A DNA stretch of 64,000 nt from an uncultured beta proteobacterium (GTDB lineage: Bacteria; Pseudomonadota; Gammaproteobacteria; Burkholderiales; Burkholderiaceae): the NCBI GenBank assembly GCA_903871735.1, contig CAIQHU010000060.1, positions 1 through 64,000 on the forward strand, read 5' to 3'. A model generated the notes under the pieces. The model saw nothing but the letters and a program-made list of their open reading frames with translations. It searched no databases and was not told where the DNA came from. The position numbers and the translations under genes were made by a program. This document shows positions 1 to 64,000 of the stretch, one piece after another. Each line of letters starts with the position of its first letter. The first letter of the stretch is position 1.

Positions 1-1
1 A

Positions 2-1288
2 GCCGCGTTTTAAAAACCAGTGTTCAGTTCTCGTAGTTAATACGAATAGTTTTTTGAGCCCAAGTTCTTTAGCCCTAGCTTCGACGCGTTTAAGGAGACG
101 TTCGCCATCTCCCGTGCCTTGGGTATCGGGGTCAACAGCAAGGCAGGCCAGTTCGCCGATATTTTCTGCAAATTGAAAGAGGGCTGCGCAACCAAAGATA
201 ACGTGATCATGTTCGATCACTGAGAAAGTAGAAATATCTCGTTCGATCACGGATCTTCCTCTTGGGGCAAGGACACCTTCTTCCTCAAGAGGTGAGATGA
301 TTTGAAGAATCCCTCCAACATCATCGATTGTTGCCTCACGCAGATTTTCAATATCAGAGGCTACGATCATGGTCCCTACGCCATCATGTGTAAAAAGTTC
401 TTCTAGAACAGCCCCATCTCGGTTGTGGGGTAGTAGATGAACTCGGCTCACGCCAAGTTTGACAGCTTTTGCTGCAATTAAGAGGAGTGAGCGAAGATCT
501 CCAGGCGGCAGTCCACCTTCACCAAGGTACTTATTGAGCTGAGGGAGAGCGATTTCAGCAATATGTTCGCCTGCGGAATTGAATAGTCCGTTGATGTTGG
601 AGAGAAAGATCAGTTTGTCGGCTTTCAGGGCAGTTGCGGTGGAGCAGGCAACATCCTCATAGGCCAAGTTAAAAGCTTGTCCAGTGGGCGAGAAGCCGAG
701 TGGTGATAAAAGAACGATCTTATGGTGGTCTAGAGACATCTTGATCGATTCATGGTCTACTTTGCGAACGAGACCGGTATGCATAAAATCGACCCCTTCG
801 ACCACCCCAACTGGGCGGGCGGTAATGAAGTTGCCTGAGATGACCGAGATTCGTGAACCTGCCATAGGCGTGTTGGGTAGGCCTTGGCTAAAGCAGGCCT
901 CGATGTCGAGGCGTAACTCTCCGACCGCTTCTTTAACGCACTCCATGGCGGCTGGGTCTGTAATTCGATAGCCCAGCATTTGTCCAGTACCGTAGCGAGC
1001 CTCGATGGAGTGCAAGGCTAGTTGCTCTTGAATTTGTGGGCGAGAGCCATGTACTAAAACAATCCGCATCCCCATGGCATGCAGCATAGCGATATCTTCG
1101 ACCAGATTTTCTAATTCGCTATCCGTAGCGAGTTCTCCGGCAAAGGCAATGACAAAAGTTTTGTTATGAAACGAGTGAATGTAGGGCGCAACATTTCTAA
1201 GCCAGCTGACAAACGGAAAGATATCGGGCTGCGTTTGGGCAGGAGATATTGGATGATTTGGCAGGTTTTTTGATGAATTGCTCGGCAT
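2..1288 (-). CDS. argA: Amino-acid N-acetyltransferase (N-acetylglutamate synthase), 3' end cut by window
   Basis: Acetylates glutamate with acetyl-CoA, the first step of arginine synthesis in the cytoplasm. I translated this from the minus strand. It begins MPSNSSKNLP at the ATG at 1288 and stays open to the window edge (429 codons), ending in WFLKRG, typical of the ArgA GNAT domain. The first ~290 residues are an amino-acid-kinase-like domain (VLVHGSRPQI near residue 79; later LIFLSNINGL), and the rest is a GNAT acetyltransferase domain with the acetyl-CoA-binding stretch DTQGTGDGERLL. This two-domain plan and the expected length of about 440-450 residues fit classical ArgA rather than ArgB. 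It is divergent from hrpA across ~54 bp. Only the last few codons and the stop are missing. Confidence 0.93.
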   Translation of the reverse strand, partial: MPSNSSKNLPNHPISPAQTQPDIFPFVSWLRNVAPYIHSFHNKTFVIAFAGELATDSELENLVEDIAMLHAMGMRIVLVHGSRPQIQEQLALHSIEARYGTGQMLGYRITDPAAMECVKEAVGELRLDIEACFSQGLPNTPMAGSRISVISGNFITARPVGVVEGVDFMHTGLVRKVDHESIKMSLDHHKIVLLSPLGFSPTGQAFNLAYEDVACSTATALKADKLIFLSNINGLFNSAGEHIAEIALPQLNKYLGEGGLPPGDLRSLLLIAAKAVKLGVSRVHLLPHNRDGAVLEELFTHDGVGTMIVASDIENLREATIDDVGGILQIISPLEEEGVLAPRGRSVIERDISTFSVIEHDHVIFGCAALFQFAENIGELACLAVDPDTQGTGDGERLLKRVEARAKELGLKKLFVLTTRTEHWFLKRG

Positions 1289-1342
1289 AAGCGAAAATTA
1301 TAGGATGCTTATTCATCTAAATGCTAAAAAACATTTCTAAAG
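1289..1342. promoter_or_regulatory. Divergent argA/hrpA intergenic region
   Basis: A 54-bp AT-rich spacer between two divergent starts, so it must hold or overlap promoters for both genes. I cannot pick confident -35/-10 pairs. An ATG at 1321 is out of frame with hrpA and has no matching reading frame of interest. Confidence 0.4.
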
Positions 1343-4300
1343 TTGGAAAAATCTCACATTACCATCGAGTTTCCAGAGCTTTTGCCTGTGTCTATCCAGC
1401 GTCAGGCGATTATGGATGCTTTACAACACCACCAAGTCATAATTGTTTGTGGAGAGACAGGCTCGGGTAAAACAACCCAATTATCAAAAATTTGTCTTTT
1501 GATGGGGCGTGGTCGGCTCAATGGAACAGATCGGATGATTGGCCATACCCAGCCACGAAGAATTGCTGCGACTGCTACTGCCAAGCGCATTGCTCAGGAG
1601 TTAGGAAGCCCTTTAGGACAAGATGTGGGTTTTCAGGTGCGGTTTTCGGATAAGACGAGTGCTACGACCTCGATTAAGTTGATGACAGATGGTATTTTGC
1701 TAGCTCAGACACAGCAGGATCCCTTATTAAAAGCTTATGACACTCTAATTATTGATGAGGCCCATGAACGCAGTTTAAATATCGATTTTTTACTAGGTTA
1801 TTTAAAGCAGATATTACCTAAACGACCTGATTTAAAGTTAATTATTACATCAGCAACATTAGATGCTGATTTATTTGTAAAGCATTTTTCTAGTTTAGGG
1901 CAGGCCGTGCCGATCATTGAGGTAAGTGGTCGATTATTTCCGGTTGAGTTACGTTATCGTCCTTTGGATGCTCCAATCCTAAAAGCGGGTAAGGATGCTC
2001 GCGAGGGTAAAGATAGGAAGGAGACTCAAGAACTGAGTGAGGCGATTGTAGAGGCCATTTCCGAGTTATGGCAGCAAGGTGTGGCGGGTGCCGGAGATAT
2101 TTTAGTTTTCTTACCAGGTGAGCGAGAGATACGGGAATGCGCGAGTGCTATTAGAAAAGATATTCATTTAATACAACGATTCCAACCGACGATAATGACA
2201 TTGTTTGCTAGGCAGTCAGTCACTGAGCAAGAGCGTATATTTCAGCCTAGCAATAGCCGACGAATTGTACTTGCCACGAATGTTGCAGAGACCTCATTAA
2301 CTGTTCCGGGAATTCGTTTTGTGATTGACACTGGCGTGGCTCGGATGAAGCGCTACTCGTATCGCAATAAAGTTGAGCAGTTACAAATTGAGCCAATTGC
2401 CCAATCAGCCGCAAGGCAAAGGGCCGGTCGATGTGGGCGAGTGGCGGATGGTATTTGTGTGCGTTTGTATAGTGAGGAGGACTTCTTAGCTAGGCCAGTG
2501 CACACGGATCCGGAGATTTTGCGAAGTTCCTTAGCGGCTGTGATTTTAAAGATGGCTTCGCTAAAACTCTCGCGCATAAATGAATTCCCATTTTTGCAAG
2601 CGCCTCAGGGGCGGGCAATTAGTGATGGCATTCAATTACTAGAAGAACTAGGGGCCGTTGAATCCGAGGAAACAAATTTAGGACGAGGAGTCAGATTAAC
2701 AGCGATTGGTATCGAGATCGCTCAATTACCATTAGATCCTCGGGTTGGAAGAATGTTACTTGCCGCAAAAGATCAGCATGCCTTGCGAGAGGTTTTAATC
2801 ATTGCCACGGCGCTAGCAATTTTAGACCCGCGTGAACGCCCTGCTGAATTGAGTCAGGCTGCGGATCAGGCTCACCGTATTTTTGTTGACGAGCAATCAG
2901 AATTTTTATCCTATATGAAATTGTGGGATTGGTATCAAAGGGCTGTTGAGCAAAAGATGAGTCAGCGTAGTCTCGAGCAATATTGTCGGGGGAGTTTTGT
3001 GTCTGCAAGGCGGATGCGCGAATGGAAAGATGTGCATAGTCAATTACAGCGCTTACTTATTGAGCAAGGATGGAAGGAAAACACCGTAGCGGCAACCTAT
3101 GAACAAATACATACATCCCTCTTAACTGGCTTACTCGGAAATATCGCCAAAAAAGCGGCGGAAGATATTTTCTATGAAGGTGCTCGTGGGATTAAATTAA
3201 GTATTTGGCCAGGATCTTTCATTAGTAAGAAAGTTGGCGCTTGGATAGTTGCTGCAGAATTAGTTGAAACACATCGCATCTATGCCAGAACAATCGCCAA
3301 AATAGACCCTAGATGGGTCGAGAAAATTTGTTCGCACCGTTTGGTCATGTCATGGAGTGAGCCCTTTTGGGATACAAAAACGGGTGAAGTGATGGCACAT
3401 GAACAGGGTTCTTTATACGGTTTAGCCTTGTATCATGGCCGTAAAGTGCGTTATGGACTAATGGATCCAGCGCAGGCTAGACAGTTATTTATTCAACGCG
3501 CTTTAGTTGAGGGTGTTTTATTTGGTTCAGCAGAAATCTCCCAACTTCAAAAGCAAAGTGGGAGGTTATTTCATTTCTTTTGGCACAACGTGCAGATGGT
3601 TAAAGAGGTGGAGGCGATTGAGCACCGCTCTAGACGGCAAGACGTTTTAGTGAACGATTTAATGATTGCTGAATTTTACGATTCCAGATTACCTAAGTCG
3701 GTATTAAGTCGGGCTACTTTACAAACATGGTTGGAGCAAGACGGTGCGCATCAAGAGATCTTAAAGTTGCAAAAGGATGACTTAATGCGACATGAAGCGT
3801 TGAGTATTACTGATGATCGATATCCAAAAAAGATGGTTGTATCTGGCACTGCGTTAAAGTTGTCTTACCACTTTGAGCCAGGAAGTTTAAGGGATGGAGT
3901 CACCTTAGAGTTACCTTTAGCTTTTTTAAATCAAATTGATGCACGGGTTTGTGAATGGCTAGTTCCGGGTTTATGCATTGAAAAAATTCACTTGTATTTA
4001 AAGACATTACCCCAAAAATTACGTCGCCATTGCGTACCGTTGCCAAACTATGCAAAGGATTTTATTGAGCGCTGTTTGGAGGGCAAAACTTTTTATCAGG
4101 GCGATCTTTTGGAAGCTTTAATGAAGGATATTTGGTCTGAGAGAAAGGTTCAGGTCAAGCGGATTGATTTTCGGCCTGAAAACATTCCGGTACATTGCTT
4201 GATGAATTTTCGATTAGTCGATGAACATGGTCGTCAATTAGAGTTAGATCGTCGTCTAGATTTCTTACGAAGCGGTTATGCCAAAGAAGCGCGAGCAGTT

Positions 4301-5386
4301 TTTCAGGAAGTTGCTACGCAGGCCATGAACCAAGGGTTAGTTGAAATCAAGACTGATAGTCCTTTGTTTAGGAATGCACATCTAGATACGACTCAGGGTG
4401 ATTCTACTGAGGTAGTTCAACACGTTGGTGAGGGCTTGATTGAAAATGGGCGCTCGAACGAAAAGTCTCTAATCGTTAAGCAGGCTAACCCACAATCCGT
4501 CGTTCAGGGATTGCCATTTACGCATGATCGTGTGATTACTGAATGGAGTTTTGGTGAATTACCTGAGTTACTAGAGATGGTACGGGGTCAGCAAACACTC
4601 TATGGATACCCAGCTTTAGTTGATCAGCAGGCGCATTGTGTGATCCAAGTATTTGATGATCCAGCATTAGCACGTAGAACCCACTTTATAGGACTTCGGC
4701 GATTATTTTCAATCGCTCAAAAAGACACTATTAAGTCATTAAACAAACAATTACCTAGTGCGCGGGAGATTGGTTTATTGTTTATGCAAATTGGTACTGT
4801 TGAGGAAGTATTGGGGCAAATTGTAGATTTAGCACTGGAGCGTTCTGCGCTGTATGACCCTTTACCGCATGATCAACAATCCTTTGAGCTCCGTTTATTA
4901 GCTAGTCGTGGCAAGCTAGCGCTCATTGCTCAGGAGATTGCTCGGCAGGTACTAGCATGTTTAGAGGCATATAGTGAGGCGCAAAAGAAGTTAGCGCAAA
5001 ATAAGTCTGTAGCCAATTTAGCGTATGAAGATATCAGTGCGCAATTAAAGTTACTCATTCATGGGCGTTTTGTAGCTACCACGCCCTATGAACAGCTAGT
5101 TCATTTACCTAGATATTTAAGGGCTGTTATTGTCCGGTTGGATAAGTTGCGTAGTAATCTGGTTAGAGACGGTCAGAATCAATTGGAGTGGCAAAAACTG
5201 CATAGAAAATGGTTGCAAATGATGCAGTCGCAGGCTGGAAATTATTTAGAAGAGGGGCGTGAATTAGCACAAATTCGTTGGCAGTTTGAGGAGTTAAGAG
5301 TCGTTTTGTTTGCCCAAGAATTAAAAACACCTACTCCAATGTCAATCAAGCGCTTAGAAAAAATATTACTCAGCCTTCAAGGGTAA
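1343..5386 (+). CDS. hrpA: ATP-dependent RNA helicase HrpA (DEAH family)
   Basis: A cytoplasmic DEAH-box helicase; HrpA in other bacteria processes mRNA and rescues collided ribosomes. Visible motifs are Walker A GETGSGKT (residues 37-44), DEAH at 138-141, SAT at 170-172 and motif VI QRAGRCGR at 359-366. A long C-terminal half follows, containing the helicase-associated, OB-fold and DUF3418-type regions characteristic of HrpA. The 1347 residues match the usual ~1300. The start is a TTG; an in-frame TAA lies at 1325-1327 and no ATG intervenes, so TTG at 1343 is the natural choice. The next gene starts 11 bp after its stop, suggesting co-transcription with the envelope genes downstream. Confidence 0.96.
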   Translation: MEKSHITIEFPELLPVSIQRQAIMDALQHHQVIIVCGETGSGKTTQLSKICLLMGRGRLNGTDRMIGHTQPRRIAATATAKRIAQELGSPLGQDVGFQVRFSDKTSATTSIKLMTDGILLAQTQQDPLLKAYDTLIIDEAHERSLNIDFLLGYLKQILPKRPDLKLIITSATLDADLFVKHFSSLGQAVPIIEVSGRLFPVELRYRPLDAPILKAGKDAREGKDRKETQELSEAIVEAISELWQQGVAGAGDILVFLPGEREIRECASAIRKDIHLIQRFQPTIMTLFARQSVTEQERIFQPSNSRRIVLATNVAETSLTVPGIRFVIDTGVARMKRYSYRNKVEQLQIEPIAQSAARQRAGRCGRVADGICVRLYSEEDFLARPVHTDPEILRSSLAAVILKMASLKLSRINEFPFLQAPQGRAISDGIQLLEELGAVESEETNLGRGVRLTAIGIEIAQLPLDPRVGRMLLAAKDQHALREVLIIATALAILDPRERPAELSQAADQAHRIFVDEQSEFLSYMKLWDWYQRAVEQKMSQRSLEQYCRGSFVSARRMREWKDVHSQLQRLLIEQGWKENTVAATYEQIHTSLLTGLLGNIAKKAAEDIFYEGARGIKLSIWPGSFISKKVGAWIVAAELVETHRIYARTIAKIDPRWVEKICSHRLVMSWSEPFWDTKTGEVMAHEQGSLYGLALYHGRKVRYGLMDPAQARQLFIQRALVEGVLFGSAEISQLQKQSGRLFHFFWHNVQMVKEVEAIEHRSRRQDVLVNDLMIAEFYDSRLPKSVLSRATLQTWLEQDGAHQEILKLQKDDLMRHEALSITDDRYPKKMVVSGTALKLSYHFEPGSLRDGVTLELPLAFLNQIDARVCEWLVPGLCIEKIHLYLKTLPQKLRRHCVPLPNYAKDFIERCLEGKTFYQGDLLEALMKDIWSERKVQVKRIDFRPENIPVHCLMNFRLVDEHGRQLELDRRLDFLRSGYAKEARAVFQEVATQAMNQGLVEIKTDSPLFRNAHLDTTQGDSTEVVQHVGEGLIENGRSNEKSLIVKQANPQSVVQGLPFTHDRVITEWSFGELPELLEMVRGQQTLYGYPALVDQQAHCVIQVFDDPALARRTHFIGLRRLFSIAQKDTIKSLNKQLPSAREIGLLFMQIGTVEEVLGQIVDLALERSALYDPLPHDQQSFELRLLASRGKLALIAQEIARQVLACLEAYSEAQKKLAQNKSVANLAYEDISAQLKLLIHGRFVATTPYEQLVHLPRYLRAVIVRLDKLRSNLVRDGQNQLEWQKLHRKWLQMMQSQAGNYLEEGRELAQIRWQFEELRVVLFAQELKTPTPMSIKRLEKILLSLQG

Positions 5387-5397
5387 AATAGGCAACT

Positions 5398-6636
5398 ATG
5401 TGGACTGAATTAGAACGACTATTAAATCGATTGAATACCAACCTGAAAAGCGTATTTTATGCGCCAGCCTTGTTGCTTTTGTTAGCGCCTTTTTGGGGCG
5501 CGGCCTTGGCGCAGAACAGTCAGCAAAGCATTTTGGCTCAGGCGGCTCAGTCATCAACAAACGCTTCCACAAACATATCAACGAACACATCAACGAACTC
5601 GTCCGCAAATCCTTCTGTAAATAATGCCTCAAGCCAACAGCCTTCTTCAGGTCTGCAGTCCCAAGCACCCTTAGGTTCTAGCCCTGAACCGAGAGCAACC
5701 AGTTCTTCTTCAAGTTTGTCAAGCGCTCCGAAGATAGCGATAGTTTTGAACTCTGGTTCGGCGACCGTCTCGCGCATTGACATGCAAAATCGGGTTGTTA
5801 TTGATGAGTTTCACGTAGGTAAAGAGCCACATCACCTAATGATGATGCCTGACCAGAAAAATCTCATTGTAGCTAATGCTGCGGGTGATAACTTAGTTGT
5901 TTTGGATGCTGCCACCGGTTTAAAAGGGGCCATAATCCCTAAAATTATAGATCCCTATCACATTGCTTATTCTCCGAATAAGAAATGGTTTGTCGTGGCT
6001 GGTAATCGGCTTGATCGCGTTGACTTGTATCAAGTTGTCAATGGGGAGATTATGCAGCCGCCTAAGATTTTTAAGATTCCCAAAACACCCAGTCATATTG
6101 CTATTACTAGTGACAGTAAAACTGCTTTTGTAACATTGCAAGACAGCAATCAATTAGTTGCGATTGATTTAGAAAAGCAAGTTGAATTATGGAAAATGCC
6201 GGTTGGAAAAATGCCGGCCGGCGTGTGGTTAACTCCAGGAGACCGTTATCTACTTATCGGTATGACGGGGGAGGACTATGTTGCTGTGATTGATTGGAAA
6301 AATCAAAAGCTCATGAAAACGATTAAGACGGGCCGAGGGGCGCATAACTTTCGACCACTGGGTGATAGTCGGCATATTTTTATTACCAATCGAGTTGATT
6401 CGACCATCAGTAAGATCGACATGGATACGCTTGAAAAGGTTTTAGATATTAAGGGTTTGCCTGCAGGGCCAGATTGCATGGATATTACACCGGACCAAAA
6501 AGAATTATGGGTCACTTTTCGATTCTCGAAAAAAGTGGGGATTATTAATTTAACCAATTATCGATTAGAAAAAACCATTAAGGTGAGCAATAGTCCTCAT
6601 GGGGTATTTTTTACGCCTAGCGCTTCTTGGCAATGA
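5398..6636 (+). CDS. Secreted YVTN-family beta-propeller repeat protein
   Basis: A probable periplasmic beta-propeller protein of unknown function. Residues ~18-38 form a hydrophobic signal peptide ending ALA-Q. Residues ~40-112 are a Ser/Thr/Asn/Gln-rich linker that includes a four-fold STNx repeat (53-68). From ~113 to the end, repeats of the type VVDAATG / VAIDLEKQ / AVIDWKNQ, with recurring P(H)HxxxxPD segments, match YVTN or cytochrome-D1-like propeller blades. There is no CxxCH heme motif, so it is not itself a nitrite reductase or cytochrome. It sits 11 bp after hrpA and ahead of a polysaccharide deacetylase, which fits an envelope role. The specific ligand cannot be told from sequence. 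Confidence 0.8.
   Translation: MWTELERLLNRLNTNLKSVFYAPALLLLLAPFWGAALAQNSQQSILAQAAQSSTNASTNISTNTSTNSSANPSVNNASSQQPSSGLQSQAPLGSSPEPRATSSSSSLSSAPKIAIVLNSGSATVSRIDMQNRVVIDEFHVGKEPHHLMMMPDQKNLIVANAAGDNLVVLDAATGLKGAIIPKIIDPYHIAYSPNKKWFVVAGNRLDRVDLYQVVNGEIMQPPKIFKIPKTPSHIAITSDSKTAFVTLQDSNQLVAIDLEKQVELWKMPVGKMPAGVWLTPGDRYLLIGMTGEDYVAVIDWKNQKLMKTIKTGRGAHNFRPLGDSRHIFITNRVDSTISKIDMDTLEKVLDIKGLPAGPDCMDITPDQKELWVTFRFSKKVGIINLTNYRLEKTIKVSNSPHGVFFTPSASWQ
5554..5613 (+). repeat. 12-bp in-frame tandem repeat coding for STNx units
   Basis: Within the linker of the beta-propeller protein, successive 12-nt units code STNA, STNI, STNT and STNS, followed by degenerate SANP and SVNN units. The units differ by a few bases. 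Copy-number change would keep the frame and only alter linker length. Confidence 0.75.
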
Positions 6637-6715
6637 CTTTTTTAAGGGGTTTAGTGGTGTATCCAAATAATTGGAGTTTGAGGATTTTGGTAGTGGGGTG
6701 AGGGGAATAAAGGGG

Positions 6716-7480
6716 ATGAAAAATCATTTTTTGAGGTTTCGTTTGCTATGGATATGTTGGGTAGTTTGCCTGAGCTTAGGAAGCCCAAGTTTTGTGCAGG
6801 CTAGTTGCCTTAAGCCGATTTATTTGACTTTTGATACTGGTAATATGTCCGTTGCGAAACACGTTGCAGATGTGTTGCGCAAACATGGGGTGCGCGCGAC
6901 CTTTTTTTTATCGAATGAAAAGACTTTCCGTAACGATTTTGCCTTAGATGATTCATGGCAAAGTTTTTGGCAGGCTTTAGTTCAAGATGGGCACAAGTTT
7001 GGGAGTCATACTTGGGATCACACTTATTGGCAGAAGGATCAATCGGCTGAGTTAGTGCTTGTCAAGTCGCAATTTGGACCAAATGCTAATCGACTTGAGA
7101 CAGTAAATGCTAGACAGTACTGTCACATGTTAAAGCAAGTTGAGCAGCGTTTTATCGAGTTAACTAGTCGTAACTTGGATCCGATTTGGCGTGCACCAGG
7201 CGGGAAGGTTTCTCCGCAATTGATTGCGATGGGTAAGAGTTGTGGTTTTGTCCATATCGGTTGGAGTAAAGCGGGATTTTTAGGGGATGAATTATCCTCG
7301 GAGAAGTTCTCAAATAGTACTTTATTGGCAAATGCTTTAGCAAATTTGAGGGCGGGTGACATTGCCATGGCCCATTTAGGTATTTGGTCGCGAAAGGATC
7401 CGTGGGCCTTAGGAGTTTTAGAGCCATTAATTATTGGTTTAAAAGAGAAGGGTTATTGTTTTGCGACGATTGGGAAATAA
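6716..7480 (+). CDS. Polysaccharide deacetylase (NodB-like, CE4 fold), exported
   Basis: Probably an exported carbohydrate-esterase-4-type deacetylase acting on an envelope polysaccharide. I start it at ATG 6716, preceded by AGGGG, rather than the upstream TTG at 6671. The ATG gives a clean signal peptide (residues 1-29, ending VQA) and 254 residues in all. NodB motifs are visible: motif 1 LTFDTG (D40, T41), motif 2 SHTWDH (H98, H102), motif 3 WRAPGG (R159) and a late AHLG. Motif 1 is normally TFDDG, whose second Asp is a metal ligand. Here it is Thr, so metal binding or activity may be altered. It lies 3 bp before the sterol desaturase gene. Confidence 0.85.
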   Translation: MKNHFLRFRLLWICWVVCLSLGSPSFVQASCLKPIYLTFDTGNMSVAKHVADVLRKHGVRATFFLSNEKTFRNDFALDDSWQSFWQALVQDGHKFGSHTWDHTYWQKDQSAELVLVKSQFGPNANRLETVNARQYCHMLKQVEQRFIELTSRNLDPIWRAPGGKVSPQLIAMGKSCGFVHIGWSKAGFLGDELSSEKFSNSTLLANALANLRAGDIAMAHLGIWSRKDPWALGVLEPLIIGLKEKGYCFATIGK

Positions 7481-7483
7481 TAC

Positions 7484-8482
7484 GTGATGGGTATTTTTGA
7501 TATGGCGCATGAATGGCTCATGCAAAATACGGTATTGCCTTTTTTATATTATGTTGGTTGGATGGATTTGGCGGAGGACGCCAATTTCGCGTTAGATTGG
7601 TTTTTACTTGGGATATTGCAGTTATGCGTGATTGCTTTTATTTTTAGACCGCTAGAATCATCCGAGCGTCCTGAGGTATTTGGAGCGGGAGCGAGTAATT
7701 CCATGCAGGATTGGGGAGCAGATCATCGCCAGGCTATTCGGGTTGACTTGATTTATACCGTGATTAATCGCTTAGGTATTTTTCATGTATTCTTCTTCTT
7801 CTTTTTCTCGGAAATTTTTATTAGTTTGAGTGCGCAGTTGCATGATTTTCGTTTTGAGCGTTGGAATGTTGAACTATGGTGGCCTGGAGTGACATCGAAT
7901 CCCTTAGTGAGTTTATTTATTTATCTGATTCTTTTCGATTTTGTAGATTACTGGTATCACCGAATCTCACACCGTTTTGGTTGGTGGTGGCAGCTACATG
8001 CTTTGCACCACAGCCAACAACACATGACGTCTTGGTCAGATAACCGCAATCACTTTGTAGATGATTTGATCCGAGCGATCGTGTTTTCTAGTGTTGCGTT
8101 ACTAGTTGGGGTTGAGCCTGGGCAATTCTTACTCATTATTATGTTGAGTGAGTTAATACAAAGTTGGCAACACGGTTTTTATCAAAACAATTTTTGGTAT
8201 CTTAAATATGTGCTTGTAACCCCACAATTTCATCGCTTACACCACGCGATTGATTTGGGTTATGAAGCCCCGGGTCGGCCTGGGGTGCTGGGCGGATGTA
8301 ATTTTGGGGTATTACTACCTTGGTGGGATTTGCTCTTCCGAACGGCCTCTTTTGATTTTACCTATCGTCCAACAGGGGTAAGAGACTGGCCGTTGCCATC
8401 CGATCTATGGGCTCAGCAGTGGATTGCTTTAAGACGCTCTTGGCAGAAGACGGCTTTTCCTCAATGGATGGTTTCTAAATGA
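7484..8482 (+). CDS. Sterol desaturase / fatty acid hydroxylase family membrane protein
   Basis: An integral membrane di-iron enzyme of the fatty acid hydroxylase superfamily, likely oxidising a lipid at the inner membrane. The histidine clusters are in the family order: HRISH (159-163), HALHH (172-176) and HRLHH (250-254). They are surrounded by several hydrophobic segments (~14-27, 41-54, 97-115, 140-156, 197-225). A run of six Phe occurs at 103-108. The start is GTG 7484 or the next codon, ATG 7487; the protein changes by one residue. It overlaps the next gene by 4 bp (ATGA), so the two are translationally coupled. The substrate is unknown; bacterial members act on sterols, hopanoids, carotenoids or ether lipids. 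Confidence 0.88.
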   Translation: MMGIFDMAHEWLMQNTVLPFLYYVGWMDLAEDANFALDWFLLGILQLCVIAFIFRPLESSERPEVFGAGASNSMQDWGADHRQAIRVDLIYTVINRLGIFHVFFFFFFSEIFISLSAQLHDFRFERWNVELWWPGVTSNPLVSLFIYLILFDFVDYWYHRISHRFGWWWQLHALHHSQQHMTSWSDNRNHFVDDLIRAIVFSSVALLVGVEPGQFLLIIMLSELIQSWQHGFYQNNFWYLKYVLVTPQFHRLHHAIDLGYEAPGRPGVLGGCNFGVLLPWWDLLFRTASFDFTYRPTGVRDWPLPSDLWAQQWIALRRSWQKTAFPQWMVSK

Positions 8483-9291
8483 ATATTTTGTTACGGTCTT
8501 TTGGCTTATCCTTGCGAGATATTTTTCATCCGCGCATTGTGTGGCTATCGATTCGACCATTTGCGATAACAGGTTTATTGTGGTTGGTGATTTTGTGGTT
8601 TTCATGGACTCCGATGCTCGATTTCACGAAGCAATTGATTACAGAATCATGGCTGACGCAATGGTTAGCTGATTTGATTGTAAAAATCGGCTGGGATGGT
8701 TTTAGGGGTGTACTTAGCCCTTATCTTGCCTTAGTCGTGCTTATGCCCTTACTCGTCGTTTCTTTATTGATGATTGTCTCGTTGACAACGACGGACGCGG
8801 TTCTAGGCCACGTCAGCAGGCAAAATACGTATCGTGAGATGGAAAGTTTGCAAGGCGGATCTTTGCTAGGTAGTGTTTGGTTAACGATTTGGGCAACTGG
8901 TTTATGTTTACTTGGGATGCTCATTACTCTCCCTTTTTGGTGGATTCCGCCATTATTTGCGTTCATACCCCCTATAATTTGGGGGTGGTTGACTGCCCGG
9001 TTAATGTCGTATGATGTCTTGGCTTTACATGCCTCATCGGTTGAGCGCAGTCATTTGATGCGGTTGCATCGATGGCAATTACTTGGAATGGGTATTGGAG
9101 TTGGTCTTTTGGGAGCGGTACCAACCTTTTTTTGGTTTTCTAGTATTTTTATGTTAGTTCTGTTTCCATTTGTTTCAATATTCATGTTGTGGGTTTATTC
9201 TTTAGTTTTTATCTTTGCCGCACTTTGGTTTTCGCATTACTTATTATTCGCTTTAAAACAGCATCGCCAGTTACAAGGAGAAAGCATTTGA
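8479..9291 (+). CDS. EI24 domain-containing inner-membrane protein
   Basis: A 270-residue polytopic membrane protein with about five hydrophobic stretches (~27-43, 80-103, 134-170, 200-222, 226-255). The composition and pattern fit the EI24/CysZ-like family, whose best-known bacterial member CysZ handles sulfate uptake. No sulfate genes are nearby, so I would not call it cysZ. It is coupled to the desaturase upstream (4-bp overlap) and its stop overlaps the TTG start of the cinA-like gene. The family assignment is moderately sure and the function is unknown. Confidence 0.75.
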   Translation: MNILLRSFGLSLRDIFHPRIVWLSIRPFAITGLLWLVILWFSWTPMLDFTKQLITESWLTQWLADLIVKIGWDGFRGVLSPYLALVVLMPLLVVSLLMIVSLTTTDAVLGHVSRQNTYREMESLQGGSLLGSVWLTIWATGLCLLGMLITLPFWWIPPLFAFIPPIIWGWLTARLMSYDVLALHASSVERSHLMRLHRWQLLGMGIGVGLLGAVPTFFWFSSIFMLVLFPFVSIFMLWVYSLVFIFAALWFSHYLLFALKQHRQLQGESI

Positions 9292-10106
9292 AACTGACTG
9301 TTCAAAAAATTGGTTTAATTGTAGTTGGAGACGAGATTTTATCTGGTAGGCGCTTGGATAAGCACCTACCTAAATTGGTCGAGTTATTAGGTATCAGAGG
9401 GATGCAGCTATCTTGGGCGGAGTATATTGGAGATGATCCGCAGAGAATTGTTGACACGCTAAAACGCAGTTTTGCCTCCAAGGATATTGTTTTTAGTACT
9501 GGTGGTATTGGTGCCACTCCAGATGATCACACCCGGGCATGCACTGCCAAGGCCTTAGGTTTGGAATTAGCTTTACATCCCGAGGCGAAGGACTTAATTA
9601 GTCAACGCATTATAGAAACAGCCGAGGGTGATCCAATCAAGGCTGATTTAACTAGTCCGGGAAGTTTGCAGCGATTTCGTATGGGGGAGTTTCCGATTGG
9701 CAGTCAGACGATTCCGAATACGTATAATTTGATACCTGGGTATTCTATTCAAGAGCATTATTTTTTACCAGGATTTCCGGTGATGGCCGAAAGAATGATG
9801 GCCTGGGTTTTAGATACCTATTATCCGCATATGTTTCATCAAAACGACTATATCGAAAAGAGTTTTTTAGTTGGCGGGTCCGTTGAGGCGACGATTACTC
9901 CTTTGATGGAGGAGATTGAGCGCTTGTATCCGAAGATTAAAGTTTTTAGTTTGCCCTCTTTAGGTGATCCTAGTCGAGGTGGACTATACGCCCAAAGGCA
10001 CATTGAGTTGGGTGTCAAAGGTCCAGTAGAATTAGTAGATGTATCTCTAAAAGAGCTGCGGGCCGGAGTTACTGCATTGCAATTGCCGACCTACGATCTA
10101 CCCTAA
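9288..10106 (+). CDS. CinA-like molybdopterin-binding (MoCF) domain protein
   Basis: A cytoplasmic protein made only of the molybdopterin-binding (MoCF_biosynth) domain found at the N-terminus of CinA. Motifs VGDEILSGR (near residue 11) and STGGIGATPDD are diagnostic. The C-terminal nicotinamide-nucleotide amidase domain of full CinA is absent (272 residues versus ~410). The start is TTG 9288: it has a good AAGGAG at 9275-9280 and overlaps the upstream stop by 4 bp (TTGA), and the N-terminus then aligns with the family. The upstream extension to 9189 lies inside the EI24 gene and should be dropped. Function as a pyrophosphatase or molybdopterin-related enzyme is unproven. Confidence 0.85.
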   Translation: MKLTVQKIGLIVVGDEILSGRRLDKHLPKLVELLGIRGMQLSWAEYIGDDPQRIVDTLKRSFASKDIVFSTGGIGATPDDHTRACTAKALGLELALHPEAKDLISQRIIETAEGDPIKADLTSPGSLQRFRMGEFPIGSQTIPNTYNLIPGYSIQEHYFLPGFPVMAERMMAWVLDTYYPHMFHQNDYIEKSFLVGGSVEATITPLMEEIERLYPKIKVFSLPSLGDPSRGGLYAQRHIELGVKGPVELVDVSLKELRAGVTALQLPTYDLP

Positions 10107-10136
10107 TTCCTTATTTCGGTATGATCCAATCCAGAA

Positions 10137-10153
10137 TGCACCATAATGGTGCA
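10137..10153 (+). promoter_or_regulatory. NtrC-binding site upstream of glnA
   Basis: TGCACCATAATGGTGCA is a perfect match to the classical NtrC consensus TGCACC-RWWWT-GGTGCA. It lies at the heart of a longer perfect palindrome (10131-10159, 12-bp arms, 5-bp centre) centred ~92 bp before the glnA start. ntrC itself lies two genes downstream, so the circuit is probably autoregulated. Confidence 0.85.
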
Positions 10154-10159
10154 TTCTGG

Positions 10160-10189
10160 TTGTTTCAAGAGCCCTTAATTTGTTCTAAT
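10160..10189 (+). promoter_or_regulatory. Candidate sigma-70 promoter of glnA
   Basis: TTGTTT (10160-10165) and TCTAAT (10184-10189) lie 18 bp apart. The -10 matches 5/6 and the -35 only 3/6, as expected for an activator-dependent promoter. The NtrC site would be centred near -51. No GG-N10-GC sigma-54 element with correct spacing was found between the NtrC site and glnA. Confidence 0.4.
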
Positions 10190-10199
10190 CAAATTAAGG
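10173..10199. repeat. Inverted repeat in the glnA leader/promoter
   Basis: Perfect 10-bp arms CCTTAATTTG / CAAATTAAGG around a 7-nt centre. It overlaps the candidate -10 element. It could be an operator or a weak AT-rich hairpin ending the upstream operon. It lacks an immediate T-run, so a terminator is less likely. Confidence 0.6.
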
Positions 10200-10236
10200 A
10201 TTATTTAATTAAGTTATTCGTTTTTAGGAGAAATGC

Positions 10237-11652
10237 ATGAGTAAAGCCGTTGCTGACGTATTCAAGATGGTGAAGGACAAGGAAATTACTTTTATTGATT
10301 TTCGTTTCACTGACACCAAGGGTAAGGAACAGCATGTTTCTGTGCCTGTATCTGTTTTTGATGAAGATAAATTTGAAAACGGTCATGCCTTTGATGGTTC
10401 TTCAATTGCTGGCTGGAAGGGGATTGAAGCTTCCGATATGTTATTGATGCCTGATCCAAGTACGGCTTATATTGATCCGTTTTATGAAGAGCCAACTTTA
10501 GTTTTAACTTGTGATGTCGTTGAGCCGACAGATGGTAAAGGCTATGATCGGGACCCACGATCGATTGCAAAGCGTTGTGAAGCTTATTTAAAGAGTACTG
10601 GCCTTGGTGATACAGCTTACTTTGGTCCTGAGCCCGAATTCTTTATTTTTGATGGTGTGCGCTGGAATACAGACATGCAGGGATCATTTGTAAAAATTGA
10701 TTCTGAAGAGGCTCCTTGGTCTTCTGGAATGGAATTTGAAGGGGGTAACACGGGTCATCGTCCGGGCAAGAAGGGTGGGTATTTCCCCGTTGCGCCGCTT
10801 GACACTTTTCAAGATATGCGTTCTGAGATGTGTTTACTGTTAGAGTCCGTTGGTATACCCGTTGAGGTGCACCATCATGAAGTCGCTGGACAAGGCCAAA
10901 ATGAGCTCGGCACGAAGTTTAGTACATTAGTGCAACGGGCTGACTGGACTATTTTACAAAAGTATATCGTCCACAATGTAGCCCATGCTTATGGCAAGAC
11001 AGCGACCTTTATGCCTAAGCCAATTGTTGGTGATAACGGCTCCGGTATGCACGTTCATCAATCTGTTTGGAAAGACGGCATTAATTTATTTGCAGGTAAT
11101 GGTTACGCTGGTTTGTCTGAGTTTGCGCTGTACTATATTGGCGGGATTATCAAGCACGCCCGAGCCTTAAATGCGATCACTAATCCTGGTACGAATTCCT
11201 ACAAGCGTTTAGTGCCTGGTTTTGAAGCGCCGGTCAAATTAGCCTATTCAGCGCGCAACCGCTCTGCCTCGATTCGTATTCCGTATGTTGCTAATCCCAA
11301 AGGACGGCGGATTGAGACGCGTTTCCCAGATCCATTAGCCAATCCCTATTTAGCCTTCTCAGCCTTACTCATGGCTGGTCTCGATGGTGTTCAAAACAAG
11401 ATTCATCCTGGAGAGGCGGCTGATAAGAATCTATATGATTTACCTCCAGAAGAAGACGCGAAGATCCCAACGGTATGCAGTAGCTTAGACCAAGCTTTGG
11501 AGCATTTAGATAAGGACCGGGAGTTCTTGACTCGCGGTGGCGTCTTTACGGACTCCATGTTGGATGCTTATATATCTCTCAAGATGGAAGAGGTCACTCG
11601 TTTTCGAATGACTACCCATCCGATTGAGTTTGAAATGTATTATTCACTTTAA
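10237..11652 (+). CDS. glnA: Glutamine synthetase, type I
   Basis: Makes glutamine from glutamate, ammonia and ATP in the cytoplasm. It forms dodecamers and is the main ammonium-assimilating enzyme. The sequence shows the N-terminal beta-grasp ([10 protein letters not shown]), the catalytic FDGSSIAGW and PEPEFF-type motifs, [23 protein letters not shown], and the adenylylation site NLYDLPPEE with Tyr400. It is therefore a GSI-beta enzyme open to GlnE control. Length 471 is standard. AGGAG at 10226-10230 gives a 6-nt spacer to ATG 10237. A perfect NtrC operator lies upstream, and ntrB follows 17 bp after the stop, so glnA-ntrB-ntrC is likely one nitrogen-responsive operon. Confidence 0.98.
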
Positions 11653-11669
11653 TCTAAACCATAGCGCCC

Positions 11670-12812
11670 ATGCGCATTTTACAAATTGGGGCAGCTAAGG
11701 CTGCCCTTTTTAATCCCCAAGAGGCTCTAGACCAGTTGCCCAATTCGATTCTTATCCTTGATAAGACATTAGGGACTGTGATTTACGCGAATACGGCAGC
11801 TGAGGTTTCCTTAAAAATTTCCCGAAAAAGTCTGATGGGGGTTGAACTAAGGGATGTTTTTGGTGAAAATTCAGTTCTGGAAGATTTAATTATCCAGTTT
11901 AAATTAGATGGTATGACCCAGCGCATTGATTTACTTTTAGGTTTGGGTCCACTGCGTGCAGATCAAAAAGAGTTTTTAGCCTATTTGATTCTTGCGCCCC
12001 TTGAGGGTGCTGATTTAGTGATTCTTGAATGGTTTGAAATTGATCAGCAAAACAAGAGTGCTCGCGAAGAGCGTTTAATCATGCAGGCGCGTGCCAATAA
12101 AGAGTTGATGCGTAATTTAGCGCACGAGATCAAAAATCCTTTGGGCGGTATCCGAGGAGCTGCGCAATTACTAGACTATGAATTACCAGATCCTTCTTTG
12201 AAGGAATATACCAAGGTCATGATTAAAGAGGTCGATCGTTTACAAACCTTAGTTGATCGCTTATTAGCTCCCCATAAACGCCAGAAGCAAATCGCCCAAG
12301 TCAATATTCATGAAGTCCTAGAGCGAGTCCGAAGTGTCGTTCTAGCTGAGTTTGCACAAGGCTTAAGTATTACGCGTTTTTATGACGTTAGTTTGCCCGA
12401 GATCATTGGCGATAAAGAAATTTTGATACAAGCTTTACTCAATATTGTACATAATGCAGCTCAAATTTTAGAAGAACGCATTGCCCATGCAGATGCATTA
12501 ATCCGTTTAGAGACTAGTATTTCACGCAACATTACCATTGCAAGAAAGCGCTTTAAGTTAGCTTTAAATGTCTACATTATTGATAATGGACCAGGCATTT
12601 CTGCGGACATCATAGACCATATCTTTTTGCCTTTAGTTTCAGGGCGACCATCAGGGAGTGGGCTTGGTTTAACTTTAGCGCAATCATTTATTCAAATGCA
12701 CGGTGGTTTTATTAGTGTTCAGAGTGAACCTGGTAAGACGATCTTTCATATTTTAATTCCGTACACATCACCAGATTTTTTGAATAATATTGAACTTAGG
12801 GGTCAACCATGA
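11670..12812 (+). CDS. ntrB: Nitrogen regulation sensor histidine kinase NtrB
   Basis: The soluble sensor kinase that phosphorylates NtrC under nitrogen limitation, normally controlled by PII. It has no membrane segment. Residues ~18-125 form a PAS-like domain (ILILDKTLGTVIYAN). The H-box AHEIKNPLGG carries the phospho-accepting His152. The ATPase region has an N-box (NIVHNAAQIL), DNGPG and GSGLGL. Length 380 is near the usual ~350-390. It is 17 bp after glnA and overlaps ntrC by 4 bp (ATGA), giving translational coupling that matches the classical glnA-glnL-glnG layout. Confidence 0.95.
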   Translation: MRILQIGAAKAALFNPQEALDQLPNSILILDKTLGTVIYANTAAEVSLKISRKSLMGVELRDVFGENSVLEDLIIQFKLDGMTQRIDLLLGLGPLRADQKEFLAYLILAPLEGADLVILEWFEIDQQNKSAREERLIMQARANKELMRNLAHEIKNPLGGIRGAAQLLDYELPDPSLKEYTKVMIKEVDRLQTLVDRLLAPHKRQKQIAQVNIHEVLERVRSVVLAEFAQGLSITRFYDVSLPEIIGDKEILIQALLNIVHNAAQILEERIAHADALIRLETSISRNITIARKRFKLALNVYIIDNGPGISADIIDHIFLPLVSGRPSGSGLGLTLAQSFIQMHGGFISVQSEPGKTIFHILIPYTSPDFLNNIELRGQP

Positions 12813-14302
12813 AAGCAGTTTGGATCGTCGATGATGATCAATCAATTCGTTGGGTCTTAGAAAAATCACTCACTAGGCAGGCGATTCCCTTTAAGAGTTT
12901 TTCTAATCCAGATGATGTTTTAGATATGCTTGAAAAAGAAAAGCCCCAGTTGATTATTTCGGATATTCGGATGCCCAAGGGTAGTGGTATTACATTACTG
13001 CAGCAGATTAAGCAAGATTACCCAAAAATTCCAGTGATTGTGATGACAGCTTATTCCGATATGGACTCTGCTGTAGCAGCATTTCAGGGGGGAGCCTTTG
13101 AATATATTACGAAGCCATTTGATATAGCTGATTTGATGGAATTAATTCAACGTGCGATTAGTGAGAGCATGAGTGCAGAGCAAATTAAGACACAGTTTGC
13201 GCCGCAGGTCGCAGCAAAAAATAGTGCTGTGCCTGAGTTAATTGGTCAGGCACCTGCGATGCAAGAAGTTTTTAGAGCGATTGGTCGACTGTCTCAGTCA
13301 AGTGCTACCGTCTTAATTACTGGTGAATCTGGCACTGGTAAAGAGTTAGTTGCTAGGGCATTACACCGGCATAGTGCCCGGGTTTCTGGCCCATTTGTCG
13401 AAATGAATTTAGCCGCTACCCCAAAAGAATTAATTGAGGCCGAGTTATTTGGCTACGAGCGAGGCGCTTTTGCAAATGCAACCGCTAGAAGGCGTGGTAA
13501 TTTTGAATTAGCCGATGGTGGCACTTTATTTTTGGATGAAATTGCCGACATGCCATTGGAGTCACAAAGTTCGTTGTTAAGGCTCTTAGAGGACGGAAAA
13601 TTTTATCGGATTGGGGGTCAGGAGCTTTTATCTGCAAATGTTCGAATTGTTGCTTCGAGTAATCAAAACTTGGAGATGTTAGTGTCGAAGGGATCTTTTC
13701 GGCAAGACTTATTTCACCGCTTAAATGTAATTCGCTTAACCTTACCAGCTTTGCGTGAGCGAGTTGAGGACATTCATTTATTAGCGCAACATTTTTTATT
13801 AGCCAGTGCTCGGCAAATTGGGGTGAAGACCAAGTTTTTGTTGCCTGAGACGGTCGAACTATTGGGTCAAATGGCCTTTCCTGGCAATGTGCGCCAATTA
13901 CAAAGTATCTGTCATTGGTTAACTGTGATGGTTTCTTCAGTACAAATAGCACCTAAAGATTTACCACGTAATATTCAACAGTTTGTAAATACTGCGGTTG
14001 ATGAAGATGCCATTTCAACGACGCTTGCACCGGAGTCTAATTTAGGAAGTTTAGTGAATGTTGGTTTGAGTTTGGGGCATTCGAACAACTCTTCTTGGGA
14101 GGCAACTTTAGCGATCATTGCAAAGAAGATGCTAGAAGATGGTAAGGCAGAGGTTTATCAACACTTACTCGGTTCTTTTGAAAAGTCCGTGATTTCTGCA
14201 GCACTTGAGATTACGCGTGGGCGCAAGGTGGAGGCGGCTGAGCGATTAGGGATTGGTCGCAACACGATTACCCGCAAATTACAAGAGCTAGGGATTGATT
14301 AG
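12809..14302 (+). CDS. ntrC: Nitrogen response regulator NtrC with variant GAFTGA loop
   Basis: A receiver-AAA+-Fis regulator of nitrogen genes. The receiver domain has acidic DDD at 8-10, phospho-acceptor D52, T80 and K102. The AAA+ domain has Walker A GESGTGKE (172-179) and Walker B TLFLDEI (239-245). The C-terminal helix-turn-helix is EAAERLGIGRNTITRK. The sigma-54 contact loop, normally GAFTGA, reads GAFANA (219-224; 13463-13480), changing the key Thr and Gly. Family knowledge says this loop is essential for sigma-54 remodelling, and Rhodobacter capsulatus NtrC, which lacks an intact loop, works with sigma-70. I therefore infer a sigma-54-independent activator. Its stop overlaps the convergent xth stop by 4 bp. 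Confidence 0.95.
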   Translation: MKAVWIVDDDQSIRWVLEKSLTRQAIPFKSFSNPDDVLDMLEKEKPQLIISDIRMPKGSGITLLQQIKQDYPKIPVIVMTAYSDMDSAVAAFQGGAFEYITKPFDIADLMELIQRAISESMSAEQIKTQFAPQVAAKNSAVPELIGQAPAMQEVFRAIGRLSQSSATVLITGESGTGKELVARALHRHSARVSGPFVEMNLAATPKELIEAELFGYERGAFANATARRRGNFELADGGTLFLDEIADMPLESQSSLLRLLEDGKFYRIGGQELLSANVRIVASSNQNLEMLVSKGSFRQDLFHRLNVIRLTLPALRERVEDIHLLAQHFLLASARQIGVKTKFLLPETVELLGQMAFPGNVRQLQSICHWLTVMVSSVQIAPKDLPRNIQQFVNTAVDEDAISTTLAPESNLGSLVNVGLSLGHSNNSSWEATLAIIAKKMLEDGKAEVYQHLLGSFEKSVISAALEITRGRKVEAAERLGIGRNTITRKLQELGID

Positions 14303-15159
14303 TTTTGCGGTGCTTGGACTTTGTTCAGTGTGAGGATAACGGGGGCGTGATCTGAGGGTTGTTCCCATGTTCTTGGAGTTTTGTCGACGTCACATGCGGT
14401 GCAACTACCTTGCAGGGCTTGATTAATGAGGATATGGTCGATCCGAACACCTGCATTACGTCGAAAACCCATCATCCGGTAGTCCCACCAAGTAAAGGTT
14501 TTTGGTGGATGAGTAAACTGTCTAAAGGTATCAATCAGGCCCATTTCTGCAAACTCAAAAAAGTATGCGCGCTCTTCAGGAGAGACTAGATTTTGGCCAA
14601 TCCAAGCTGCAGGGTCGTGCACATCTTCGTCTCTTGGCGCGATATTAAAGTCGCCTAAAAGGACAACCCGTTCATGCTGTTCTAATTGGGTATACAGATA
14701 GGATTTAAGTGCCTTAAGCCAAGCCAACTTATAAGAAAACTTTTCAGTACCAGGCGCTTGACCGTTTGGAAAGTAGGCACAGATAACACGCAGTGGCGCC
14801 ATATTTTGGCAGTGGATTGTGGCACTCAAAAGACGTTGCTGTTCATCTGGAAATCCAGGGATATTGTTTTGGATTTGTAAAAAAGCTGTTTCAGGGTCTT
14901 GCGTTAAGGCGGTAAGAGCGGCGCGGCGCACGATCAGTGCTACACCGTTATAGGTTTTTTGGCCTAGAGCGATTGCCAGATACCCGGCATTTTCTAGTTC
15001 TTGATAGGGAAACTTCTCCGTGGTTAATTTGAGTTCTTGCAGACCTAGAATATCGATGGGTTTTTTTTCTTGAGAGGTTTGCTCAAGCCACTGTAATAAG
15101 TGCGTAATTCGTACTTTAATCGAATTCACATTCCAGGTAGCTAGCCGCAGTTGGTGCAT
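14299..15159 (-). CDS. xthA: Exodeoxyribonuclease III
   Basis: A DNA-repair nuclease of the endonuclease/exonuclease/phosphatase fold, acting on abasic sites and 3' blocks in duplex DNA. Motifs are LRLATWNVNSI at the N-terminus, LGLQELKL with the metal-binding Glu, ICAYFPNG, LLGDFNIAPRDEDVHDP and the C-terminal RIDHILIN / SDHAPV. Length 286 is slightly above the usual ~260-270. It shares one base with prlC upstream (start/stop overlap at 15159), so the two are probably co-transcribed, and it converges on ntrC. Confidence 0.95.
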   Translation of the reverse strand: MHQLRLATWNVNSIKVRITHLLQWLEQTSQEKKPIDILGLQELKLTTEKFPYQELENAGYLAIALGQKTYNGVALIVRRAALTALTQDPETAFLQIQNNIPGFPDEQQRLLSATIHCQNMAPLRVICAYFPNGQAPGTEKFSYKLAWLKALKSYLYTQLEQHERVVLLGDFNIAPRDEDVHDPAAWIGQNLVSPEERAYFFEFAEMGLIDTFRQFTHPPKTFTWWDYRMMGFRRNAGVRIDHILINQALQGSCTACDVDKTPRTWEQPSDHAPVILTLNKVQAPQN

Positions 15160-17264
15160 TACGATGCTTGGTCCATTAGGCCACCATGACGAAGCAGGGC
15201 ATCGATTTGAGGAGGGCGCCCACGAAAGGCGGCAAAGGATTCAGCCGCTGGTCTACTTCCTCCTACTTCGAGGATTTCTTGTCGATATTTGATACCGACT
15301 TGTGGATTTAAGATTGAACCAAAAGAACTGAGCTGTTCCTCGAAAGCGGCAAAGGCATCAGCAGACAGGACTTCTGCCCATTTGTAGCTATAGTAGCCAG
15401 CGGCGTAGCCACCGGCAAAAATATGGCTAAAAGTATTGATCCATCGGGATATGTCAGCTTGCGGTAAAACATGTATCGCATCGTTGATTTTTTTAGCGAG
15501 CGTTAGGATGTCGCCATCGTTGGCTTTGGACGGATCAAAATTGGCATGTAATTCCCAATCCACCGAAGCAAGAACAATTTGTCGCAAAGTAAATAAGCCA
15601 TTTTGGAAATTTTTAGCTGCAAGCATTTTGTCAAAAAGATCTTTTGGCAGGGGCTTTTGCGTATCTTGGTGTTTAGAAAGTTGTTCGATCACTTCATAAT
15701 CCCAGCAGAAGTTTTCCATCAACTGGCTAGGCAGTTCGACAGCGTCCCATTCCACCCCATTAATTCCTGAGACGCCTAAAGTATCTACTTGGGTGAGGAG
15801 GTGGTGTAAGCCGTGTCCGAATTCATGAAAAAGAGTAATCACATCATCGTGATAAATCGTTGCGGGTTGGTGGGTGCCATCGGTATTTTTGCTGGGAGCT
15901 GGAAAATTACACACTAAATAAGCCACAGGTGTTTGAAGATCTTGGTTAGTCTGGCGTTGGCGGCTGCGGGCATCATCCATCCAGGCTCCGCCTCTTTTGC
16001 CAGAGCGGGCATAGGGGTCTAGATAAAAATGGGAAATAGTTTGATTGTGCTGATTTTGAACCTGAAAGGATTGCACATCGGGGTGCCAGACGGGTAGATT
16101 TGTAGCTACGATTTTTACTTGTAAGACAGTTTCAATAACATGAAAAAGGCCTGTGAGGACTTGGTCTAAAGGGAAGTATTGTTTGACTTCTTGTTCTGAG
16201 AAAAGATAGGTTTTTTGTTTGAGTTTTTCTGAGGCGTAAGTAATATCCCAAGGTTCAAGCGTGTCAAGTTGCAGGTGTTTGCGGGCAAACTCTTGCAGTT
16301 GCAAAAGGTCTTGTTCGGCAGGTTTTTTGGCACGTTGGCCAAAGTCTTGTAAAAAAGAGCTCACTTCCTCGACGGTATTTGCCATTTTGGGTACGATACT
16401 CAGTGTGGCGTAATTTTTCAGTCCAAGAAGATGGGCTTCTTGCTGGCGAAGTTGCAGGATTTGCAGCATTAGTTGGCTATTATCCCAAGCCTTGGATCCT
16501 AAGCCATAGATTGGTCCTAATTCGGAGGCTCTTGTGACATAGGCCTTATACATGAGTTCGCGCAGTGGGCGATGATCAGCGAGTTGCTGGATTGGAAAGT
16601 AAGAAGGAAAGTGTAGGCTAAAGGCAAAACCGCTCAATTTTTTTTCTAAGGCGAGATCTTTGGCAGCGGTTAGTACTTCGGGTGGTAGTCCTTGCAAATG
16701 CGAGTCATCTTTTTCTAGATGAATGAAATGGTCAGTTGCATCCAGGATATGGTCGGAATAGCTTTTACAATAATTTGCTAAGTCCTGGGCGATTTTTGCA
16801 AAAATCGGTTTATCTGTTGGCGAGAGTTCTGCGCCCCCGAGTCGGAAGGATCTGAGGGTATTATTGATATCCTTTTTTTGGGCGGTGCTCAGGGCATCCC
16901 AAGCAGAGGAGCTTTGAAGCTTTTTATACCGTTCATAAAGTGCGATATTTTGGTTAAATGCGCTACTAAAGGCGGTTACTTGGGGGAGCATTTTGGCATG
17001 TTCGGCCCTTAACTCAGGATAATCGGCCACGCTTGTTAGGTGGTTAACAACTCCCCATGCTCGGCCTAGAGCCTCATTTGCTTGCTCTAGAGGCGCGATT
17101 AAATTTTCCCAAGTTGGCTGATCTGGAAGCTTGGCAGCATGATTGAGGGCGGTAGTTGCTTGTTCAAGAAGTACGGAAATGGCTGGTTCGATATGTTCGG
17201 CCTTGATTTGAGAATAATCAGGCAAGTCATGGCCCATGGCCAGCAAGGGGTTATTTATCGGCAT
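15159..17264 (-). CDS. prlC: Oligopeptidase A (M3 metallopeptidase)
   Basis: A cytoplasmic zinc oligopeptidase that degrades short peptides, including cleaved signal peptides. The M3 zinc motif HEFGH is at residues 480-484 (H480, E481, H484), followed by the family stretch GINGVEWDAVELPSQ with a downstream Glu ligand. SGKRGGAWMDDARSR and IFAGGYAAGYYSYKW are also typical. Length 701 matches PrlC (~680), shorter than thimet-type exporters. It is 3 bp downstream of folD and overlaps xth by 1 bp, within a compact minus-strand run fixL-fixJ-folD-prlC-xth. Confidence 0.96.
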   Translation of the reverse strand: MPINNPLLAMGHDLPDYSQIKAEHIEPAISVLLEQATTALNHAAKLPDQPTWENLIAPLEQANEALGRAWGVVNHLTSVADYPELRAEHAKMLPQVTAFSSAFNQNIALYERYKKLQSSSAWDALSTAQKKDINNTLRSFRLGGAELSPTDKPIFAKIAQDLANYCKSYSDHILDATDHFIHLEKDDSHLQGLPPEVLTAAKDLALEKKLSGFAFSLHFPSYFPIQQLADHRPLRELMYKAYVTRASELGPIYGLGSKAWDNSQLMLQILQLRQQEAHLLGLKNYATLSIVPKMANTVEEVSSFLQDFGQRAKKPAEQDLLQLQEFARKHLQLDTLEPWDITYASEKLKQKTYLFSEQEVKQYFPLDQVLTGLFHVIETVLQVKIVATNLPVWHPDVQSFQVQNQHNQTISHFYLDPYARSGKRGGAWMDDARSRQRQTNQDLQTPVAYLVCNFPAPSKNTDGTHQPATIYHDDVITLFHEFGHGLHHLLTQVDTLGVSGINGVEWDAVELPSQLMENFCWDYEVIEQLSKHQDTQKPLPKDLFDKMLAAKNFQNGLFTLRQIVLASVDWELHANFDPSKANDGDILTLAKKINDAIHVLPQADISRWINTFSHIFAGGYAAGYYSYKWAEVLSADAFAAFEEQLSSFGSILNPQVGIKYRQEILEVGGSRPAAESFAAFRGRPPQIDALLRHGGLMDQAS

Positions 17265-17267
17265 GAA

Positions 17268-18125
17268 TTAATTCCTTACGTGGAGATGTTGGGCAGCTTC
17301 GAGAGTATTTTGTAAAAGCATCGTAATTGTCATTGGGCCGACGCCTCCAGGGACTGGTGTAATCCAATTAGCGACGTATTTTACTTCGTCAAAATCCACA
17401 TCACCGCATAATTTTCCATCAGGTAGGCGATTGATACCCACGTCGATCACAATTGCTCCGGGTTTGACCATCTGGGCCGAAACCATTTTTGGTTTACCTG
17501 TCGCGACAACTAAAATATCTGCCTCTTTTGAATGGAAAGACAGATCTCTTGTTTTGGAATTACAAATAGTCACGGTTGCACCTGCTTGCAGAAGGAGCAT
17601 TGCCATGGGTTTGCCAACGATATTCGATGCCCCGATAATTACTGCTCGCGCCCCTCGAATCGGGTAATCGGTACTTTCTATCAGCGCCATACAACCATAG
17701 GGAGTACAGGGTTTAAAAAGTGGCTTACCAGTCATTAAGGCCCCAGCGTTTGCAACATGAAAGCCGTCCACATCCTTTTTAGGGTGAATTGCCTCAATGA
17801 CGCTATGGCTGTCTATATGACTTGGTAAGGGCAATTGCACCAGAATCCCGTGGATTTGGGGATCCTGATTCAATTTTGTAATTTGCACAAGTAGTTCAGC
17901 TTGGCTGGTGTTTTGGGGGAGTTGGATGAGAACTGAGTGGATATTTGTATCCTGACAGGCTTTAATTTTATTGCGGACATAAATTTGGCTGGCAGGATTC
18001 TCACCGACTAGGATTACTGCTAAACCTGGTTTAGTCCCTTTAGCCGCGAGGATAATAGCATTTGCGGCTATTTCAGTACGCATTTTTTTAGCCAAAAGAT
18101 TACCATCTAATAATTTTGCAGGCAT
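17268..18125 (-). CDS. folD: Bifunctional methylenetetrahydrofolate dehydrogenase / methenyltetrahydrofolate cyclohydrolase
   Basis: Interconverts 5,10-methylene-, methenyl- and 10-formyl-tetrahydrofolate using NADP(H), feeding one-carbon units to purines, thymidylate and formyl-Met. Visible features are [12 protein letters not shown] with catalytic Lys53, the conserved VQLPLP, PCTPYGC and [17 protein letters not shown] blocks, and a Rossmann stretch ([12 protein letters not shown]). I start at ATG 18125 (MPAKLLDG), giving 285 residues. The longer frame to 18173 would run into fixJ and adds residues not seen in the family. fixJ ends one base before this start, implying translational coupling. 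Confidence 0.97.
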
Positions 18126-18126
18126 A

Positions 18127-18768
18127 TTAAGCGGTACTTTTTTCCGAGAGGGCGAGGCGAAGGAGATCTGCAACTGTACTGACGTTCAATTTTTCCATAA
18201 TATTGGCTCGGTGCGCTTCGACAGTTTTAATCGAGATAGTTAGATCATCAGCAATTTGCTTATTGAGGCGACCAGCGACGATGCGTTCCAAGACTTGTCT
18301 TTCACGGCCGGTAAGTTTATTAAGAAGGCCTTGATTTGTTTTTTGGTTCGAGGCATCTTTATATGCTAATCGAGCGACGGCCAGCATTTTCTCGACGAGG
18401 GCTTGGAGTTCAGTTTCTTTAAAAGGTTTTTCAATAAAGTCAACGGCGCCTTTTTTCATGGTTGTCACCGCCATTGAGACATCACCGTGGCCAGTGATAA
18501 ATGAAATGGGCATGGGAATAGCCAAGCTGAGTAATTGCTCTTGTAGTTCAAGACCGGACATCCCAGGCATACGCACGTCAAGAATAGCGCAAGCTGTCAC
18601 ATCTCGATCAGGTCCTACAACGGCTTGTAAAAAACGATCTGCACTGGCATAGCACCGAACTAGATAACCGTTACTCTCGAGAAGCCAGCTCAGCGAATCA
18701 CGAACTGCTTCATCATCATCGACAACATAAATAATTTCACGTGTTTTATCTGTGTGAGCAACATTCAT
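18127..18768 (-). CDS. FixJ/TodT-family response regulator
   Basis: A two-component transcription factor. The receiver domain (residues ~10-130) has DDD at 17-19, phospho-acceptor D64 in AILDVRMPG, and the late VDFIEKPF Lys. A LuxR/GerE helix-turn-helix follows (~148-205: [36 protein letters not shown]). Length 213 is typical of FixJ. The FixL-like kinase gene lies 67 bp upstream on the same strand and folD starts 2 bp downstream. It resembles FixJ in architecture, but nothing shows an oxygen signal, so I leave the symbol empty. Divergent aceE beyond the kinase is a possible target. Confidence 0.92.
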
Positions 18769-18835
18769 ATGGCTTACCTTTATAGAATTCCTTAAAGTGT
18801 ATCTCGAATTGTAAATTACTCAAAAAAAACTTTCC

Positions 18836-21418
18836 TTAAGTAGAATCTTGTGAGCTTATTTCGGGCAAATTATCGACACTAGACGAGAGTAGTTCAACGT
18901 GTTCAATCGGGAGTAAGATCGTAAAGGTACAGCCAAGATTTTTAGGCGTGAGCGCTAATTGCCCAATTTTTGGAAGGTTATTTTCGCCCCAAAGTCGTCC
19001 TTGATGTGATTCGATGATTGACCGACAAATATTGAGGCCCATACCCATACCCTCATACTTTGTGCTAAAAAATGGTTCATAAATTTGGGACATGGATTGC
19101 TCTGGAATACCCTCACCAGAGTCGATAATTTTGATGCGCAGCATGGGGCTAGACGGTTCAAAGTCGATATCTGCTTTAAGTTGAATCGGTTTAGCCATAG
19201 CTCGGGAGTGGCGTGGAATTGCTATGCGCATACTATCAATACTATTTTTTAATAAATTAATTAAAACTTGCTCGATCAAGATAGGATCGACAAAACATTC
19301 GGGCAGGTTCGGTGTAATGATTAATTCAATTGCTAGGCCTTGGCGTTTTGCTTCAATTTCAGCAAGCTCGATAGACTGATCGATAATTTGATGAATTTTA
19401 CAAGACTGCCTTTGTGGTGCACTCCGTTTTACAAAGTTGCGGATACGTTGAATGATTGTTCCAGCCCGCAGAGCTTGCGCACTTGCTTTTTCAATAGCGG
19501 GCAAGATTTCTTCAGTGAGTTGGGGGTCATGTCGATTCTTTAGTCGACTAATTGCACCCATACAATAATTATTAATAGCAGCTAGTGGTTGGTTTAATTC
19601 ATGCGCGATTGAGGAGGCCATTTCTCCCATGGTAGTAAGTCGGCTAGAGAATTGGATGCGTTCCTCTTGGGTTCTTAAGCGATCTTCGGTTGCTCGGCGA
19701 TCGGTAATATCGATAGTGATAAGAAGTTGAGCAAGGTGGCCATCGGTCCATGGAATATAGCGTCGCCGCACCTCATACCAATTCGGTTTATCGATAATTT
19801 GTACTTCTCTTGAATCGCCGATGATGGGTGTAAGGACTGAGGATGGTAAGCCGGCGAAGCCATCCACACTATCGTCTTCACTATCGATATTACTACTTGA
19901 CATAGCCTCATCACCGAGCAAAAGTTGGTGTGCTTGAGAGGTGTTATCAAACATTTCTCGATAGAGATCATTCGTGAAAAGTAATTCACCTGTCTTTGGG
20001 TTCACCACAGAAATTGCTGCCGTAAGACCCTCTAGTACGGTGACGAAACGTTGTTGTGATGCGGCTAATTCCTCCCGAATTTTGCGTGGCTCAGAGATAT
20101 CAATGAGGGAAGTAATCCAGCCAGTTTGTTGGTTCCGAGCATCGAGGAGTGGGGAGACAAAATTACGAACGGCAATTTTTTTCCCTTCTTTTGTCGTAAT
20201 AATTGCTTCGATGGTCTCGGGTAAGCCGGATGTTGAATTGAACGCAGTTTCTAATTTACTACTATTTGTTGAAATTTCTTCGTCGCTAGACCAGAAGGGA
20301 AAAGGGGGCATGCGACCTATTAATTCAGGTGCGGTCCAGCCGACCATTTTGCAAAAAGCGGGATTGACATAATTAATTTTTCCATCCAGGTCATGCACGC
20401 GCAGACCGACTGGCATGGACTCTTCGATGGCTAAACGAAAATTTGTTTCTTTAATCAGGTTTCGTTCGATATCTTGTCGCTTTTTCATTTGCCACCAGAT
20501 CGACCAAAAGCTCCAAATCACATACGAACTAAGGCCAACAACTAACCACAAAAGCATTGCATAAGTCAGGTTATTGGGAATGGGGTAGCTTTCTCCTTGC
20601 AGAATTAAATTATCTGGTAATTTTGATAATTTAATTTGATGAATAGCATGTTCTTTTGCCAGACTGCGTTGATTTACGCTATAGAGAACTTGGCCTTTAT
20701 CGTTAATGATGGAGAAGCGATGTCTGTTTTGGAGTTCTTTTGGAATGATGCGATTGATGAGTTTGGGTAACGAGTAGAGAACGGCGATATGTTGGTCTGC
20801 TCCGGAATATTTAGTGGTGGGTTGAACATACCAAAACACGATTGCACGTTCGCGATTCGCGTTTTCGTTTTTACTTTTAGGATTTAACTGAATTAAAGGT
20901 CCATAAATGCTGCGCGAGGAGGTAATTGCATCTTTGAGGGTATTTTGCAGATTAGCATTCAGTTCATTGATGCTATTTGTTTCTATGGCCCAGTCATTAT
21001 CGGTAATGACTGGCATGGCCACCGTTTTAGACTGATTAGTTGAAATCAATTGAATTTGAAGAATTTCTGGGTGGCGATTGAGTTGCTCGCTAAGGCGTTG
21101 ATAGTTCTGTCGCGCGGTTTTATTTTCTTGACTATTCGTAGATTTGCTAAAAATTTGAAACTCTTCTTCATTCTCTTCAAAGTTCACTTGAATGCGTTGT
21201 TCGGCATAAGCTACTTCTCGAAAGAGCGCCAGATCAGCCTGATCTTTTTCTTGATTATTCAGAATCCAGAGAATCAAGAACATGGTTGCCATAAACAAGA
21301 TGATTGCTATTAACGGGGTATAGAGAAAATCAATCGATTGCTGTGAGCTTTTCTTCTGTGTGTTTAAGCGCGACCAGAGTCGAATGGACTTGGGCAGAAA
21401 GGGTAGGTTTCTTGACAT
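18836..21418 (-). CDS. FixL-like membrane PAS sensor histidine kinase
   Basis: An inner-membrane sensor kinase paired with the FixJ-like regulator. There is a transmembrane helix at ~31-52, then a ~230-residue periplasmic region with a dCache/CHASE-like look, and a second helix at ~285-310. The first PAS domain (~325-440: MPVGLRVHDLDGKINYVN) and second PAS domain (~450-570) are followed by a dimerisation helix with H-box IAHELNQPL (His606). The ATPase region has NLLKNSIDS, DSGEGIP and GMGMGLNI. Length 860 is large for FixL, and the large extracytoplasmic domain suggests an external ligand. No heme-binding signature can be asserted. Start ATG 21418 faces aceE across ~160 bp. Confidence 0.9.
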   Translation of the reverse strand: MSRNLPFLPKSIRLWSRLNTQKKSSQQSIDFLYTPLIAIILFMATMFLILWILNNQEKDQADLALFREVAYAEQRIQVNFEENEEEFQIFSKSTNSQENKTARQNYQRLSEQLNRHPEILQIQLISTNQSKTVAMPVITDNDWAIETNSINELNANLQNTLKDAITSSRSIYGPLIQLNPKSKNENANRERAIVFWYVQPTTKYSGADQHIAVLYSLPKLINRIIPKELQNRHRFSIINDKGQVLYSVNQRSLAKEHAIHQIKLSKLPDNLILQGESYPIPNNLTYAMLLWLVVGLSSYVIWSFWSIWWQMKKRQDIERNLIKETNFRLAIEESMPVGLRVHDLDGKINYVNPAFCKMVGWTAPELIGRMPPFPFWSSDEEISTNSSKLETAFNSTSGLPETIEAIITTKEGKKIAVRNFVSPLLDARNQQTGWITSLIDISEPRKIREELAASQQRFVTVLEGLTAAISVVNPKTGELLFTNDLYREMFDNTSQAHQLLLGDEAMSSSNIDSEDDSVDGFAGLPSSVLTPIIGDSREVQIIDKPNWYEVRRRYIPWTDGHLAQLLITIDITDRRATEDRLRTQEERIQFSSRLTTMGEMASSIAHELNQPLAAINNYCMGAISRLKNRHDPQLTEEILPAIEKASAQALRAGTIIQRIRNFVKRSAPQRQSCKIHQIIDQSIELAEIEAKRQGLAIELIITPNLPECFVDPILIEQVLINLLKNSIDSMRIAIPRHSRAMAKPIQLKADIDFEPSSPMLRIKIIDSGEGIPEQSMSQIYEPFFSTKYEGMGMGLNICRSIIESHQGRLWGENNLPKIGQLALTPKNLGCTFTILLPIEHVELLSSSVDNLPEISSQDST

Positions 21419-21521
21419 AAGGACTATTTTGCTTGAACCTTGTAATTTAAGTACATTTATTAAGAATTTATTGAATAAAGTTTCATAATATAAAAAATCA
21501 TGCCAAGATGTGAAAAATAAC

Positions 21522-21550
21522 TTGTCAATCTGTTCTGAGCTTTTTAGAAT
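21522..21550 (+). promoter_or_regulatory. Sigma-70 promoter of the aceE operon
   Basis: TTGTCA (21522-21527, 5/6) and TAGAAT (21545-21550, 5/6) are separated by exactly 17 bp. They lie ~28 bp before the aceE start and just before its AAGGAG (21566-21571). The rest of the 21419-21577 gap is very AT-rich and must also serve fixL. Confidence 0.7.
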
Positions 21551-21577
21551 TAATTGTGTTTATATAAGGAGATCAAC

Positions 21578-24283
21578 ATGGCAGCACTTCCAGAAAGTGG
21601 TAACTCGGACATAGCACACGATCAGTTAGCTGATTTTGATCCGGTTGAAACACGCGAGTGGTTGGACGCAATGGCTGGCGTAATTGCCACGGAGGGGACG
21701 GACCGTGCTGCCTATTTAATTGATCAGCAAATATCGTTTGCGCGGGTCAATGGCGTTGATCAGCCATTTCATGCCCAGACGCCTTATATCAATACTATCC
21801 CGGTTGATCGCCAAGCCCGTATTCCGGGCGACCAGGAGATTGAGCATCGTATTCGTTCGTATACACGTTGGAATGCCATGGCGATGGTTTTGCGTGCGAA
21901 CCAGGACACGAATGTGGGTGGGCACATCTCTTCTTTTCAGTCTGCTGCAACTTTATATGATGTAGGTTACAACCATTTTTGGCATGCGCCGTCCGAGCAG
22001 CATGGTGGAGACTTGATTTTTGTGCAGGGTCATTCTGCACCTGGTATTTATGCTCGAGCGTATATGTTGGGGCGGTTAAGTGATGAGCAGTTGAATCATT
22101 TCCGACAAGAAGTTGATGGTAAAGGGATATCGAGTTATCCACATCCTTGGTTAATGAAGGATTTTTGGCAGTTTCCGACCGTCTCAATGGGGCTTGGTCC
22201 GATCATGGCCATTTATCAAGCGCGATTTATGCGTTATTTACAAGATCGTGGATTTGCGCAGACTGAGGGTAGAAAGGTTTGGGCATTTCTTGGGGATGGC
22301 GAGACGGATGAGCCGGAGTCCTTGGGTGCGATTGGTATGGCTGGCCGTGAAAAATTAGATAATTTAATTTTTGTAATCAACTGTAATTTACAGCGACTAG
22401 ATGGCCCTGTGCGAGGCAACGGTAGCATTATTCAGGAATTAGAAACAGAGTTTAGAGGGTCTGGCTGGAATGTCATCAAGGTGGTCTGGGGCACGCATTG
22501 GGACGCGTTATTTGCGCGCGACAAAAAGGGCTTGTTGATGAATCGTCTCGCTGAGATTGTCGACGGTGAGTATCAGGCCATGAAGGCTAAGAATGGCGCG
22601 TATGTGAGAGCCCACGTCTTTAATACGCCAGAGTTACAAAATCTGGTGGCAGACTGGTCAGACGATGATATATGGAATTTAAACCGAGGTGGGCATGACC
22701 CTCATAAAGTATTTGCAGCCTTTCATTCGGCGGTGCATCATAAGGGCCAACCAACCCTCATTCTAGCTAAAACGATTAAGGGTTACGGCATGGGCGCTTC
22801 AGGTGAAGCGATGAATATTGCGCATCAGCAGAAAAAAATGAACATTGAGGATGTGCGGGCTTTTAGAGATCGTTTTCAGTTACCGATTCCAAATGATCAA
22901 CTGGAGTCTTTGCCCTATTTAAAATTTGCCGATGGCAGTCCTGAGTTAGAGTACATGCGCGCTAGACGGATGGAACTAGGTGGTTATTTGCCCCAGCGCC
23001 GCACGCATGCGAAGTCTTTGCCGGTGCCAAGTTTAGAGGTTTTTAAACCCCTTTTAGAAGCAACCGTTGAGGGACGTGAAATTTCTACGACGATGGCTTT
23101 TGTGCGTTTACTCAACATGGTCGTAAAAGATCAGGTCATTGGACAGCGGGTTGTACCAATTGTTCCAGACGAGTCTAGAACTTTTGGTATGGAAGGGATG
23201 TTTAGGCAGTTAGGTATTTGGAGTCATGTGGGCCAGCTTTATGAGCCACAGGACAAAGACCAGTTGATGTTTTACAAGGAAGATCAACATGGGCAAATAC
23301 TACAAGAGGGTATTAATGAAGCTGGTGCGATGTGTGATTGGATTGCTGCAGCAACTTCTTACTCGACGCATGGCGAGCCGATGTTACCGTTTTATATTTT
23401 TTACTCCATGTTTGGTTTTCAACGGATTGGGGATTTGGCTTGGGCCGCAGGCGATATGCGCTCGCGAGGATTTTTGTTAGGCGGCACAGCCGGTAGAACC
23501 ACGCTCAATGGTGAGGGTTTGCAGCACGAGGATGGCCATAGTCATTTATGGAGTGGTGCGATTCCTAATTGTGTAAGTTATGATCCGACCTTTGCTTTTG
23601 AGTTGGCGGTAGTGATTCAAGATGGGATGCGTCGCATGATGACGGATCAGGAAGATATCTACTATTACATTACCCTCATGAATGAAAACTACGCTCATCC
23701 GGCAATGCCAAAGGGGAGCGAAAAGAATATTTTAAAGGGCATGTATCACTTCGATTCGGTTGGCTCAGCCAAAGCTCCATTACGCGTTCAGTTGCTTGGT
23801 AGTGGTACTATTTTTAGAGAGGTCATGGCGGCTGCGCAATTACTTCAAGAGGACTGGGGTGTTGCTTCGGATTTGTGGAGTTGTCCAAGTTTTACCGAGC
23901 TCAGTCGCGATATCCATCGGGTCAATCGAACTAATTTGCTCAATCCTACTAGCAAGCCGAAGAAGTCGCATGTCGAGGAGTGTTTGGTTCAATTTAATGG
24001 GCCCGTGATCGCAGCGACGGATTATGTGCGTTTATTTGCCGAGCAAATTCGACCGGCGATTCAGCAGTTGGGTCGGACTTACATGGTTCTAGGCACAGAT
24101 GGTTTTGGCCGATCTGATACGCGAGAAAATTTACGCCATTTCTTTGAGGTTGATCGTCATTGGGTAACAATTACTGCCCTCAAGTCTTTAGCTGATCTTG
24201 GACAAATTGAAACGAAAGTTGTGGCACAAGCGATTAAAAAATATGGTTTAGATATTACCAAGCCTAATCCAATGTCGGTCTAA
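21578..24283 (+). CDS. aceE: Pyruvate dehydrogenase E1 component (homodimeric type)
   Basis: The thiamine-diphosphate enzyme that decarboxylates pyruvate and acetylates the lipoyl group of E2, linking glycolysis to the TCA cycle. Motifs include the TPP-binding region starting GDGETDEPES and ending NCNLQRLDG, the N-terminal GGHISSFQSA and the C-terminal transketolase-like GTDGFGRSDTRE. I start at ATG 21578 (AAGGAG at 21566-21571), giving 901 residues, close to the usual ~890. The GTG at 21554 adds eight residues and has no advantage. The order aceE-aceF-lpd, with 11- and 9-bp gaps, shows one operon. Confidence 0.98.
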   Translation: MAALPESGNSDIAHDQLADFDPVETREWLDAMAGVIATEGTDRAAYLIDQQISFARVNGVDQPFHAQTPYINTIPVDRQARIPGDQEIEHRIRSYTRWNAMAMVLRANQDTNVGGHISSFQSAATLYDVGYNHFWHAPSEQHGGDLIFVQGHSAPGIYARAYMLGRLSDEQLNHFRQEVDGKGISSYPHPWLMKDFWQFPTVSMGLGPIMAIYQARFMRYLQDRGFAQTEGRKVWAFLGDGETDEPESLGAIGMAGREKLDNLIFVINCNLQRLDGPVRGNGSIIQELETEFRGSGWNVIKVVWGTHWDALFARDKKGLLMNRLAEIVDGEYQAMKAKNGAYVRAHVFNTPELQNLVADWSDDDIWNLNRGGHDPHKVFAAFHSAVHHKGQPTLILAKTIKGYGMGASGEAMNIAHQQKKMNIEDVRAFRDRFQLPIPNDQLESLPYLKFADGSPELEYMRARRMELGGYLPQRRTHAKSLPVPSLEVFKPLLEATVEGREISTTMAFVRLLNMVVKDQVIGQRVVPIVPDESRTFGMEGMFRQLGIWSHVGQLYEPQDKDQLMFYKEDQHGQILQEGINEAGAMCDWIAAATSYSTHGEPMLPFYIFYSMFGFQRIGDLAWAAGDMRSRGFLLGGTAGRTTLNGEGLQHEDGHSHLWSGAIPNCVSYDPTFAFELAVVIQDGMRRMMTDQEDIYYYITLMNENYAHPAMPKGSEKNILKGMYHFDSVGSAKAPLRVQLLGSGTIFREVMAAAQLLQEDWGVASDLWSCPSFTELSRDIHRVNRTNLLNPTSKPKKSHVEECLVQFNGPVIAATDYVRLFAEQIRPAIQQLGRTYMVLGTDGFGRSDTRENLRHFFEVDRHWVTITALKSLADLGQIETKVVAQAIKKYGLDITKPNPMSV

Positions 24284-24294
24284 GGGAGCCCAGC

Positions 24295-25671
24295 ATGTCT
24301 AAATTCATTGAAGTAAAAGTGCCAGATATTGGCGACTACAAAGAGATACCTGTGATTGAAATTCATGTGCGGGTTGGTGATGTGGTGGAGAAAGAACAAT
24401 CGATCATTACCTTAGAGTCGGATAAGGCGACGATGGATATACCTTCATCCGTGAGTGGTGTTGTGCAGGAATTAAAATTAAAAATTGGTGATTTAGTTTC
24501 ACAAGGCAGCTTGGTGCTTGTTTTAGAACCCGGTTCGAGTGACCGTGTGCCCGCGCAATCAGTGGTATCTCAAAGCCCACCTGCAACGGTTGTTGCATCA
24601 GTGGCACCATCCGCGCCAGCGGTTGTGTTGCCTGCCTTAGTCTCTTCAAACGCCTCAAATTCCAGTTCTGCTGCGCCGATACCTGCATTACAGAGTAATG
24701 CTTTAACATCCTCAGCGCATGAAATTACGCCTATAGGCAGTTCTTCGGCGAGTTTAAGTCATGCTAGTCCATCGGTTCGTAAATATGCTCGGGAATTAGG
24801 TGCGTCGATTAACAAGGTTCAGGGCACAGGTCCAAAGGGTCGGATTACCCAAGAGGATGTGCAATCTTATATTAAGCAAATTTTAACGAGCCCAAACCAA
24901 ACATCTTCTAGTCCAGTTACCAGTGTTGCTGGTATTGGTTTGAATTTATTGCCTTGGCCAAAAATAGATTTTAATAAATTTGGCGCAACTCAAACCCGCC
25001 CATTATCAAGAATACAAAAGATTTCAGCAGCCAATTTGGCGCGTAATTGGGTGATGATACCAGCGGTGACGTATCACGAAGATGCCGACATTACTCTGTT
25101 AGAAGAGTTTCGGGTGCAAACGAATAAAGCCAATGACAAATTGGGTATAAAAGTTACTTTACTGGCGTTTTTACTAAAAGCATCTGTGAGTGCTTTAAAA
25201 AAATTCCCGGAATTTAATAGCTCCTTAGATGGTGATCAATTAATTTTGAAGCAGTACTTTCATTTGGGTTTTGCTGCCGATACCCCGAATGGATTAGTTG
25301 TTCCTGTGATTCGTGATGTTGACCAAAAGGGTATTTTAGAGATTGCGCGTGAGACTTCTGAATTAGCCAAGTTGGCTCGTGACGGCAAGCTAAAGCCTGA
25401 TCAAATGCAAGGTGCTTGTTTTACAATTTCTTCTGTTGGTGGTCTTGGCAGCACTTATTTCGCGCCGATCATTAATGCTCCCGAGGTAGCAATTTTGGGG
25501 GTTAGTAAGGCCGCTATGAAGCCAGTCTGGGACGGCACGAATTTTATTCCTCGGTTAATTTGCCCGCTGTCCTTAACGGCTGATCATCGGGTTATTGACG
25601 GCGCTTATGCGACTCGGTTTAATGCGTATATTGCTGAATTACTGACGGATTTCCGTCGAGTTGTTTTATAG
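24295..25671 (+). CDS. aceF: Dihydrolipoyllysine-residue acetyltransferase, PDH E2
   Basis: The core of the pyruvate dehydrogenase complex; it moves acetyl groups from lipoate to CoA. It has one N-terminal lipoyl domain (ESDKATMDIP, lipoyl Lys44), an Ala/Pro/Ser-rich linker (~82-155), a peripheral-subunit-binding domain (~157-198: SPSVRKYARELG, GPKGRITQEDV) and the catalytic acyltransferase domain ending ADHRVIDGA with the active-site His. At 458 residues it is short because it has only one lipoyl domain, against two or three in many relatives. The E3 encoded next carries another. It lies in the aceE-aceF-lpd operon. Confidence 0.97.
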   Translation: MSKFIEVKVPDIGDYKEIPVIEIHVRVGDVVEKEQSIITLESDKATMDIPSSVSGVVQELKLKIGDLVSQGSLVLVLEPGSSDRVPAQSVVSQSPPATVVASVAPSAPAVVLPALVSSNASNSSSAAPIPALQSNALTSSAHEITPIGSSSASLSHASPSVRKYARELGASINKVQGTGPKGRITQEDVQSYIKQILTSPNQTSSSPVTSVAGIGLNLLPWPKIDFNKFGATQTRPLSRIQKISAANLARNWVMIPAVTYHEDADITLLEEFRVQTNKANDKLGIKVTLLAFLLKASVSALKKFPEFNSSLDGDQLILKQYFHLGFAADTPNGLVVPVIRDVDQKGILEIARETSELAKLARDGKLKPDQMQGACFTISSVGGLGSTYFAPIINAPEVAILGVSKAAMKPVWDGTNFIPRLICPLSLTADHRVIDGAYATRFNAYIAELLTDFRRVVL

Positions 25672-25680
25672 GGGGCTGGG

Positions 25681-27498
25681 ATGACGATTTTGGCAATCAA
25701 AGTTCCCAATATGGGTGACTTCACGGACATTCCGGTAATTGAGATTTTAGTCAAACCTGGTGATGTCATCGCAAAAGAACAGGCTTTAGTTGTTTTAGAA
25801 TCAGATAAAGCCACGATGGAAGTGCCCAGTGATATGGCTGGTAAAGTTGTTTCTGTAGAGGTTGCGGTTGGTGATCAGTTAAGTATTGGTTCAGTCATCC
25901 TGATGTTAGAGACTGACACGTCGTCCACTACGACCTCTAATCAACAAGAGGTAAATTTATCAGTTGTACCGCAGGGAGCAACGACGCAGTCCTTGCCCCA
26001 AAAGCAGGTCACCCCAACCGCATTAAAAGCCTCCGCCGCAGTTACGACTTATCAGGGGCAGGTTGATCATACTTGTGCGTTATTAGTTTTAGGTTCTGGG
26101 CCTGGTGGTTATAGTGCTGCCTTTCGGGGAGCTGATTTAGGCATGGATACGATCCTGATTGAAAGATACGCTACTTTGGGTGGAGTTTGTCTTAATGTGG
26201 GATGTATTCCTTCTAAAGCACTCCTACATACCGCTGCAGTGATGCAAGAGGTGCAATCGATGGCTGCCCACGGAATTCGTTATGGTGATCCAACGATTGA
26301 CTTGACGGCTTTGCGCAATCATAAAGAACAGGTCATTAGTCAGTTAACGACTGGTTTAGCTGGTATGGCAAAAGCTCGAAAAGTCAGAACACTGCGCGGC
26401 GTGGGCAGCTTTTTAGATGCCCATCATCTTGAACTGCAGACAACCACTGGCACGAGCTGGGAGTTGACTGGACAAAAAGAAGTGATTCGATTTGAGCAAG
26501 TGATTATTGCTGCCGGTAGTCAACCAGTGATTTTGCCTAACTTGCCAGTTGACCCGCGAATTGTGGATAGCACAGGTGCTTTAGAGTTAAAGAATATCCC
26601 CAAACGGATGCTAGTCATCGGTGGTGGCATTATTGGTTTAGAGATGGCGACGGTCTATAGTGCTTTAGGTGCCAAAATTGATATTGTTGAATTATCGGAC
26701 AGTCTGATGGCTGGGGCAGATCGTGACTTAGTTAAAGTCTGGGAGAAGATGAATAGTCACCGTTTTGAACAGGTGATGTTGCAGACGAAGGCGGTTGATG
26801 TCCAAGCTAAAAAAGATGGTATTTGGATTACTTTTGAGGGCCAGAAAGCGCCATCCGAGGCGCAATGTTATGACTTAGTATTAGTTGCCGTTGGACGGGT
26901 ACCGAATGGTAAAAAAATTGGTGCGCATTTAGCTGGCGTGCAGGTAGATGATCGTGGGTTTATTTCGGTTGACCAGCAGATGCGAACCAATGTGCCCCAT
27001 GTTTTTGCCATTGGTGATCTAGTGGGACAACCGATGCTAGCCCATAAGGCGGTCCATGAGGGGCATGTAGCTGCTGAGGTTGCAAGTGGCCAAAAGTCCT
27101 ACTTTGACGTGCAACAAATACCATCAGTGGCTTATACCGACCCTGAAGTTGCTTGGGCTGGTTTGACAGAAGAACAATGTAAAAAGCAGGGAGTTGCTTA
27201 TCAAAAAGGTATTTTCCCATGGGCTGCTAGCGGTCGTGCAATTGCTAATGGTCGCAGTGAAGGATTTACGAAATTATTGTTTGATGAAAAGACGCATCGT
27301 ATCATTGGGGGTGGAATTGTTGGTACCAATGCCGGCGACTTAATTGGTGAAGTTTGTTTAGCCATCGAGATGGGCGCGGATATGGTGGATATCGGTAAAA
27401 CAATCCATCCTCATCCAACTTTAGGCGAATCGATTGGTTTAGCGGCCGAAGTTGCGCACGGCAGTTGTACTGATTTACCTGCGCAGCGTAAAAAATAA
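25681..27498 (+). CDS. lpdA: Dihydrolipoyl dehydrogenase with N-terminal lipoyl domain (PDH E3)
   Basis: The FAD-dependent enzyme that reoxidises dihydrolipoate and passes electrons to NAD+. Residues 1-~80 form a lipoyl domain (SDKATMEVPS, Lys43), then a ~40-residue linker, then the E3 body. The body has the FAD motif LGSGPGGYSAA, redox disulfide GVCLNVGCIPSK (C170, C175), NAD motif IGGGIIGLE, FAIGDLVG and the C-terminal HPHPTLGE catalytic His. At 605 residues it is longer than plain E3 (~470) because of this fusion, a form known from beta- and some gammaproteobacterial PDH operons. Last gene of the PDH operon. Confidence 0.97.
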   Translation: MTILAIKVPNMGDFTDIPVIEILVKPGDVIAKEQALVVLESDKATMEVPSDMAGKVVSVEVAVGDQLSIGSVILMLETDTSSTTTSNQQEVNLSVVPQGATTQSLPQKQVTPTALKASAAVTTYQGQVDHTCALLVLGSGPGGYSAAFRGADLGMDTILIERYATLGGVCLNVGCIPSKALLHTAAVMQEVQSMAAHGIRYGDPTIDLTALRNHKEQVISQLTTGLAGMAKARKVRTLRGVGSFLDAHHLELQTTTGTSWELTGQKEVIRFEQVIIAAGSQPVILPNLPVDPRIVDSTGALELKNIPKRMLVIGGGIIGLEMATVYSALGAKIDIVELSDSLMAGADRDLVKVWEKMNSHRFEQVMLQTKAVDVQAKKDGIWITFEGQKAPSEAQCYDLVLVAVGRVPNGKKIGAHLAGVQVDDRGFISVDQQMRTNVPHVFAIGDLVGQPMLAHKAVHEGHVAAEVASGQKSYFDVQQIPSVAYTDPEVAWAGLTEEQCKKQGVAYQKGIFPWAASGRAIANGRSEGFTKLLFDEKTHRIIGGGIVGTNAGDLIGEVCLAIEMGADMVDIGKTIHPHPTLGESIGLAAEVAHGSCTDLPAQRKK

Positions 27499-27532
27499 CC
27501 AGATTTTTAAATCAAAAGGGATTTGAGTTGGT

Positions 27533-27568
27533 GAAGTTCTAGTCCCTATTGAAGTTGTAATCCCTATT
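27533..27568. repeat. Two 18-bp tandem repeats between lpdA and purT
   Basis: Units 27533-27550 and 27551-27568 are identical at 16 of 18 positions (unit form GAAGTTSTARTCCCTATT). They lie directly before purT in the 101-bp gap and could be a duplicated operator or a simple local duplication. Confidence 0.6.
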
Positions 27569-27599
27569 ACAGTTTAAGCCTTATTGAGATGGATATTGC

Positions 27600-28829
27600 A
27601 TGACCAATTTCCCTAGATTTCCAATCATTGGTACACCCCTATCGAGCTCAGCTATTCGCGTCATGATGCTTGGTAGCGGAGAACTTGGTAAGGAAGTAAT
27701 TATCGAGTTGCAGCGCTTAGGTATAGAAGTCATCGCGGTTGATCGCTATCCAAATGCGCCTGGACAGCAAGTTGCCCATCGGTCTTATGTGATTGATATG
27801 ACAGATGGCCAAGCGATTCGCGATTTAGTGAACCAAGAAAAACCGCATTTAATCGTACCGGAGATTGAAGCGATTGCTACGCTAACCCTCATGGAGTTAG
27901 AAGCCGAGGGTGTGGTCGAGGTTATACCTACCGCGCGGGCAGCTTGGTTGACGATGAATCGTGAGGGGATTCGTCGTCTGGCTGCAGAAGAATTAGGTTT
28001 ACCCACATCGCCCTATCATTTTGCCAGCAGCCTTGATGAACTATCTGCTGCAATTCCTCGTGGAATTGGTTACCCATGCTTTGTTAAGCCAGTGATGTCG
28101 TCCTCTGGCAAGGGACAATCGAAATTATTGGGGCCAGAAGATATTGCTTTTGCCTGGGCGAGCGCAGCAAGTGGTGGGCGGGTTAATGCTGGGCGAGTGA
28201 TTGTTGAGGGCCTGATTGATTTTGATTATGAGATCACGTTATTAACGGTCAGGTCGTTAAAGCAGGATGGAAGTATTCAAACATCTTTTTGTGAGCCCAT
28301 TGGCCATGTTCAAAAGCATGGCGATTATGTTGAGAGTTGGCAACCGATGGGCATGAGTCAGGTAGCCCTTGAACGCGCACAATGGATTGCTAAAAAAGTC
28401 ACTGACCAACTTGGTGGTCGCGGTATTTTTGGCGTTGAATTATTTGTGAAGGGTGACGAAGTCTGGTTTTCTGAAGTAAGTCCTAGGCCGCATGATACCG
28501 GGTTAGTGACCTTGGTAAGTCAGGAACAAAGTGAATTTGAATTACATGCTAGGGCTATTTTGGGCTTACCGATCAATACGCGTTTACGAACGCCAGGTGC
28601 AAGTGCCGTAATTTATGGTGGTATAGAAGCTTCGGGCATTGGATTTACTGGGGTTGAACAGGCTCTGCATTTACCCGGAGTTTGCGTAAGGCTGTTTGGC
28701 AAGCCGGAATCATTTATCAAGCGCCGCATGGGAGTTGCTTTAGCTATTGCAGACAATACCGGCGAAGCTAGAAGTCTCGCTTTGCAGGCAAGTCACATGG
28801 TAAAGCCAGTAACGGCAGTCGCTGAGTAA
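27600..28829 (+). CDS. purT: Formate-dependent phosphoribosylglycinamide formyltransferase
   Basis: Makes formyl-GAR for purine synthesis from formate and ATP, an alternative to PurN. It is an ATP-grasp protein. The N-terminal nucleotide fold [12 protein letters not shown] is near residue 23, followed by [16 protein letters not shown], the ATP-grasp [12 protein letters not shown], and the catalytic [14 protein letters not shown]. Length 409 is standard. It is separated from lpdA by 101 bp with tandem repeats, so it may have its own promoter, and it converges on the phasin gene 13 bp away. Confidence 0.96.
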
Positions 28830-28842
28830 AACCTCAGCTCAA

Positions 28843-29388
28843 TTACTTAGTCGCTTTTTTGAGGATTTTTTCACTGGCTTGCATCGCGGACTTCGTGAGA
28901 GTTTCCGTTTGATGCGTAGTCATGTCAACGGCCTGTTTCATGGCTTTTTGACTGGATTCAAAGACGGTGGTCGCATTGGCTACAGCCTGTTTCATGAGAT
29001 TTTTCATGGCATCAGGAGTGTTCGGTGCAGTTGAAGTCATATCGCTGATGAGGGTCTTTAATTTTTCGGAATGACTTTTCATTTCTTCCTGATTCATTGC
29101 GTTCAAAGCAGTTTGCGTTTCTGTAGAGATATCTTTGAGATGTCGGCTATACGAAACTATTTTTTCTGAAAAAGGTTTAACAAATTTTGCTTGCATGGCC
29201 ATGAGGTCTTGAGCATCTTTGGCTGAAGCGCAGGACTTCATGTGTTCTACCTGTTCACTCATCATTGTTTTAGCTACTTGAATATTCAGCTCCATGAGTT
29301 TTTCTACCCCCTCAAAGGCTTTTCGGCTCAAATTCGCTAAGGTTTCCATATTGGCTTTATTGGCGGCACTAATTTGTTCTGGCGTCAT
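28843..29388 (-). CDS. Phasin family protein
   Basis: A small helical protein that coats polyhydroxyalkanoate granules. The 181 residues are almost entirely amphipathic helix, rich in Lys, Met, Ala and Thr with few aromatics, and begin MTPEQISAANKANMETL, the typical Phasin_2 N-terminus of Burkholderiales. AAGGAA precedes the ATG on the minus strand. Other PHA genes (phaC, phaA, phaB) are not in the window. It is divergent from the HDAC-like gene across a 288-bp region with several repeats. Confidence 0.88.
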   Translation of the reverse strand: MTPEQISAANKANMETLANLSRKAFEGVEKLMELNIQVAKTMMSEQVEHMKSCASAKDAQDLMAMQAKFVKPFSEKIVSYSRHLKDISTETQTALNAMNQEEMKSHSEKLKTLISDMTSTAPNTPDAMKNLMKQAVANATTVFESSQKAMKQAVDMTTHQTETLTKSAMQASEKILKKATK

Positions 29389-29676
29389 GATGATTGATTC
29401 CTTCGGTTACATCGATTGAAAAGGTAAGTTGATCAATTGGTAGTACTTCATTTTACTTTTTATCAATTAAGAACTAGGTGTTTGGTTGTTTTAAAAATAT
29501 CATAGCGATGATATAAATGCATGCGGTTCGATCAGGTTAGGCGATCAGGTTTCCTGTTGGTTTAGAAGTATCAAAGCTTTATCGATACGAAAGAAATACT
29601 TCCACTAAATTGGTTGAAGTGTAACAGGCAAATTTGACAATTTGAATAGTAATTACCCCAATACTACAATATAGGG
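29389..29676. promoter_or_regulatory. Divergent phasin/HDAC-like control region with repeats
   Basis: A 288-bp AT-rich gap. It holds a direct repeat of CGATCAGGTT (29529-29538 and 29542-29551) and an inverted repeat GAAGTAT / ATACTTC (29565-29571 and 29596-29602). Nested in the latter is GTATC / GATAC (29568-29572 and 29584-29588). These look like operators, but I cannot name the regulator. Confidence 0.5.
29642..29670 (+). promoter_or_regulatory. Candidate promoter of the HDAC-like gene (possibly leaderless)
   Basis: TTGAAT (29642-29647) and TACAAT (29665-29670) lie 17 bp apart. The -10 ends only 6 bases before ATG 29677, so the predicted transcript would start at or next to the initiation codon. 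Confidence 0.45.
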
Positions 29677-30585
29677 ATGTTTAAAGCATTTTATGCCGAT
29701 CAATTTGTACTTCCCTTACCCGTTGGCCACCGCTTTCCGATGCAAAAGTATCGTTTATTGCGAGAGCGTGTCAGCCAATTTGCTGGCGTAGAACTGCTAG
29801 AAGCGCCTTTAGCAAGCTTGGAGCAGATTTTGCTGGCCCATGATGGGAATTATGTATCTCGGGTGTTTGCTGGGGCTATAAGTCCTGCTGAGCAACGAGA
29901 AATTGGTTTCCCATGGAGTCCGGAGATGGTTATTCGATCGAGTCGATCAGCTGGAGCGACTATTGCTGCGGCCAGAGTAGCTTTAGAAGTAGGTATCTCA
30001 GCTAATTTAGCTGGCGGGACGCACCATGCTTACGCCAATAAGGGTAGTGGTTTTTGTGTATTCAATGATGCGGCGATTGCCGCCCGAGTGATGCAGCAGG
30101 AATGTGGCGAGAAGTTTGCGCGTTGTTTACAGGTGGCAATCGTTGATTTAGACGTCCATCAAGGTAACGGGACAGCGGCTATATTACAAAATGATCCATC
30201 CATTTTTACATTTTCGATACATGGTGAGAAGAACTTTCCATTTCGTAAAGAGTCGAGTGACTTAGATATTGGTTTGATGGACGGTTGCTCCGATGCATTG
30301 TACTTAGAAGCGTTAGCAAGTGGTTTATATCAATTGGAGAGGTTATTTAGTCCAGACCTGATTATTTATTTGGCTGGCGCAGATCCATTTGGTGGAGATC
30401 GTTTAGGTCGTTTAGACTTGACCATGGACGGATTATTACAACGTGATCAAATTGTATTTGAATGGGCTAAATCGCGACATTTACCCATTGCAATTGCCAT
30501 GGCGGGGGGGTATGGTCAAGACATTACTCAAACAGTTGCCATACATGCCCAAACAATCCAAAAAGCAATTGATTATCAATGGTAA
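29677..30585 (+). CDS. Histone deacetylase superfamily amidohydrolase
   Basis: A zinc-dependent deacetylase-fold enzyme. Bacterial members act on acetylated polyamines, acetyl-lysine or acyl-enzymes such as acetyl-CoA synthetase (AcuC). Visible motifs are GGTHHAYANKGSGFCVFND with tandem His, VAIVDLDVHQGNGTA with the zinc-binding Asp and His, and a late AGADPFGGDRLG carrying the third zinc Asp; a final MAGGYG Gly loop follows. Length 302 fits the compact bacterial form. The start ATG 29677 gives the standard N-terminus. It overlaps the DMT transporter by 7 bp. The actual substrate is open. Confidence 0.92.
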   Translation: MFKAFYADQFVLPLPVGHRFPMQKYRLLRERVSQFAGVELLEAPLASLEQILLAHDGNYVSRVFAGAISPAEQREIGFPWSPEMVIRSSRSAGATIAAARVALEVGISANLAGGTHHAYANKGSGFCVFNDAAIAARVMQQECGEKFARCLQVAIVDLDVHQGNGTAAILQNDPSIFTFSIHGEKNFPFRKESSDLDIGLMDGCSDALYLEALASGLYQLERLFSPDLIIYLAGADPFGGDRLGRLDLTMDGLLQRDQIVFEWAKSRHLPIAIAMAGGYGQDITQTVAIHAQTIQKAIDYQW

Positions 30586-31466
30586 AAAATAATGCTATTT
30601 GGATGTCACCTTTATTCATACTGATTTGGAGTACGGGTTTTATTATTGCTCGCTATGGTATGCCCCATGCAGAGCCCTTGACATTTTTAGCGATTCGATT
30701 TTTTGGGGTGATTCTTATTTTGCTGCCCTGCATTTTGTGGTTTAAGGCACCTTGGCCCTCTAAAAGCCAGATAGTTCACTTGGCAATTGCTGGAGTATTA
30801 ATACAATTCGGTTATTTAGCGGGGGTTTGGATTGCGATTCGACATGGTATGCCGGTGGGCTTAACAGCACTAATCGTGGGTTTACAACCGATATTAACTG
30901 CCGTGTTTGTTTCTTTCTTAGCTGAAAAAATCACCAGATCGCAATGGCAAGGATTGTTTTTAGGACTATTAGGCGTATTTTTAGTTTTGTACGCACAAAT
31001 TAATACAACTGGGGTCAATGCACAGACCATTTTTTTTAACATCATTGGTTTGTTATCCATCACGGTAGGGACGATTTATCAGAAAAAATATTGTGCCCAG
31101 TTTGACTTACGAACCGGTTCGTTAATTCAGTTTATGACTAGCCTTGGGTTAGCAACGATTGGAGCTTATCTTTTTGAGACACGAGAAGTTGAGTGGGTCT
31201 TGGAGTTAGTTGGTGCTTTAGTTTGGGGTATCGTGGGGATTTCGATTGGCGCGATGAGCTTATTATTTATTCTGATTCGTAGGGGTAATGCCACCAAAGT
31301 TAGCAGTTTGATGTATCTCACTCCTCCGACAACAGCCATTATGGGGTGGATTTTATTTAATGAGCCGTTAACGATCCTAGTCGGCTTGGGTACTGTATTG
31401 ACCATGCTAGGTGTTTTGATCGTCAATCAAACGATTTCGTTCAATTTCTTAAGACGTTTTGATTAA
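30579..31466 (+). CDS. DMT-superfamily (EamA) transporter
   Basis: An inner-membrane exporter of the drug/metabolite transporter superfamily, made of two EamA repeats with about ten hydrophobic helices (295 residues). The pattern LALGLLGVFLVLYAQ-like at ~125-140 and the C-terminal LGTVLTMLGVLIVN are typical ends of each EamA half. Substrates in the family range from amino acids to metabolites, so none can be assigned. It overlaps the HDAC-like gene by 7 bp, suggesting the two act together, perhaps on a modified amine or amino acid. Confidence 0.9.
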   Translation: MVKNNAIWMSPLFILIWSTGFIIARYGMPHAEPLTFLAIRFFGVILILLPCILWFKAPWPSKSQIVHLAIAGVLIQFGYLAGVWIAIRHGMPVGLTALIVGLQPILTAVFVSFLAEKITRSQWQGLFLGLLGVFLVLYAQINTTGVNAQTIFFNIIGLLSITVGTIYQKKYCAQFDLRTGSLIQFMTSLGLATIGAYLFETREVEWVLELVGALVWGIVGISIGAMSLLFILIRRGNATKVSSLMYLTPPTTAIMGWILFNEPLTILVGLGTVLTMLGVLIVNQTISFNFLRRFD

Positions 31467-31510
31467 GGTATTAAAATGGTGCTTGCAGCTTATCTAACTT
31501 TTCTTTGCGC

Positions 31511-32596
31511 ATGAATAAAAATTTAATTTTAAGTATTTTTGTAGGTTTTGGAATCGCATTATCGCCAGTTCTCTATGCCAAGTCTGATGACTCAGATTCG
31601 AGGGCTAGTTCACCGAAGCAGCGCAGTGACAATAAACAGGTTAATAAACAAAAGACTACGCGTGAGGTGGGAGCTGCTAAGAAGGCAGATAAAACAAAAA
31701 AGCCAAAAAATCCCAAACAAGTACGAACTACCGTCGTCCCTAAAAAAGCTGTAGTAGGGAGTTCTCCGGTAAGAGTATCGCAGGGGACCTCATTAGGTTT
31801 AGGTAAGCATGTTGACGAATTAAATTTAAAATCGAGTGTCGCGATGATTGTGGATCAGCAAACGTTGCAGGTACTCTTTGAAAAAAATCCGCAGTCGGTT
31901 TTACCAATTGCTTCAATTACGAAGTTATTAACTGCTATGACAGTTTTAGATGCGCAGTTACCTTTAGATGAAATTTTAGAGATTAATGCGGAAGATGCGG
32001 CAATTTACCGAAATTCTAGGTTAGCGAAGGGGGCGGATTTAAGTAGAAGAGAAGCTCTATTGTTAGCTTTGATGTCTTCAGAAAATAGAGCTGCTTACAC
32101 GTTGGGTCGTAATTATCCTGGTGGGATTACTCGCTTTATGAGTGACCTCAATCGTAAAGCAAGAGATATTGGTATGTTGCATTCTAGTTTTGAGGATCCG
32201 ACAGGTCTAACGAGTAAAAACGTGGCCACTGCTGAGGACTTGGCTATCTTAGTGAACGCAGCTTATCAGTACCCACTGATTCGGGAATATTCAACAGCAA
32301 CGAATCATAAGTTACTTGTGAATAATCGTGCGCAAGAGTTTATCAGCAGTAACCGCTTAGTACGCTCTGGGGATATGGAGATTGGTTTACAAAAGACTGG
32401 TTATATTTCGGAGGCGGGGCGCTGTTTGGTCATGCAAGCAACGGTTAATAATCGTCCTGTCATTATGATTTTCTTAGACTCTGCTGGCAGTCTATCGCGT
32501 TTTGCGGATGCTGTTCGGGTCAAAGATTGGTTGGAGGATGCTTCTGAATTAAGGCCAATCCGAAAGCTACCTCATGTGCAAATGTCTTTGCAGTAG
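31511..32596 (+). CDS. pbpG: D-alanyl-D-alanine endopeptidase, PBP7-like (S11 family)
   Basis: A periplasmic low-molecular-weight penicillin-binding protein that cleaves peptidoglycan cross-bridges. It has an N-terminal signal peptide (residues 1-23, ending LYA), then a very basic Lys/Arg/Ser linker (~24-85). The S11 catalytic domain follows with SITK (Ser135, Lys138), SEN (190-192) and KTG in QKTGYISEAG. I use ATG 31511; the TTG at 31505 adds two residues only. Length 361 exceeds E. coli PbpG because of the basic linker, which could bind teichoic- or DNA-like polyanions or the cell wall. Confidence 0.9.
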   Translation: MNKNLILSIFVGFGIALSPVLYAKSDDSDSRASSPKQRSDNKQVNKQKTTREVGAAKKADKTKKPKNPKQVRTTVVPKKAVVGSSPVRVSQGTSLGLGKHVDELNLKSSVAMIVDQQTLQVLFEKNPQSVLPIASITKLLTAMTVLDAQLPLDEILEINAEDAAIYRNSRLAKGADLSRREALLLALMSSENRAAYTLGRNYPGGITRFMSDLNRKARDIGMLHSSFEDPTGLTSKNVATAEDLAILVNAAYQYPLIREYSTATNHKLLVNNRAQEFISSNRLVRSGDMEIGLQKTGYISEAGRCLVMQATVNNRPVIMIFLDSAGSLSRFADAVRVKDWLEDASELRPIRKLPHVQMSLQ

Positions 32597-32669
32597 GGTT
32601 TTACTGAAGTTCAAAGGCCTGGATCTGCCAGGGGAATGGATAGTCAAAGCAGCTTGTTGGCGCTAGATG

Positions 32670-33356
32670 TCAATTGACGCCGTCTAAACCCGCTTCATAG
32701 AAAATGGACTGGGCGACTGTAGACTTCAAAAACACACTAAACTCTTTTGCCAGTGTCGGCTGCGTGGACGCGCTACAAACCCCAGCGCTAAACCGTGTCC
32801 AGTGTTGTATTTCAGGGGGGAGTGGACCTAGATACTGGGCCAAGGGGATAGCCCGAAGTTCACTAATCATTTGAACTGCCATCGCCGCTTTGCCGTTGAG
32901 TAACAGAGTAGCAACCAAGCCTCCCTCTAAGATGGTAGCTTTTTGTGTAATGCACTGGGTCATACCTAAATCGTTCAGTACTTTTGCAAAGTAGATCCCA
33001 CTAACGCCTTTACTGGTGAAGGTAATAGAGGGCGTGTCTCGCAGGCTTTGAATAAAGTTAGTCAAGGTATCAATAGCAACTGGGGGTTGGTTTGGCGCTA
33101 TGGCCACGCCGATCCCACATTGGATAAAGCTTGGACTTGGGCTAGTTAGAAGTCCAAGCTGTACTAATTCCTGGATGCCATCTTCTGTCATGATTAGGAG
33201 ATCGTTTTTTTCACCTGCGTTGAGGCGATCTTTCATCGCCATTGAGGTTGCAAATTCAATTTGCGGCGTCATGTTAAGAGGCTCGGCCCAGATCTTGGTA
33301 ATTGGAGGTATAGACGATTTGAGTGCGGTTGAGCAAAGGATTCGGAATTGGGGCAT
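32670..33356 (-). CDS. ModA-like substrate-binding-fold protein without signal peptide
   Basis: A 228-residue protein with the fold signature of molybdate-type extracellular solute-binding proteins (IEFATSMAMKDRLNAGEKNDLLIMTEDGI near the N-terminus, then GVAIAP and GVSGIYF-like blocks). It begins MPQFRILCST and lacks any signal peptide, so it is probably cytoplasmic. No ModB or ModC genes are close. It lies 20 bp downstream of the IclR regulator and probably shares its transcript, so it might be a small-molecule sensor or a relic of a transport protein. Function unknown. Confidence 0.65.
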   Translation of the reverse strand: MPQFRILCSTALKSSIPPITKIWAEPLNMTPQIEFATSMAMKDRLNAGEKNDLLIMTEDGIQELVQLGLLTSPSPSFIQCGIGVAIAPNQPPVAIDTLTNFIQSLRDTPSITFTSKGVSGIYFAKVLNDLGMTQCITQKATILEGGLVATLLLNGKAAMAVQMISELRAIPLAQYLGPLPPEIQHWTRFSAGVCSASTQPTLAKEFSVFLKSTVAQSIFYEAGLDGVN

Positions 33357-33376
33357 GGTATGAATTCGTAAATTTT

Positions 33377-34171
33377 TTAAGGGGGGGCTTGATAACCAAT
33401 ACCACGAGAAATTTGTAAAGCCGTGTCAACTAAGGCTTTAGTCCAATCTCGGTTAATTCGATCGGTCGGTGCGCTAATGGAAAGTCCTGCCACCATCGTA
33501 TTGGAGTCATCATAAATACCCGCAGCAATGCAACTCACCCCTAGTTCAAGCTCTTCATCATCATTGGCGGTGCCATTTTTTTGGACCTCTTGTAGCTCTT
33601 TTTCAAGCGCTTGGATTTGCGTAATACTATTTCTGGTATGTCCGGCAAGGCCAGTGCGGGAGGCGTACGTTCGGACTTTTTGGGTATCGTCTTGGGCTAG
33701 AAAGAGCTTACCAACCGAAGTCAGATGTAAGGGGGCTCGTCCACCGATGGCGCGCACGACTTGCATACCTGAGCGTTCACTATACGCGCGGTCGATATAA
33801 ATAATTTCATCTCCTTGACGCAAAGAAAGATTGACTGTTTGATTCGTTAACTTATGTAGCGCCCGCATAGGCAACTGAGCTGCGTCACGTACGGATAGGC
33901 GTGCTTTAACTAGAGTTCCTAATTCAAGTAACCTTAGTCCTAAACGATAAGAGCCTCCTTCGCTTCTATCAACAAGGCGACAGGCGACCATATCATTCAA
34001 AATTCGGTGAGCCGTAGAAGGGTGTAAGGATGTTTTTTCGGAGAGAATTTTTAAGCTACAGGCATCATCTGAAACAGCTAAGACATCCAGTAGATTCATC
34101 ATCCGTTCAATCACTTGAATCGCTGTCTTACCTGTCGTTGCTGGCACAAGTGTTTGGTCTTTAGTGGTCAT
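33377..34171 (-). CDS. IclR-family transcriptional regulator
   Basis: A DNA-binding regulator with an N-terminal winged helix (~20-80: VLAVSDDACSLKILSEKTSLHPSTAHRIL type) and an IclR effector-binding domain to the C-terminus (ELGVSCIAAGIYD block). Length 264 is standard. IclR proteins usually control aromatic or small-organic-acid catabolism, often in reply to a neighbouring substrate; the only partner here is the ModA-like gene downstream. The ATG is preceded at 6 nt by TACAAT, and an 8-bp direct repeat lies upstream, suggesting autoregulation. Confidence 0.9.
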   Translation of the reverse strand: MTTKDQTLVPATTGKTAIQVIERMMNLLDVLAVSDDACSLKILSEKTSLHPSTAHRILNDMVACRLVDRSEGGSYRLGLRLLELGTLVKARLSVRDAAQLPMRALHKLTNQTVNLSLRQGDEIIYIDRAYSERSGMQVVRAIGGRAPLHLTSVGKLFLAQDDTQKVRTYASRTGLAGHTRNSITQIQALEKELQEVQKNGTANDDEELELGVSCIAAGIYDDSNTMVAGLSISAPTDRINRDWTKALVDTALQISRGIGYQAPP

Positions 34172-34210
34172 CTAGATATTGTAGCGATAATTTTTTTAAT
34201 TGCACATCAT

Positions 34211-34237
34211 GAAATATTGACATTGTTGCGAAATATT
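34211..34237. repeat. Direct repeat GAAATATT upstream of the iclR-type gene
   Basis: GAAATATT occurs at 34211-34218 and 34230-34237, 19 bp apart (close to two helical turns). It lies in the 88-bp gap between pyrD and the regulator. A plausible operator pair for the IclR protein, unproven. Confidence 0.4.
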
Positions 34238-34259
34238 TACATGGACGTAGGGAGTGACT

Positions 34260-35288
34260 TCAAGGTTTCAGAGCGTTGATGCAGTCTTTAATTAATTGTG
34301 GGCCTTCATAAATCAAGCCACTATAAATTTGAATCACTTTTGCACCAAAATTTTTCTTTTGGAGTGCGTCGGTACCTGTATGAATTCCACCAACCCCAAT
34401 GATTGGGGTTCGGCCCTCTAGCAGTCGATAAAAAGTTGCCACAATTTGGTTCGATAAATCTTTGATGGGCTTACCTGAGAGACCTCCTGATTGGTGGTGA
34501 TCGATTTCTGATTGAACGTTTTCCCGGCTAATAGTGGTGTTAGTTGCAATCAGCGCATCGATCTCAAAGCGTTCAAGAAGATTCGCAATTTCGAAGATTT
34601 GACCGGGCTCTAAGTCCGGTGCAATTTTTAAAAAGAGGGGAATTTTTTTCCCGTATTGCTCGCTCAGAAGCGTTCTTTCTTGGGTGAGTTCGAGGAGTAG
34701 TTTCTCGAGTCCTTGGCTATTTTGAAGTTGGCGTAAATTCTTCGTATTCGGTGAAGAAATATTGATGGTGACATAGGAGGCCACCTCATAAACCGCTCGC
34801 AGACAAATTAAATAATCGCTATTTGCATCAGCCATTGGGGTCAGGGCATTTTTACCAATGTTGAGACCAATCACCCCACCATTTTGGTAAAACGAAGAAC
34901 GTTTTACGCGTTCGACACAAGCTTGTACACCATCATTATTAAATCCCATCCGATTAATAATTCCAGAAGTTTTAGGTAAGCGGAACATCCGCGGTTTGGG
35001 ATTGCCACTTTGGGGCAGGGGCGTTACTGTGCCAATTTCTAAAAAGCCAAATCCTAGCGTTGCTAAGGCATCGATAAAACGCCCATCTTTATCGAGTCCA
35101 GCGGCTAGGCCAACTGGATTAGGAAGTTGCATACCACATAGGGTCGTAGGTAATTGGGGAACTTTGCCGACTAGAAAGTGAAGCAGACCGCGTTGATATA
35201 GGAAATTTAAGGAGTGCAAAGCAAGGTGGTGCGCTTTTTCTGGGTCCAATTGAAATAGCAGTGGACGAATGAGTGGAAATAAATTCAT
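34260..35288 (-). CDS. pyrD: Dihydroorotate dehydrogenase (quinone), class 2
   Basis: Oxidises dihydroorotate to orotate with FMN and passes electrons to the quinone pool, the fourth step of pyrimidine synthesis. It has the class 2 N-terminal membrane-binding helices (MNLFPLIRPLLFQLDPEKAHH), GLAAGLDKDG, the FMN-region NRMGFNNDG, the catalytic-Ser region ITINISSPNTKNL-like (YVTINISSPN) and GVGGI near the end. Length 342 is typical. It is 6 bp downstream of bpt, in a minus-strand run ppi-nudix-aat-bpt-pyrD. Confidence 0.97.
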   Translation of the reverse strand: MNLFPLIRPLLFQLDPEKAHHLALHSLNFLYQRGLLHFLVGKVPQLPTTLCGMQLPNPVGLAAGLDKDGRFIDALATLGFGFLEIGTVTPLPQSGNPKPRMFRLPKTSGIINRMGFNNDGVQACVERVKRSSFYQNGGVIGLNIGKNALTPMADANSDYLICLRAVYEVASYVTINISSPNTKNLRQLQNSQGLEKLLLELTQERTLLSEQYGKKIPLFLKIAPDLEPGQIFEIANLLERFEIDALIATNTTISRENVQSEIDHHQSGGLSGKPIKDLSNQIVATFYRLLEGRTPIIGVGGIHTGTDALQKKNFGAKVIQIYSGLIYEGPQLIKDCINALKP

Positions 35289-35294
35289 GCAGAG

Positions 35295-36071
35295 TTAGAT
35301 AATTTTAGGATCTGAACTAATTGGGTTCGTAGATGTCAAGGGGCCCCATTGACCTGCAATTAAACCTTCGAGAGGTTGGAAATTGATTTTGTAGGACATC
35401 TTTTTACTTTCTTGGATATAGTAGCCCAAGTATACATAAGGCAATTTTCGTATTTTAGCCTCATGAATTTGCCAAAGAATCCCAAAAGTTCCTAAGCTGG
35501 CTTGAGGAAGGCTGGTGTCATAAAAGGTATAAACCGATGACAGCCCGTTTTGTACTACATCGATGACGCTGACCATGCGAAGAGTGCCATTTTGGCGAAA
35601 CTCGACGAGAAACGAATCGATATGTGATTGGATTAAAAACTGCCGGTATTGATCCTCTTCATCCTCGATCGAATCGAACTCTTGGCCATCGAGCGGGTTG
35701 CTATGACGACTATTTTGATATGCTTGGTAGAGTGCGAAATGTTCATCCTTAAATTCAAGTGGAGTCACTTGAGCAATTAAATCTGCGTGTTTTCGTATCG
35801 TACGTTGTTGGCTTCTTGTTGGCCGAAAATCATTCACAACGACGCGCGAGGCGATACAGGCTTGACAATGATCGCAGTAGGGGCGATAGGTAAAATGACC
35901 ACTCCGTCGAAATCCTACTTGGATCAGTTCACTATAGACTTTCGTTTGTATGAGTTGGGGTGGAGTTGCTACTTGCGAGCGGGCTTCATGCTGATCAAGA
36001 TAGCTACAAGCATAGGGTGCTGTGGCATAAAACTGTAACGATTTAAATGGAAAGTCTTTGATATGTGTCAT
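35295..36071 (-). CDS. bpt: Aspartate/glutamate leucyltransferase (Bpt)
   Basis: Transfers leucine from Leu-tRNA onto N-terminal Asp or Glu of proteins, tagging them for ClpS/ClpAP in the bacterial N-end-rule pathway. It is related to eukaryotic arginyltransferase: the N-terminal YATAPYACSYL and the Cys cluster CDHCQACIASRV match the ATE N-domain, while the C-domain includes VYTFYDTSL and YVYLGYYI. Length 258 fits Bpt (~240-280). The adjacent aat gene encodes the other N-end-rule transferase, 19 bp upstream in the transcription direction, a conserved pairing. Confidence 0.94.
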   Translation of the reverse strand: MTHIKDFPFKSLQFYATAPYACSYLDQHEARSQVATPPQLIQTKVYSELIQVGFRRSGHFTYRPYCDHCQACIASRVVVNDFRPTRSQQRTIRKHADLIAQVTPLEFKDEHFALYQAYQNSRHSNPLDGQEFDSIEDEEDQYRQFLIQSHIDSFLVEFRQNGTLRMVSVIDVVQNGLSSVYTFYDTSLPQASLGTFGILWQIHEAKIRKLPYVYLGYYIQESKKMSYKINFQPLEGLIAGQWGPLTSTNPISSDPKII

Positions 36072-36090
36072 GAGTAATATGGGCAGTATC

Positions 36091-36828
36091 TTATTGTATC
36101 TCTAGTAAAACACTTTTATCCCAATTCCACAGTGGTGCGGGGAGATCGATCTGACTCTCTAACCAATTTAAAAAATAGTCTTGCGGGAGGGGCGATGCGC
36201 CTAGGGAAGCTAAATGACTTGTTTCTTGTTGGCAATCGATATAACGAATCCCTACCTGAACGCACCAAGCACACAAAGCCGCTAGGGCTAATTTTGAGGC
36301 ATTATCAACGCGGGTAAACATCGATTCACCATACAGCATTTTACCCAGGTTCACGCCGTATAAACCACCTACTAATTGACCGTCATGCCAAGTTTCTACA
36401 CTATGGGCTAGACCCATTTGGTGGAGTTCGCCATAGTATTCAATGATTGCAGGAGTAATCCAAGTATCACCGACTTCGCCGTTGCGAGGGCTATTCGCGC
36501 AGGCTTGTATCACTTCTTTGAAGGCGCAATCGACGCGGATTTCCCAAGACGGGTTCAGGAGTACAGCGCGGATAGTTTTTTTTAAGCTTTGGCTGACTTT
36601 AAACTTGGATGTTTCTAATGCCATTCTGGGAGAGGTACACCACCACATGACTGGACCTGGTCTGCTGTACCAAGGAAAGATTCCCTGACGATAGGCTTCA
36701 ATGAGGCGTTGCGTACTGATCGATTCGGTCAGGGCGATGAGGCCACTGGGTATATTGGGGTCATTACTTGGAGCATTTTTGGGTGAGGGCAATGGCTCAT
36801 CATCGAAGATCCAAGGGGCTACGGTCAT
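36091..36828 (-). CDS. aat: Leucyl/phenylalanyl-tRNA-protein transferase
   Basis: Adds Leu or Phe from aminoacyl-tRNA to proteins with N-terminal Arg or Lys, marking them for ClpAP degradation. Diagnostic segments are YRQGIFPWYS, WWCTSPRMAL, WITPAIIEYY, HSVETWHDGQLVGGLYGV and GESMFTR. Length 245 is normal. It overlaps the Nudix gene upstream by 4 bp and is followed by bpt, giving a two-gene N-end-rule unit. Confidence 0.96.
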   Translation of the reverse strand: MTVAPWIFDDEPLPSPKNAPSNDPNIPSGLIALTESISTQRLIEAYRQGIFPWYSRPGPVMWWCTSPRMALETSKFKVSQSLKKTIRAVLLNPSWEIRVDCAFKEVIQACANSPRNGEVGDTWITPAIIEYYGELHQMGLAHSVETWHDGQLVGGLYGVNLGKMLYGESMFTRVDNASKLALAALCAWCVQVGIRYIDCQQETSHLASLGASPLPQDYFLNWLESQIDLPAPLWNWDKSVLLEIQ

Positions 36829-37400
36829 ACGGCAGAGCGTTGTGTGGGGTTAATATTCAGGAGATAAGTAGGCATCACTTGATCAAACGTTATTGCCTGC
36901 TTTTTTTGATCGGCGAAAAAATGTTCTAGGGTCAATTTCACGGTTAGAAAGGCGAGTTCATTCCAAGGAATTTCAGACTCACGAAATAATCGCACTTCGA
37001 GGCTTTCACTAGTTACTGGACTAAAGCTTGCACTTGGCATATTTGCTAGGTAAAACCAGTGGATTTGGCCTATATGTGCAATGTTAACGATCGAAAAAAG
37101 GCTACCAATTTCGACATCTGTTCCAGCTTCTTCTAAGGTTTCGCGGTAAGCACCTTGCGCACTTGTTTCATTTAATTCCAAAAATCCGGCGGGTAAAGTC
37201 CACAGTCCCTGACGTGGTTCTATAGCGCGTCTACATAAGATAATTTGATCTTCCCACATCGGGATGGTGCCGACGACATTTTTTGGGTTTTGATAATGAA
37301 TTTCTCCACACTGCTGGCATACGAAACGTTGGCGGTTATCGTTTTCTGGGATTTGTTGGCGCACAGAGTGGCCACATAGGGAGCAAAATTTCATATGCAA
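36825..37400 (-). CDS. Nudix hydrolase with N-terminal zinc ribbon
   Basis: A 191-residue Nudix pyrophosphohydrolase. The N-terminal zinc ribbon has C6/C9 and C28/C31, resembling NudC-type NADH pyrophosphatases. The Nudix box starts at GFLELNET and runs to RETLEEAG, matching GX5EX7REUXEEXG. It is shorter than NudC (~260) and lacks the N-terminal domain of that family, so the substrate may be ADP-ribose, NADH or another nucleotide. It overlaps aat by 4 bp and lies 23 bp downstream of the cyclophilin gene. Confidence 0.9.
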   Translation of the reverse strand: MHMKFCSLCGHSVRQQIPENDNRQRFVCQQCGEIHYQNPKNVVGTIPMWEDQIILCRRAIEPRQGLWTLPAGFLELNETSAQGAYRETLEEAGTDVEIGSLFSIVNIAHIGQIHWFYLANMPSASFSPVTSESLEVRLFRESEIPWNELAFLTVKLTLEHFFADQKKQAITFDQVMPTYLLNINPTQRSAV

Positions 37401-37423
37401 TGTTGATGATCGATTTCGAGGAA

Positions 37424-38077
37424 CTATTTTTGCACAGTCGCTGACTGAATCACAATGGGTTCACTCGGCACATCGGCCATTCGGTTCATGACAGTTGTTG
37501 GCGCAAATTTTATATTTTCAACAGTTTCAAAACCGGCGATGACTTTTCCAAAAACAGTATAGCCAAAGCCATCACGACTGGGATAATCGAGCATCGCGTT
37601 ATCGCGTACATTAATAAAAAACTGGGCGGTTGCTGAATCTGGGTTATTCGTTCTAGCCATCGCAATAGTATATTTTGAGTTCTTGAGGCCATTTTGTGAC
37701 TCGCTTGGAATAGGTGGTTTAGTTGGTTTTTCTTGTAATTCTTTAGTAAAGCCCCCCCCTTGGATCATGAAGCCATTAATAACCCGGTGAAAAATGGTAC
37801 CAGTATAAAAATTTGCATTGACATAGTTGAGAAAATTTTCGACAGTTTTTGGAGCTTTTTCTGGTTCGAGTTCAACTACAAAATCTCCTTTAGTGGTTTT
37901 AAATAAAACCTTTGGTCCGGCGTAGACATTGGCACTACTGATGATTAGGCAAAGGCTAAGGGTTGGGATAGCGAACGCGTGAGTTAACGTTCTCTGCAGA
38001 GTTGCGATGATGCCTTGGCGTTGATTTGTAAGAAGCTGTTTGTTAGGTCGGCCTAATGAAATACAGTGAGCGCTCAT
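37424..38077 (-). CDS. Cyclophilin-type peptidyl-prolyl cis-trans isomerase, exported
   Basis: A PpiA-like periplasmic foldase. The cyclophilin domain covers ~60-215: VLFKTTKGDFVVELEPEKAPKTVENF, TIFHRVINGFMIQGGGF, NPDSATAQFFINV, FGYTVFGKVIAGFE. The N-terminus has ~30 polar residues before a hydrophobic core (~38-51) and VYA cleavage site, so the ATG at 38077 gives an unusually long n-region. A later start could be real, but I see no ATG option. As first gene of the ppi-nudix-aat-bpt-pyrD run, its promoter should lie in the gap before umuC's end. Confidence 0.9.
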   Translation of the reverse strand: MSAHCISLGRPNKQLLTNQRQGIIATLQRTLTHAFAIPTLSLCLIISSANVYAGPKVLFKTTKGDFVVELEPEKAPKTVENFLNYVNANFYTGTIFHRVINGFMIQGGGFTKELQEKPTKPPIPSESQNGLKNSKYTIAMARTNNPDSATAQFFINVRDNAMLDYPSRDGFGYTVFGKVIAGFETVENIKFAPTTVMNRMADVPSEPIVIQSATVQK

Positions 38078-38149
38078 GAGTTGCTTTCAAGGGATAAATT
38101 GATTGATTGGTACTGCATATTATTCACTATTTCAAAATTGCCCGTGCAA

Positions 38150-39469
38150 TTATGTATGGCGGTTTGCTAAAGCGTAGGGTATTTCAGTCCAGCGTGTTGT
38201 AAAATTCTGACTTTTTTGATTGGCACGTAAGCGCCAGTGGCGTGCATTCCCAGCGGTTAGTCCGGTACTTGCTAGGGTCACAGTATTGGCGCCATACCGT
38301 TGATTGAGTAGGTCCATCGTTTGCATGACTTGGGTTGATTGCTGTAAGTTGACTTGGCTAAATAGATCATTTTGATGCTGTGCCTGGTCTTGGAGTTCGG
38401 ACAAAATAATGCCTGCTTTTTGATAGCGATAGCCTGATCTGAAAATATGTTTTAGTCCAAAGTAGGCTGCTTGTACAAGTCGACGGCTATCGGCTGTAGC
38501 AATCGATAGAGGAATCGTAATTTGTGGTTTATACGGTAGGCTATTTTTAGCAAAGGGGCTTGTACGAATAAAGACGGTAATCAATTGGCAGGTACTTTGT
38601 TGCTGGCGTAATTTTTCTGCTGCGCGGCAGACATAACTTGCGATTGCTTCTTGTAATAGTTCAATTTTTTCAATGACTTGTCCAAAGCTTTTGCTAGAGA
38701 TAATTTGTTGCTGTCTTGGCATATTCTTGAGGTCATTCATGTGTAGGCAGGAGATGCCATTGAGTTCGTGAACTGTTCTAGCTAGGACCACGGAAAATCG
38801 TTGTCGAATCAACTCGGGATTGGTATTTTGTAGGTCGTAGACTGTATGGATTTGTAGTTGATGTAATTGTGCGGACAGTTTGCGTCCGACGCCCCAGACT
38901 TCATCGACGGCTATTTTTTTTAGCCAATCGGTTTGGTCTTGGGGATGACAGGCTTCCCAAGAAAATACCCCAGTAAATTGCGGATTTTTTTTAGCGATAT
39001 GATTGGCTAGTTTTGCCAGTGTTTTGGAAGGCCCGATACCGACGCAAGTCGGTAGCCGTAGGTATTGTAAGGTCCGTTGTCTGATTTCTTGAGCATACGC
39101 AGTCAGGGGTGCTTGGTGTCCTGATAGATCTAAAAAACATTCATCGATCGAGTAGATTTCTTGTTGCGTTGCAAACTCCGATAGAACATGCATGAGGCGA
39201 TCGCTCATATCGCCATAGAGTGCGTAGTTTGAGCTTAACCATTGGAGTTGATGGCTTTTGATAAAGTGTTTTGCCTCAAAAAAAGGTAGTCCCATTGGAA
39301 TACCAAGAGCGCGAGCTTCTTGGCTGCGGGAGACGATACAGCCATCGTTATTCGAAAGAATGACGAGGGGTTTGCCTTCTAATTTGGGGTTAAAAACGCG
39401 TTCACAGGAGACATAAAAGTTATTCCCATCGACGAGTGCGATGGCTCGATCCGTGGGGAGTGCTTTCAT
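38150..39469 (-). CDS. umuC: DNA polymerase V subunit UmuC (Y-family)
   Basis: An error-prone translesion polymerase active with UmuD'. Y-family motifs are [15 protein letters not shown] at the N-terminus with the first catalytic Asp, [11 protein letters not shown], and [12 protein letters not shown] with the Asp-Glu pair. The C-terminal part carries the UmuC-specific DUF4113-like tail ([12 protein letters not shown]). Length 439 is a little above E. coli UmuC (422). It overlaps umuD by 4 bp (ATGA) and is under the same LexA box. Confidence 0.95.
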
Positions 39470-39873
39470 GGTTTATGAACGACATGTGAGACGACTCCCC
39501 AAATTTCTAATTCTTGACCTTCACATAAGATCATGGGGGCATATTGAGGATTTTCTGCTTGTAACCATGTTTGTCCACCTTGTTGGTAGAATCGTTTAAC
39601 AGTAAATTCACCATCAATGACAGCAATAACGACTTGCCCTGATTTAGCCTTTTTCGAGCGGTCTACAACGAGTAGGTCACCGTCAAAAATGCCAGCACCT
39701 TGCATCGAATCGCCTTGGACGCGTAAAAAAAAGCTCGCTTCCGGATGAATTCCTAAGTATTGATTCAGGTCGAGTCGTTGATCTATATAGTCACTAGCGG
39801 GTGATGGAAAGCCTGCTGGAATCGCGTAGCTAAATAGGCGAGCGAATGGTGTTGGATCGAGAGTTTTTATCAT
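39466..39873 (-). CDS. umuD: UmuD, self-cleaving SOS protein (S24 peptidase)
   Basis: The LexA-like partner of UmuC that cuts itself on RecA filaments to give UmuD'. Visible are the cleavage site Ala20-Gly21 (AGFPSP, where E. coli has Cys-Gly), nucleophile Ser56 in GDSMQGAG and general base Lys93. Length 135 is normal. The ATG at 39873 lies 20 bp from a near-perfect LexA box. Confidence 0.95.
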
Positions 39874-39892
39874 GGCGCTTATCGAGTATATA

Positions 39893-39912
39893 TACTGTTT
39901 ATATATACAGTA
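39893..39912 (-). promoter_or_regulatory. LexA (SOS) box of umuDC
   Basis: TACTGTTTATATATACAGTA matches the Escherichia coli type consensus TACTGTATATATATACAGTA at 19 of 20 positions. It lies 20-39 bp upstream of umuD within an extended TA-rich palindrome. Confidence 0.9.
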
Positions 39913-40019
39913 TATATTAGATTCTTAATTTGATAAAAACATTAAAATCAACTGCTTTACCATCGCAAAAAAGAAGCCAATTAGGCCAAGATGAATATGT
40001 CAAATGGAGACGACGATGA

Positions 40020-40055
40020 AAAAACAAACCCCCGAGTATTTGCGTACTCGGGGGT
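40020..40055 (-). terminator. Rho-independent terminator of acnB
   Basis: Perfect 11-bp stem (40028-40038 with 40045-40055, ACCCCCGAGTA) and a 6-nt loop. On the minus strand it is followed by TTTGTTTTT, and it sits 26 bp after the acnB stop. It also insulates the umuDC promoter from acnB transcription. Confidence 0.92.
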
Positions 40056-40080
40056 CGTTGAAGCCGTGTAAGACAATAAT

Positions 40081-42666
40081 TTAGACGGTTACGCCATCTG
40101 CTAAATCTTTAAATTCACTAATTTGATCAAAGTTCATATACCGATAGATCTCGCTCGATTGACTAATTAAAATATGGTGTTTTTCGAGATATTCTGCAGG
40201 CGTTGGGATTCTGCCAAGTAGGGCGCAGACTGCAGCTAGTTCAGCGGAAGCTAAATACACTTTTGTATCGATACCTAGGCGGTTTGGGAAGTTTCTCGTC
40301 GAGGTCGAAACGGCGGTTGAACCTTTACGGATTTGTGCTTGGTTACCCATACAGAGTGAACAGCCAGGCATTTCCATCCGCGCGCCAGTTTTACCGAAAC
40401 TGCTGTAATAGCCCTCTTCTGACAAAATCATCGCATCCATTTTGGTTGGTGGGGCGACCCATAAGCGCGTTGGCAAATCATCACGCCCTTCCAAAATTTT
40501 GCTAGCAGCGCGGAAATGGCCAATATTAGTCATACAGGAGCCGATAAAGACTTCGTCGATTTTATTACCTGCAACTTCGGAGAGAAATTTGACATCATCC
40601 GGGTCATTTGGACAGGCCATAATTGGCTCTTTGATTTCTGCCAGATCAATTTCAATGACTGTGGCATATTCAGCATCAGGGTCGGCCTTGAGGAGTTCTG
40701 GCTTAGCGATCCAACTTTCCATGGCTTTAATACGACGGCCTAAAGTCCTTTTATCTTCGTAGTCATTGGCAATCATCCACTTCATGAGGGTGATATTTGA
40801 GCGGATATATTCAATGATTGGCTCTTTATTGAGGTAGACCGTACAGCCGCCTGCAGAACGCTCGGCAGAAGCATCCGATAATTCGAAGGCTTGTTCGACT
40901 TTGAGATCTGGCAGACCTTCAATTTCCAAAACTTTTCCAGAGAAAACGTTTTTCTTGCCTTTTTTCTCAACCGTTAAGTGACCTTGTTTAATGGCATATA
41001 AAGGAATGGCATTAACTAAGTCGCGCAGAGTCACACCAGGTTGCATTTTTCCTTTAAACCGGACTAAAACAGATTCGGGCATATCGAGTGGCATCACACC
41101 AGTCGCGGCACCAAAAGCGACTAGGCCAGAGCCTGCTGGGAATGAGATTCCAATTGGGAAACGGGTGTGACTATCGCCCCCGGTACCGACCGTATCTGGC
41201 ATTAAGAAACGGTTCATCCAGCTATGGATGATGCCATCACCAGGGCGTAGGGAGACGCCGCCACGATTGGTCATGAAAGTTGGTAATTCACGATGGGTTT
41301 TGATATCAACGAGTTTTGGGTAGGCTGCTGTATGGCAAAAAGATTGCATCACTAGATCAGCTGAAAAACCCAAGCACGCTAAGTCTTTGAGTTCATCTCG
41401 AGTCATCGGTCCGGTTGTGTCCTGTGAGCCAATGGTGCTCATGTGTGGCTCACAATAGGTACCCGGGCGAACGCCTTGTCCTTCTGGAAAGCCACAAGCT
41501 CGGCCAACAATTTTTTGGGCCAGAGTAAAGCCTTTTTTACTTTCGATCGGGGCTTGGGGTAAGCGAAAGACGGTCGAGGCTGGCAGTCCAAGAGCTTTAC
41601 GCGCTTTCATGGTTAGGCCACGGCCGATAATCAGTGGAATACGTCCACCCGCACGGACTTCATCAAAAATAACTTCAGAGCGCATGGTAAAACGAGTGAT
41701 TTCTTTACCGTCTTTGAGAGCTTTACCTTCAAATGGTCGAAGTTCAATCACATCACCCATTTCCATTTGGTTAACATCGAGCTCAATAGGCAGTGCACCA
41801 GCATCTTCCATCGTATTAAAAAAGATCGGGGCAATTTTTGCACCCATACAAACGCCCCCAAAGCGTTTGTTCGGGACAAAAGGAATATCCTGCCCGGTAT
41901 ACCAAAGAACGGAATTGGTGGCTGATTTACGCGAGGATCCTGTCCCGACAACGTCGCCTACATAGGCAATCAGGTGACCTTTTTTCTTCAGTTCCTCAAT
42001 TTGTTTGAGAGGACCTCTTTGGCCAGCCTCGTCGGCGTGGATGCCAGGCCGAGGATTTTTAAGCATCGCTAAGGCGTGGAGTGGAATATCTGGACGGCTC
42101 CAAGCATCTGGTGCTGGGGAGAGGTCATCGGTATTGGTTTCTCCGGTAACCTTTAAGATCGTTACAAATAAGCTTTTAGGAACTTCTGGTCGGCTGGTAA
42201 ACCATTCAGCATTCGCCCAGCTTTCTAGGACTTCTTTGGCATAGGCATTACCTTTTTCGGCTAACTCTTGAACATCATGAAAGAAATCAAACATTAATAA
42301 AGTTTTTTTCAGTGCAGCTGCAGCAGTTGGCGCGCAGCTCGGTTCATTGAGTAAATCAATCAGTGCTTTAATGTTGTAACCACCGAGCATTGTTCCAAGT
42401 AATTCAGTGGCTTTGATTGGGCTAAGCAAGGAGGATTTTTCTTGGCCGGTAGTAATTTTTGCTAAGAATTCAGCTTTGATTTTGGCGGCGTCATCAACCC
42501 CTGCTGGCACACGGTAGGTAATCATTTCAACGAGGGCGGCTTCTTCGCCAGACGGTGGATTTTTGAGTAATTCGACTAAAGCGGTAGTTTGTTGTGGTGA
42601 TAGTGGAACTGGTGGGATACCCAAGGCAGCGCGTTCAGCAACATGGGCACGATAAGCTTCTAACAT
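40081..42666 (-). CDS. acnB: Aconitate hydratase B / 2-methylisocitrate dehydratase
   Basis: The main TCA-cycle aconitase, a 4Fe-4S enzyme converting citrate to isocitrate; it also serves the methylcitrate cycle. The N-terminal HEAT-like domain ([16 protein letters not shown]) identifies AcnB rather than AcnA. The swivel domain has [16 protein letters not shown]. The cluster cysteines are in GSCMTNIGH and [11 protein letters not shown]. Length 861 matches E. coli AcnB (865). AGGAG lies 6 nt before the ATG on the minus strand. It is followed by a strong terminator and behaves as a single-gene unit. Confidence 0.98.
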
Positions 42667-42810
42667 CTTTTTCTCCTGAAAATATCAATATAGTAAATGG
42701 CTTAGACCTTGGTATTGATGATTACTTGGTCGTAGCAATACAGCATAGTCTGAAGCATTCTCATATATTGTAAGCCCAGTTAGGTTAGGAAATTAGAATT
42801 TTTCAAGAAT

Positions 42811-43167
42811 TCAGGTATCAAATTCTGTACCGGGGTACTCGCCATATCGATTTGTAGCAGGTGAGCCCGCTTTGATGGTCCAATAAATCATGATGATGGC
42901 ACCAATCAGTGGCACTGCGATGATGAGTATCCACCAACCAGATCGATCAATATCGTGTAAGCGACGAACTTGTACGGCCAAGTTTGGTAAAAAGAGTGCG
43001 AGGGTAATGATGCCCGTAATAGTTCCTTGTTGTTCGATTAAGGTACCGGCGGCTAGATTGACTAAAACAACAAATAAAAAGAACCACCAATACTCTGAGC
43101 GGGATGCACGGCCATTAAAATTAGCGTATTTGATAAAACAAGTTTGAATAGCTTCATGAAATTGCAT
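42811..43167 (-). CDS. DUF805 family membrane protein
   Basis: A 118-residue inner-membrane protein with the DUF805 pattern: an N-terminal FNGRASRSEYWWFFLF segment, followed by three hydrophobic helices (~27-45, 52-66, 83-103) and the VRRLHDIDRSGWW signature. I start at ATG 43167 because AGGAG sits just upstream and the family begins there; the TTG at 43188 would add seven residues. Function of DUF805 is not established. It is divergent from the MAPEG gene. Confidence 0.88.
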   Translation of the reverse strand: MQFHEAIQTCFIKYANFNGRASRSEYWWFFLFVVLVNLAAGTLIEQQGTITGIITLALFLPNLAVQVRRLHDIDRSGWWILIIAVPLIGAIIMIYWTIKAGSPATNRYGEYPGTEFDT

Positions 43168-43271
43168 ATAAACTCCTGATATTTGCAAACCTTAACAAAA
43201 TTGTAAATTTTGCCGTTTAACAATTGATGTTTTACTGTACATGAAACATTTCTACAGAAGAGGAAAATCAG

Positions 43272-43655
43272 ATGACTTGGGCCTTTTGGTGTATTTTGAT
43301 TGCAGGTTTATTGCCCTATTTGGGGGCCATGTTTGCTAAATGGGGCTTTAAAGACTTTGACAATGACTATCCCCGCGACTGGTTGGCCCAACAGACTGGT
43401 TTTCGAGCCCGCGCTAATGCTGCTCAGGCAAATAGTTTTGAATCTTTTCCATTGTTCGCCTCTGCTGTTTTGGTCGCGACCTATTTGCAAGTACCTACGA
43501 CCCAAATTGATAGCTTGGCCACTATATACATCCTTGCTAGAGTCGCTTTTTTGTATTGTTATTTACGCAATTTAGCCACTTTCAGGACTATTGCTTGGGT
43601 TATTGGTCTTTTGAGCGTTTGCGGGCTATTTGTTGCAGCTGGATTCGTTCAATAA
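43272..43655 (+). CDS. MAPEG family membrane protein
   Basis: A 127-residue protein with four hydrophobic helices and the MAPEG pattern (RARANAAQANSFESFPLFASAVLVA and ARVAFLYCYL). Eukaryotic relatives are glutathione S-transferases and leukotriene synthases; bacterial members are mostly uncharacterised. AGAGGA precedes the ATG. It stands alone between the divergent DUF805 gene and the efflux-like cluster 100 bp downstream. Confidence 0.9.
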   Translation: MTWAFWCILIAGLLPYLGAMFAKWGFKDFDNDYPRDWLAQQTGFRARANAAQANSFESFPLFASAVLVATYLQVPTTQIDSLATIYILARVAFLYCYLRNLATFRTIAWVIGLLSVCGLFVAAGFVQ

Positions 43656-43758
43656 TCAGCTTAACTCTATGGCTATTTCTTTTAAAGGGTTGAAGTGGTT
43701 CGTGGTTCAGATAGACGGTTTTTCTGAATAGATAATAAAAAGTGACTTGAGGCTTTAG

Positions 43759-44148
43759 ATGACAAGATTTCAGATGATGCAATTTTTTACGCGACTATCC
43801 TTGGTTGGTTTAGTAGGTAATGCGTATGCCAGCGATGCTGAGGATGAGTTGGCCGATTTTCTTTCTTGGTGCGTCATTGGCGGGGTACCATTGATTGGCA
43901 TTACCGTATATTGGTTGGTGCATTATTTGCCAGATACTATTGCCAAAAAAAGACAGCACCCGCAACGTGATGCGATTCAGGCGCTTTGCCGGGTGTCTGG
44001 TATTTTTGGAGGATTTTTATGGCCAATAGCTTTTGTTTGGGCGCATATGAAGCCAGTGGTGCATGAGGTGGTTTATGACCCACAAGACGGCTTAGTTAAA
44101 TTGCATCCGAAGGTAAAGTCCGAGACTAACCAGGTGGGTCATGATTAG
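43759..44148 (+). CDS. DUF3302 family membrane protein (YiaW-like)
   Basis: A 129-residue protein with an N-terminal signal-like segment (ending AYA-SD) and two further hydrophobic helices (~35-53 and ~76-92) separated by the basic loop IAKKRQHPQRDAIQALCRVSG. This loop resembles DUF3302 proteins such as Escherichia coli YiaW, which also sits beside a HlyD-type protein (YiaV). It overlaps the HlyD gene by 8 bp, so the pair is coupled. Function unknown; probably a membrane partner of the adaptor. Confidence 0.75.
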   Translation: MTRFQMMQFFTRLSLVGLVGNAYASDAEDELADFLSWCVIGGVPLIGITVYWLVHYLPDTIAKKRQHPQRDAIQALCRVSGIFGGFLWPIAFVWAHMKPVVHEVVYDPQDGLVKLHPKVKSETNQVGHD

Positions 44149-45094
44149 TCTTTTATTAGCAAGTTACGCACTCATTACCTGGTTACTATTTATTCGTTGG
44201 CGCTTATTGCCATGGAAAATCTATACGATTATTCCAGTCGTCACTTTTCCAGTGGTTGCTATTGTTGTGATGGTCTTACTCTTAAATGTGTTTGCTCCGA
44301 CTAGTAGCGATGTGCGGGTAACGCGCTATGAAGTACCGATTGTTCCCCAGGTGAAGGGGCGTGTTGTCGAGGTGGCAGTTAAGACGAATCAGCGTGTAAA
44401 AAAAGGTGATTTATTATTTAAAGTGGACCCGACCCAGTACGAATATGTGTTGGCTGGTTTGCGTCCTAAAATCAAATTAGCTAAAAAACGCGTCGCTGAA
44501 TTTTCTGCTTTACTAGAGTCTGGAGCTGGTAACCGTTTTGACTTAGAAAAAGCCCGGGCAGATTTAGAGGAGCTCAAAGCACAATTTGATAATGCCTCAT
44601 GGGAACTCGCTCAAACGATGGTGGTGGCACCTAGCGATGGCACTGTTATCAATGTGCAGTTGCGCCCAGGTGTGATGGTTACTTCAATACCGATGCGCGC
44701 GGTGATGAGTTTTGTCGAGGATGAGCCACAGGTTTATATGCTGTTTCATCAAAATGAGCTACATCAAGTAGTGCCTGGTAACGAGGCAGAGTTCTATATC
44801 CCTACGCAACCGGGTAAGATTTTTAAAGCGACTGTTGACTCGGTAATTTGGGCTCAAGCGCAGGGCCAAGTAGATGCAAATGGGAATTTACCAAATACTG
44901 GCGTTATTCCAGCGGTTCCCAATCGTTTTCCAGTCAAATTAATCATGCACCAGAGACATGAGTCTGAACTGATTGCTGCAGGTGCTATAGGTAATGGAGC
45001 AATTTATACAGAGCACTTAAAGCCTTTGCATCTAATTCGGAAAACCATGGTTCGAGTCAGCAGTAAGTTGTACTATATTATTCCGAAGGGCTAG
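44141..45094 (+). CDS. HlyD-family membrane fusion (adaptor) protein
   Basis: A periplasmic adaptor like Escherichia coli YiaV. Two hydrophobic stretches (~3-18 and ~30-48) anchor it. Then come a lipoyl half (VPIVPQVKGRVVEVAVKTNQRVKKGDLLF), a short helical hairpin (~105-150), the second lipoyl half (VVAPSDGTVINVQLRPG) and beta-barrel/MP domains to residue 317. Such adaptors normally join an inner-membrane pump to an outer-membrane channel. Here the neighbours are a DUF3302 protein and a TolC-like protein, with no recognised pump. Confidence 0.9.
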   Translation: MISLLLASYALITWLLFIRWRLLPWKIYTIIPVVTFPVVAIVVMVLLLNVFAPTSSDVRVTRYEVPIVPQVKGRVVEVAVKTNQRVKKGDLLFKVDPTQYEYVLAGLRPKIKLAKKRVAEFSALLESGAGNRFDLEKARADLEELKAQFDNASWELAQTMVVAPSDGTVINVQLRPGVMVTSIPMRAVMSFVEDEPQVYMLFHQNELHQVVPGNEAEFYIPTQPGKIFKATVDSVIWAQAQGQVDANGNLPNTGVIPAVPNRFPVKLIMHQRHESELIAAGAIGNGAIYTEHLKPLHLIRKTMVRVSSKLYYIIPKG

Positions 45095-45101
45095 GTTTCT
45101 G

Positions 45102-46517
45102 ATGCTGATGTGCGTTTTATTCTCGAATATGAAACGAGCGAGTATTTTTTTGAGTACGGCCTTACTGTTGTCATGCTCGACCTCTCAGCCTTTGTTACAT
45201 GAAGAAATAGTTCAAAAGGCGCTACCTGGAGTACTAATACCCCCTAAATTTGTAGGGGATGACTCCGGCTTTGTGCCGCAAACTCCGACTGATTGGTTAG
45301 AGCAGTTACAGGATCCTGAGCTAAAAACATTAATTCATGAGGCCTTAGGCAGTAGTCCTGATATGCGCGCTTTCGCTGCGCGTATTGAGCAGTCTGAGGC
45401 GATGGTGCAAGCCATCAATTCCTCTTTTTATCCAAGTGTTGGTGCCACGGCAAAAGAAGGTGCGAAATTAGGTCTTGGCGGCAGTGGTACATCTGGGTTC
45501 TATGTTGGTGCAGGCTGGGAAGTTGATTTATGGGGACGGGTCAGGGCTCAAAATGAGAGCGCTAGAAAAAGTGCGCAAGCCATCGTGTTCGAGCAGGAAA
45601 GTGCTCAGTTATCATTAATTGCTAATTTAACCAAAACACTTTGGACGGCGCGTAGTTTATCGATGCAAGTGTTGATTGCGCAAGATATTGCTCAATCTTC
45701 TCTGGCCTTATTGCGATATGTCAAGCACCGTCAGAAGATTGGTATAGCCTCACGCAATGAGGTGCAGATTGCGCAGGCGAATTTAGCAGTAGCGCAAGAG
45801 GCTGTTGAAAACGCCCGTAGTTCTTATCAAAAGACCTTAATGGCGATAGATATGTTAGTGGGGAGATATCCAGTAGGCACGGCTTTGACAAGCCAAGCTT
45901 TACCTGGAATACCGAAAGCTTATGCCAAAGGCCTACCCTCTGAACTTTTGGAGCGTCGGCCTGATATTTTGGCAGCGGCTCTTCGTCTAGATGCGGCGCG
46001 TTTAAATATTGATGAAGCCAAAAGTGCGCGCCTTCCCAAGATTAGCTTATCAGCTGGTTTTGGTTTAATTAAGAGTAGCGTATTTGTTTTATCGACGAGT
46101 GCTGCTAATCCGAGCCTTGGAATTGGTTTAGATGTGCCACTGTTTACTGCGGGAGCTTTGGATCAAAAGGTTAAAATGCGAGAAGCTGAGATGGATTTAG
46201 CCTATGCAAATTATGCCAAAATAGGGCTTACCGCTTTTAATGAGGTTGAAACTGCCCTGTTATTAGAAAAGAATTGGCGAGTACGATCTGCAGAACTTGA
46301 AAAAGCGTATGCTATACAAGTTTTGCAGTTATCTAGTCTTGAAAAAGAGCAGAAAATAGGTCGTATTGATGGTCGTGCGGTTGAGCAACAAAAAGCTACG
46401 GTTTTAGGAGCTTTATCCAAATTAGAGCAGAGTAAATTAGAGATCTTACTGCAGCGCATCAATGTTTACTTAGCATTAGGCGGTCCAGTACAACTTATTG
46501 AGAAGGAAAAGAAATGA
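45102..46517 (+). CDS. TolC/NodT-family outer-membrane efflux lipoprotein
   Basis: An outer-membrane factor with two OEP repeats: DWLEQLQDPELKTLI near the start, then GAGWEVDLWGRV, the repeat SELLERRPDILAAALRLDAARLNIDEA, and PLFTAGAL near the end. Residues ~10-26 form a lipoprotein signal with lipobox LLSC. Two starts are possible: ATG 45102 (471 residues) or ATG 45129 (462 residues, cleaner lipoprotein leader). Neither has a strong ribosome site. It is 7 bp after the HlyD gene and overlaps the next gene by 4 bp, clearly in one operon. Confidence 0.92.
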   Translation: MLMCVLFSNMKRASIFLSTALLLSCSTSQPLLHEEIVQKALPGVLIPPKFVGDDSGFVPQTPTDWLEQLQDPELKTLIHEALGSSPDMRAFAARIEQSEAMVQAINSSFYPSVGATAKEGAKLGLGGSGTSGFYVGAGWEVDLWGRVRAQNESARKSAQAIVFEQESAQLSLIANLTKTLWTARSLSMQVLIAQDIAQSSLALLRYVKHRQKIGIASRNEVQIAQANLAVAQEAVENARSSYQKTLMAIDMLVGRYPVGTALTSQALPGIPKAYAKGLPSELLERRPDILAAALRLDAARLNIDEAKSARLPKISLSAGFGLIKSSVFVLSTSAANPSLGIGLDVPLFTAGALDQKVKMREAEMDLAYANYAKIGLTAFNEVETALLLEKNWRVRSAELEKAYAIQVLQLSSLEKEQKIGRIDGRAVEQQKATVLGALSKLEQSKLEILLQRINVYLALGGPVQLIEKEKK

Positions 46518-47053
46518 CTAGTAACCCAGGCCCAGAAATAACGCGTTTCGATAAAATCAAGCAAGGCTTGTTTCATGAAGCGAAAAAGTTTTTGGCAGTA
46601 AGTATTTATTTTGCGATGTGGTTTTTCTCAATCAGCTTAATTACTAAAATGTCTTTAATTCAAAGTGGTGTAGAGCCAACTGAAATTATTTATTCATTTT
46701 CGTTTGCTGTAATTCGGGCCCTAATTGTGGCAAAGTTTTTAATTACGGCTGAATTATTATTCCCCATGCGGATTGAAAGTGGTCAACCATTGTTATATCC
46801 TTTAATCAAGCATTCTTTGATTTATACAGCTTTTTTAATTTTCATGGGTTTTGTCGAAAAAGGTTTTGAAGGGCTGTTACATCGTGAAAATTTCTTTGAA
46901 GCATTACAGCATTTTGGTCATGGTGATCCAAAAGTAATTGCAAGTATTGCCTTTATGTACTGGTTAATTGTTGTCCATTATTTATTTTATAGTGCTTTAG
47001 AGTCTCGTTTTGGAGTCGTTGAGATGCGTAAAATCCTCTTTGGTAATAAATAG
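46514..47053 (+). CDS. Uncharacterised four-helix inner-membrane protein
   Basis: I do not recognise this 179-residue protein. It has about four hydrophobic helices (~28-50, 62-82, 98-118, 144-162), a polar N-terminus and a conserved-looking HGDPKVIASIAF segment, and no signal peptide. It is translationally coupled to the outer-membrane factor (ATGA overlap), so it likely belongs to the same envelope complex. With the DUF3302 protein it is one of only two candidates for an inner-membrane component. Confidence 0.7.
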   Translation: MTSNPGPEITRFDKIKQGLFHEAKKFLAVSIYFAMWFFSISLITKMSLIQSGVEPTEIIYSFSFAVIRALIVAKFLITAELLFPMRIESGQPLLYPLIKHSLIYTAFLIFMGFVEKGFEGLLHRENFFEALQHFGHGDPKVIASIAFMYWLIVVHYLFYSALESRFGVVEMRKILFGNK

Positions 47054-47239
47054 TGATTATTTTGAATTCTAGTATAAAACTTTATAAATATTTGTATCAG
47101 CGTGGATGCAGCAATCGTGTTATAAAATTATAATAATTTATTTTTATTGGGAACTGATCTGAAAGTTGTATATTTTTTTTAGTTATTCGAGATCTAAAGA
47201 ATATTTTTTACCCTACTTAAATATAAAGAACGTTTTATT
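47054..47239. other. AT-rich gap before rfaH
   Basis: A 186-bp, strikingly AT-rich non-coding stretch with many A/T runs. It presumably holds the rfaH promoter and leader. I see no clear hairpin terminator for the efflux-like operon and no ops element. Confidence 0.5.
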
Positions 47240-47713
47240 ATGAATTGGTATTTAGTGATGTCAAAACCTCGGGAAGAGGAAAGAGCCTATGAAAACCTGG
47301 TTTATCAGCAATATAATTGCTATTTGCCAAAAGTTAAAATAGAAAAAATTAAGCAAGGCAAGAAAATTCAATTGCTAGAACCGCTCTTTCCGCGGTATTT
47401 ATTTGTTCAGCTCAATTCAAGCACTGATAATTGGGGGCCGGTCCGCTCAACTTTGGGCGTTTCTAATATGGTTCGATTTGGGGATAGCTATGCCAAAGTC
47501 CCCGATAGTGTTATTGAGGATATCAACTATTTTTCCAGTGAACACCAAGAATCCCTTTTTAAAGCTGGTGAGAAATTAGTAGTCAAGTCAGGACCATTCA
47601 AAGGGCAGACGGTTGAATTCTTAAGAATAAGCAGTGATTATCGGGCAATGGTACTTCTTGAACTCTGTCAAAAATTACATCGCGTTTCGATATCCCTAGA
47701 GGAGCTTCATTAA
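47240..47713 (+). CDS. rfaH: RfaH-type transcription antiterminator (NusG paralogue)
   Basis: A specialised NusG paralogue that binds RNA polymerase at ops sites and allows full transcription of long envelope operons (LPS, capsule, pili). The NGN domain (MNWYLVMSKPREEERAYENL, PLFPRYLFV, GVSNMVRFG) and a C-terminal KOW-like region (VKSGPFKGQTVEFLRIS) are visible. Length 157 matches RfaH (~160), shorter than NusG (~180). It stands between two AT-rich or non-coding gaps, so it is probably a single-gene unit. manC 10 kb away may be one of many possible targets. Confidence 0.88.
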   Translation: MNWYLVMSKPREEERAYENLVYQQYNCYLPKVKIEKIKQGKKIQLLEPLFPRYLFVQLNSSTDNWGPVRSTLGVSNMVRFGDSYAKVPDSVIEDINYFSSEHQESLFKAGEKLVVKSGPFKGQTVEFLRISSDYRAMVLLELCQKLHRVSISLEELH

Positions 47714-47806
47714 CGAAACTTCCATAGCGAATTCCAACAAAGAAACTTGAAGTAAGAAATGCGCAGCGCTTGACAAGCCTTATCCGCTATTTCTAGCGTA
47801 GCTAGA

Positions 47807-48775
47807 TTAATCAACTGTGATCTTGCCACTCTTAATCAGTTTTGCCCATTGCATCATTTGAGTTTTAATAAAGACATCCGCGACTTCGGCATTTCCTTGA
47901 AAAACCTCACCCCCTAAAGAATTAACCTTTTCAACAAACTCCGTCGACTGGGTAACTTTGCTAATCCCATCTGTTAGTTTTTGAAGGATTATATTTGGCG
48001 TTGCAGCAGGTGCGAAAAGGGCATTCCATTCATAAACTTCATAGCTTACGATACCAGCCTCTGTCATGGTTGGCACGCTTGGCATTGAAGAGGCTCTTTT
48101 TCGGCTGGTTACTGCTAGAGCATTGAGTTTTCCAGAATCGACAAATTGTTTGGTCGATGCAACGCTACCAAAAAAAATGGGGACTTGCCCAGCAATGACG
48201 TCATTGAGGGCAGGCCCTCCTCCCTTGTAGGGGATATGCTGCATTTCTATACCAGTTTGCAGTTCAAATAAAGCTCCAGCCAGGTGTTGAGCTGAGCCAT
48301 TGCCAGAAGATGCGTAGGAGATCGTATTGGGTTTGTTTTTGGCTATAAACACGAGATCTTTGGCAGACTTTGCTGCAAAATTTGGGTTTACTAAGAGTAC
48401 ATTTGGGTATTGCGCAAGAACAGCAAGCGTTTTAAAGGCTTTATTGGGGTCATAGGGTAGTCTGGGAAAAAGTGCTGGATTCACCGAATATGATGAGGCA
48501 TCGAGCATGATGGTGTAGCCATCGGCTTGACTTTTAGCCACATAACTAGCCGCTATTTGCCCGGTTGCTCCGGGTTTATTTTCAACAATCACAGAACTAC
48601 CTAAGATTTTTCCCAGGGGGCCAGCGATCGTTCTTGCCATCAAATCGGCTGTGCCACCGGGCGGGTAGGTAACTACCAAGCTAATGGTTCTGCTTGGCCA
48701 CTCTTGAGCGTTGCTAAGCGATATGTGTCCCAGTAAAAAGCTAAGGCATACCAGTAATAGAGGCGTTCGGAACAT
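47807..48775 (-). CDS. Bug-family tripartite tricarboxylate transporter receptor
   Basis: A periplasmic solute-binding protein of the TctC/Bug family. It has a signal peptide (1-23, ending SNA), then WPSRTISLVVTYPPGGTADLMAR, VENKPGATGQIAA, PFDPNKA-like PYDPNKAFKTLAV, and HIPYKGGGPALNDVIAGQVPI, all hallmark Bug segments. Length 322 is standard. No TctA/TctB membrane genes are nearby, as is common for these expanded receptors in Burkholderiales. It precedes a 273-bp gap downstream of the BKACE gene on the same strand, so its ligand may be that enzyme's substrate or a relative (inference). Confidence 0.93.
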   Translation of the reverse strand: MFRTPLLLVCLSFLLGHISLSNAQEWPSRTISLVVTYPPGGTADLMARTIAGPLGKILGSSVIVENKPGATGQIAASYVAKSQADGYTIMLDASSYSVNPALFPRLPYDPNKAFKTLAVLAQYPNVLLVNPNFAAKSAKDLVFIAKNKPNTISYASSGNGSAQHLAGALFELQTGIEMQHIPYKGGGPALNDVIAGQVPIFFGSVASTKQFVDSGKLNALAVTSRKRASSMPSVPTMTEAGIVSYEVYEWNALFAPAATPNIILQKLTDGISKVTQSTEFVEKVNSLGGEVFQGNAEVADVFIKTQMMQWAKLIKSGKITVD

Positions 48776-48853
48776 CGCTAATGAATTAGTGAACGCTGGT
48801 TATAAAGCTGCTTGTTAAGTAGGTATTACCCAACATGATTTCAGTTAAGATTT

Positions 48854-48950
48854 CGTAATGGGTATAAAAAAAAGTAGGGTAGTAAACAGCACGAAAAATT
48901 CCATCGATTTAAGTAAAAAGTAGCGTATTTTCTGTAAATTACCCATTACG
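48854..48950. repeat. Distant 11-bp inverted repeat CGTAATGGGTA / TACCCATTACG
   Basis: Perfect arms at 48854-48864 and 48940-48950, 75 bp apart, in the gap between the BKACE gene and the Bug receptor. A third partial copy (TATTACCCA) is at 48824-48832. The arrangement suggests binding sites for a regulator acting by looping; the identity is unknown. Confidence 0.5.
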
Positions 48951-49048
48951 TCATCCTTTATCTGAATCCTTGTTAGAGTCAATAATTTAAATAAGTACCG
49001 TAACTATGCGTGCTATTTTGTGTGTGTTTAACTACCCGAAGGACTTTT

Positions 49049-49984
49049 TTAGAAATTGACTTTTGCACTACCTTTCAGTTTTAACATGACGCGAGCTTCG
49101 TCAGGCGTTGCCGGTTCTAGGTTTAAGGCATGTAAAATACTTACGATGCGTTTAACTTGATCCGCATTGGTTTTCGAGAGTGTTCCAGGGCCGTCCCACA
49201 AAGAATCCTCAAGACCTACTCGAACATTCGAGTTCATCGCTGCAGACATGGCTGCGATTGGCATTTGGTTTCTGCCGGCACCAAGCACGGACCAGAAGTA
49301 TTGATCTCCAAAGAGGCGATCAGCAGTGCGTTTCATCATCATGACATCCTCTGGGTGTGGACCAATTCCACCGAGTAAACCAAAGACTGACTGAATTAGG
49401 AGTGGACCTTTGAGAAGTCCGCGATCGACAAAGTGTGCGGCCACATAAAGGTGGCTTACATCGTAGCATTCGATTTCAAAACGCGTTTCATTTTCTGAGC
49501 ATGACTCGAGTATGTAGCGAATATCACCAAAGGTGTTTTTGAAAATACGGTCCTCAGAACCGGCAAGGTAAGGGGCTTCCCAATCATATTTAAATTCCTT
49601 ATACCGTTTGAGCATTGGGTAGAGGCCGAAATTCATAGAGCCCATATTGAGAGATGCTACTTCGGGTTTGAGACGAAGGACAGGTTGCAGTCGATCTTCG
49701 ACAGACATCGTTGGTGAGCCACCAGAAGTTAAATTAATGACAACGTTTGAGCGAGCTTTAATTTGCGGTAAAAACTTCATAAATGCTTCTGGAGTTTGGT
49801 CTGGCAAGCCATTTTCAGGATTACGTGCATGCAGATGAACGATCGCAGCGCCTGCTTCTGCAGCGCCCACGGCAGCATCTTCAATTTCTTTCGGAGTAAT
49901 TGGTAGATACGGTGACATCGTTGGAGTATGAATTGATCCGGTCACAGCGCAAGTCACAATAATCTTCTTTTGTAATGCAGTCAT
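49049..49984 (-). CDS. BKACE family protein (beta-keto acid cleavage enzyme)
   Basis: A zinc TIM-barrel enzyme of the family of 3-keto-5-aminohexanoate cleavage enzyme, which condenses a beta-keto acid with acetyl-CoA to give two products. Signature segments are VTCAVTGSIHTPTMSPYLPITP, AAIVHLHARNPENGLPDQ with metal-binding His-x-His, VVINLTSGG and LLGGIGPHPEDV. Length 311 is normal. BKACE members differ in substrate (beta-keto acids with varied side chains), so the lysine-fermentation reaction should not be assumed. It is divergent from a cyclase-family hydrolase and upstream of a Bug receptor. Confidence 0.92.
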   Translation of the reverse strand: MTALQKKIIVTCAVTGSIHTPTMSPYLPITPKEIEDAAVGAAEAGAAIVHLHARNPENGLPDQTPEAFMKFLPQIKARSNVVINLTSGGSPTMSVEDRLQPVLRLKPEVASLNMGSMNFGLYPMLKRYKEFKYDWEAPYLAGSEDRIFKNTFGDIRYILESCSENETRFEIECYDVSHLYVAAHFVDRGLLKGPLLIQSVFGLLGGIGPHPEDVMMMKRTADRLFGDQYFWSVLGAGRNQMPIAAMSAAMNSNVRVGLEDSLWDGPGTLSKTNADQVKRIVSILHALNLEPATPDEARVMLKLKGSAKVNF

Positions 49985-50076
49985 GGGTAAAACCTTTCTT
50001 TCATTTAAACATCAACAAGAGCACGGCATCTTAGAGGTAAAAACCCCAAAAAAAGCGTCTCCTCCACAATTTTTTG

Positions 50077-50100
50077 TGTTCGACAAGTATTTGTTGAACA
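50077..50100. repeat. 24-bp palindrome, candidate operator
   Basis: TGTTCGACAA-GTAT-TTGTTGAACA: the arms pair at 9 of 10 positions. It is centred ~104 bp before the BKACE start. The spacing and symmetry fit a dimeric regulator site; the protein is not identified. Confidence 0.55.
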
Positions 50101-50141
50101 ATTTTTTATTTATAAGGTAATAAGTTGTTAATTTGATCGGT

Positions 50142-50163
50142 ACGACTTCCTAAAAGGAGTCGT
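50142..50163. repeat. Short hairpin-forming inverted repeat
   Basis: Arms ACGACT(T)CCT and AGGAGTCGT with an AAA loop and a single bulged T. There is no T-run on either strand at the right side, so it is not a canonical terminator. Confidence 0.5.
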
Positions 50164-50435
50164 TCTAAAAAAATTGACTATCCGATATTTTTGATCAATT
50201 GATTAATAAAAGAATCAGTATAAACCCTAGTTTTTCTAGAGTAAGGCTTGAGTCGGCCGTAGTAGTGGTCGCCCTGTTGGTATTAACTGCTGAATCATTG
50301 ATCTAAATTGCTCAGCAGTAAAAAAAGTGATCATTCAATGAGAAATTCTTAAAATGCAGTTATGATTTAGCCTACATGAATTTATATTGAATCAGTTAGT
50401 TGATTAAAATGTTTTAGAAACCTAGGAGAGTATGA

Positions 50436-51440
50436 ATGACAAATAAGACGACTGCAGCTGGAATGAAGGCTGTACCGAACAATCAAATTGCCCGTGATCT
50501 GACTAAAGCAGATATTGAGAAGATGGCTAAAGATGCCTGTAATTGGGGTAAGTGGGGTCCAGATGATGAAATTGGTACTCTCAATTACATAACGCCAAAG
50601 CAATTGATTGAGGCGGCAAAGTTAGTGAAAAAGGGCAAGTCAATTTCATTAGGACTGGATTTTAATTTTCATGGTCCGCAAACGACCGGTTGGGGTAATC
50701 GATTTAACCCAATTCACACAATGCTAGCAACTGGTACAGATGCGATTGCTGGGAATCAAGATGCTGGTGGCATACGCTACGCTGATGATATGGTTTCGAT
50801 GCCGCTACAGTGTGGTACTCAGTGGGATGCTTTAGCACATATTTTTTACGGCGATCATATGTGGAATGGTTACAGTGCGGCTTTAGTTGATTCAACCGGT
50901 GCGAAGAAGAATGGGATTGAAAAAACCCGTGCCAAGATGATCGGCCGAGGAGTTTTACTCGACGTTGCCCGTTTTAAGGGTGGGGATTTTTTAGCCGATG
51001 GTTATGGCATTAGTAATCAAGATTTAGATGATTGTGCCAAAGCGCAAGGTGTAGAAATCAAAGAGGGTGACTTTGTGATTGTGCGGACTGGTCAAATGGA
51101 AGAGCGTTTGGCAAGAGGTGATTGGGATTCCTACGCAGCTGGCGATGCTCCTGGATTGCGTTTTGAAACAGCCAAATGGATTCAAGATAAAAAAATCGCT
51201 GCAATCTGCACAGATACTTGGGGTTGTGAAGTGCGTCCCAATGAGGTCGCTGGAGTTAGTCAACCTTGGCACTGGATTGTGATTCCGATGGTTGGTATTA
51301 CGATGGGCGAGATTTTTAATCTCAAAGAACTTGCTGATGATTGCCAAGAAGATAAGGTTTATGAATTCTTATTTTGTGCGCCACCCCTACCAATTACTGG
51401 TGGTGTAGGCTCTCCAATCAATCCAATTATTCTTAAATAA
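50436..51440 (+). CDS. Cyclase-family metal hydrolase (kynurenine formamidase superfamily)
   Basis: A metal-dependent amide or lactone hydrolase of the Cyclase family (PF04199 type). Visible features are ELGTLN-like DDEIGTLNYIT near residue 45, CGTQWDALAH (the family motif HxGTHxDxxxH with Gln in place of the two early His, typical of the longer subfamily), GRGVLLDVARF and GDFVIVRTGQ. Length 334 is longer than KynB (~210). ATG 50436 follows AGGAGA. The substrate is unknown; it may release a product later handled by the divergent BKACE enzyme. A clear terminator follows. Confidence 0.88.
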   Translation: MTNKTTAAGMKAVPNNQIARDLTKADIEKMAKDACNWGKWGPDDEIGTLNYITPKQLIEAAKLVKKGKSISLGLDFNFHGPQTTGWGNRFNPIHTMLATGTDAIAGNQDAGGIRYADDMVSMPLQCGTQWDALAHIFYGDHMWNGYSAALVDSTGAKKNGIEKTRAKMIGRGVLLDVARFKGGDFLADGYGISNQDLDDCAKAQGVEIKEGDFVIVRTGQMEERLARGDWDSYAAGDAPGLRFETAKWIQDKKIAAICTDTWGCEVRPNEVAGVSQPWHWIVIPMVGITMGEIFNLKELADDCQEDKVYEFLFCAPPLPITGGVGSPINPIILK

Positions 51441-51466
51441 GTTTTTAAGTTAAAAATATTTGATGC

Positions 51467-51496
51467 AAATAGCCCCTTGATGGGGCTATTTTTTTG
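51467..51496 (+). terminator. Rho-independent terminator after the cyclase gene
   Basis: AATAGCCCC-TTGAT-GGGGCTATT (51468-51490) forms a perfect 9-bp stem followed directly by a T-run. It lies 28 bp after the stop. Confidence 0.93.
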
Positions 51497-51502
51497 ATTC
51501 TT

Positions 51503-52540
51503 TTAAACGACTCTACCAAACCTGTGTAGTGAGAGTAGGCATCCTAAGAGGATGCATAGCAGGCCAAGTGCCATGACTGGTGAGGTGATTTCAGTCAACT
51601 GTTGCTTTTCAAAACGAATAGTTAAACCTAATGATTCATAAATTCGTTTGAGTTCTGTATTACTTGTGGCCTTGTAATACTCTCCTTGCGTAGCATTCGC
51701 AATTTTTTTGAGTAAGGTTTCGTCAAGGCGCACGCGCATGGATATACCTTGTGATTTGATGACTGTTCCTTCTTCTGTGCCAACGCCAACAGTATGTATT
51801 TTGACGCCATGATTTGCGGCTAATTCAGCCATTTTCAATACATCAGGTCCCATATTACTTTGCCCGTCGGTAATCAGCACAATCGCCATGGATCGATTGG
51901 AGCCTGGTTCTAGATTAATTTGGTTGGATGTTCCAAGCGGTTGGCTACTGGGACTCGTTTTAGCTCCACCATCGGATTCGGTAATAATTTTTTCTGCATC
52001 AATACCTGAGCCGGGTAATAGGTTTGCTAGGGCGATGACGATTCCACTGCCTAGAGCTGAGCCCGGTTGTAAGGGAATGTTTTCTAGTGTTTGCAATAAA
52101 TTTAAGCGCTCGGTAGTTGGGGCTTGGCGTAATGCGGCAGTGCTCGCTATAGTTACAATCCCAATTCGTACCTGTGGGGGTTGGGCGTTGATAAAGTCTT
52201 TAATTGCTGCAATTGCGGCATCGATACGGCTTGGTTTGATATCATCTGCACGCATACTACCTGAGGTATCAATTGCAAGCATGATGGTATCTAATCGACT
52301 GGGGATATAAAGAATTGCGCGTGGTCGTGTTAGAGCAAAAAATAGGCAGCATAATCCGACAAAAATGAAGAATGCATGGGCATATTGCCAACGCTTGGCA
52401 TTTTTGTAGTTAGTGCTTTGATTCGATAGCCAGTTTGCTGGTTGAAACATACGCCAATAGATCAGTCCGCAGATTGGTAGTAATAAAAACACCCAAAAGG
52501 CATATGGCCACTGGATTGATAGAGAATCAAAGCCTAACAT
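51503..52540 (-). CDS. VWA-domain membrane protein (BatA/BatB-like)
   Basis: An inner-membrane von Willebrand factor A protein of the MoxR-associated (Bat) type. It has N-terminal helices (~11-30 and ~53-71), then the VWA domain with MIDAS motif DTSGS (D91, S93, S95), the Thr-region and ITDGQSNMG, and a C-terminal helix (~315-335). Length 345 is typical. It is the last gene of the minus-strand unit protease-moxR-DUF58-VWA and has a paralogue divergent at 55539. Such proteins are thought to assemble envelope or metal complexes with MoxR ATPases. Confidence 0.92.
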   Translation of the reverse strand: MLGFDSLSIQWPYAFWVFLLLPICGLIYWRMFQPANWLSNQSTNYKNAKRWQYAHAFFIFVGLCCLFFALTRPRAILYIPSRLDTIMLAIDTSGSMRADDIKPSRIDAAIAAIKDFINAQPPQVRIGIVTIASTAALRQAPTTERLNLLQTLENIPLQPGSALGSGIVIALANLLPGSGIDAEKIITESDGGAKTSPSSQPLGTSNQINLEPGSNRSMAIVLITDGQSNMGPDVLKMAELAANHGVKIHTVGVGTEEGTVIKSQGISMRVRLDETLLKKIANATQGEYYKATSNTELKRIYESLGLTIRFEKQQLTEITSPVMALGLLCILLGCLLSLHRFGRVV

Positions 52541-52551
52541 AAATGAGCTGA

Positions 52552-53535
52552 TTAAATAGTCGCAAAGTGGTTCGGTGGCCGACGTTGAGATTGGCGTTTA
52601 CGTAATTCGCTAAATCGTAAAATAGACTCGTGGATTGGCTCATCGGTATACAGTTCTATACAGTCGGTACCTGTATTTTGAAATGTTTTTGTAAGGTAAT
52701 CTGCATGCTCTTGCGTTAGTTGTGCATATTTTTTCTGAAAAAAAGGGTCATTTGTATCGATCATCATTTGTTCTGCTGTTTCAGAATCTTCCATGATGAA
52801 AAGTCCAATATTTTTTAGTTGAGTCTCTAGTGGGTCGCATAAGCGCACGGCAATCACATCATGAGATTTGTTGAGCTCCCCGAGAGATTTCTCCCAATCT
52901 GGTTGGCTAATAAAATCCGAAATCACAAAAATGGTCGAGCGTTTTTTGAGCAAGGCTTGGGCGCTTTGTAGCAACACTTTCAGGTCAGTTGCTGGACTAT
53001 TTGTTAGGGATTGGGTGTTGAGTAAAAGATCGAGTATTTGTAAGACATGTGCTTTACCAGTTTTGGCAGGCAATAGGGCATCAATTTTTGCTGATGCGCC
53101 AGTAAATAGTATTGCCCCTACACGATTACCTCGACGAGTCATCAGGCGAGCAAAGACGCCAGTAAAACTACTCGCAAGATTTTTTTTAGTGTGTTCTGCT
53201 GAACCAAAATTGAGGGAACGTGAGAGATCGATTAAGAACCAGGTAGTCATTTCTCGGTCTTCTTGATGCTCGCGAACATACGGCGTTTGCATTCTAGCGG
53301 TAACATTCCAATCGATATGACGGACATCATCATGGGTTTGGTATTCGCGTAGATCGGCTAACTCGAGTCCAGAGCCTTTAAACCAGGTTCGGTAATCGCC
53401 TTGTAACTGACCATCGAGCCTTCGAAGTGTGGTCCATTCGAGTTGGCGCAAAAAGTCTTCTGGATTTATACGTTTGTTCTCATTCTCCAGAATAACTAGT
53501 TTAGGCTTAAACAGGTTGGTAAGGCGCTTGAGCAT
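52552..53535 (-). CDS. DUF58 domain protein of the MoxR system
   Basis: A soluble DUF58 protein, a partner of MoxR-type AAA+ chaperones. The diagnostic block GDYRTWFKGSGLELADLREYQTHDDVRHIDWNVTAR lies near residues 40-75, followed by a VWA-like region (FLIDLSRSLNFG). I start it at ATG 53535 (MLKRLTNLF), giving 327 residues. The longer frame to 53625 would cover the last ~30 codons of moxR and adds residues not expected in the family. It begins one base after the moxR stop and ends 11 bp before the VWA gene. Confidence 0.9.
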   Translation of the reverse strand: MLKRLTNLFKPKLVILENENKRINPEDFLRQLEWTTLRRLDGQLQGDYRTWFKGSGLELADLREYQTHDDVRHIDWNVTARMQTPYVREHQEDREMTTWFLIDLSRSLNFGSAEHTKKNLASSFTGVFARLMTRRGNRVGAILFTGASAKIDALLPAKTGKAHVLQILDLLLNTQSLTNSPATDLKVLLQSAQALLKKRSTIFVISDFISQPDWEKSLGELNKSHDVIAVRLCDPLETQLKNIGLFIMEDSETAEQMMIDTNDPFFQKKYAQLTQEHADYLTKTFQNTGTDCIELYTDEPIHESILRFSELRKRQSQRRPPNHFATI

Positions 53536-53536
53536 C

Positions 53537-54553
53537 TTACTGGAGGGGTTGACTTGGCGTTGGAATGGTAGCGAGTAGGAGATGTATGAGGTCATCGGTT
53601 GTTTTTCCAAGTGAGATTGCCTCATAGGACAGTACGATCCGATGCCTCAGAACATCAACAGCTAGATCTTTAATATCTTGGGGTAGGACATAAGGACGAC
53701 CTTTGAGAAAGGCGAGGGCGCGAGCGCCTTCGATGAGATTAATTGTGCCGCGTGGACTTGCTCCAAAACTGATGTAGGGGGCAATACTTTCCAGCCCAAA
53801 TTGCTCTGGATAACGTGTCGCTGCGACGATTTTGACGGCATATTGAATAAGTGCAGGATCCACATAACCTGCTTTACAGGCTAGCTGAATAGCTGATAAC
53901 TGTTCCGTATTCATGATACTAGCGAGTTCAATCAGTGGCCCAATTTGCCTTTGAACAATTACAAATTCTTCGTTTTCACTTGGATAGTTGACGAGCACTT
54001 TCATCATGAAGCGGTCGACTTGGGCCTCGGGTAGCGGGTATGTTCCTTCGGTTTCGATAGGATTTTGAGTTGCTAGTACTAAAAAGGGTTTAGGCACTTG
54101 ATGGGTTTGTCCCGCAATCGTAACCTGGCGTTCTTGCATGACCTCTAGTAAAGCGCTTTGAACTTTGGCGGGAGCGCGGTTGATTTCATCAGCGAGTAGC
54201 AGATTTGCGAAAACTGGACCTAGGACAGTACTAAACTCGCTGGTACGTTGGTTATAAACCCGCGTTCCGATCAAATCGGCTGGCAGAAGATCGGGCGTAA
54301 ACTGAATTCGTTGAAATTTACCCTGGATTACTTTTGCTAGAGAGTTCACCGTTAGTGTTTTCGCAAGCCCTGGCACACCCTCAATAAGAATATGACCTTG
54401 CGCTAAGATAGCGACGAGAACACGCTCCAAGAAAAGATCTTGACCGACCACTACCCGCTTGACCTCATAAAGTAGTCGTTGCATTAATTCGCTATTATCT
54501 TGGAGCATTTTCGGAGTATGGTGGCCTGACCAATTTGCTATGTTGTCGGACAT
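53537..54553 (-). CDS. MoxR-family AAA+ ATPase
   Basis: A chaperone-like AAA+ ATPase that works with VWA and DUF58 proteins. Walker A GVPGLAKT is near residues 58-65. Walker B is LLLADEINRAPAKVQSALLEVMQE, and the sensor-region segment FLVLATQNPIETEGTYPLPEAQ is the MoxR hallmark. Length 338 is standard. It lies 18 bp downstream of the protease gene. In several bacteria such operons are linked to stress resistance or metal insertion; the target here is unknown. Confidence 0.95.
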   Translation of the reverse strand: MSDNIANWSGHHTPKMLQDNSELMQRLLYEVKRVVVGQDLFLERVLVAILAQGHILIEGVPGLAKTLTVNSLAKVIQGKFQRIQFTPDLLPADLIGTRVYNQRTSEFSTVLGPVFANLLLADEINRAPAKVQSALLEVMQERQVTIAGQTHQVPKPFLVLATQNPIETEGTYPLPEAQVDRFMMKVLVNYPSENEEFVIVQRQIGPLIELASIMNTEQLSAIQLACKAGYVDPALIQYAVKIVAATRYPEQFGLESIAPYISFGASPRGTINLIEGARALAFLKGRPYVLPQDIKDLAVDVLRHRIVLSYEAISLGKTTDDLIHLLLATIPTPSQPLQ

Positions 54554-54571
54554 AAATGAGTTCCTTGGAAA

Positions 54572-55483
54572 TTAAAAAGGGGGGATTCCTACAGCTGATC
54601 CAGCACTTTCGATAGTTGCTGCAAAGCCGATACCGATAAAAGTTTTGGCAGAAGTAGGGTTGAGTATGGCGGTCACAATGCCGATGACTTCACCGGATAA
54701 ATTAATGAGGGGACCTCCAGAGTTGCCCGGGTTTGCAGCTGCATCAAATTGGATTAAGCCCCGCATTAAAGGGCCGTCCTTACCCTGAAACTCTCTATTT
54801 AGACCCGAAACAACACCTGCAGAGACAGACGGACCGATGCCAAATGGGAAGCCTACGACGACGACTTCATCACCCGCGACTACTTGGTTAGAAGTGCCTA
54901 AAGTTGCTGGTGGCAGGTCATCTGGAATTTTTTCTGGTTTGAGAACAGCCAAATCATTATTGGCTTGGACGGCGGTGACGATAGCTGGCGATTTTGAGCC
55001 GTCAAAGAAAGTCACTATTAATTTCGATGCTCCTTGGGTTACATGTAAATTGGTTAATATCGTGCCATCTTCCATAATGACAACGCCGGTTCCTGTCGAG
55101 ATTTCCTTCTCACCATCTTTGGGGCGGTCGGGATCGATGCCATATCCTTGTATACGAACTACCGAGGGCAAGATCATTTGAGCCGCTTTCGCAGAACGTG
55201 AGGGGAGATCTTTGGTTTGTAAAGTATGCAGAACGGCTTGGTCAATATCCGCTTGGGTTAATTTAGTAGTCGGAAAAAAGGCCTGATGAATGATTAAGAT
55301 GATGGCACTCGTCAGAACGCTCGTTAGAATAATACCGAGTCCAAAGAAAAACCACTGGTCGGTCGGTCTAAACCGAATCAGTATTGATTGAAGTGCGCTT
55401 GGGGGTGATTGGGGTGTAACCACTTCGAATGAATTTTGTGCCGAGTTGGATTGTCGTTTACTGTAAAGCGTTATTTTTTTCAT
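54572..55483 (-). CDS. Membrane-anchored trypsin-like serine protease without PDZ domain
   Basis: A DegP/DegS-like (S1C) protease anchored by one helix (~45-66) with its catalytic domain outside the cytoplasm. The triad is visible: H147 in LTNLHVTQG, D177 in NNDLAVL, S255 in GNSGGP. The protein ends at residue 303 right after the protease domain, so the regulatory PDZ domain of DegS/DegP is missing. It opens the unit protease-moxR-DUF58-VWA (18 bp before moxR) and is divergent from a second VWA gene 55 bp away, implying a shared function. Confidence 0.9.
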   Translation of the reverse strand: MKKITLYSKRQSNSAQNSFEVVTPQSPPSALQSILIRFRPTDQWFFFGLGIILTSVLTSAIILIIHQAFFPTTKLTQADIDQAVLHTLQTKDLPSRSAKAAQMILPSVVRIQGYGIDPDRPKDGEKEISTGTGVVIMEDGTILTNLHVTQGASKLIVTFFDGSKSPAIVTAVQANNDLAVLKPEKIPDDLPPATLGTSNQVVAGDEVVVVGFPFGIGPSVSAGVVSGLNREFQGKDGPLMRGLIQFDAAANPGNSGGPLINLSGEVIGIVTAILNPTSAKTFIGIGFAATIESAGSAVGIPPF

Positions 55484-55538
55484 AATGAAACATTAGCACA
55501 ACTGAGACTGTTGTACTATTGTAATCATTGTCATATAA

Positions 55539-56597
55539 ATGATTTTTATGCACTTTATTTGGTCTCAAGCTCTTTGGGCTTTACTTAGCTTACCGCTACT
55601 CATCATCCTTTATATGTGGATCTTGAGGCGACGGCGCTCTTATGCGGTGCAATTTTCAAGCTTACAAATTGTGCGTGGAGCAGTTAGTTGGCGTACTCGG
55701 TATCGGCGACATATTCCTCCTTTACTTATCTTGATGGCGATTATAGTTGGGATCATTGGTTTGGCTAGGCCAACGGCGACAGTTACCTTACCAGCGGACT
55801 ATATGACTTTAGTAATGGCGGTGGATGTCTCGCGCAGTATGCTTGCGGAGGATGTGGAGCCTAATCGAATTAAGGCGGCTCAAGCTGCTGTGAAAGAATT
55901 TATTCGTGAATTACCTGTAGATATTCGGGTTGGGATTGTTTCATTTGCAGGGACTGCCCAAGTAGTGCAGGCGGTTTCGGAATCGCGCACAGACTTAATT
56001 GAAGCAATTGATCGTTTTCAATTGCAACGTGGAACAGCGACTGGTAGTGGATTATTACTCGCACTAGCGACTTTAATGCCTGATGCTGGTATTAATTTAG
56101 AGTCGGCTATTTATGGCGAGAGTTTTACAAGAGGATCTAGTGGTAATAGTTCGCCACTGGAGATCAAAAAACCAGTTGTCCCATTTAAACCTGTGCCAGC
56201 TGGATCATATAGTTCGGGCGCTATTGTTTTACTTTCAGATGGGCGAAGAACGACTGGGCCAGATCCGCTTGAAGCTGCTAGGCGAGTTGCTGAGCGTGGC
56301 GTTAAAGTCTATACCGTTGCATTTGGAACGCCTAGTGGATTTATTCCTGGGTACGAAGGTTATTCGTTTTATGCTCGGGTTGATGAAGAGGCACTACAAG
56401 GAATAGCAAAAATTACCCAAGGAGAATTTTTTAGAGCAAGTAATGGTCAAGATCTGCAGCAAATTTATGAGCATTTATCGGCAAAGTTTCGGCTAGAAAC
56501 TAAAGAGACTGAAGTTTCAGTTTTATTTGCTGGTGGATCTGTTTTATTGATGCTGGCGGCTTTCATTTTATCGCTATGGTGGTTTAAGCGGATCTAG
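55539..56597 (+). CDS. VWA-domain membrane protein (BatA-like)
   Basis: A second Bat-type protein, 352 residues, with N-terminal helices (~8-28 and ~60-76) and the VWA MIDAS motif DVSRS (D96, S98, S100). LLSDGRRTTGPDP, VYTVAFGTPSG and a C-terminal helix (~325-345) follow. The start is ATG 55539 or ATG 55548 (three residues shorter). It is divergent from the protease-moxR operon across 55 bp and converges on the class II aldolase gene. With the protein at 51503 it brackets the whole system. Confidence 0.92.
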   Translation: MIFMHFIWSQALWALLSLPLLIILYMWILRRRRSYAVQFSSLQIVRGAVSWRTRYRRHIPPLLILMAIIVGIIGLARPTATVTLPADYMTLVMAVDVSRSMLAEDVEPNRIKAAQAAVKEFIRELPVDIRVGIVSFAGTAQVVQAVSESRTDLIEAIDRFQLQRGTATGSGLLLALATLMPDAGINLESAIYGESFTRGSSGNSSPLEIKKPVVPFKPVPAGSYSSGAIVLLSDGRRTTGPDPLEAARRVAERGVKVYTVAFGTPSGFIPGYEGYSFYARVDEEALQGIAKITQGEFFRASNGQDLQQIYEHLSAKFRLETKETEVSVLFAGGSVLLMLAAFILSLWWFKRI

Positions 56598-56609
56598 TCA
56601 AGTGCGCTA

Positions 56610-57398
56610 TTAGCTATCGTAATGCGCAAAACCAGAGTTTTTATCGACCGCCTCGAGCAGGCGTAGCATGGCAGGCCATTCTAAAACGCCGTAGGGCCTT
56701 CTGGTGCCGGGTTGATACAGGTTGGCCGTATGCGCAAGTACACTATCTGCAGGAATCATTAACTCAGTTCTTGCAGCCATTGCATCGACTTGTGAGCGGC
56801 AAGACAACTCTAATTGGTACATGGTGTTAAAAGCTTGCTCAATCGTCGCGCCGCAGGTTAAAAGGCCGTGATTATAGAGAATCATTGCATCATGCGGACC
56901 AAGGTCATTAACAAGACTGGCTCGTTCAGCAAGATCGATGGCTGGTCCTTGAAATTGGTGGTAGCCAATATGACCGACAAAACGCATGGAAGTTTGGGTT
57001 AGGGGCAGAAGACCACATTGCATGGTTGATATTGCCATACCAGCGCGGGTATGCGTATGAATGACACATTGCACATCTGATCTTGCTTCATGAATGGCCC
57101 CGTGGATCACGTACCCTGATTTATTAATCCCATAATCAGTATTTGGTGTTGTGATGATATTCCCTGCTAGATCAATCTTTACAAGGCTTGAGGCAGTTAT
57201 TTCTTTATAAAGCAGACCGTATAAGTTGATTAGAAAGTGATCTGTACCTGGGATGCTTGCTGTAATGTGGTTATAGATTAGATCGGACATCCCATAATAA
57301 TCAATCAGTCGATAGCAAGCTGCTAATTGCACGCGGGCGTGCCACTCTTGTGCACTCACTGTATTTTTTAAGCTAGGGAATTGCGTATCGTAATTCAT
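56610..57398 (-). CDS. Class II aldolase/adducin family protein
   Basis: A zinc-dependent aldolase or decarboxylase-like enzyme. Metal-binding His-x-His in VIHTHTRAG (after VQC), a later His in ILYNHGLLTCG, and ITASIPGTDHFLIN and SGYVIHGAI are typical of the adducin-type subfamily. Length 262 is normal. Without sugar-specific neighbours the substrate cannot be given; family members act on fuculose-, ribulose- or methylthioribulose-phosphates, and many adducin-like ones are unassigned. It lies 207 bp downstream of manC on the same strand. Confidence 0.88.
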   Translation of the reverse strand: MNYDTQFPSLKNTVSAQEWHARVQLAACYRLIDYYGMSDLIYNHITASIPGTDHFLINLYGLLYKEITASSLVKIDLAGNIITTPNTDYGINKSGYVIHGAIHEARSDVQCVIHTHTRAGMAISTMQCGLLPLTQTSMRFVGHIGYHQFQGPAIDLAERASLVNDLGPHDAMILYNHGLLTCGATIEQAFNTMYQLELSCRSQVDAMAARTELMIPADSVLAHTANLYQPGTRRPYGVLEWPAMLRLLEAVDKNSGFAHYDS

Positions 57399-57605
57399 GA
57401 GAAGAGCTTTCGGTGGAAGGGGAGATCTAGTGCCGTTTTATAAAAGAGTTACATGGGTCGTAATGGGGGTCTTCATGGGAGTCTTCAACAGAATCTGTTC
57501 TTTGGATCGTTTTTACTCCAATGATTTAATGCTATTGTATCTTGGGTGAGAGGGTTGCTAGATAGAGGATAGAGGACAAATCATCGTATTCTCTAATTGG
57601 CATCG

Positions 57606-59093
57606 TTAACTTCTGCCGTAATGATCCTCAAACCGAACAATATCATCTTCCCCTAAGTAACTACCTGATTGAACCTCAATAATTTCGAGTGGAGTTGCGC
57701 CATGGTTAGCAAGGCGATGCTTGACACCCTGAGGGATGTAGGTACTTTGGTTTTCATTGAGAGTCATTACTTCAGCGCCATTCGTTACCTCAGCTTGACC
57801 TTGGATCACAATCCAGTGTTCTGCTCGGTGGTGATGTAACTGTAAGCTTAATTTTGCTCCGGGGTTTACACAAATTCTTTTTACTTGAAAATGTGGACCA
57901 GAATCAATGCTGTCATACCAACCCCAGGGGCGATAGACTTTACGGTGGGTTGTTTGTTCGGTTCGGTGCATTTTCGCTAGTTGTTGGACGATTTCTTTGA
58001 CATCTTGGCTTTTTGATTGATCCGCTACTAAAACAGCATCGGCTGTTTCAACCACAATTAAATCATGTACGCCAACAGTGCTGACTAGTCTTTGATTCGC
58101 ATAGACTAGGGTATTACTAGTTTGCGTTGTGACTACATCACCATGCACGACATTACCGTTCGAATCTGGCTTGCCAACTGCCCAAACAGCATCCCAACTA
58201 CCTAAATCACTCCAGCCTACATCCAGAGGAATCATCTGAATCGGTATGCTGGAGTTTGGACATTTTTCCATGACGGCGTAATCGATCGACTCACTAGGAA
58301 TCTCGATAAATGCTTGCGGATTTGGTCGAATAAAATGATTTTGTAAATCGACTTCTTTTTGGCTCCAGCTGACCTGAGTAGCTTGAAGGATATCTGGTCT
58401 AAACATCTGTAGTGCTTTTATCCAAAGACTAGCTTTTAATACAAAAATTCCACAATTCCAGCTATATTCGCCGGTTGCTAAATATTCCTTAGCTTGCGTT
58501 TCGTTGGGTTTTTCTGTAAATTTTTGTACTTGATAGGCACCGAACTCGCCGGGTAAGCCTTGTGCTCGGATATAACCGTAGGCAGTTTGCGGGTGGTGGG
58601 CAGTGGCCCCAAGGATGATAATTGCGTCCTTCGATGCTGCTTGCACAGCTTGCTGTAAGGCTTTGGTAAAAGAGGCTTCATTTTGAATTGTTTGGTCAGC
58701 TGGCGTCACAATCAGAATCGGGTCAAGCCCTGATTCCATGGCTTGCAGAGCTGCCAAGGTGAGGGCTGGCGCAGTATTTCTGCCAGTTGGTTCTAACAAG
58801 TATTTTGCCGTAGTCTGCTTTGTCCCTAGATTTGCTATGGGGGTAATATCCCTCTGTTGCAATTCTTGGGCTTGATGAAGTGCTAAAAAGCGATGCTCTT
58901 CATTTGTAATGACTAGAGGGCTGCACAGTTCAATACCGGGTTGACTCAGCCCTTGAAGTCGGGAGATCGCCTGTTGGAATAAGCTGGTATTACCGCTTAA
59001 TACAAGAAACTGCTTTGGAAATCCAACTCGAGATAAAGGCCAAAGTCGCGTTCCAGAACCGCCACATAAAATTACAGGTTGCACTTGAATCAA
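57606..59093 (-). CDS. manC: Mannose-1-phosphate guanylyltransferase / mannose-6-phosphate isomerase
   Basis: A bifunctional enzyme making GDP-mannose for exopolysaccharide or LPS. The nucleotidyltransferase part starts VQPVILCGGSGTRLWPLSR (Gly-rich activation motif) and has FTEKPN and the ESIDYAVMEK block. The C-terminal cupin isomerase domain has GWYDSIDSGPHFQVKRI, HHHRAEHW and GVKHRLAN. Length 495 matches type II enzymes (~470-480). It stands alone here, away from glycosyltransferase genes. Confidence 0.95.
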   Translation of the reverse strand: MIQVQPVILCGGSGTRLWPLSRVGFPKQFLVLSGNTSLFQQAISRLQGLSQPGIELCSPLVITNEEHRFLALHQAQELQQRDITPIANLGTKQTTAKYLLEPTGRNTAPALTLAALQAMESGLDPILIVTPADQTIQNEASFTKALQQAVQAASKDAIIILGATAHHPQTAYGYIRAQGLPGEFGAYQVQKFTEKPNETQAKEYLATGEYSWNCGIFVLKASLWIKALQMFRPDILQATQVSWSQKEVDLQNHFIRPNPQAFIEIPSESIDYAVMEKCPNSSIPIQMIPLDVGWSDLGSWDAVWAVGKPDSNGNVVHGDVVTTQTSNTLVYANQRLVSTVGVHDLIVVETADAVLVADQSKSQDVKEIVQQLAKMHRTEQTTHRKVYRPWGWYDSIDSGPHFQVKRICVNPGAKLSLQLHHHRAEHWIVIQGQAEVTNGAEVMTLNENQSTYIPQGVKHRLANHGATPLEIIEVQSGSYLGEDDIVRFEDHYGRS

Positions 59094-59480
59094 GATTTTT
59101 CCCTTAAACTATTTTCACCAGCTGAGTAGTAATCAAAAAGACATGGAAACCAGAACAGTGTTCAATTCAGCGCTCAAATCAGTGTTCAATTTCTATTGTA
59201 ATCAATTTGATTGAATAAAAGCCTAAGTGCATTGTTCTGTTGGGTTTGATGGGGTAAATTCGTTTGCTTAGGAGTTTGAAGAGGATGCTTTCAGTCTAGC
59301 TGAGGATGTGGGGTGGTATATGACAAAATACAGGGATAAATCCGCATCCGTTGCAAGGCTTCTAGCGTGGAATCTACTTATTTAAAATTATATTATGATG
59401 TGCAAGTAAACATCATTTATTGTCAATAGAGTCATGGCGAGTCGTAAAAATAAAAAATAGGGGATCAACTCAAATTTTTC
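59094..59480. promoter_or_regulatory. 387-bp control region between manC and the dehydrogenase operon
   Basis: A divergent intergenic region. It contains three tandem 12-bp repeats (59156-59191), a TAATCAATTTGATTGA inverted element just after them, and an AT-rich stretch with TATTAT (59391-59396) that may be the -10 of the downstream operon. Only tiny ORFs exist (for example 21 codons at 59320), which I do not call. Confidence 0.5.
59156..59191. repeat. Three tandem 12-bp repeats (CAGYGYTCAAWT)
   Basis: Units at 59156-59167 and 59180-59191 are both CAGTGTTCAATT. The middle unit, 59168-59179, is CAGCGCTCAAAT (9/12 identical). Contiguous near-helical-turn spacing suggests an array of regulator sites 63-98 bp before manC. 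Confidence 0.7.
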
Positions 59481-60419
59481 ATGAATAAGAAAATTTATAT
59501 ATTAGATGCGTTTTACGAGGCTGGGATTGCCCTAGCAAAAGAACATGCAGAAGTGGTTTGTTGGCCTGATCCAGCAATAGTGAACTGGCCAGAGGAGGCC
59601 GATGGGGTGATGGTTCGGATGACCCCCATTACCGCTGAACAAATTCGCCGCGCCAAGCATGTGCAGATTATTTGTAAGCAAGGTGTTGGTTTTGAAACAA
59701 TTGATATTGCAGCTGCCAAGGAATGCGGTATTGCGGTATGTCGAACACCTGGGGTTAATAGTGAAGCAGTGGCCGAAATGGCTTTTGCACTAGCCTTGTC
59801 TGTAACGCGGCGGATTACCCGATTTGACCGCATGTTAAGAGCCGGTGAGGAGATTGTTCGACCGGCGCATTTAGGCATTGAGATGAACGGTAAGACTGTT
59901 GGTGTAGTTGGTATGGGTAATATTGGAACGCGAGTGGCACGTAAGTGGTTTGGTGCATTTGACGCGCGCATCGTTGCGTATGACCCGTATGCCACAGATG
60001 ATCAATGGATAGATTTGCCCCATCAGCGAGTCAGCTCATTAGATGAGTTATTAGCCGTTTCTGATTTAGTGACATTGCATTTGCCTTTAAATGAGCAGAC
60101 TAAAAACTTAATTGATCGAGCGGCATTAGCGATCATGAAAAAAAATGCAGTCTTAATCAACGTTTCTAGGGGCGGCTTGATTGATGAGCAGGCCTTATTT
60201 GACGCCTTACAAAGTGGTCATTTGTTTGGTGCTGGTTTAGATGTTTTTGCGATTGAGCCGCCGCCGGCCGACTATCCTTTATTGTCGTTACCACAAGTTG
60301 TCACTACGCCGCATGCTGCAGGGGGGACTGTTGATACTCAAGAGAGAAGTTCCTTGCAAGTTGCACAGCAGGTGATTGATGTCTTAGCTGGTTTACCAGC
60401 TATGAATCGCGTTGCTTAA
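59481..60419 (+). CDS. NAD-dependent D-2-hydroxyacid dehydrogenase
   Basis: A cytoplasmic dehydrogenase of the D-isomer-specific family, interconverting a 2-hydroxy acid and its 2-keto acid. The NAD motif GVVGMGNIGTRVA is near residues 141-153. Catalytic Arg lies in LINVSRGGLID, Glu in LDVFAIEPPPADYP, and His in TPHAAGGT. Length 312 is standard. First gene of an operon with an aldolase, an amidohydrolase, a Bug receptor and a dioxygenase, so it probably oxidises or reduces an intermediate of that route rather than serving serine synthesis. Confidence 0.9.
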   Translation: MNKKIYILDAFYEAGIALAKEHAEVVCWPDPAIVNWPEEADGVMVRMTPITAEQIRRAKHVQIICKQGVGFETIDIAAAKECGIAVCRTPGVNSEAVAEMAFALALSVTRRITRFDRMLRAGEEIVRPAHLGIEMNGKTVGVVGMGNIGTRVARKWFGAFDARIVAYDPYATDDQWIDLPHQRVSSLDELLAVSDLVTLHLPLNEQTKNLIDRAALAIMKKNAVLINVSRGGLIDEQALFDALQSGHLFGAGLDVFAIEPPPADYPLLSLPQVVTTPHAAGGTVDTQERSSLQVAQQVIDVLAGLPAMNRVA

Positions 60420-60444
60420 TCGTTTTAATTATGAAAGAGGAATG

Positions 60445-61248
60445 ATGCAAAAGAGCGCCAGAGACATTTTAACAAATAACGTTCGAGAAAAGTTAGCGAA
60501 GAATGAGGTGGTTTCTTCGCTGACAGTTCGCTTATGCCGAGGTATTGAGATTGCTAGGATTGCGAAAACGGCAGGATTTGATTCAATCTACGTGGATATG
60601 GAGCACAGCAGTTTATCCTTAGACACGACTGGACAAATTTGTTTGGCTGCAATGCAAATAGGTATTGCGCCATTCGTTCGAGTCCCGGCTAATAGTCCTG
60701 AGTGGATTTCACGGGTTTTAGATGCGGGTGCGTTAGGGGTTATTGCACCGCATATTTCATCTGCGCAGGAAGCACGCGCGGTTGTGGCAGCGGCCAAATT
60801 TGCTCCGCTTGGTAATCGATCTGCCGCTGGTGGTATGCCGCATCTTGAATACCGAGCATTTCCAGCGCATGAAGCTTATCCAGTGTTAAACGATGCCACG
60901 ATGGTTATTGTGCAATTTGAGGATGTAGCGGGCCTTGAGCATGCCGATGAAATCATGGCAGTAGAAGGTGTAGACATGGCGTTAATTGGGACGAATGATT
61001 TAACAGCAGACATGGGAATTGCTGGTCAGTATGATCATCCTAGAGTACGGGCAGCCTTTGAACAGGCAATTACCGCCGCACGTAAGTACGGTAAGCATTG
61101 CGGTGTTGGTGGTTTATCTTCAAGACCCGACTTAGTTGCAGAGTTTGTCAAGCTCGGTGCGCGTTATGTTTCAACTGGGACCGATCTCGCATTTTTATTA
61201 GGTGCTTGCACTGCCAAAGCTAAACAAGTTAGTGATATGCAATTATGA
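60445..61248 (+). CDS. HpcH/HpaI family aldolase
   Basis: A class II metal-dependent aldolase that cleaves 4-hydroxy-2-keto acids to pyruvate (or related keto acid) and an aldehyde. The key segments are SIYVDMEHSSLSLDT with catalytic His, VIAPHISSAQEARAVV, IVQFEDVAGLEHADEI with metal Glu, and MALIGTNDLTADMG with metal Asp. I start at ATG 60445 (AGAGG 60436-60440, 4-nt spacer); ATG 60442 adds one residue, and the TTG at 60412 would overlap the previous gene. It has 267 residues and is coupled to the next gene by a 4-bp overlap. Confidence 0.9.
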   Translation: MQKSARDILTNNVREKLAKNEVVSSLTVRLCRGIEIARIAKTAGFDSIYVDMEHSSLSLDTTGQICLAAMQIGIAPFVRVPANSPEWISRVLDAGALGVIAPHISSAQEARAVVAAAKFAPLGNRSAAGGMPHLEYRAFPAHEAYPVLNDATMVIVQFEDVAGLEHADEIMAVEGVDMALIGTNDLTADMGIAGQYDHPRVRAAFEQAITAARKYGKHCGVGGLSSRPDLVAEFVKLGARYVSTGTDLAFLLGACTAKAKQVSDMQL

Positions 61249-62147
61249 GAAATCGGACGATTCATGGAGTCACGCACGAGCTCTTAGATTTTCAAATGCC
61301 CGACTTCGCTTGTGATTGTCATACTCACGTGTTTGGCCCAGCCGAGCAATTTTTATTTTCGCCGAATAGGCAATATACGCCAGGTAATGCCTCTGTTACA
61401 GATTTGTTGGAGCTCCACCAGATTCTAGGGATTCAGCGGGTCGTTATTGTTCATCCTAGTCCTTATGGAAGTGATAATTCTTGTACGCTGGATGCTTTGC
61501 AAAAAATTGGCTCTAATGCGCGGGGTATTGCTGTGATTGATCACGATATAGGGCGAAGTCAGTTACAAGAGATGCATGAAATGGGGATTCGGGGGATACG
61601 CTTAAATTTAGAAACGAGTGGTATTCAAGACCCAGAGTTTGCTAAACACGAGTTATTTAAAGCTGCAGAGCAAGTTCAAGAATTAGGTTGGCATATTCAG
61701 TTATATACGAATTTAAAGCTATTAGCAGCCCTCAAGGGTGTCATACAGCAAGTATCTGCACCGATCGTAGTAGACCATTTTTGTCGTGCGCAAGCTGAAT
61801 TAGGCGTTGATCAACCAGATCTAGGAGATCTCCTTGAGTTAGTTCAAAATGGTCGTGTTTGGGTTAAGTTATCCGCACCGCATCGGATTGCAGTGGATCC
61901 TGATTCATTGGAGACGCAGGCTATAGCGCAACTATTTGTAAATACGAATCCAGATCAAATGTTATGGGGAAGTGACTGGCCCCATCCTGGAGGAAGACGG
62001 GGTCAAGAAAACGCTCTTAGTGAAATTGAGTCATTCAATCCAATTGACGATGGCCACGCTTTAAATCGTTTTGCCAAATGGTTAGATGATCCTTTATTAT
62101 TAGAAAAAATTTTAGTGAGTAATCCTGCTAAGTTGTATGATTTTTAA
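61245..62147 (+). CDS. Amidohydrolase-2 family protein (LigI-like TIM-barrel hydrolase)
   Basis: A 300-residue amidohydrolase of the family containing 2-pyrone-4,6-dicarbaldehyde-type lactonases (LigI) and decarboxylases. The metal-binding CDCHTHVFG near residue 23, VVIVHPSPYG, IRLNLETSG, VVDHFCRA and MLWGSDWPHPG are visible. It is most like the lactone-hydrolase branch, so it may open a lactone in the pathway. It overlaps the aldolase gene by 4 bp and lies 28 bp before the Bug receptor. Confidence 0.88.
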   Translation: MRNRTIHGVTHELLDFQMPDFACDCHTHVFGPAEQFLFSPNRQYTPGNASVTDLLELHQILGIQRVVIVHPSPYGSDNSCTLDALQKIGSNARGIAVIDHDIGRSQLQEMHEMGIRGIRLNLETSGIQDPEFAKHELFKAAEQVQELGWHIQLYTNLKLLAALKGVIQQVSAPIVVDHFCRAQAELGVDQPDLGDLLELVQNGRVWVKLSAPHRIAVDPDSLETQAIAQLFVNTNPDQMLWGSDWPHPGGRRGQENALSEIESFNPIDDGHALNRFAKWLDDPLLLEKILVSNPAKLYDF

Positions 62148-62175
62148 TAATTTGTTAAAGAGAGATAATTAAAAA

Positions 62176-63147
62176 ATGAAAAAAAACTATCTGGGATTTT
62201 CGGTATACCTTACGATTGCAAGTTTTTTAGGATTTTTTGCTAGTAGCGTGGTTTCTCAAGAGACTGGTAAGCAGATCCGTTTGATTGTCCCATTTGCGCC
62301 TGGCGGTAGTAACGATATTGTTGGACGTGCAGTTGCTCAGCAGCTTTCACCGCGTTTAAAGCGTAGCGTTATCGTTGAAAATAAACCGGGTGCAGGGGGC
62401 GTCTTGGGCGCTGAAATTGCTGCTCGAGCTGAGCCAGATGGTAATACCTTACTACTTATTTCATCCAGTTTTGCCATGAACTCATCGATCATGAAGTTAA
62501 GTTATGATCCGGTGAAGTCTTTTGCGCCGCTAGCGATGCTAGGGATGGGGCCAAGTGTGATTGTGGTGAATAGTGCTACACCCGTAAATTCCATCAAAGA
62601 GTTAGTTGATTTTTCAAACAATAATCCCAGTAAGACGAATTTTGGCACTGCTGGAGTTGGCAGTTTTCAGCATTTCGCAATTGAATTATTTAAGTTAAAA
62701 ACAGGTGCTAATTTTGTCCTAGTACACTATAAGGGGGGTGGACCTGCACTGGTTGATTTGGCGGCTGGTCATATCCAGATTTCTTTAGGCAGTTTGATAC
62801 AAATGCAAAATTTCATGAAAGCTGGGCAAATTAAAGTTTTGGCTGTTGCAGGTAGTAAGCGGGTACCACTTTTACCAAATGTTCCGACCTTAAAAGAGTT
62901 AGGTATTGATGTGGAAGCTTCGAACTGGTGGGCTATTTTGGCACCTACAGGAACCTCTAATGAGTTACTAGATGCATTTCATAAAGAGATCAATCAAGTT
63001 TTGGTTGATCCTGAAATTAAGCGGCGATTTGCTAATGAAGGTGCAGAATCATTGCCGATGAGTCGTCTAGAGTTTGAGAAACTCCTCAGTGAGGAGTCGG
63101 TGAAGTGGGCTAGAGTTGCCAAGTTAACAGGCATTAAGGCGGAGTAG
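62176..63147 (+). CDS. Bug-family tripartite tricarboxylate transporter receptor
   Basis: A periplasmic solute receptor. It has a signal peptide (1-27, ending VVS-QE), then IRLIVPFAPGGSNDIVGRAVA, VENKPGAGGVLGAEIAA, YDPVKSFAPLAMLG, NFGTAGVGSFQHFA and HYKGGGPALVDLAAGHIQIS. Length 323 is standard. It is embedded in the catabolic operon and probably binds its carboxylate substrate (inference). No membrane TctA/TctB gene is in view. AAAGAGAG precedes the ATG. Confidence 0.94.
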   Translation: MKKNYLGFSVYLTIASFLGFFASSVVSQETGKQIRLIVPFAPGGSNDIVGRAVAQQLSPRLKRSVIVENKPGAGGVLGAEIAARAEPDGNTLLLISSSFAMNSSIMKLSYDPVKSFAPLAMLGMGPSVIVVNSATPVNSIKELVDFSNNNPSKTNFGTAGVGSFQHFAIELFKLKTGANFVLVHYKGGGPALVDLAAGHIQISLGSLIQMQNFMKAGQIKVLAVAGSKRVPLLPNVPTLKELGIDVEASNWWAILAPTGTSNELLDAFHKEINQVLVDPEIKRRFANEGAESLPMSRLEFEKLLSEESVKWARVAKLTGIKAE

Positions 63148-63155
63148 GAGAATTG

Positions 63156-64000
63156 GTGGAATTGATCTTGAGGCCGATCACGCCAAATTTTGGATTAGAA
63201 ATTACAGGGATAGACTTCAGTAAGCCGGTTAATGCGCAGGTCAAAAAAGAATTAAACGATTCTTTCTCGCAATACGCAGTTTTAGTTTTTCCGAATCAGG
63301 GCTTAGAACCAGCTGAATTGATACAGTTTGGTGAAATCTTTGGGCGGGTAATGGAGCAGCAACTCAAAGATTTTGTTTTGCCAGATTTTCCTTTAGTTGG
63401 GTATAACTCTACGAAAGACTTACCAAGTAAAAATGGCAAGTTACAAGTACGTGGAGAAAATTACCATACTGATCACTCCAATGATCTTGCGCCACCTCGG
63501 GCAACGAGTTTAGTGGCTGTTCAAATACCATCTTATGGCGGTGATACGCAGTTTGTCGATGTTCGTCAGGCTTATGATGACTTAGATGTCGATCTGAAAA
63601 ATCGTATTAAAAATTTACGTTCCTTACACGTGCACGGGAGTAGTCGAAGTCCGAGGAGTTTTGCCAAGTTAAGTCCCGAAGCAGCAGCTCTCATTCCTAG
63701 GACAATTCAGCCTTTAGTGATCCGCCATCCAGATAGTGGGCGCCCAGCTTTATACCTTAATACTGGACGTATGGAAGGTATTGAAGGGATGGCGCAGGAT
63801 GATGGATTTCAGTTGATTGAGCAGTTATATCTGCACGCAACGCAAGCGAAATATGAATATCGGCATCAATGGCGGGTAGGTGATTTAGTCATCTGGGATA
63901 ACCGCAGTGTGATGCACCAAGCCAATGCGGATTATGACCCTTCGGAGTACCGGTACTTGTATCGCATTATGATTGCAGGTAGTCCAATTGAGCCTGCATT
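63156..64000 (+). CDS. TauD/TfdA-family Fe(II)/2-oxoglutarate dioxygenase, 3' end cut by window
   Basis: An alpha-ketoglutarate-dependent dioxygenase that hydroxylates a substrate, often splitting off sulfite or an alcohol. I translated 281 codons from GTG 63156, chosen because AGGAG at 63146-63150 gives a 5-nt spacer; TTG 63153 is too close. Motifs are LRPITPNFGLEITGIDF at the start, iron-binding His-x-Asp in NYHTDHSND, the conserved YGGDTQFVD, and distal HQANADYDPSEYRYLYR with the third His and the 2-oxoglutarate-binding Arg. The frame is open at the window end but must be nearly complete (family ~280-300). Confidence 0.92.
   Translation, partial: MELILRPITPNFGLEITGIDFSKPVNAQVKKELNDSFSQYAVLVFPNQGLEPAELIQFGEIFGRVMEQQLKDFVLPDFPLVGYNSTKDLPSKNGKLQVRGENYHTDHSNDLAPPRATSLVAVQIPSYGGDTQFVDVRQAYDDLDVDLKNRIKNLRSLHVHGSSRSPRSFAKLSPEAAALIPRTIQPLVIRHPDSGRPALYLNTGRMEGIEGMAQDDGFQLIEQLYLHATQAKYEYRHQWRVGDLVIWDNRSVMHQANADYDPSEYRYLYRIMIAGSPIEPA

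Follow-up and report, generated by a model that had tools for sequence, protein, structure and literature searches.

The glnA-ntrB-ntrC Operon and the Altered Loop of NtrC

The window, meaning the whole stretch of 64,000 nucleotides that was analysed, contains three genes on the forward strand arranged as a glnA-ntrB-ntrC operon. The first, glnA (10237–11652), encodes a type I glutamine synthetase (TIGR00653, 674.4 bits, cut-off 429.15), the second, ntrB (11670–12812), the histidine kinase NR(II) (NF008293, 286.5 bits, cut-off 240), and the third, ntrC (12809–14302), a response regulator of 497 aa. The NtrC protein scored 599.9 bits against TIGR01818 (NCBIfam), above the cut-off of 558.6, and its Pfam domains are a receiver, Sigma54_activat, a lid, and a Fis-type HTH; the adjoining glnA and ntrB are a further feature of membership in the NtrC family. 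Residues D8, D9, D52, T80, K102, K178 (Walker A), D243 and E244 (Walker B, 13535–13540), R298, R304, and R362 are all intact. These data agree with the original prediction, which described an otherwise complete NtrC, with D52, both Walker motifs, and the HTH, encoded in such an operon. An Rfam scan of the window returned no match.

The L1 loop, which reads GAFTGA in sigma-54 activators, is replaced by GAFANA (residues 219–224; T222A and G223N), as disclosed by the sequence and by alignment with 16 outgroup NtrCs. The codons at 13463–13480, GGC GCT TTT GCA AAT GCA, bear out the predicted Thr-to-Ala and Gly-to-Asn changes, and a reading slip is ruled out, as the five loci of the window clade (L077–L081) read GAFANA four times and GAFANS once. 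The record containing one of them, L081, is titled Thermoflexus hugenholtzii; its NtrC is 99% identical to the window NtrC, and the title misfits the contig. The window protein has the features of a sigma-70-type NtrC, in that GAFTGA is absent while the receiver and HTH are retained, with the loop substituted rather than deleted.

Loop States among Relatives

The protein scan set comprised the best 80 of 552 confirmed relatives, five of them from the window clade. GAFTGA was present in all 75 loci outside that clade (72 assigned by script and 3 by reading). A survey of 61 genomes, drawn from a larger group, covered the genus, which we take to be Polynucleobacter; the window genome (G000) has 2.76 Mb in 197 contigs and is 99.58% complete and 2.21% contaminated, and loci L079 and L081 of the 80-locus set come from the records listed here as G014 and G024. 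NtrC was found in 57 of the 61 genomes; the four misses (G008, G050, G051, and G056) are each 78–84% complete.

The altered loops are diverse. Among the 38 NtrC-bearing genomes without rpoN, the gene for sigma-54, the loop reads GAFPGA in 29, AQFGNT in 3, GAFANA in 2, GAFQGA in 2, GAFNGA in 1, and GAFLGA in 1, while the 19 with rpoN have GAFTGA (8), GAFPGA (7), GAFANA (2), GAFQGA (1), or GAVPNA (1). GAFTGA is thus kept in 8/19 genomes with rpoN versus 0/38 without it, counts that are not independent because the genomes are related. Both residues 222 and 223 are changed in all five window-clade genomes. In the main clade, residue 222 is changed and Gly-223 kept (41/41), with Pro at this fourth loop position in 36 of the 41, and the three AQFGNT proteins are changed in yet another manner. 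That different residues changed in each group fits separate losses of the loop. On a tree of GlnA and NtrB, made by a quick method and with several deep forks lacking support, at least two changes are needed to explain the loop state, and seven to explain the presence of rpoN. The best explanation for these patterns would be that, on at least two occasions within the genus, sigma-54 lost its part in nitrogen control. Within the window clade, G042 (69% identity, 99% complete) has GAFANA, no rpoN match, and a single enhancer-binding protein (EBP), and G014 (93% complete) likewise has GAFANA with no rpoN match.

Selection on the Altered NtrCs

Identity to the outgroup in the AAA+ core and the receiver, respectively, was 89.0% and 70.8% for the GAFTGA group, 66.8% and 62.2% for the window clade, 68.5% and 73.1% for the AQFGNT group, and 78.9% and 73.7% for the other altered NtrCs. 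Expressed as a ratio of AAA+ to receiver divergence, the GAFTGA proteins have a median of 0.36 (maximum 0.57) and the altered groups 0.81–1.17 (lowest single value 0.66). The AAA+ core of the altered proteins has lost an extra constraint, apparently one imposed by work with sigma-54.

The altered NtrCs are nevertheless under strong purifying selection. In nine pairs, omega was 0.007–0.06 for the whole gene and 0–0.021 for the core, some pairs having dS above 1; one GAFTGA pair gave 0.024 and 0.008. The ntrC frame is free of stops in 56 of 57 genomes, and the tested receiver residues are retained in every NtrC group. The remaining frame, L066 in G022, contains one TAA, which could be a recent loss or a sequencing error. 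The Walker A Lys is kept in 57/57 genus NtrCs, which permits, without demonstrating, the use of ATP binding. In 22 of the 41 main-clade proteins and none of the window clade, the Walker B Asp (residue 243 in window numbering) is replaced by Gly with the Glu kept; these proteins have likely lost ATP hydrolysis.

RpoN and the Flagellar Genes

Absence of rpoN from the window genome was considered and rejected, as a match was found beside flhB with all three Pfam sigma-54 domains (activator-interacting, core-binding, and DNA-binding). It is unlikely to be contamination because the near twin G024 carries it at 99% identity. Across the genus, rpoN occurs in 22 of 61 genomes (18 of the 51 of good quality), and in the wider family in 115 of 150 genomes and 17 of 25 genera. 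Its position differs between groups. All four GAFTGA-clade genomes read have rpoN between lptB and hpf, as do the three outgroup loci read. The slot contains no rpoN in 15 of 15 further genomes, namely G053 and 14 whose loops are altered, the window genome among them. In the window genome the gene is missing from this ancestral slot and stands beside flhB, which it also adjoins in G045.

In the window genome a second EBP gene, whose product has the loop GSFTGA, lies between fliE and fliF, with a sensor-kinase-like ORF in between. A second EBP (E 1e-40) was present in 10 of the 11 genomes combining rpoN with an altered NtrC, the miss being G024 (93% complete), and in 0 of the 39 genus genomes without rpoN at the same threshold; in the 38 NtrC-bearing genomes without rpoN, no EBP besides NtrC was found. 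The loop of the second EBP was G[AS]FTGA in all 11 proteins read, from those ten genomes and G050. Nine of the 11 genomes with rpoN and an altered NtrC gave a match for FlhA, the exceptions being G024 and G045. Five genomes without rpoN also have FlhA, which counts against a simple rule joining rpoN to flagella. Wherever rpoN, flhA, and the EBP share a contig (eight genomes: G009, G011, G017, G030, G035, G050, G058, and G060), they lie within about 31 kb; in the window genome they are on separate contigs.

Each of the 11 flagellar EBP loci read contains exactly one TGGCAY-N6-TGCW (-24/-12) element. In the window genome it falls within the EBP coding sequence, toward the 3' end and some 200 bp ahead of fliE, so that coding constraint may add to its conservation. 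A single site scored at least 10 in the two flagellar stretches read in this genome. In G009, six of the 38 matches to the -24/-12 pattern fall in a 60-kb flagellar block where 1.14 are expected, the block having been picked post hoc; genome-wide, the matches listed are mostly chance-like. RpoN has apparently been kept for flagella in the window genome.

Import of rpoN from outside the genus was unsupported: 20 genus RpoNs group apart from 7 family ones (100/100), in a tree that lacked the RpoN of G048 and sampled donors within the family only. The RpoNs of G035 and G017 are mutually nearest although GlnA and NtrB place their hosts far from each other, a hint of transfer within the genus. Branch lengths of these two rpoN genes (L224 and L226) were 0 and 0.083. 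Together, the sequences suggest that rpoN may travel with the flagellar block within the genus.

The DNA Upstream of glnA

Upstream DNA of glnA was read in 57 genus genomes: all 8 with GAFTGA, 48 of the 49 with altered loops (G021 gave no glnA), and G051, in which NtrC was not found. A -24/-12 matrix was built from 48 outgroup sites, for which the 99th percentile of shuffled DNA was 5.4 bits. Seven of the eight GAFTGA genomes scored 12.8–12.9 bits before glnA, the eighth, G053, reaching -4.2. None of the 49 upstream regions outside the GAFTGA genomes contained the element (best score at most 2.9), and the best score in the window genome was -1.6; among outgroup loci, 48/55 have it. The original prediction proposed a genome search for rpoN, and took an rpoN gene together with a mapped -24/-12 glnA promoter, activated by this NtrC with sigma-54, as contrary evidence. 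The rpoN half of that pair is present, and no -24/-12 element was found at glnA.

The main-clade upstream regions, e.g., L187 (G025) and L202 (G037), have a conserved dyad, (A/G)GGCAT-N6-TGCC, at about -80. It sits near the -24/-12 position of the GAFTGA genomes, scores at most 2.9, and also occurs where rpoN is missing; it may be a -24/-12 relic put to another use.

Upstream of glnA in the window lies a perfect dyad with 14-bp arms (10131–10159) that contains an NtrC-type site, TGCACCATAATGGTGCA (10137–10153). The sequence TGCACCANNNTGGTGCA has a single match in the 2.76 Mb of the window genome and occurs in 3 of 61 genomes, once each and always upstream of glnA. The looser pattern TGCAC-N7-GTGCA has four sites in the whole window genome and none in the reversed control; by a rough estimate, chance alone would give two to three, which leaves weight only to the exact 14-letter form and to its position. 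Such a dyad was found upstream of glnA in all clades, and its core fits the NtrC consensus in every one, GAFTGA clades included. In 40/40 main-clade upstream regions there is a further NtrC-type site (at most one mismatch), about 50 bp upstream in those compared. Another NtrC-type dyad, with 11-bp arms, was observed in the window genome at L211 2068–2084 (contig C70, 5267–5283) and likewise in G024 (L214). It lies 78 bp ahead of a gene for a circularly permuted ATP-grasp protein (PF14403), which is followed by an Alpha-E gene (PF04168), and is likely a further NtrC target.

Positioned 30 bp past the NtrC-type site is a candidate -10 hexamer, TCTAAT, on the forward strand (10184–10189), preceded by TGT as in an extended -10. 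With a -10-like hexamer defined as a match of at least 4/6 to TATAAT, the distance from the glnA-proximal site is 30 bp in 46 of 49 regions, 29 bp in G010 and G014, and 31 bp in G022. The main-clade hexamer, TAAATT, is only a 4/6 match. The seven GAFTGA genomes with the -24/-12 element also carry TAAAAT at 30 bp (four genomes) or 31 bp (three), and no -10-like hexamer stood at 30 bp in the 51 outgroup regions having a site. When the DNA of each clade was rotated independently, an arrangement shared at any offset arose in 1 of 20,000 trials with six clades, 86 with three, and 2800 with two. The genus-wide arrangement is thus unlikely to be due to chance, and the window and main clades alone are insufficient proof. 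At the candidate promoter no good -35 was seen by eye, and a sigma-70 promoter scan gave none on the glnA strand.

A second dyad (10173–10199) overlaps the candidate -10. A terminator scan of the DNA before glnA scored both dyads as terminator-like (2 found versus 0.1 expected). At its centre, TTTGTTNTAAT, the second is conserved across seven distinct sequences of the clade, with weaker conservation in the arms; dyad arms covary in part among G000, G024, and G045.

Proposed Mode of Action

We consider it probable that the window NtrC remains functional in nitrogen control but has ceased to activate sigma-54 and acts at a sigma-70 glnA promoter, with sigma-54 left for flagella. Most likely, NtrB would phosphorylate NtrC, which would bind the dyad upstream of glnA and act from a fixed 30 bp before the -10 hexamer, placing the centre of its site near -50 of the predicted start. 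The promoter would be read by the sigma-70 holoenzyme, with NtrC probably touching the polymerase directly as a contact activator, rather than remodelling sigma-54 from a distance, while sigma-54 in this genome would serve the flagellar genes through the separate EBP with its intact GSFTGA. The original prediction that the lineage may have switched its nitrogen control to sigma-70 stands as regards the departure from sigma-54, which is supported by the 38 relatives that keep NtrC without rpoN, the 49 upstream regions lacking -24/-12, purifying selection, and the fixed spacing. The use of sigma-70 itself at glnA we infer by exclusion, and we likewise infer activation rather than repression, direct contact, and the flagellar service of RpoN.

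NtrC could instead be uncoupled from sigma-54 and act chiefly by repressing, or occluding, a sigma-70 glnA promoter. E. coli NtrC represses or occludes at glnAp1, and both the dyad that immediately precedes the candidate promoter in all clades and the additional main-clade site could be read in this manner. However, a 17-bp site centred near -50 does not cover the -35 and -10, a constant spacing of 30 bp between site and promoter is typical of contact activation, and glnA expression should increase when nitrogen is limiting; we regard repression as unlikely.

Somewhat more doubtful still is a reading of the two dyads as tandem terminators for the gene that precedes glnA, with the fixed spacing incidental. 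Both satisfy the terminator scan, and their partly covarying arms would suit such a role, but the core agrees with the NtrC consensus in each clade, those with GAFTGA included, a further site (11-bp arms) stands before a different operon, and the second dyad is better conserved at its centre than in its arms.

That the altered loop still activates sigma-54 through a co-adapted RpoN is very improbable: the window genome does have an rpoN with all three domains, but its second EBP keeps GSFTGA, GAFANA also occurs with no rpoN match in G042 and G014, and glnA has no -24/-12 element. Least credible is an NtrC in decay and being lost, since the missing Walker B Asp in 22/57 proteins and the TAA of G022 are opposed, as a general account, by the intact frames, low omega values, and retained receiver residues.

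A Possible Stepwise Handover

G053 (80% complete) appears to represent a half-way form. It has GAFTGA without the glnA -24/-12 element, and its rpoN is outside the lptB slot, beside a FliL-family ORF. TAAAAT lies 29 bp from its full dyad and, by eye, TAAATT 30 bp from a half dyad. Its AAA+/receiver divergence ratio, 0.57, falls between those of the other GAFTGA genomes and the altered ones. G053 joins the main clade with a support of 99, its exact place being unsupported (63) and fewer than half of its tree columns filled. Provided that the assembly is correct, the change at the promoter preceded that in the loop.

We tentatively propose a stepwise handover from sigma-54 to sigma-70 that was repeated at least twice. 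A sigma-70 promoter would have been added about 30 bp after the NtrC site, beside the old -24/-12 element, as in the GAFTGA clade; the -24/-12 element and the housekeeping-slot rpoN would then have been lost with the loop still intact, as in G053; loop decay would have followed, and then loss of the Walker B Asp in one subclade. The outcome could be the conversion of an ATP-driven remodeller into an ordinary contact activator, with sigma-54 left only in a movable flagellar block.

The escape of an EBP from its all-or-none need for sigma-54 poses an evolutionary puzzle, because loop, promoter, and sigma factor would have to change together. Close relatives within the genus seem to represent ancestral, dual, half-way, and completed states, and the flagellar EBP provides an internal control in the same cell. 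One could therefore test directly in which order the steps occurred, whether ATP hydrolysis is needed, and which surface makes the contact. An NtrC annotation, moreover, does not imply a sigma-54 regulon, because a loop-altered NtrC passes the profile cut-off.

Comparison with Known Systems

As stated in the original prediction and in the available portion of PMC10274813, the NtrC of Rhodobacter capsulatus, one of the closest parallels, has no GAFTGA loop and activates via sigma-70; it is reported in PMC10274813 to need ATP binding rather than hydrolysis. The same source portion describes a Caulobacter NtrC that has no GAFTGA and is needed for glnA expression, in a cell whose other EBPs keep GAFTGA; both proteins are loop deletions with sigma-70 targets (PMC10274813). 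The window NtrC resembles both in its missing GAFTGA and the latter also in the coexistence of an altered NtrC loop with another EBP whose loop is intact. It differs in that the L1 loop is deleted in R. capsulatus, and eight residues in Caulobacter, whereas here the length is kept and residues are substituted; the R. capsulatus case also differs from the present betaproteobacterial genus, with its repeated loss and intermediates. Caulobacter NtrC, as far as that source portion describes it, needs its Walker A and B residues, whereas 22/57 genus NtrCs lack the Walker B Asp, which the window protein keeps.

In TyrR, DhaR, HupR, VpsR, and other EBP relatives, a defective GAFTGA goes with lost use of sigma-54, and Pro is noted as a preferred substitution at loop position 4 (Francke et al. 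2011, PMC3162934, in the portion available). The genus shares with this group the loop defect accompanying sigma-54 loss and, in the main clade, the Pro at position 4; the regulons are different. Polynucleobacter is not named in the available portion of the main text of that paper, and a title and abstract search, with most subscription journals outside its range, found no account of a sigma-54-uncoupled NtrC in Polynucleobacter. Relative to the known cases, the present one differs in that residues are substituted rather than deleted, the hosts are betaproteobacteria, the loss recurred within one genus, and graded intermediates occur.
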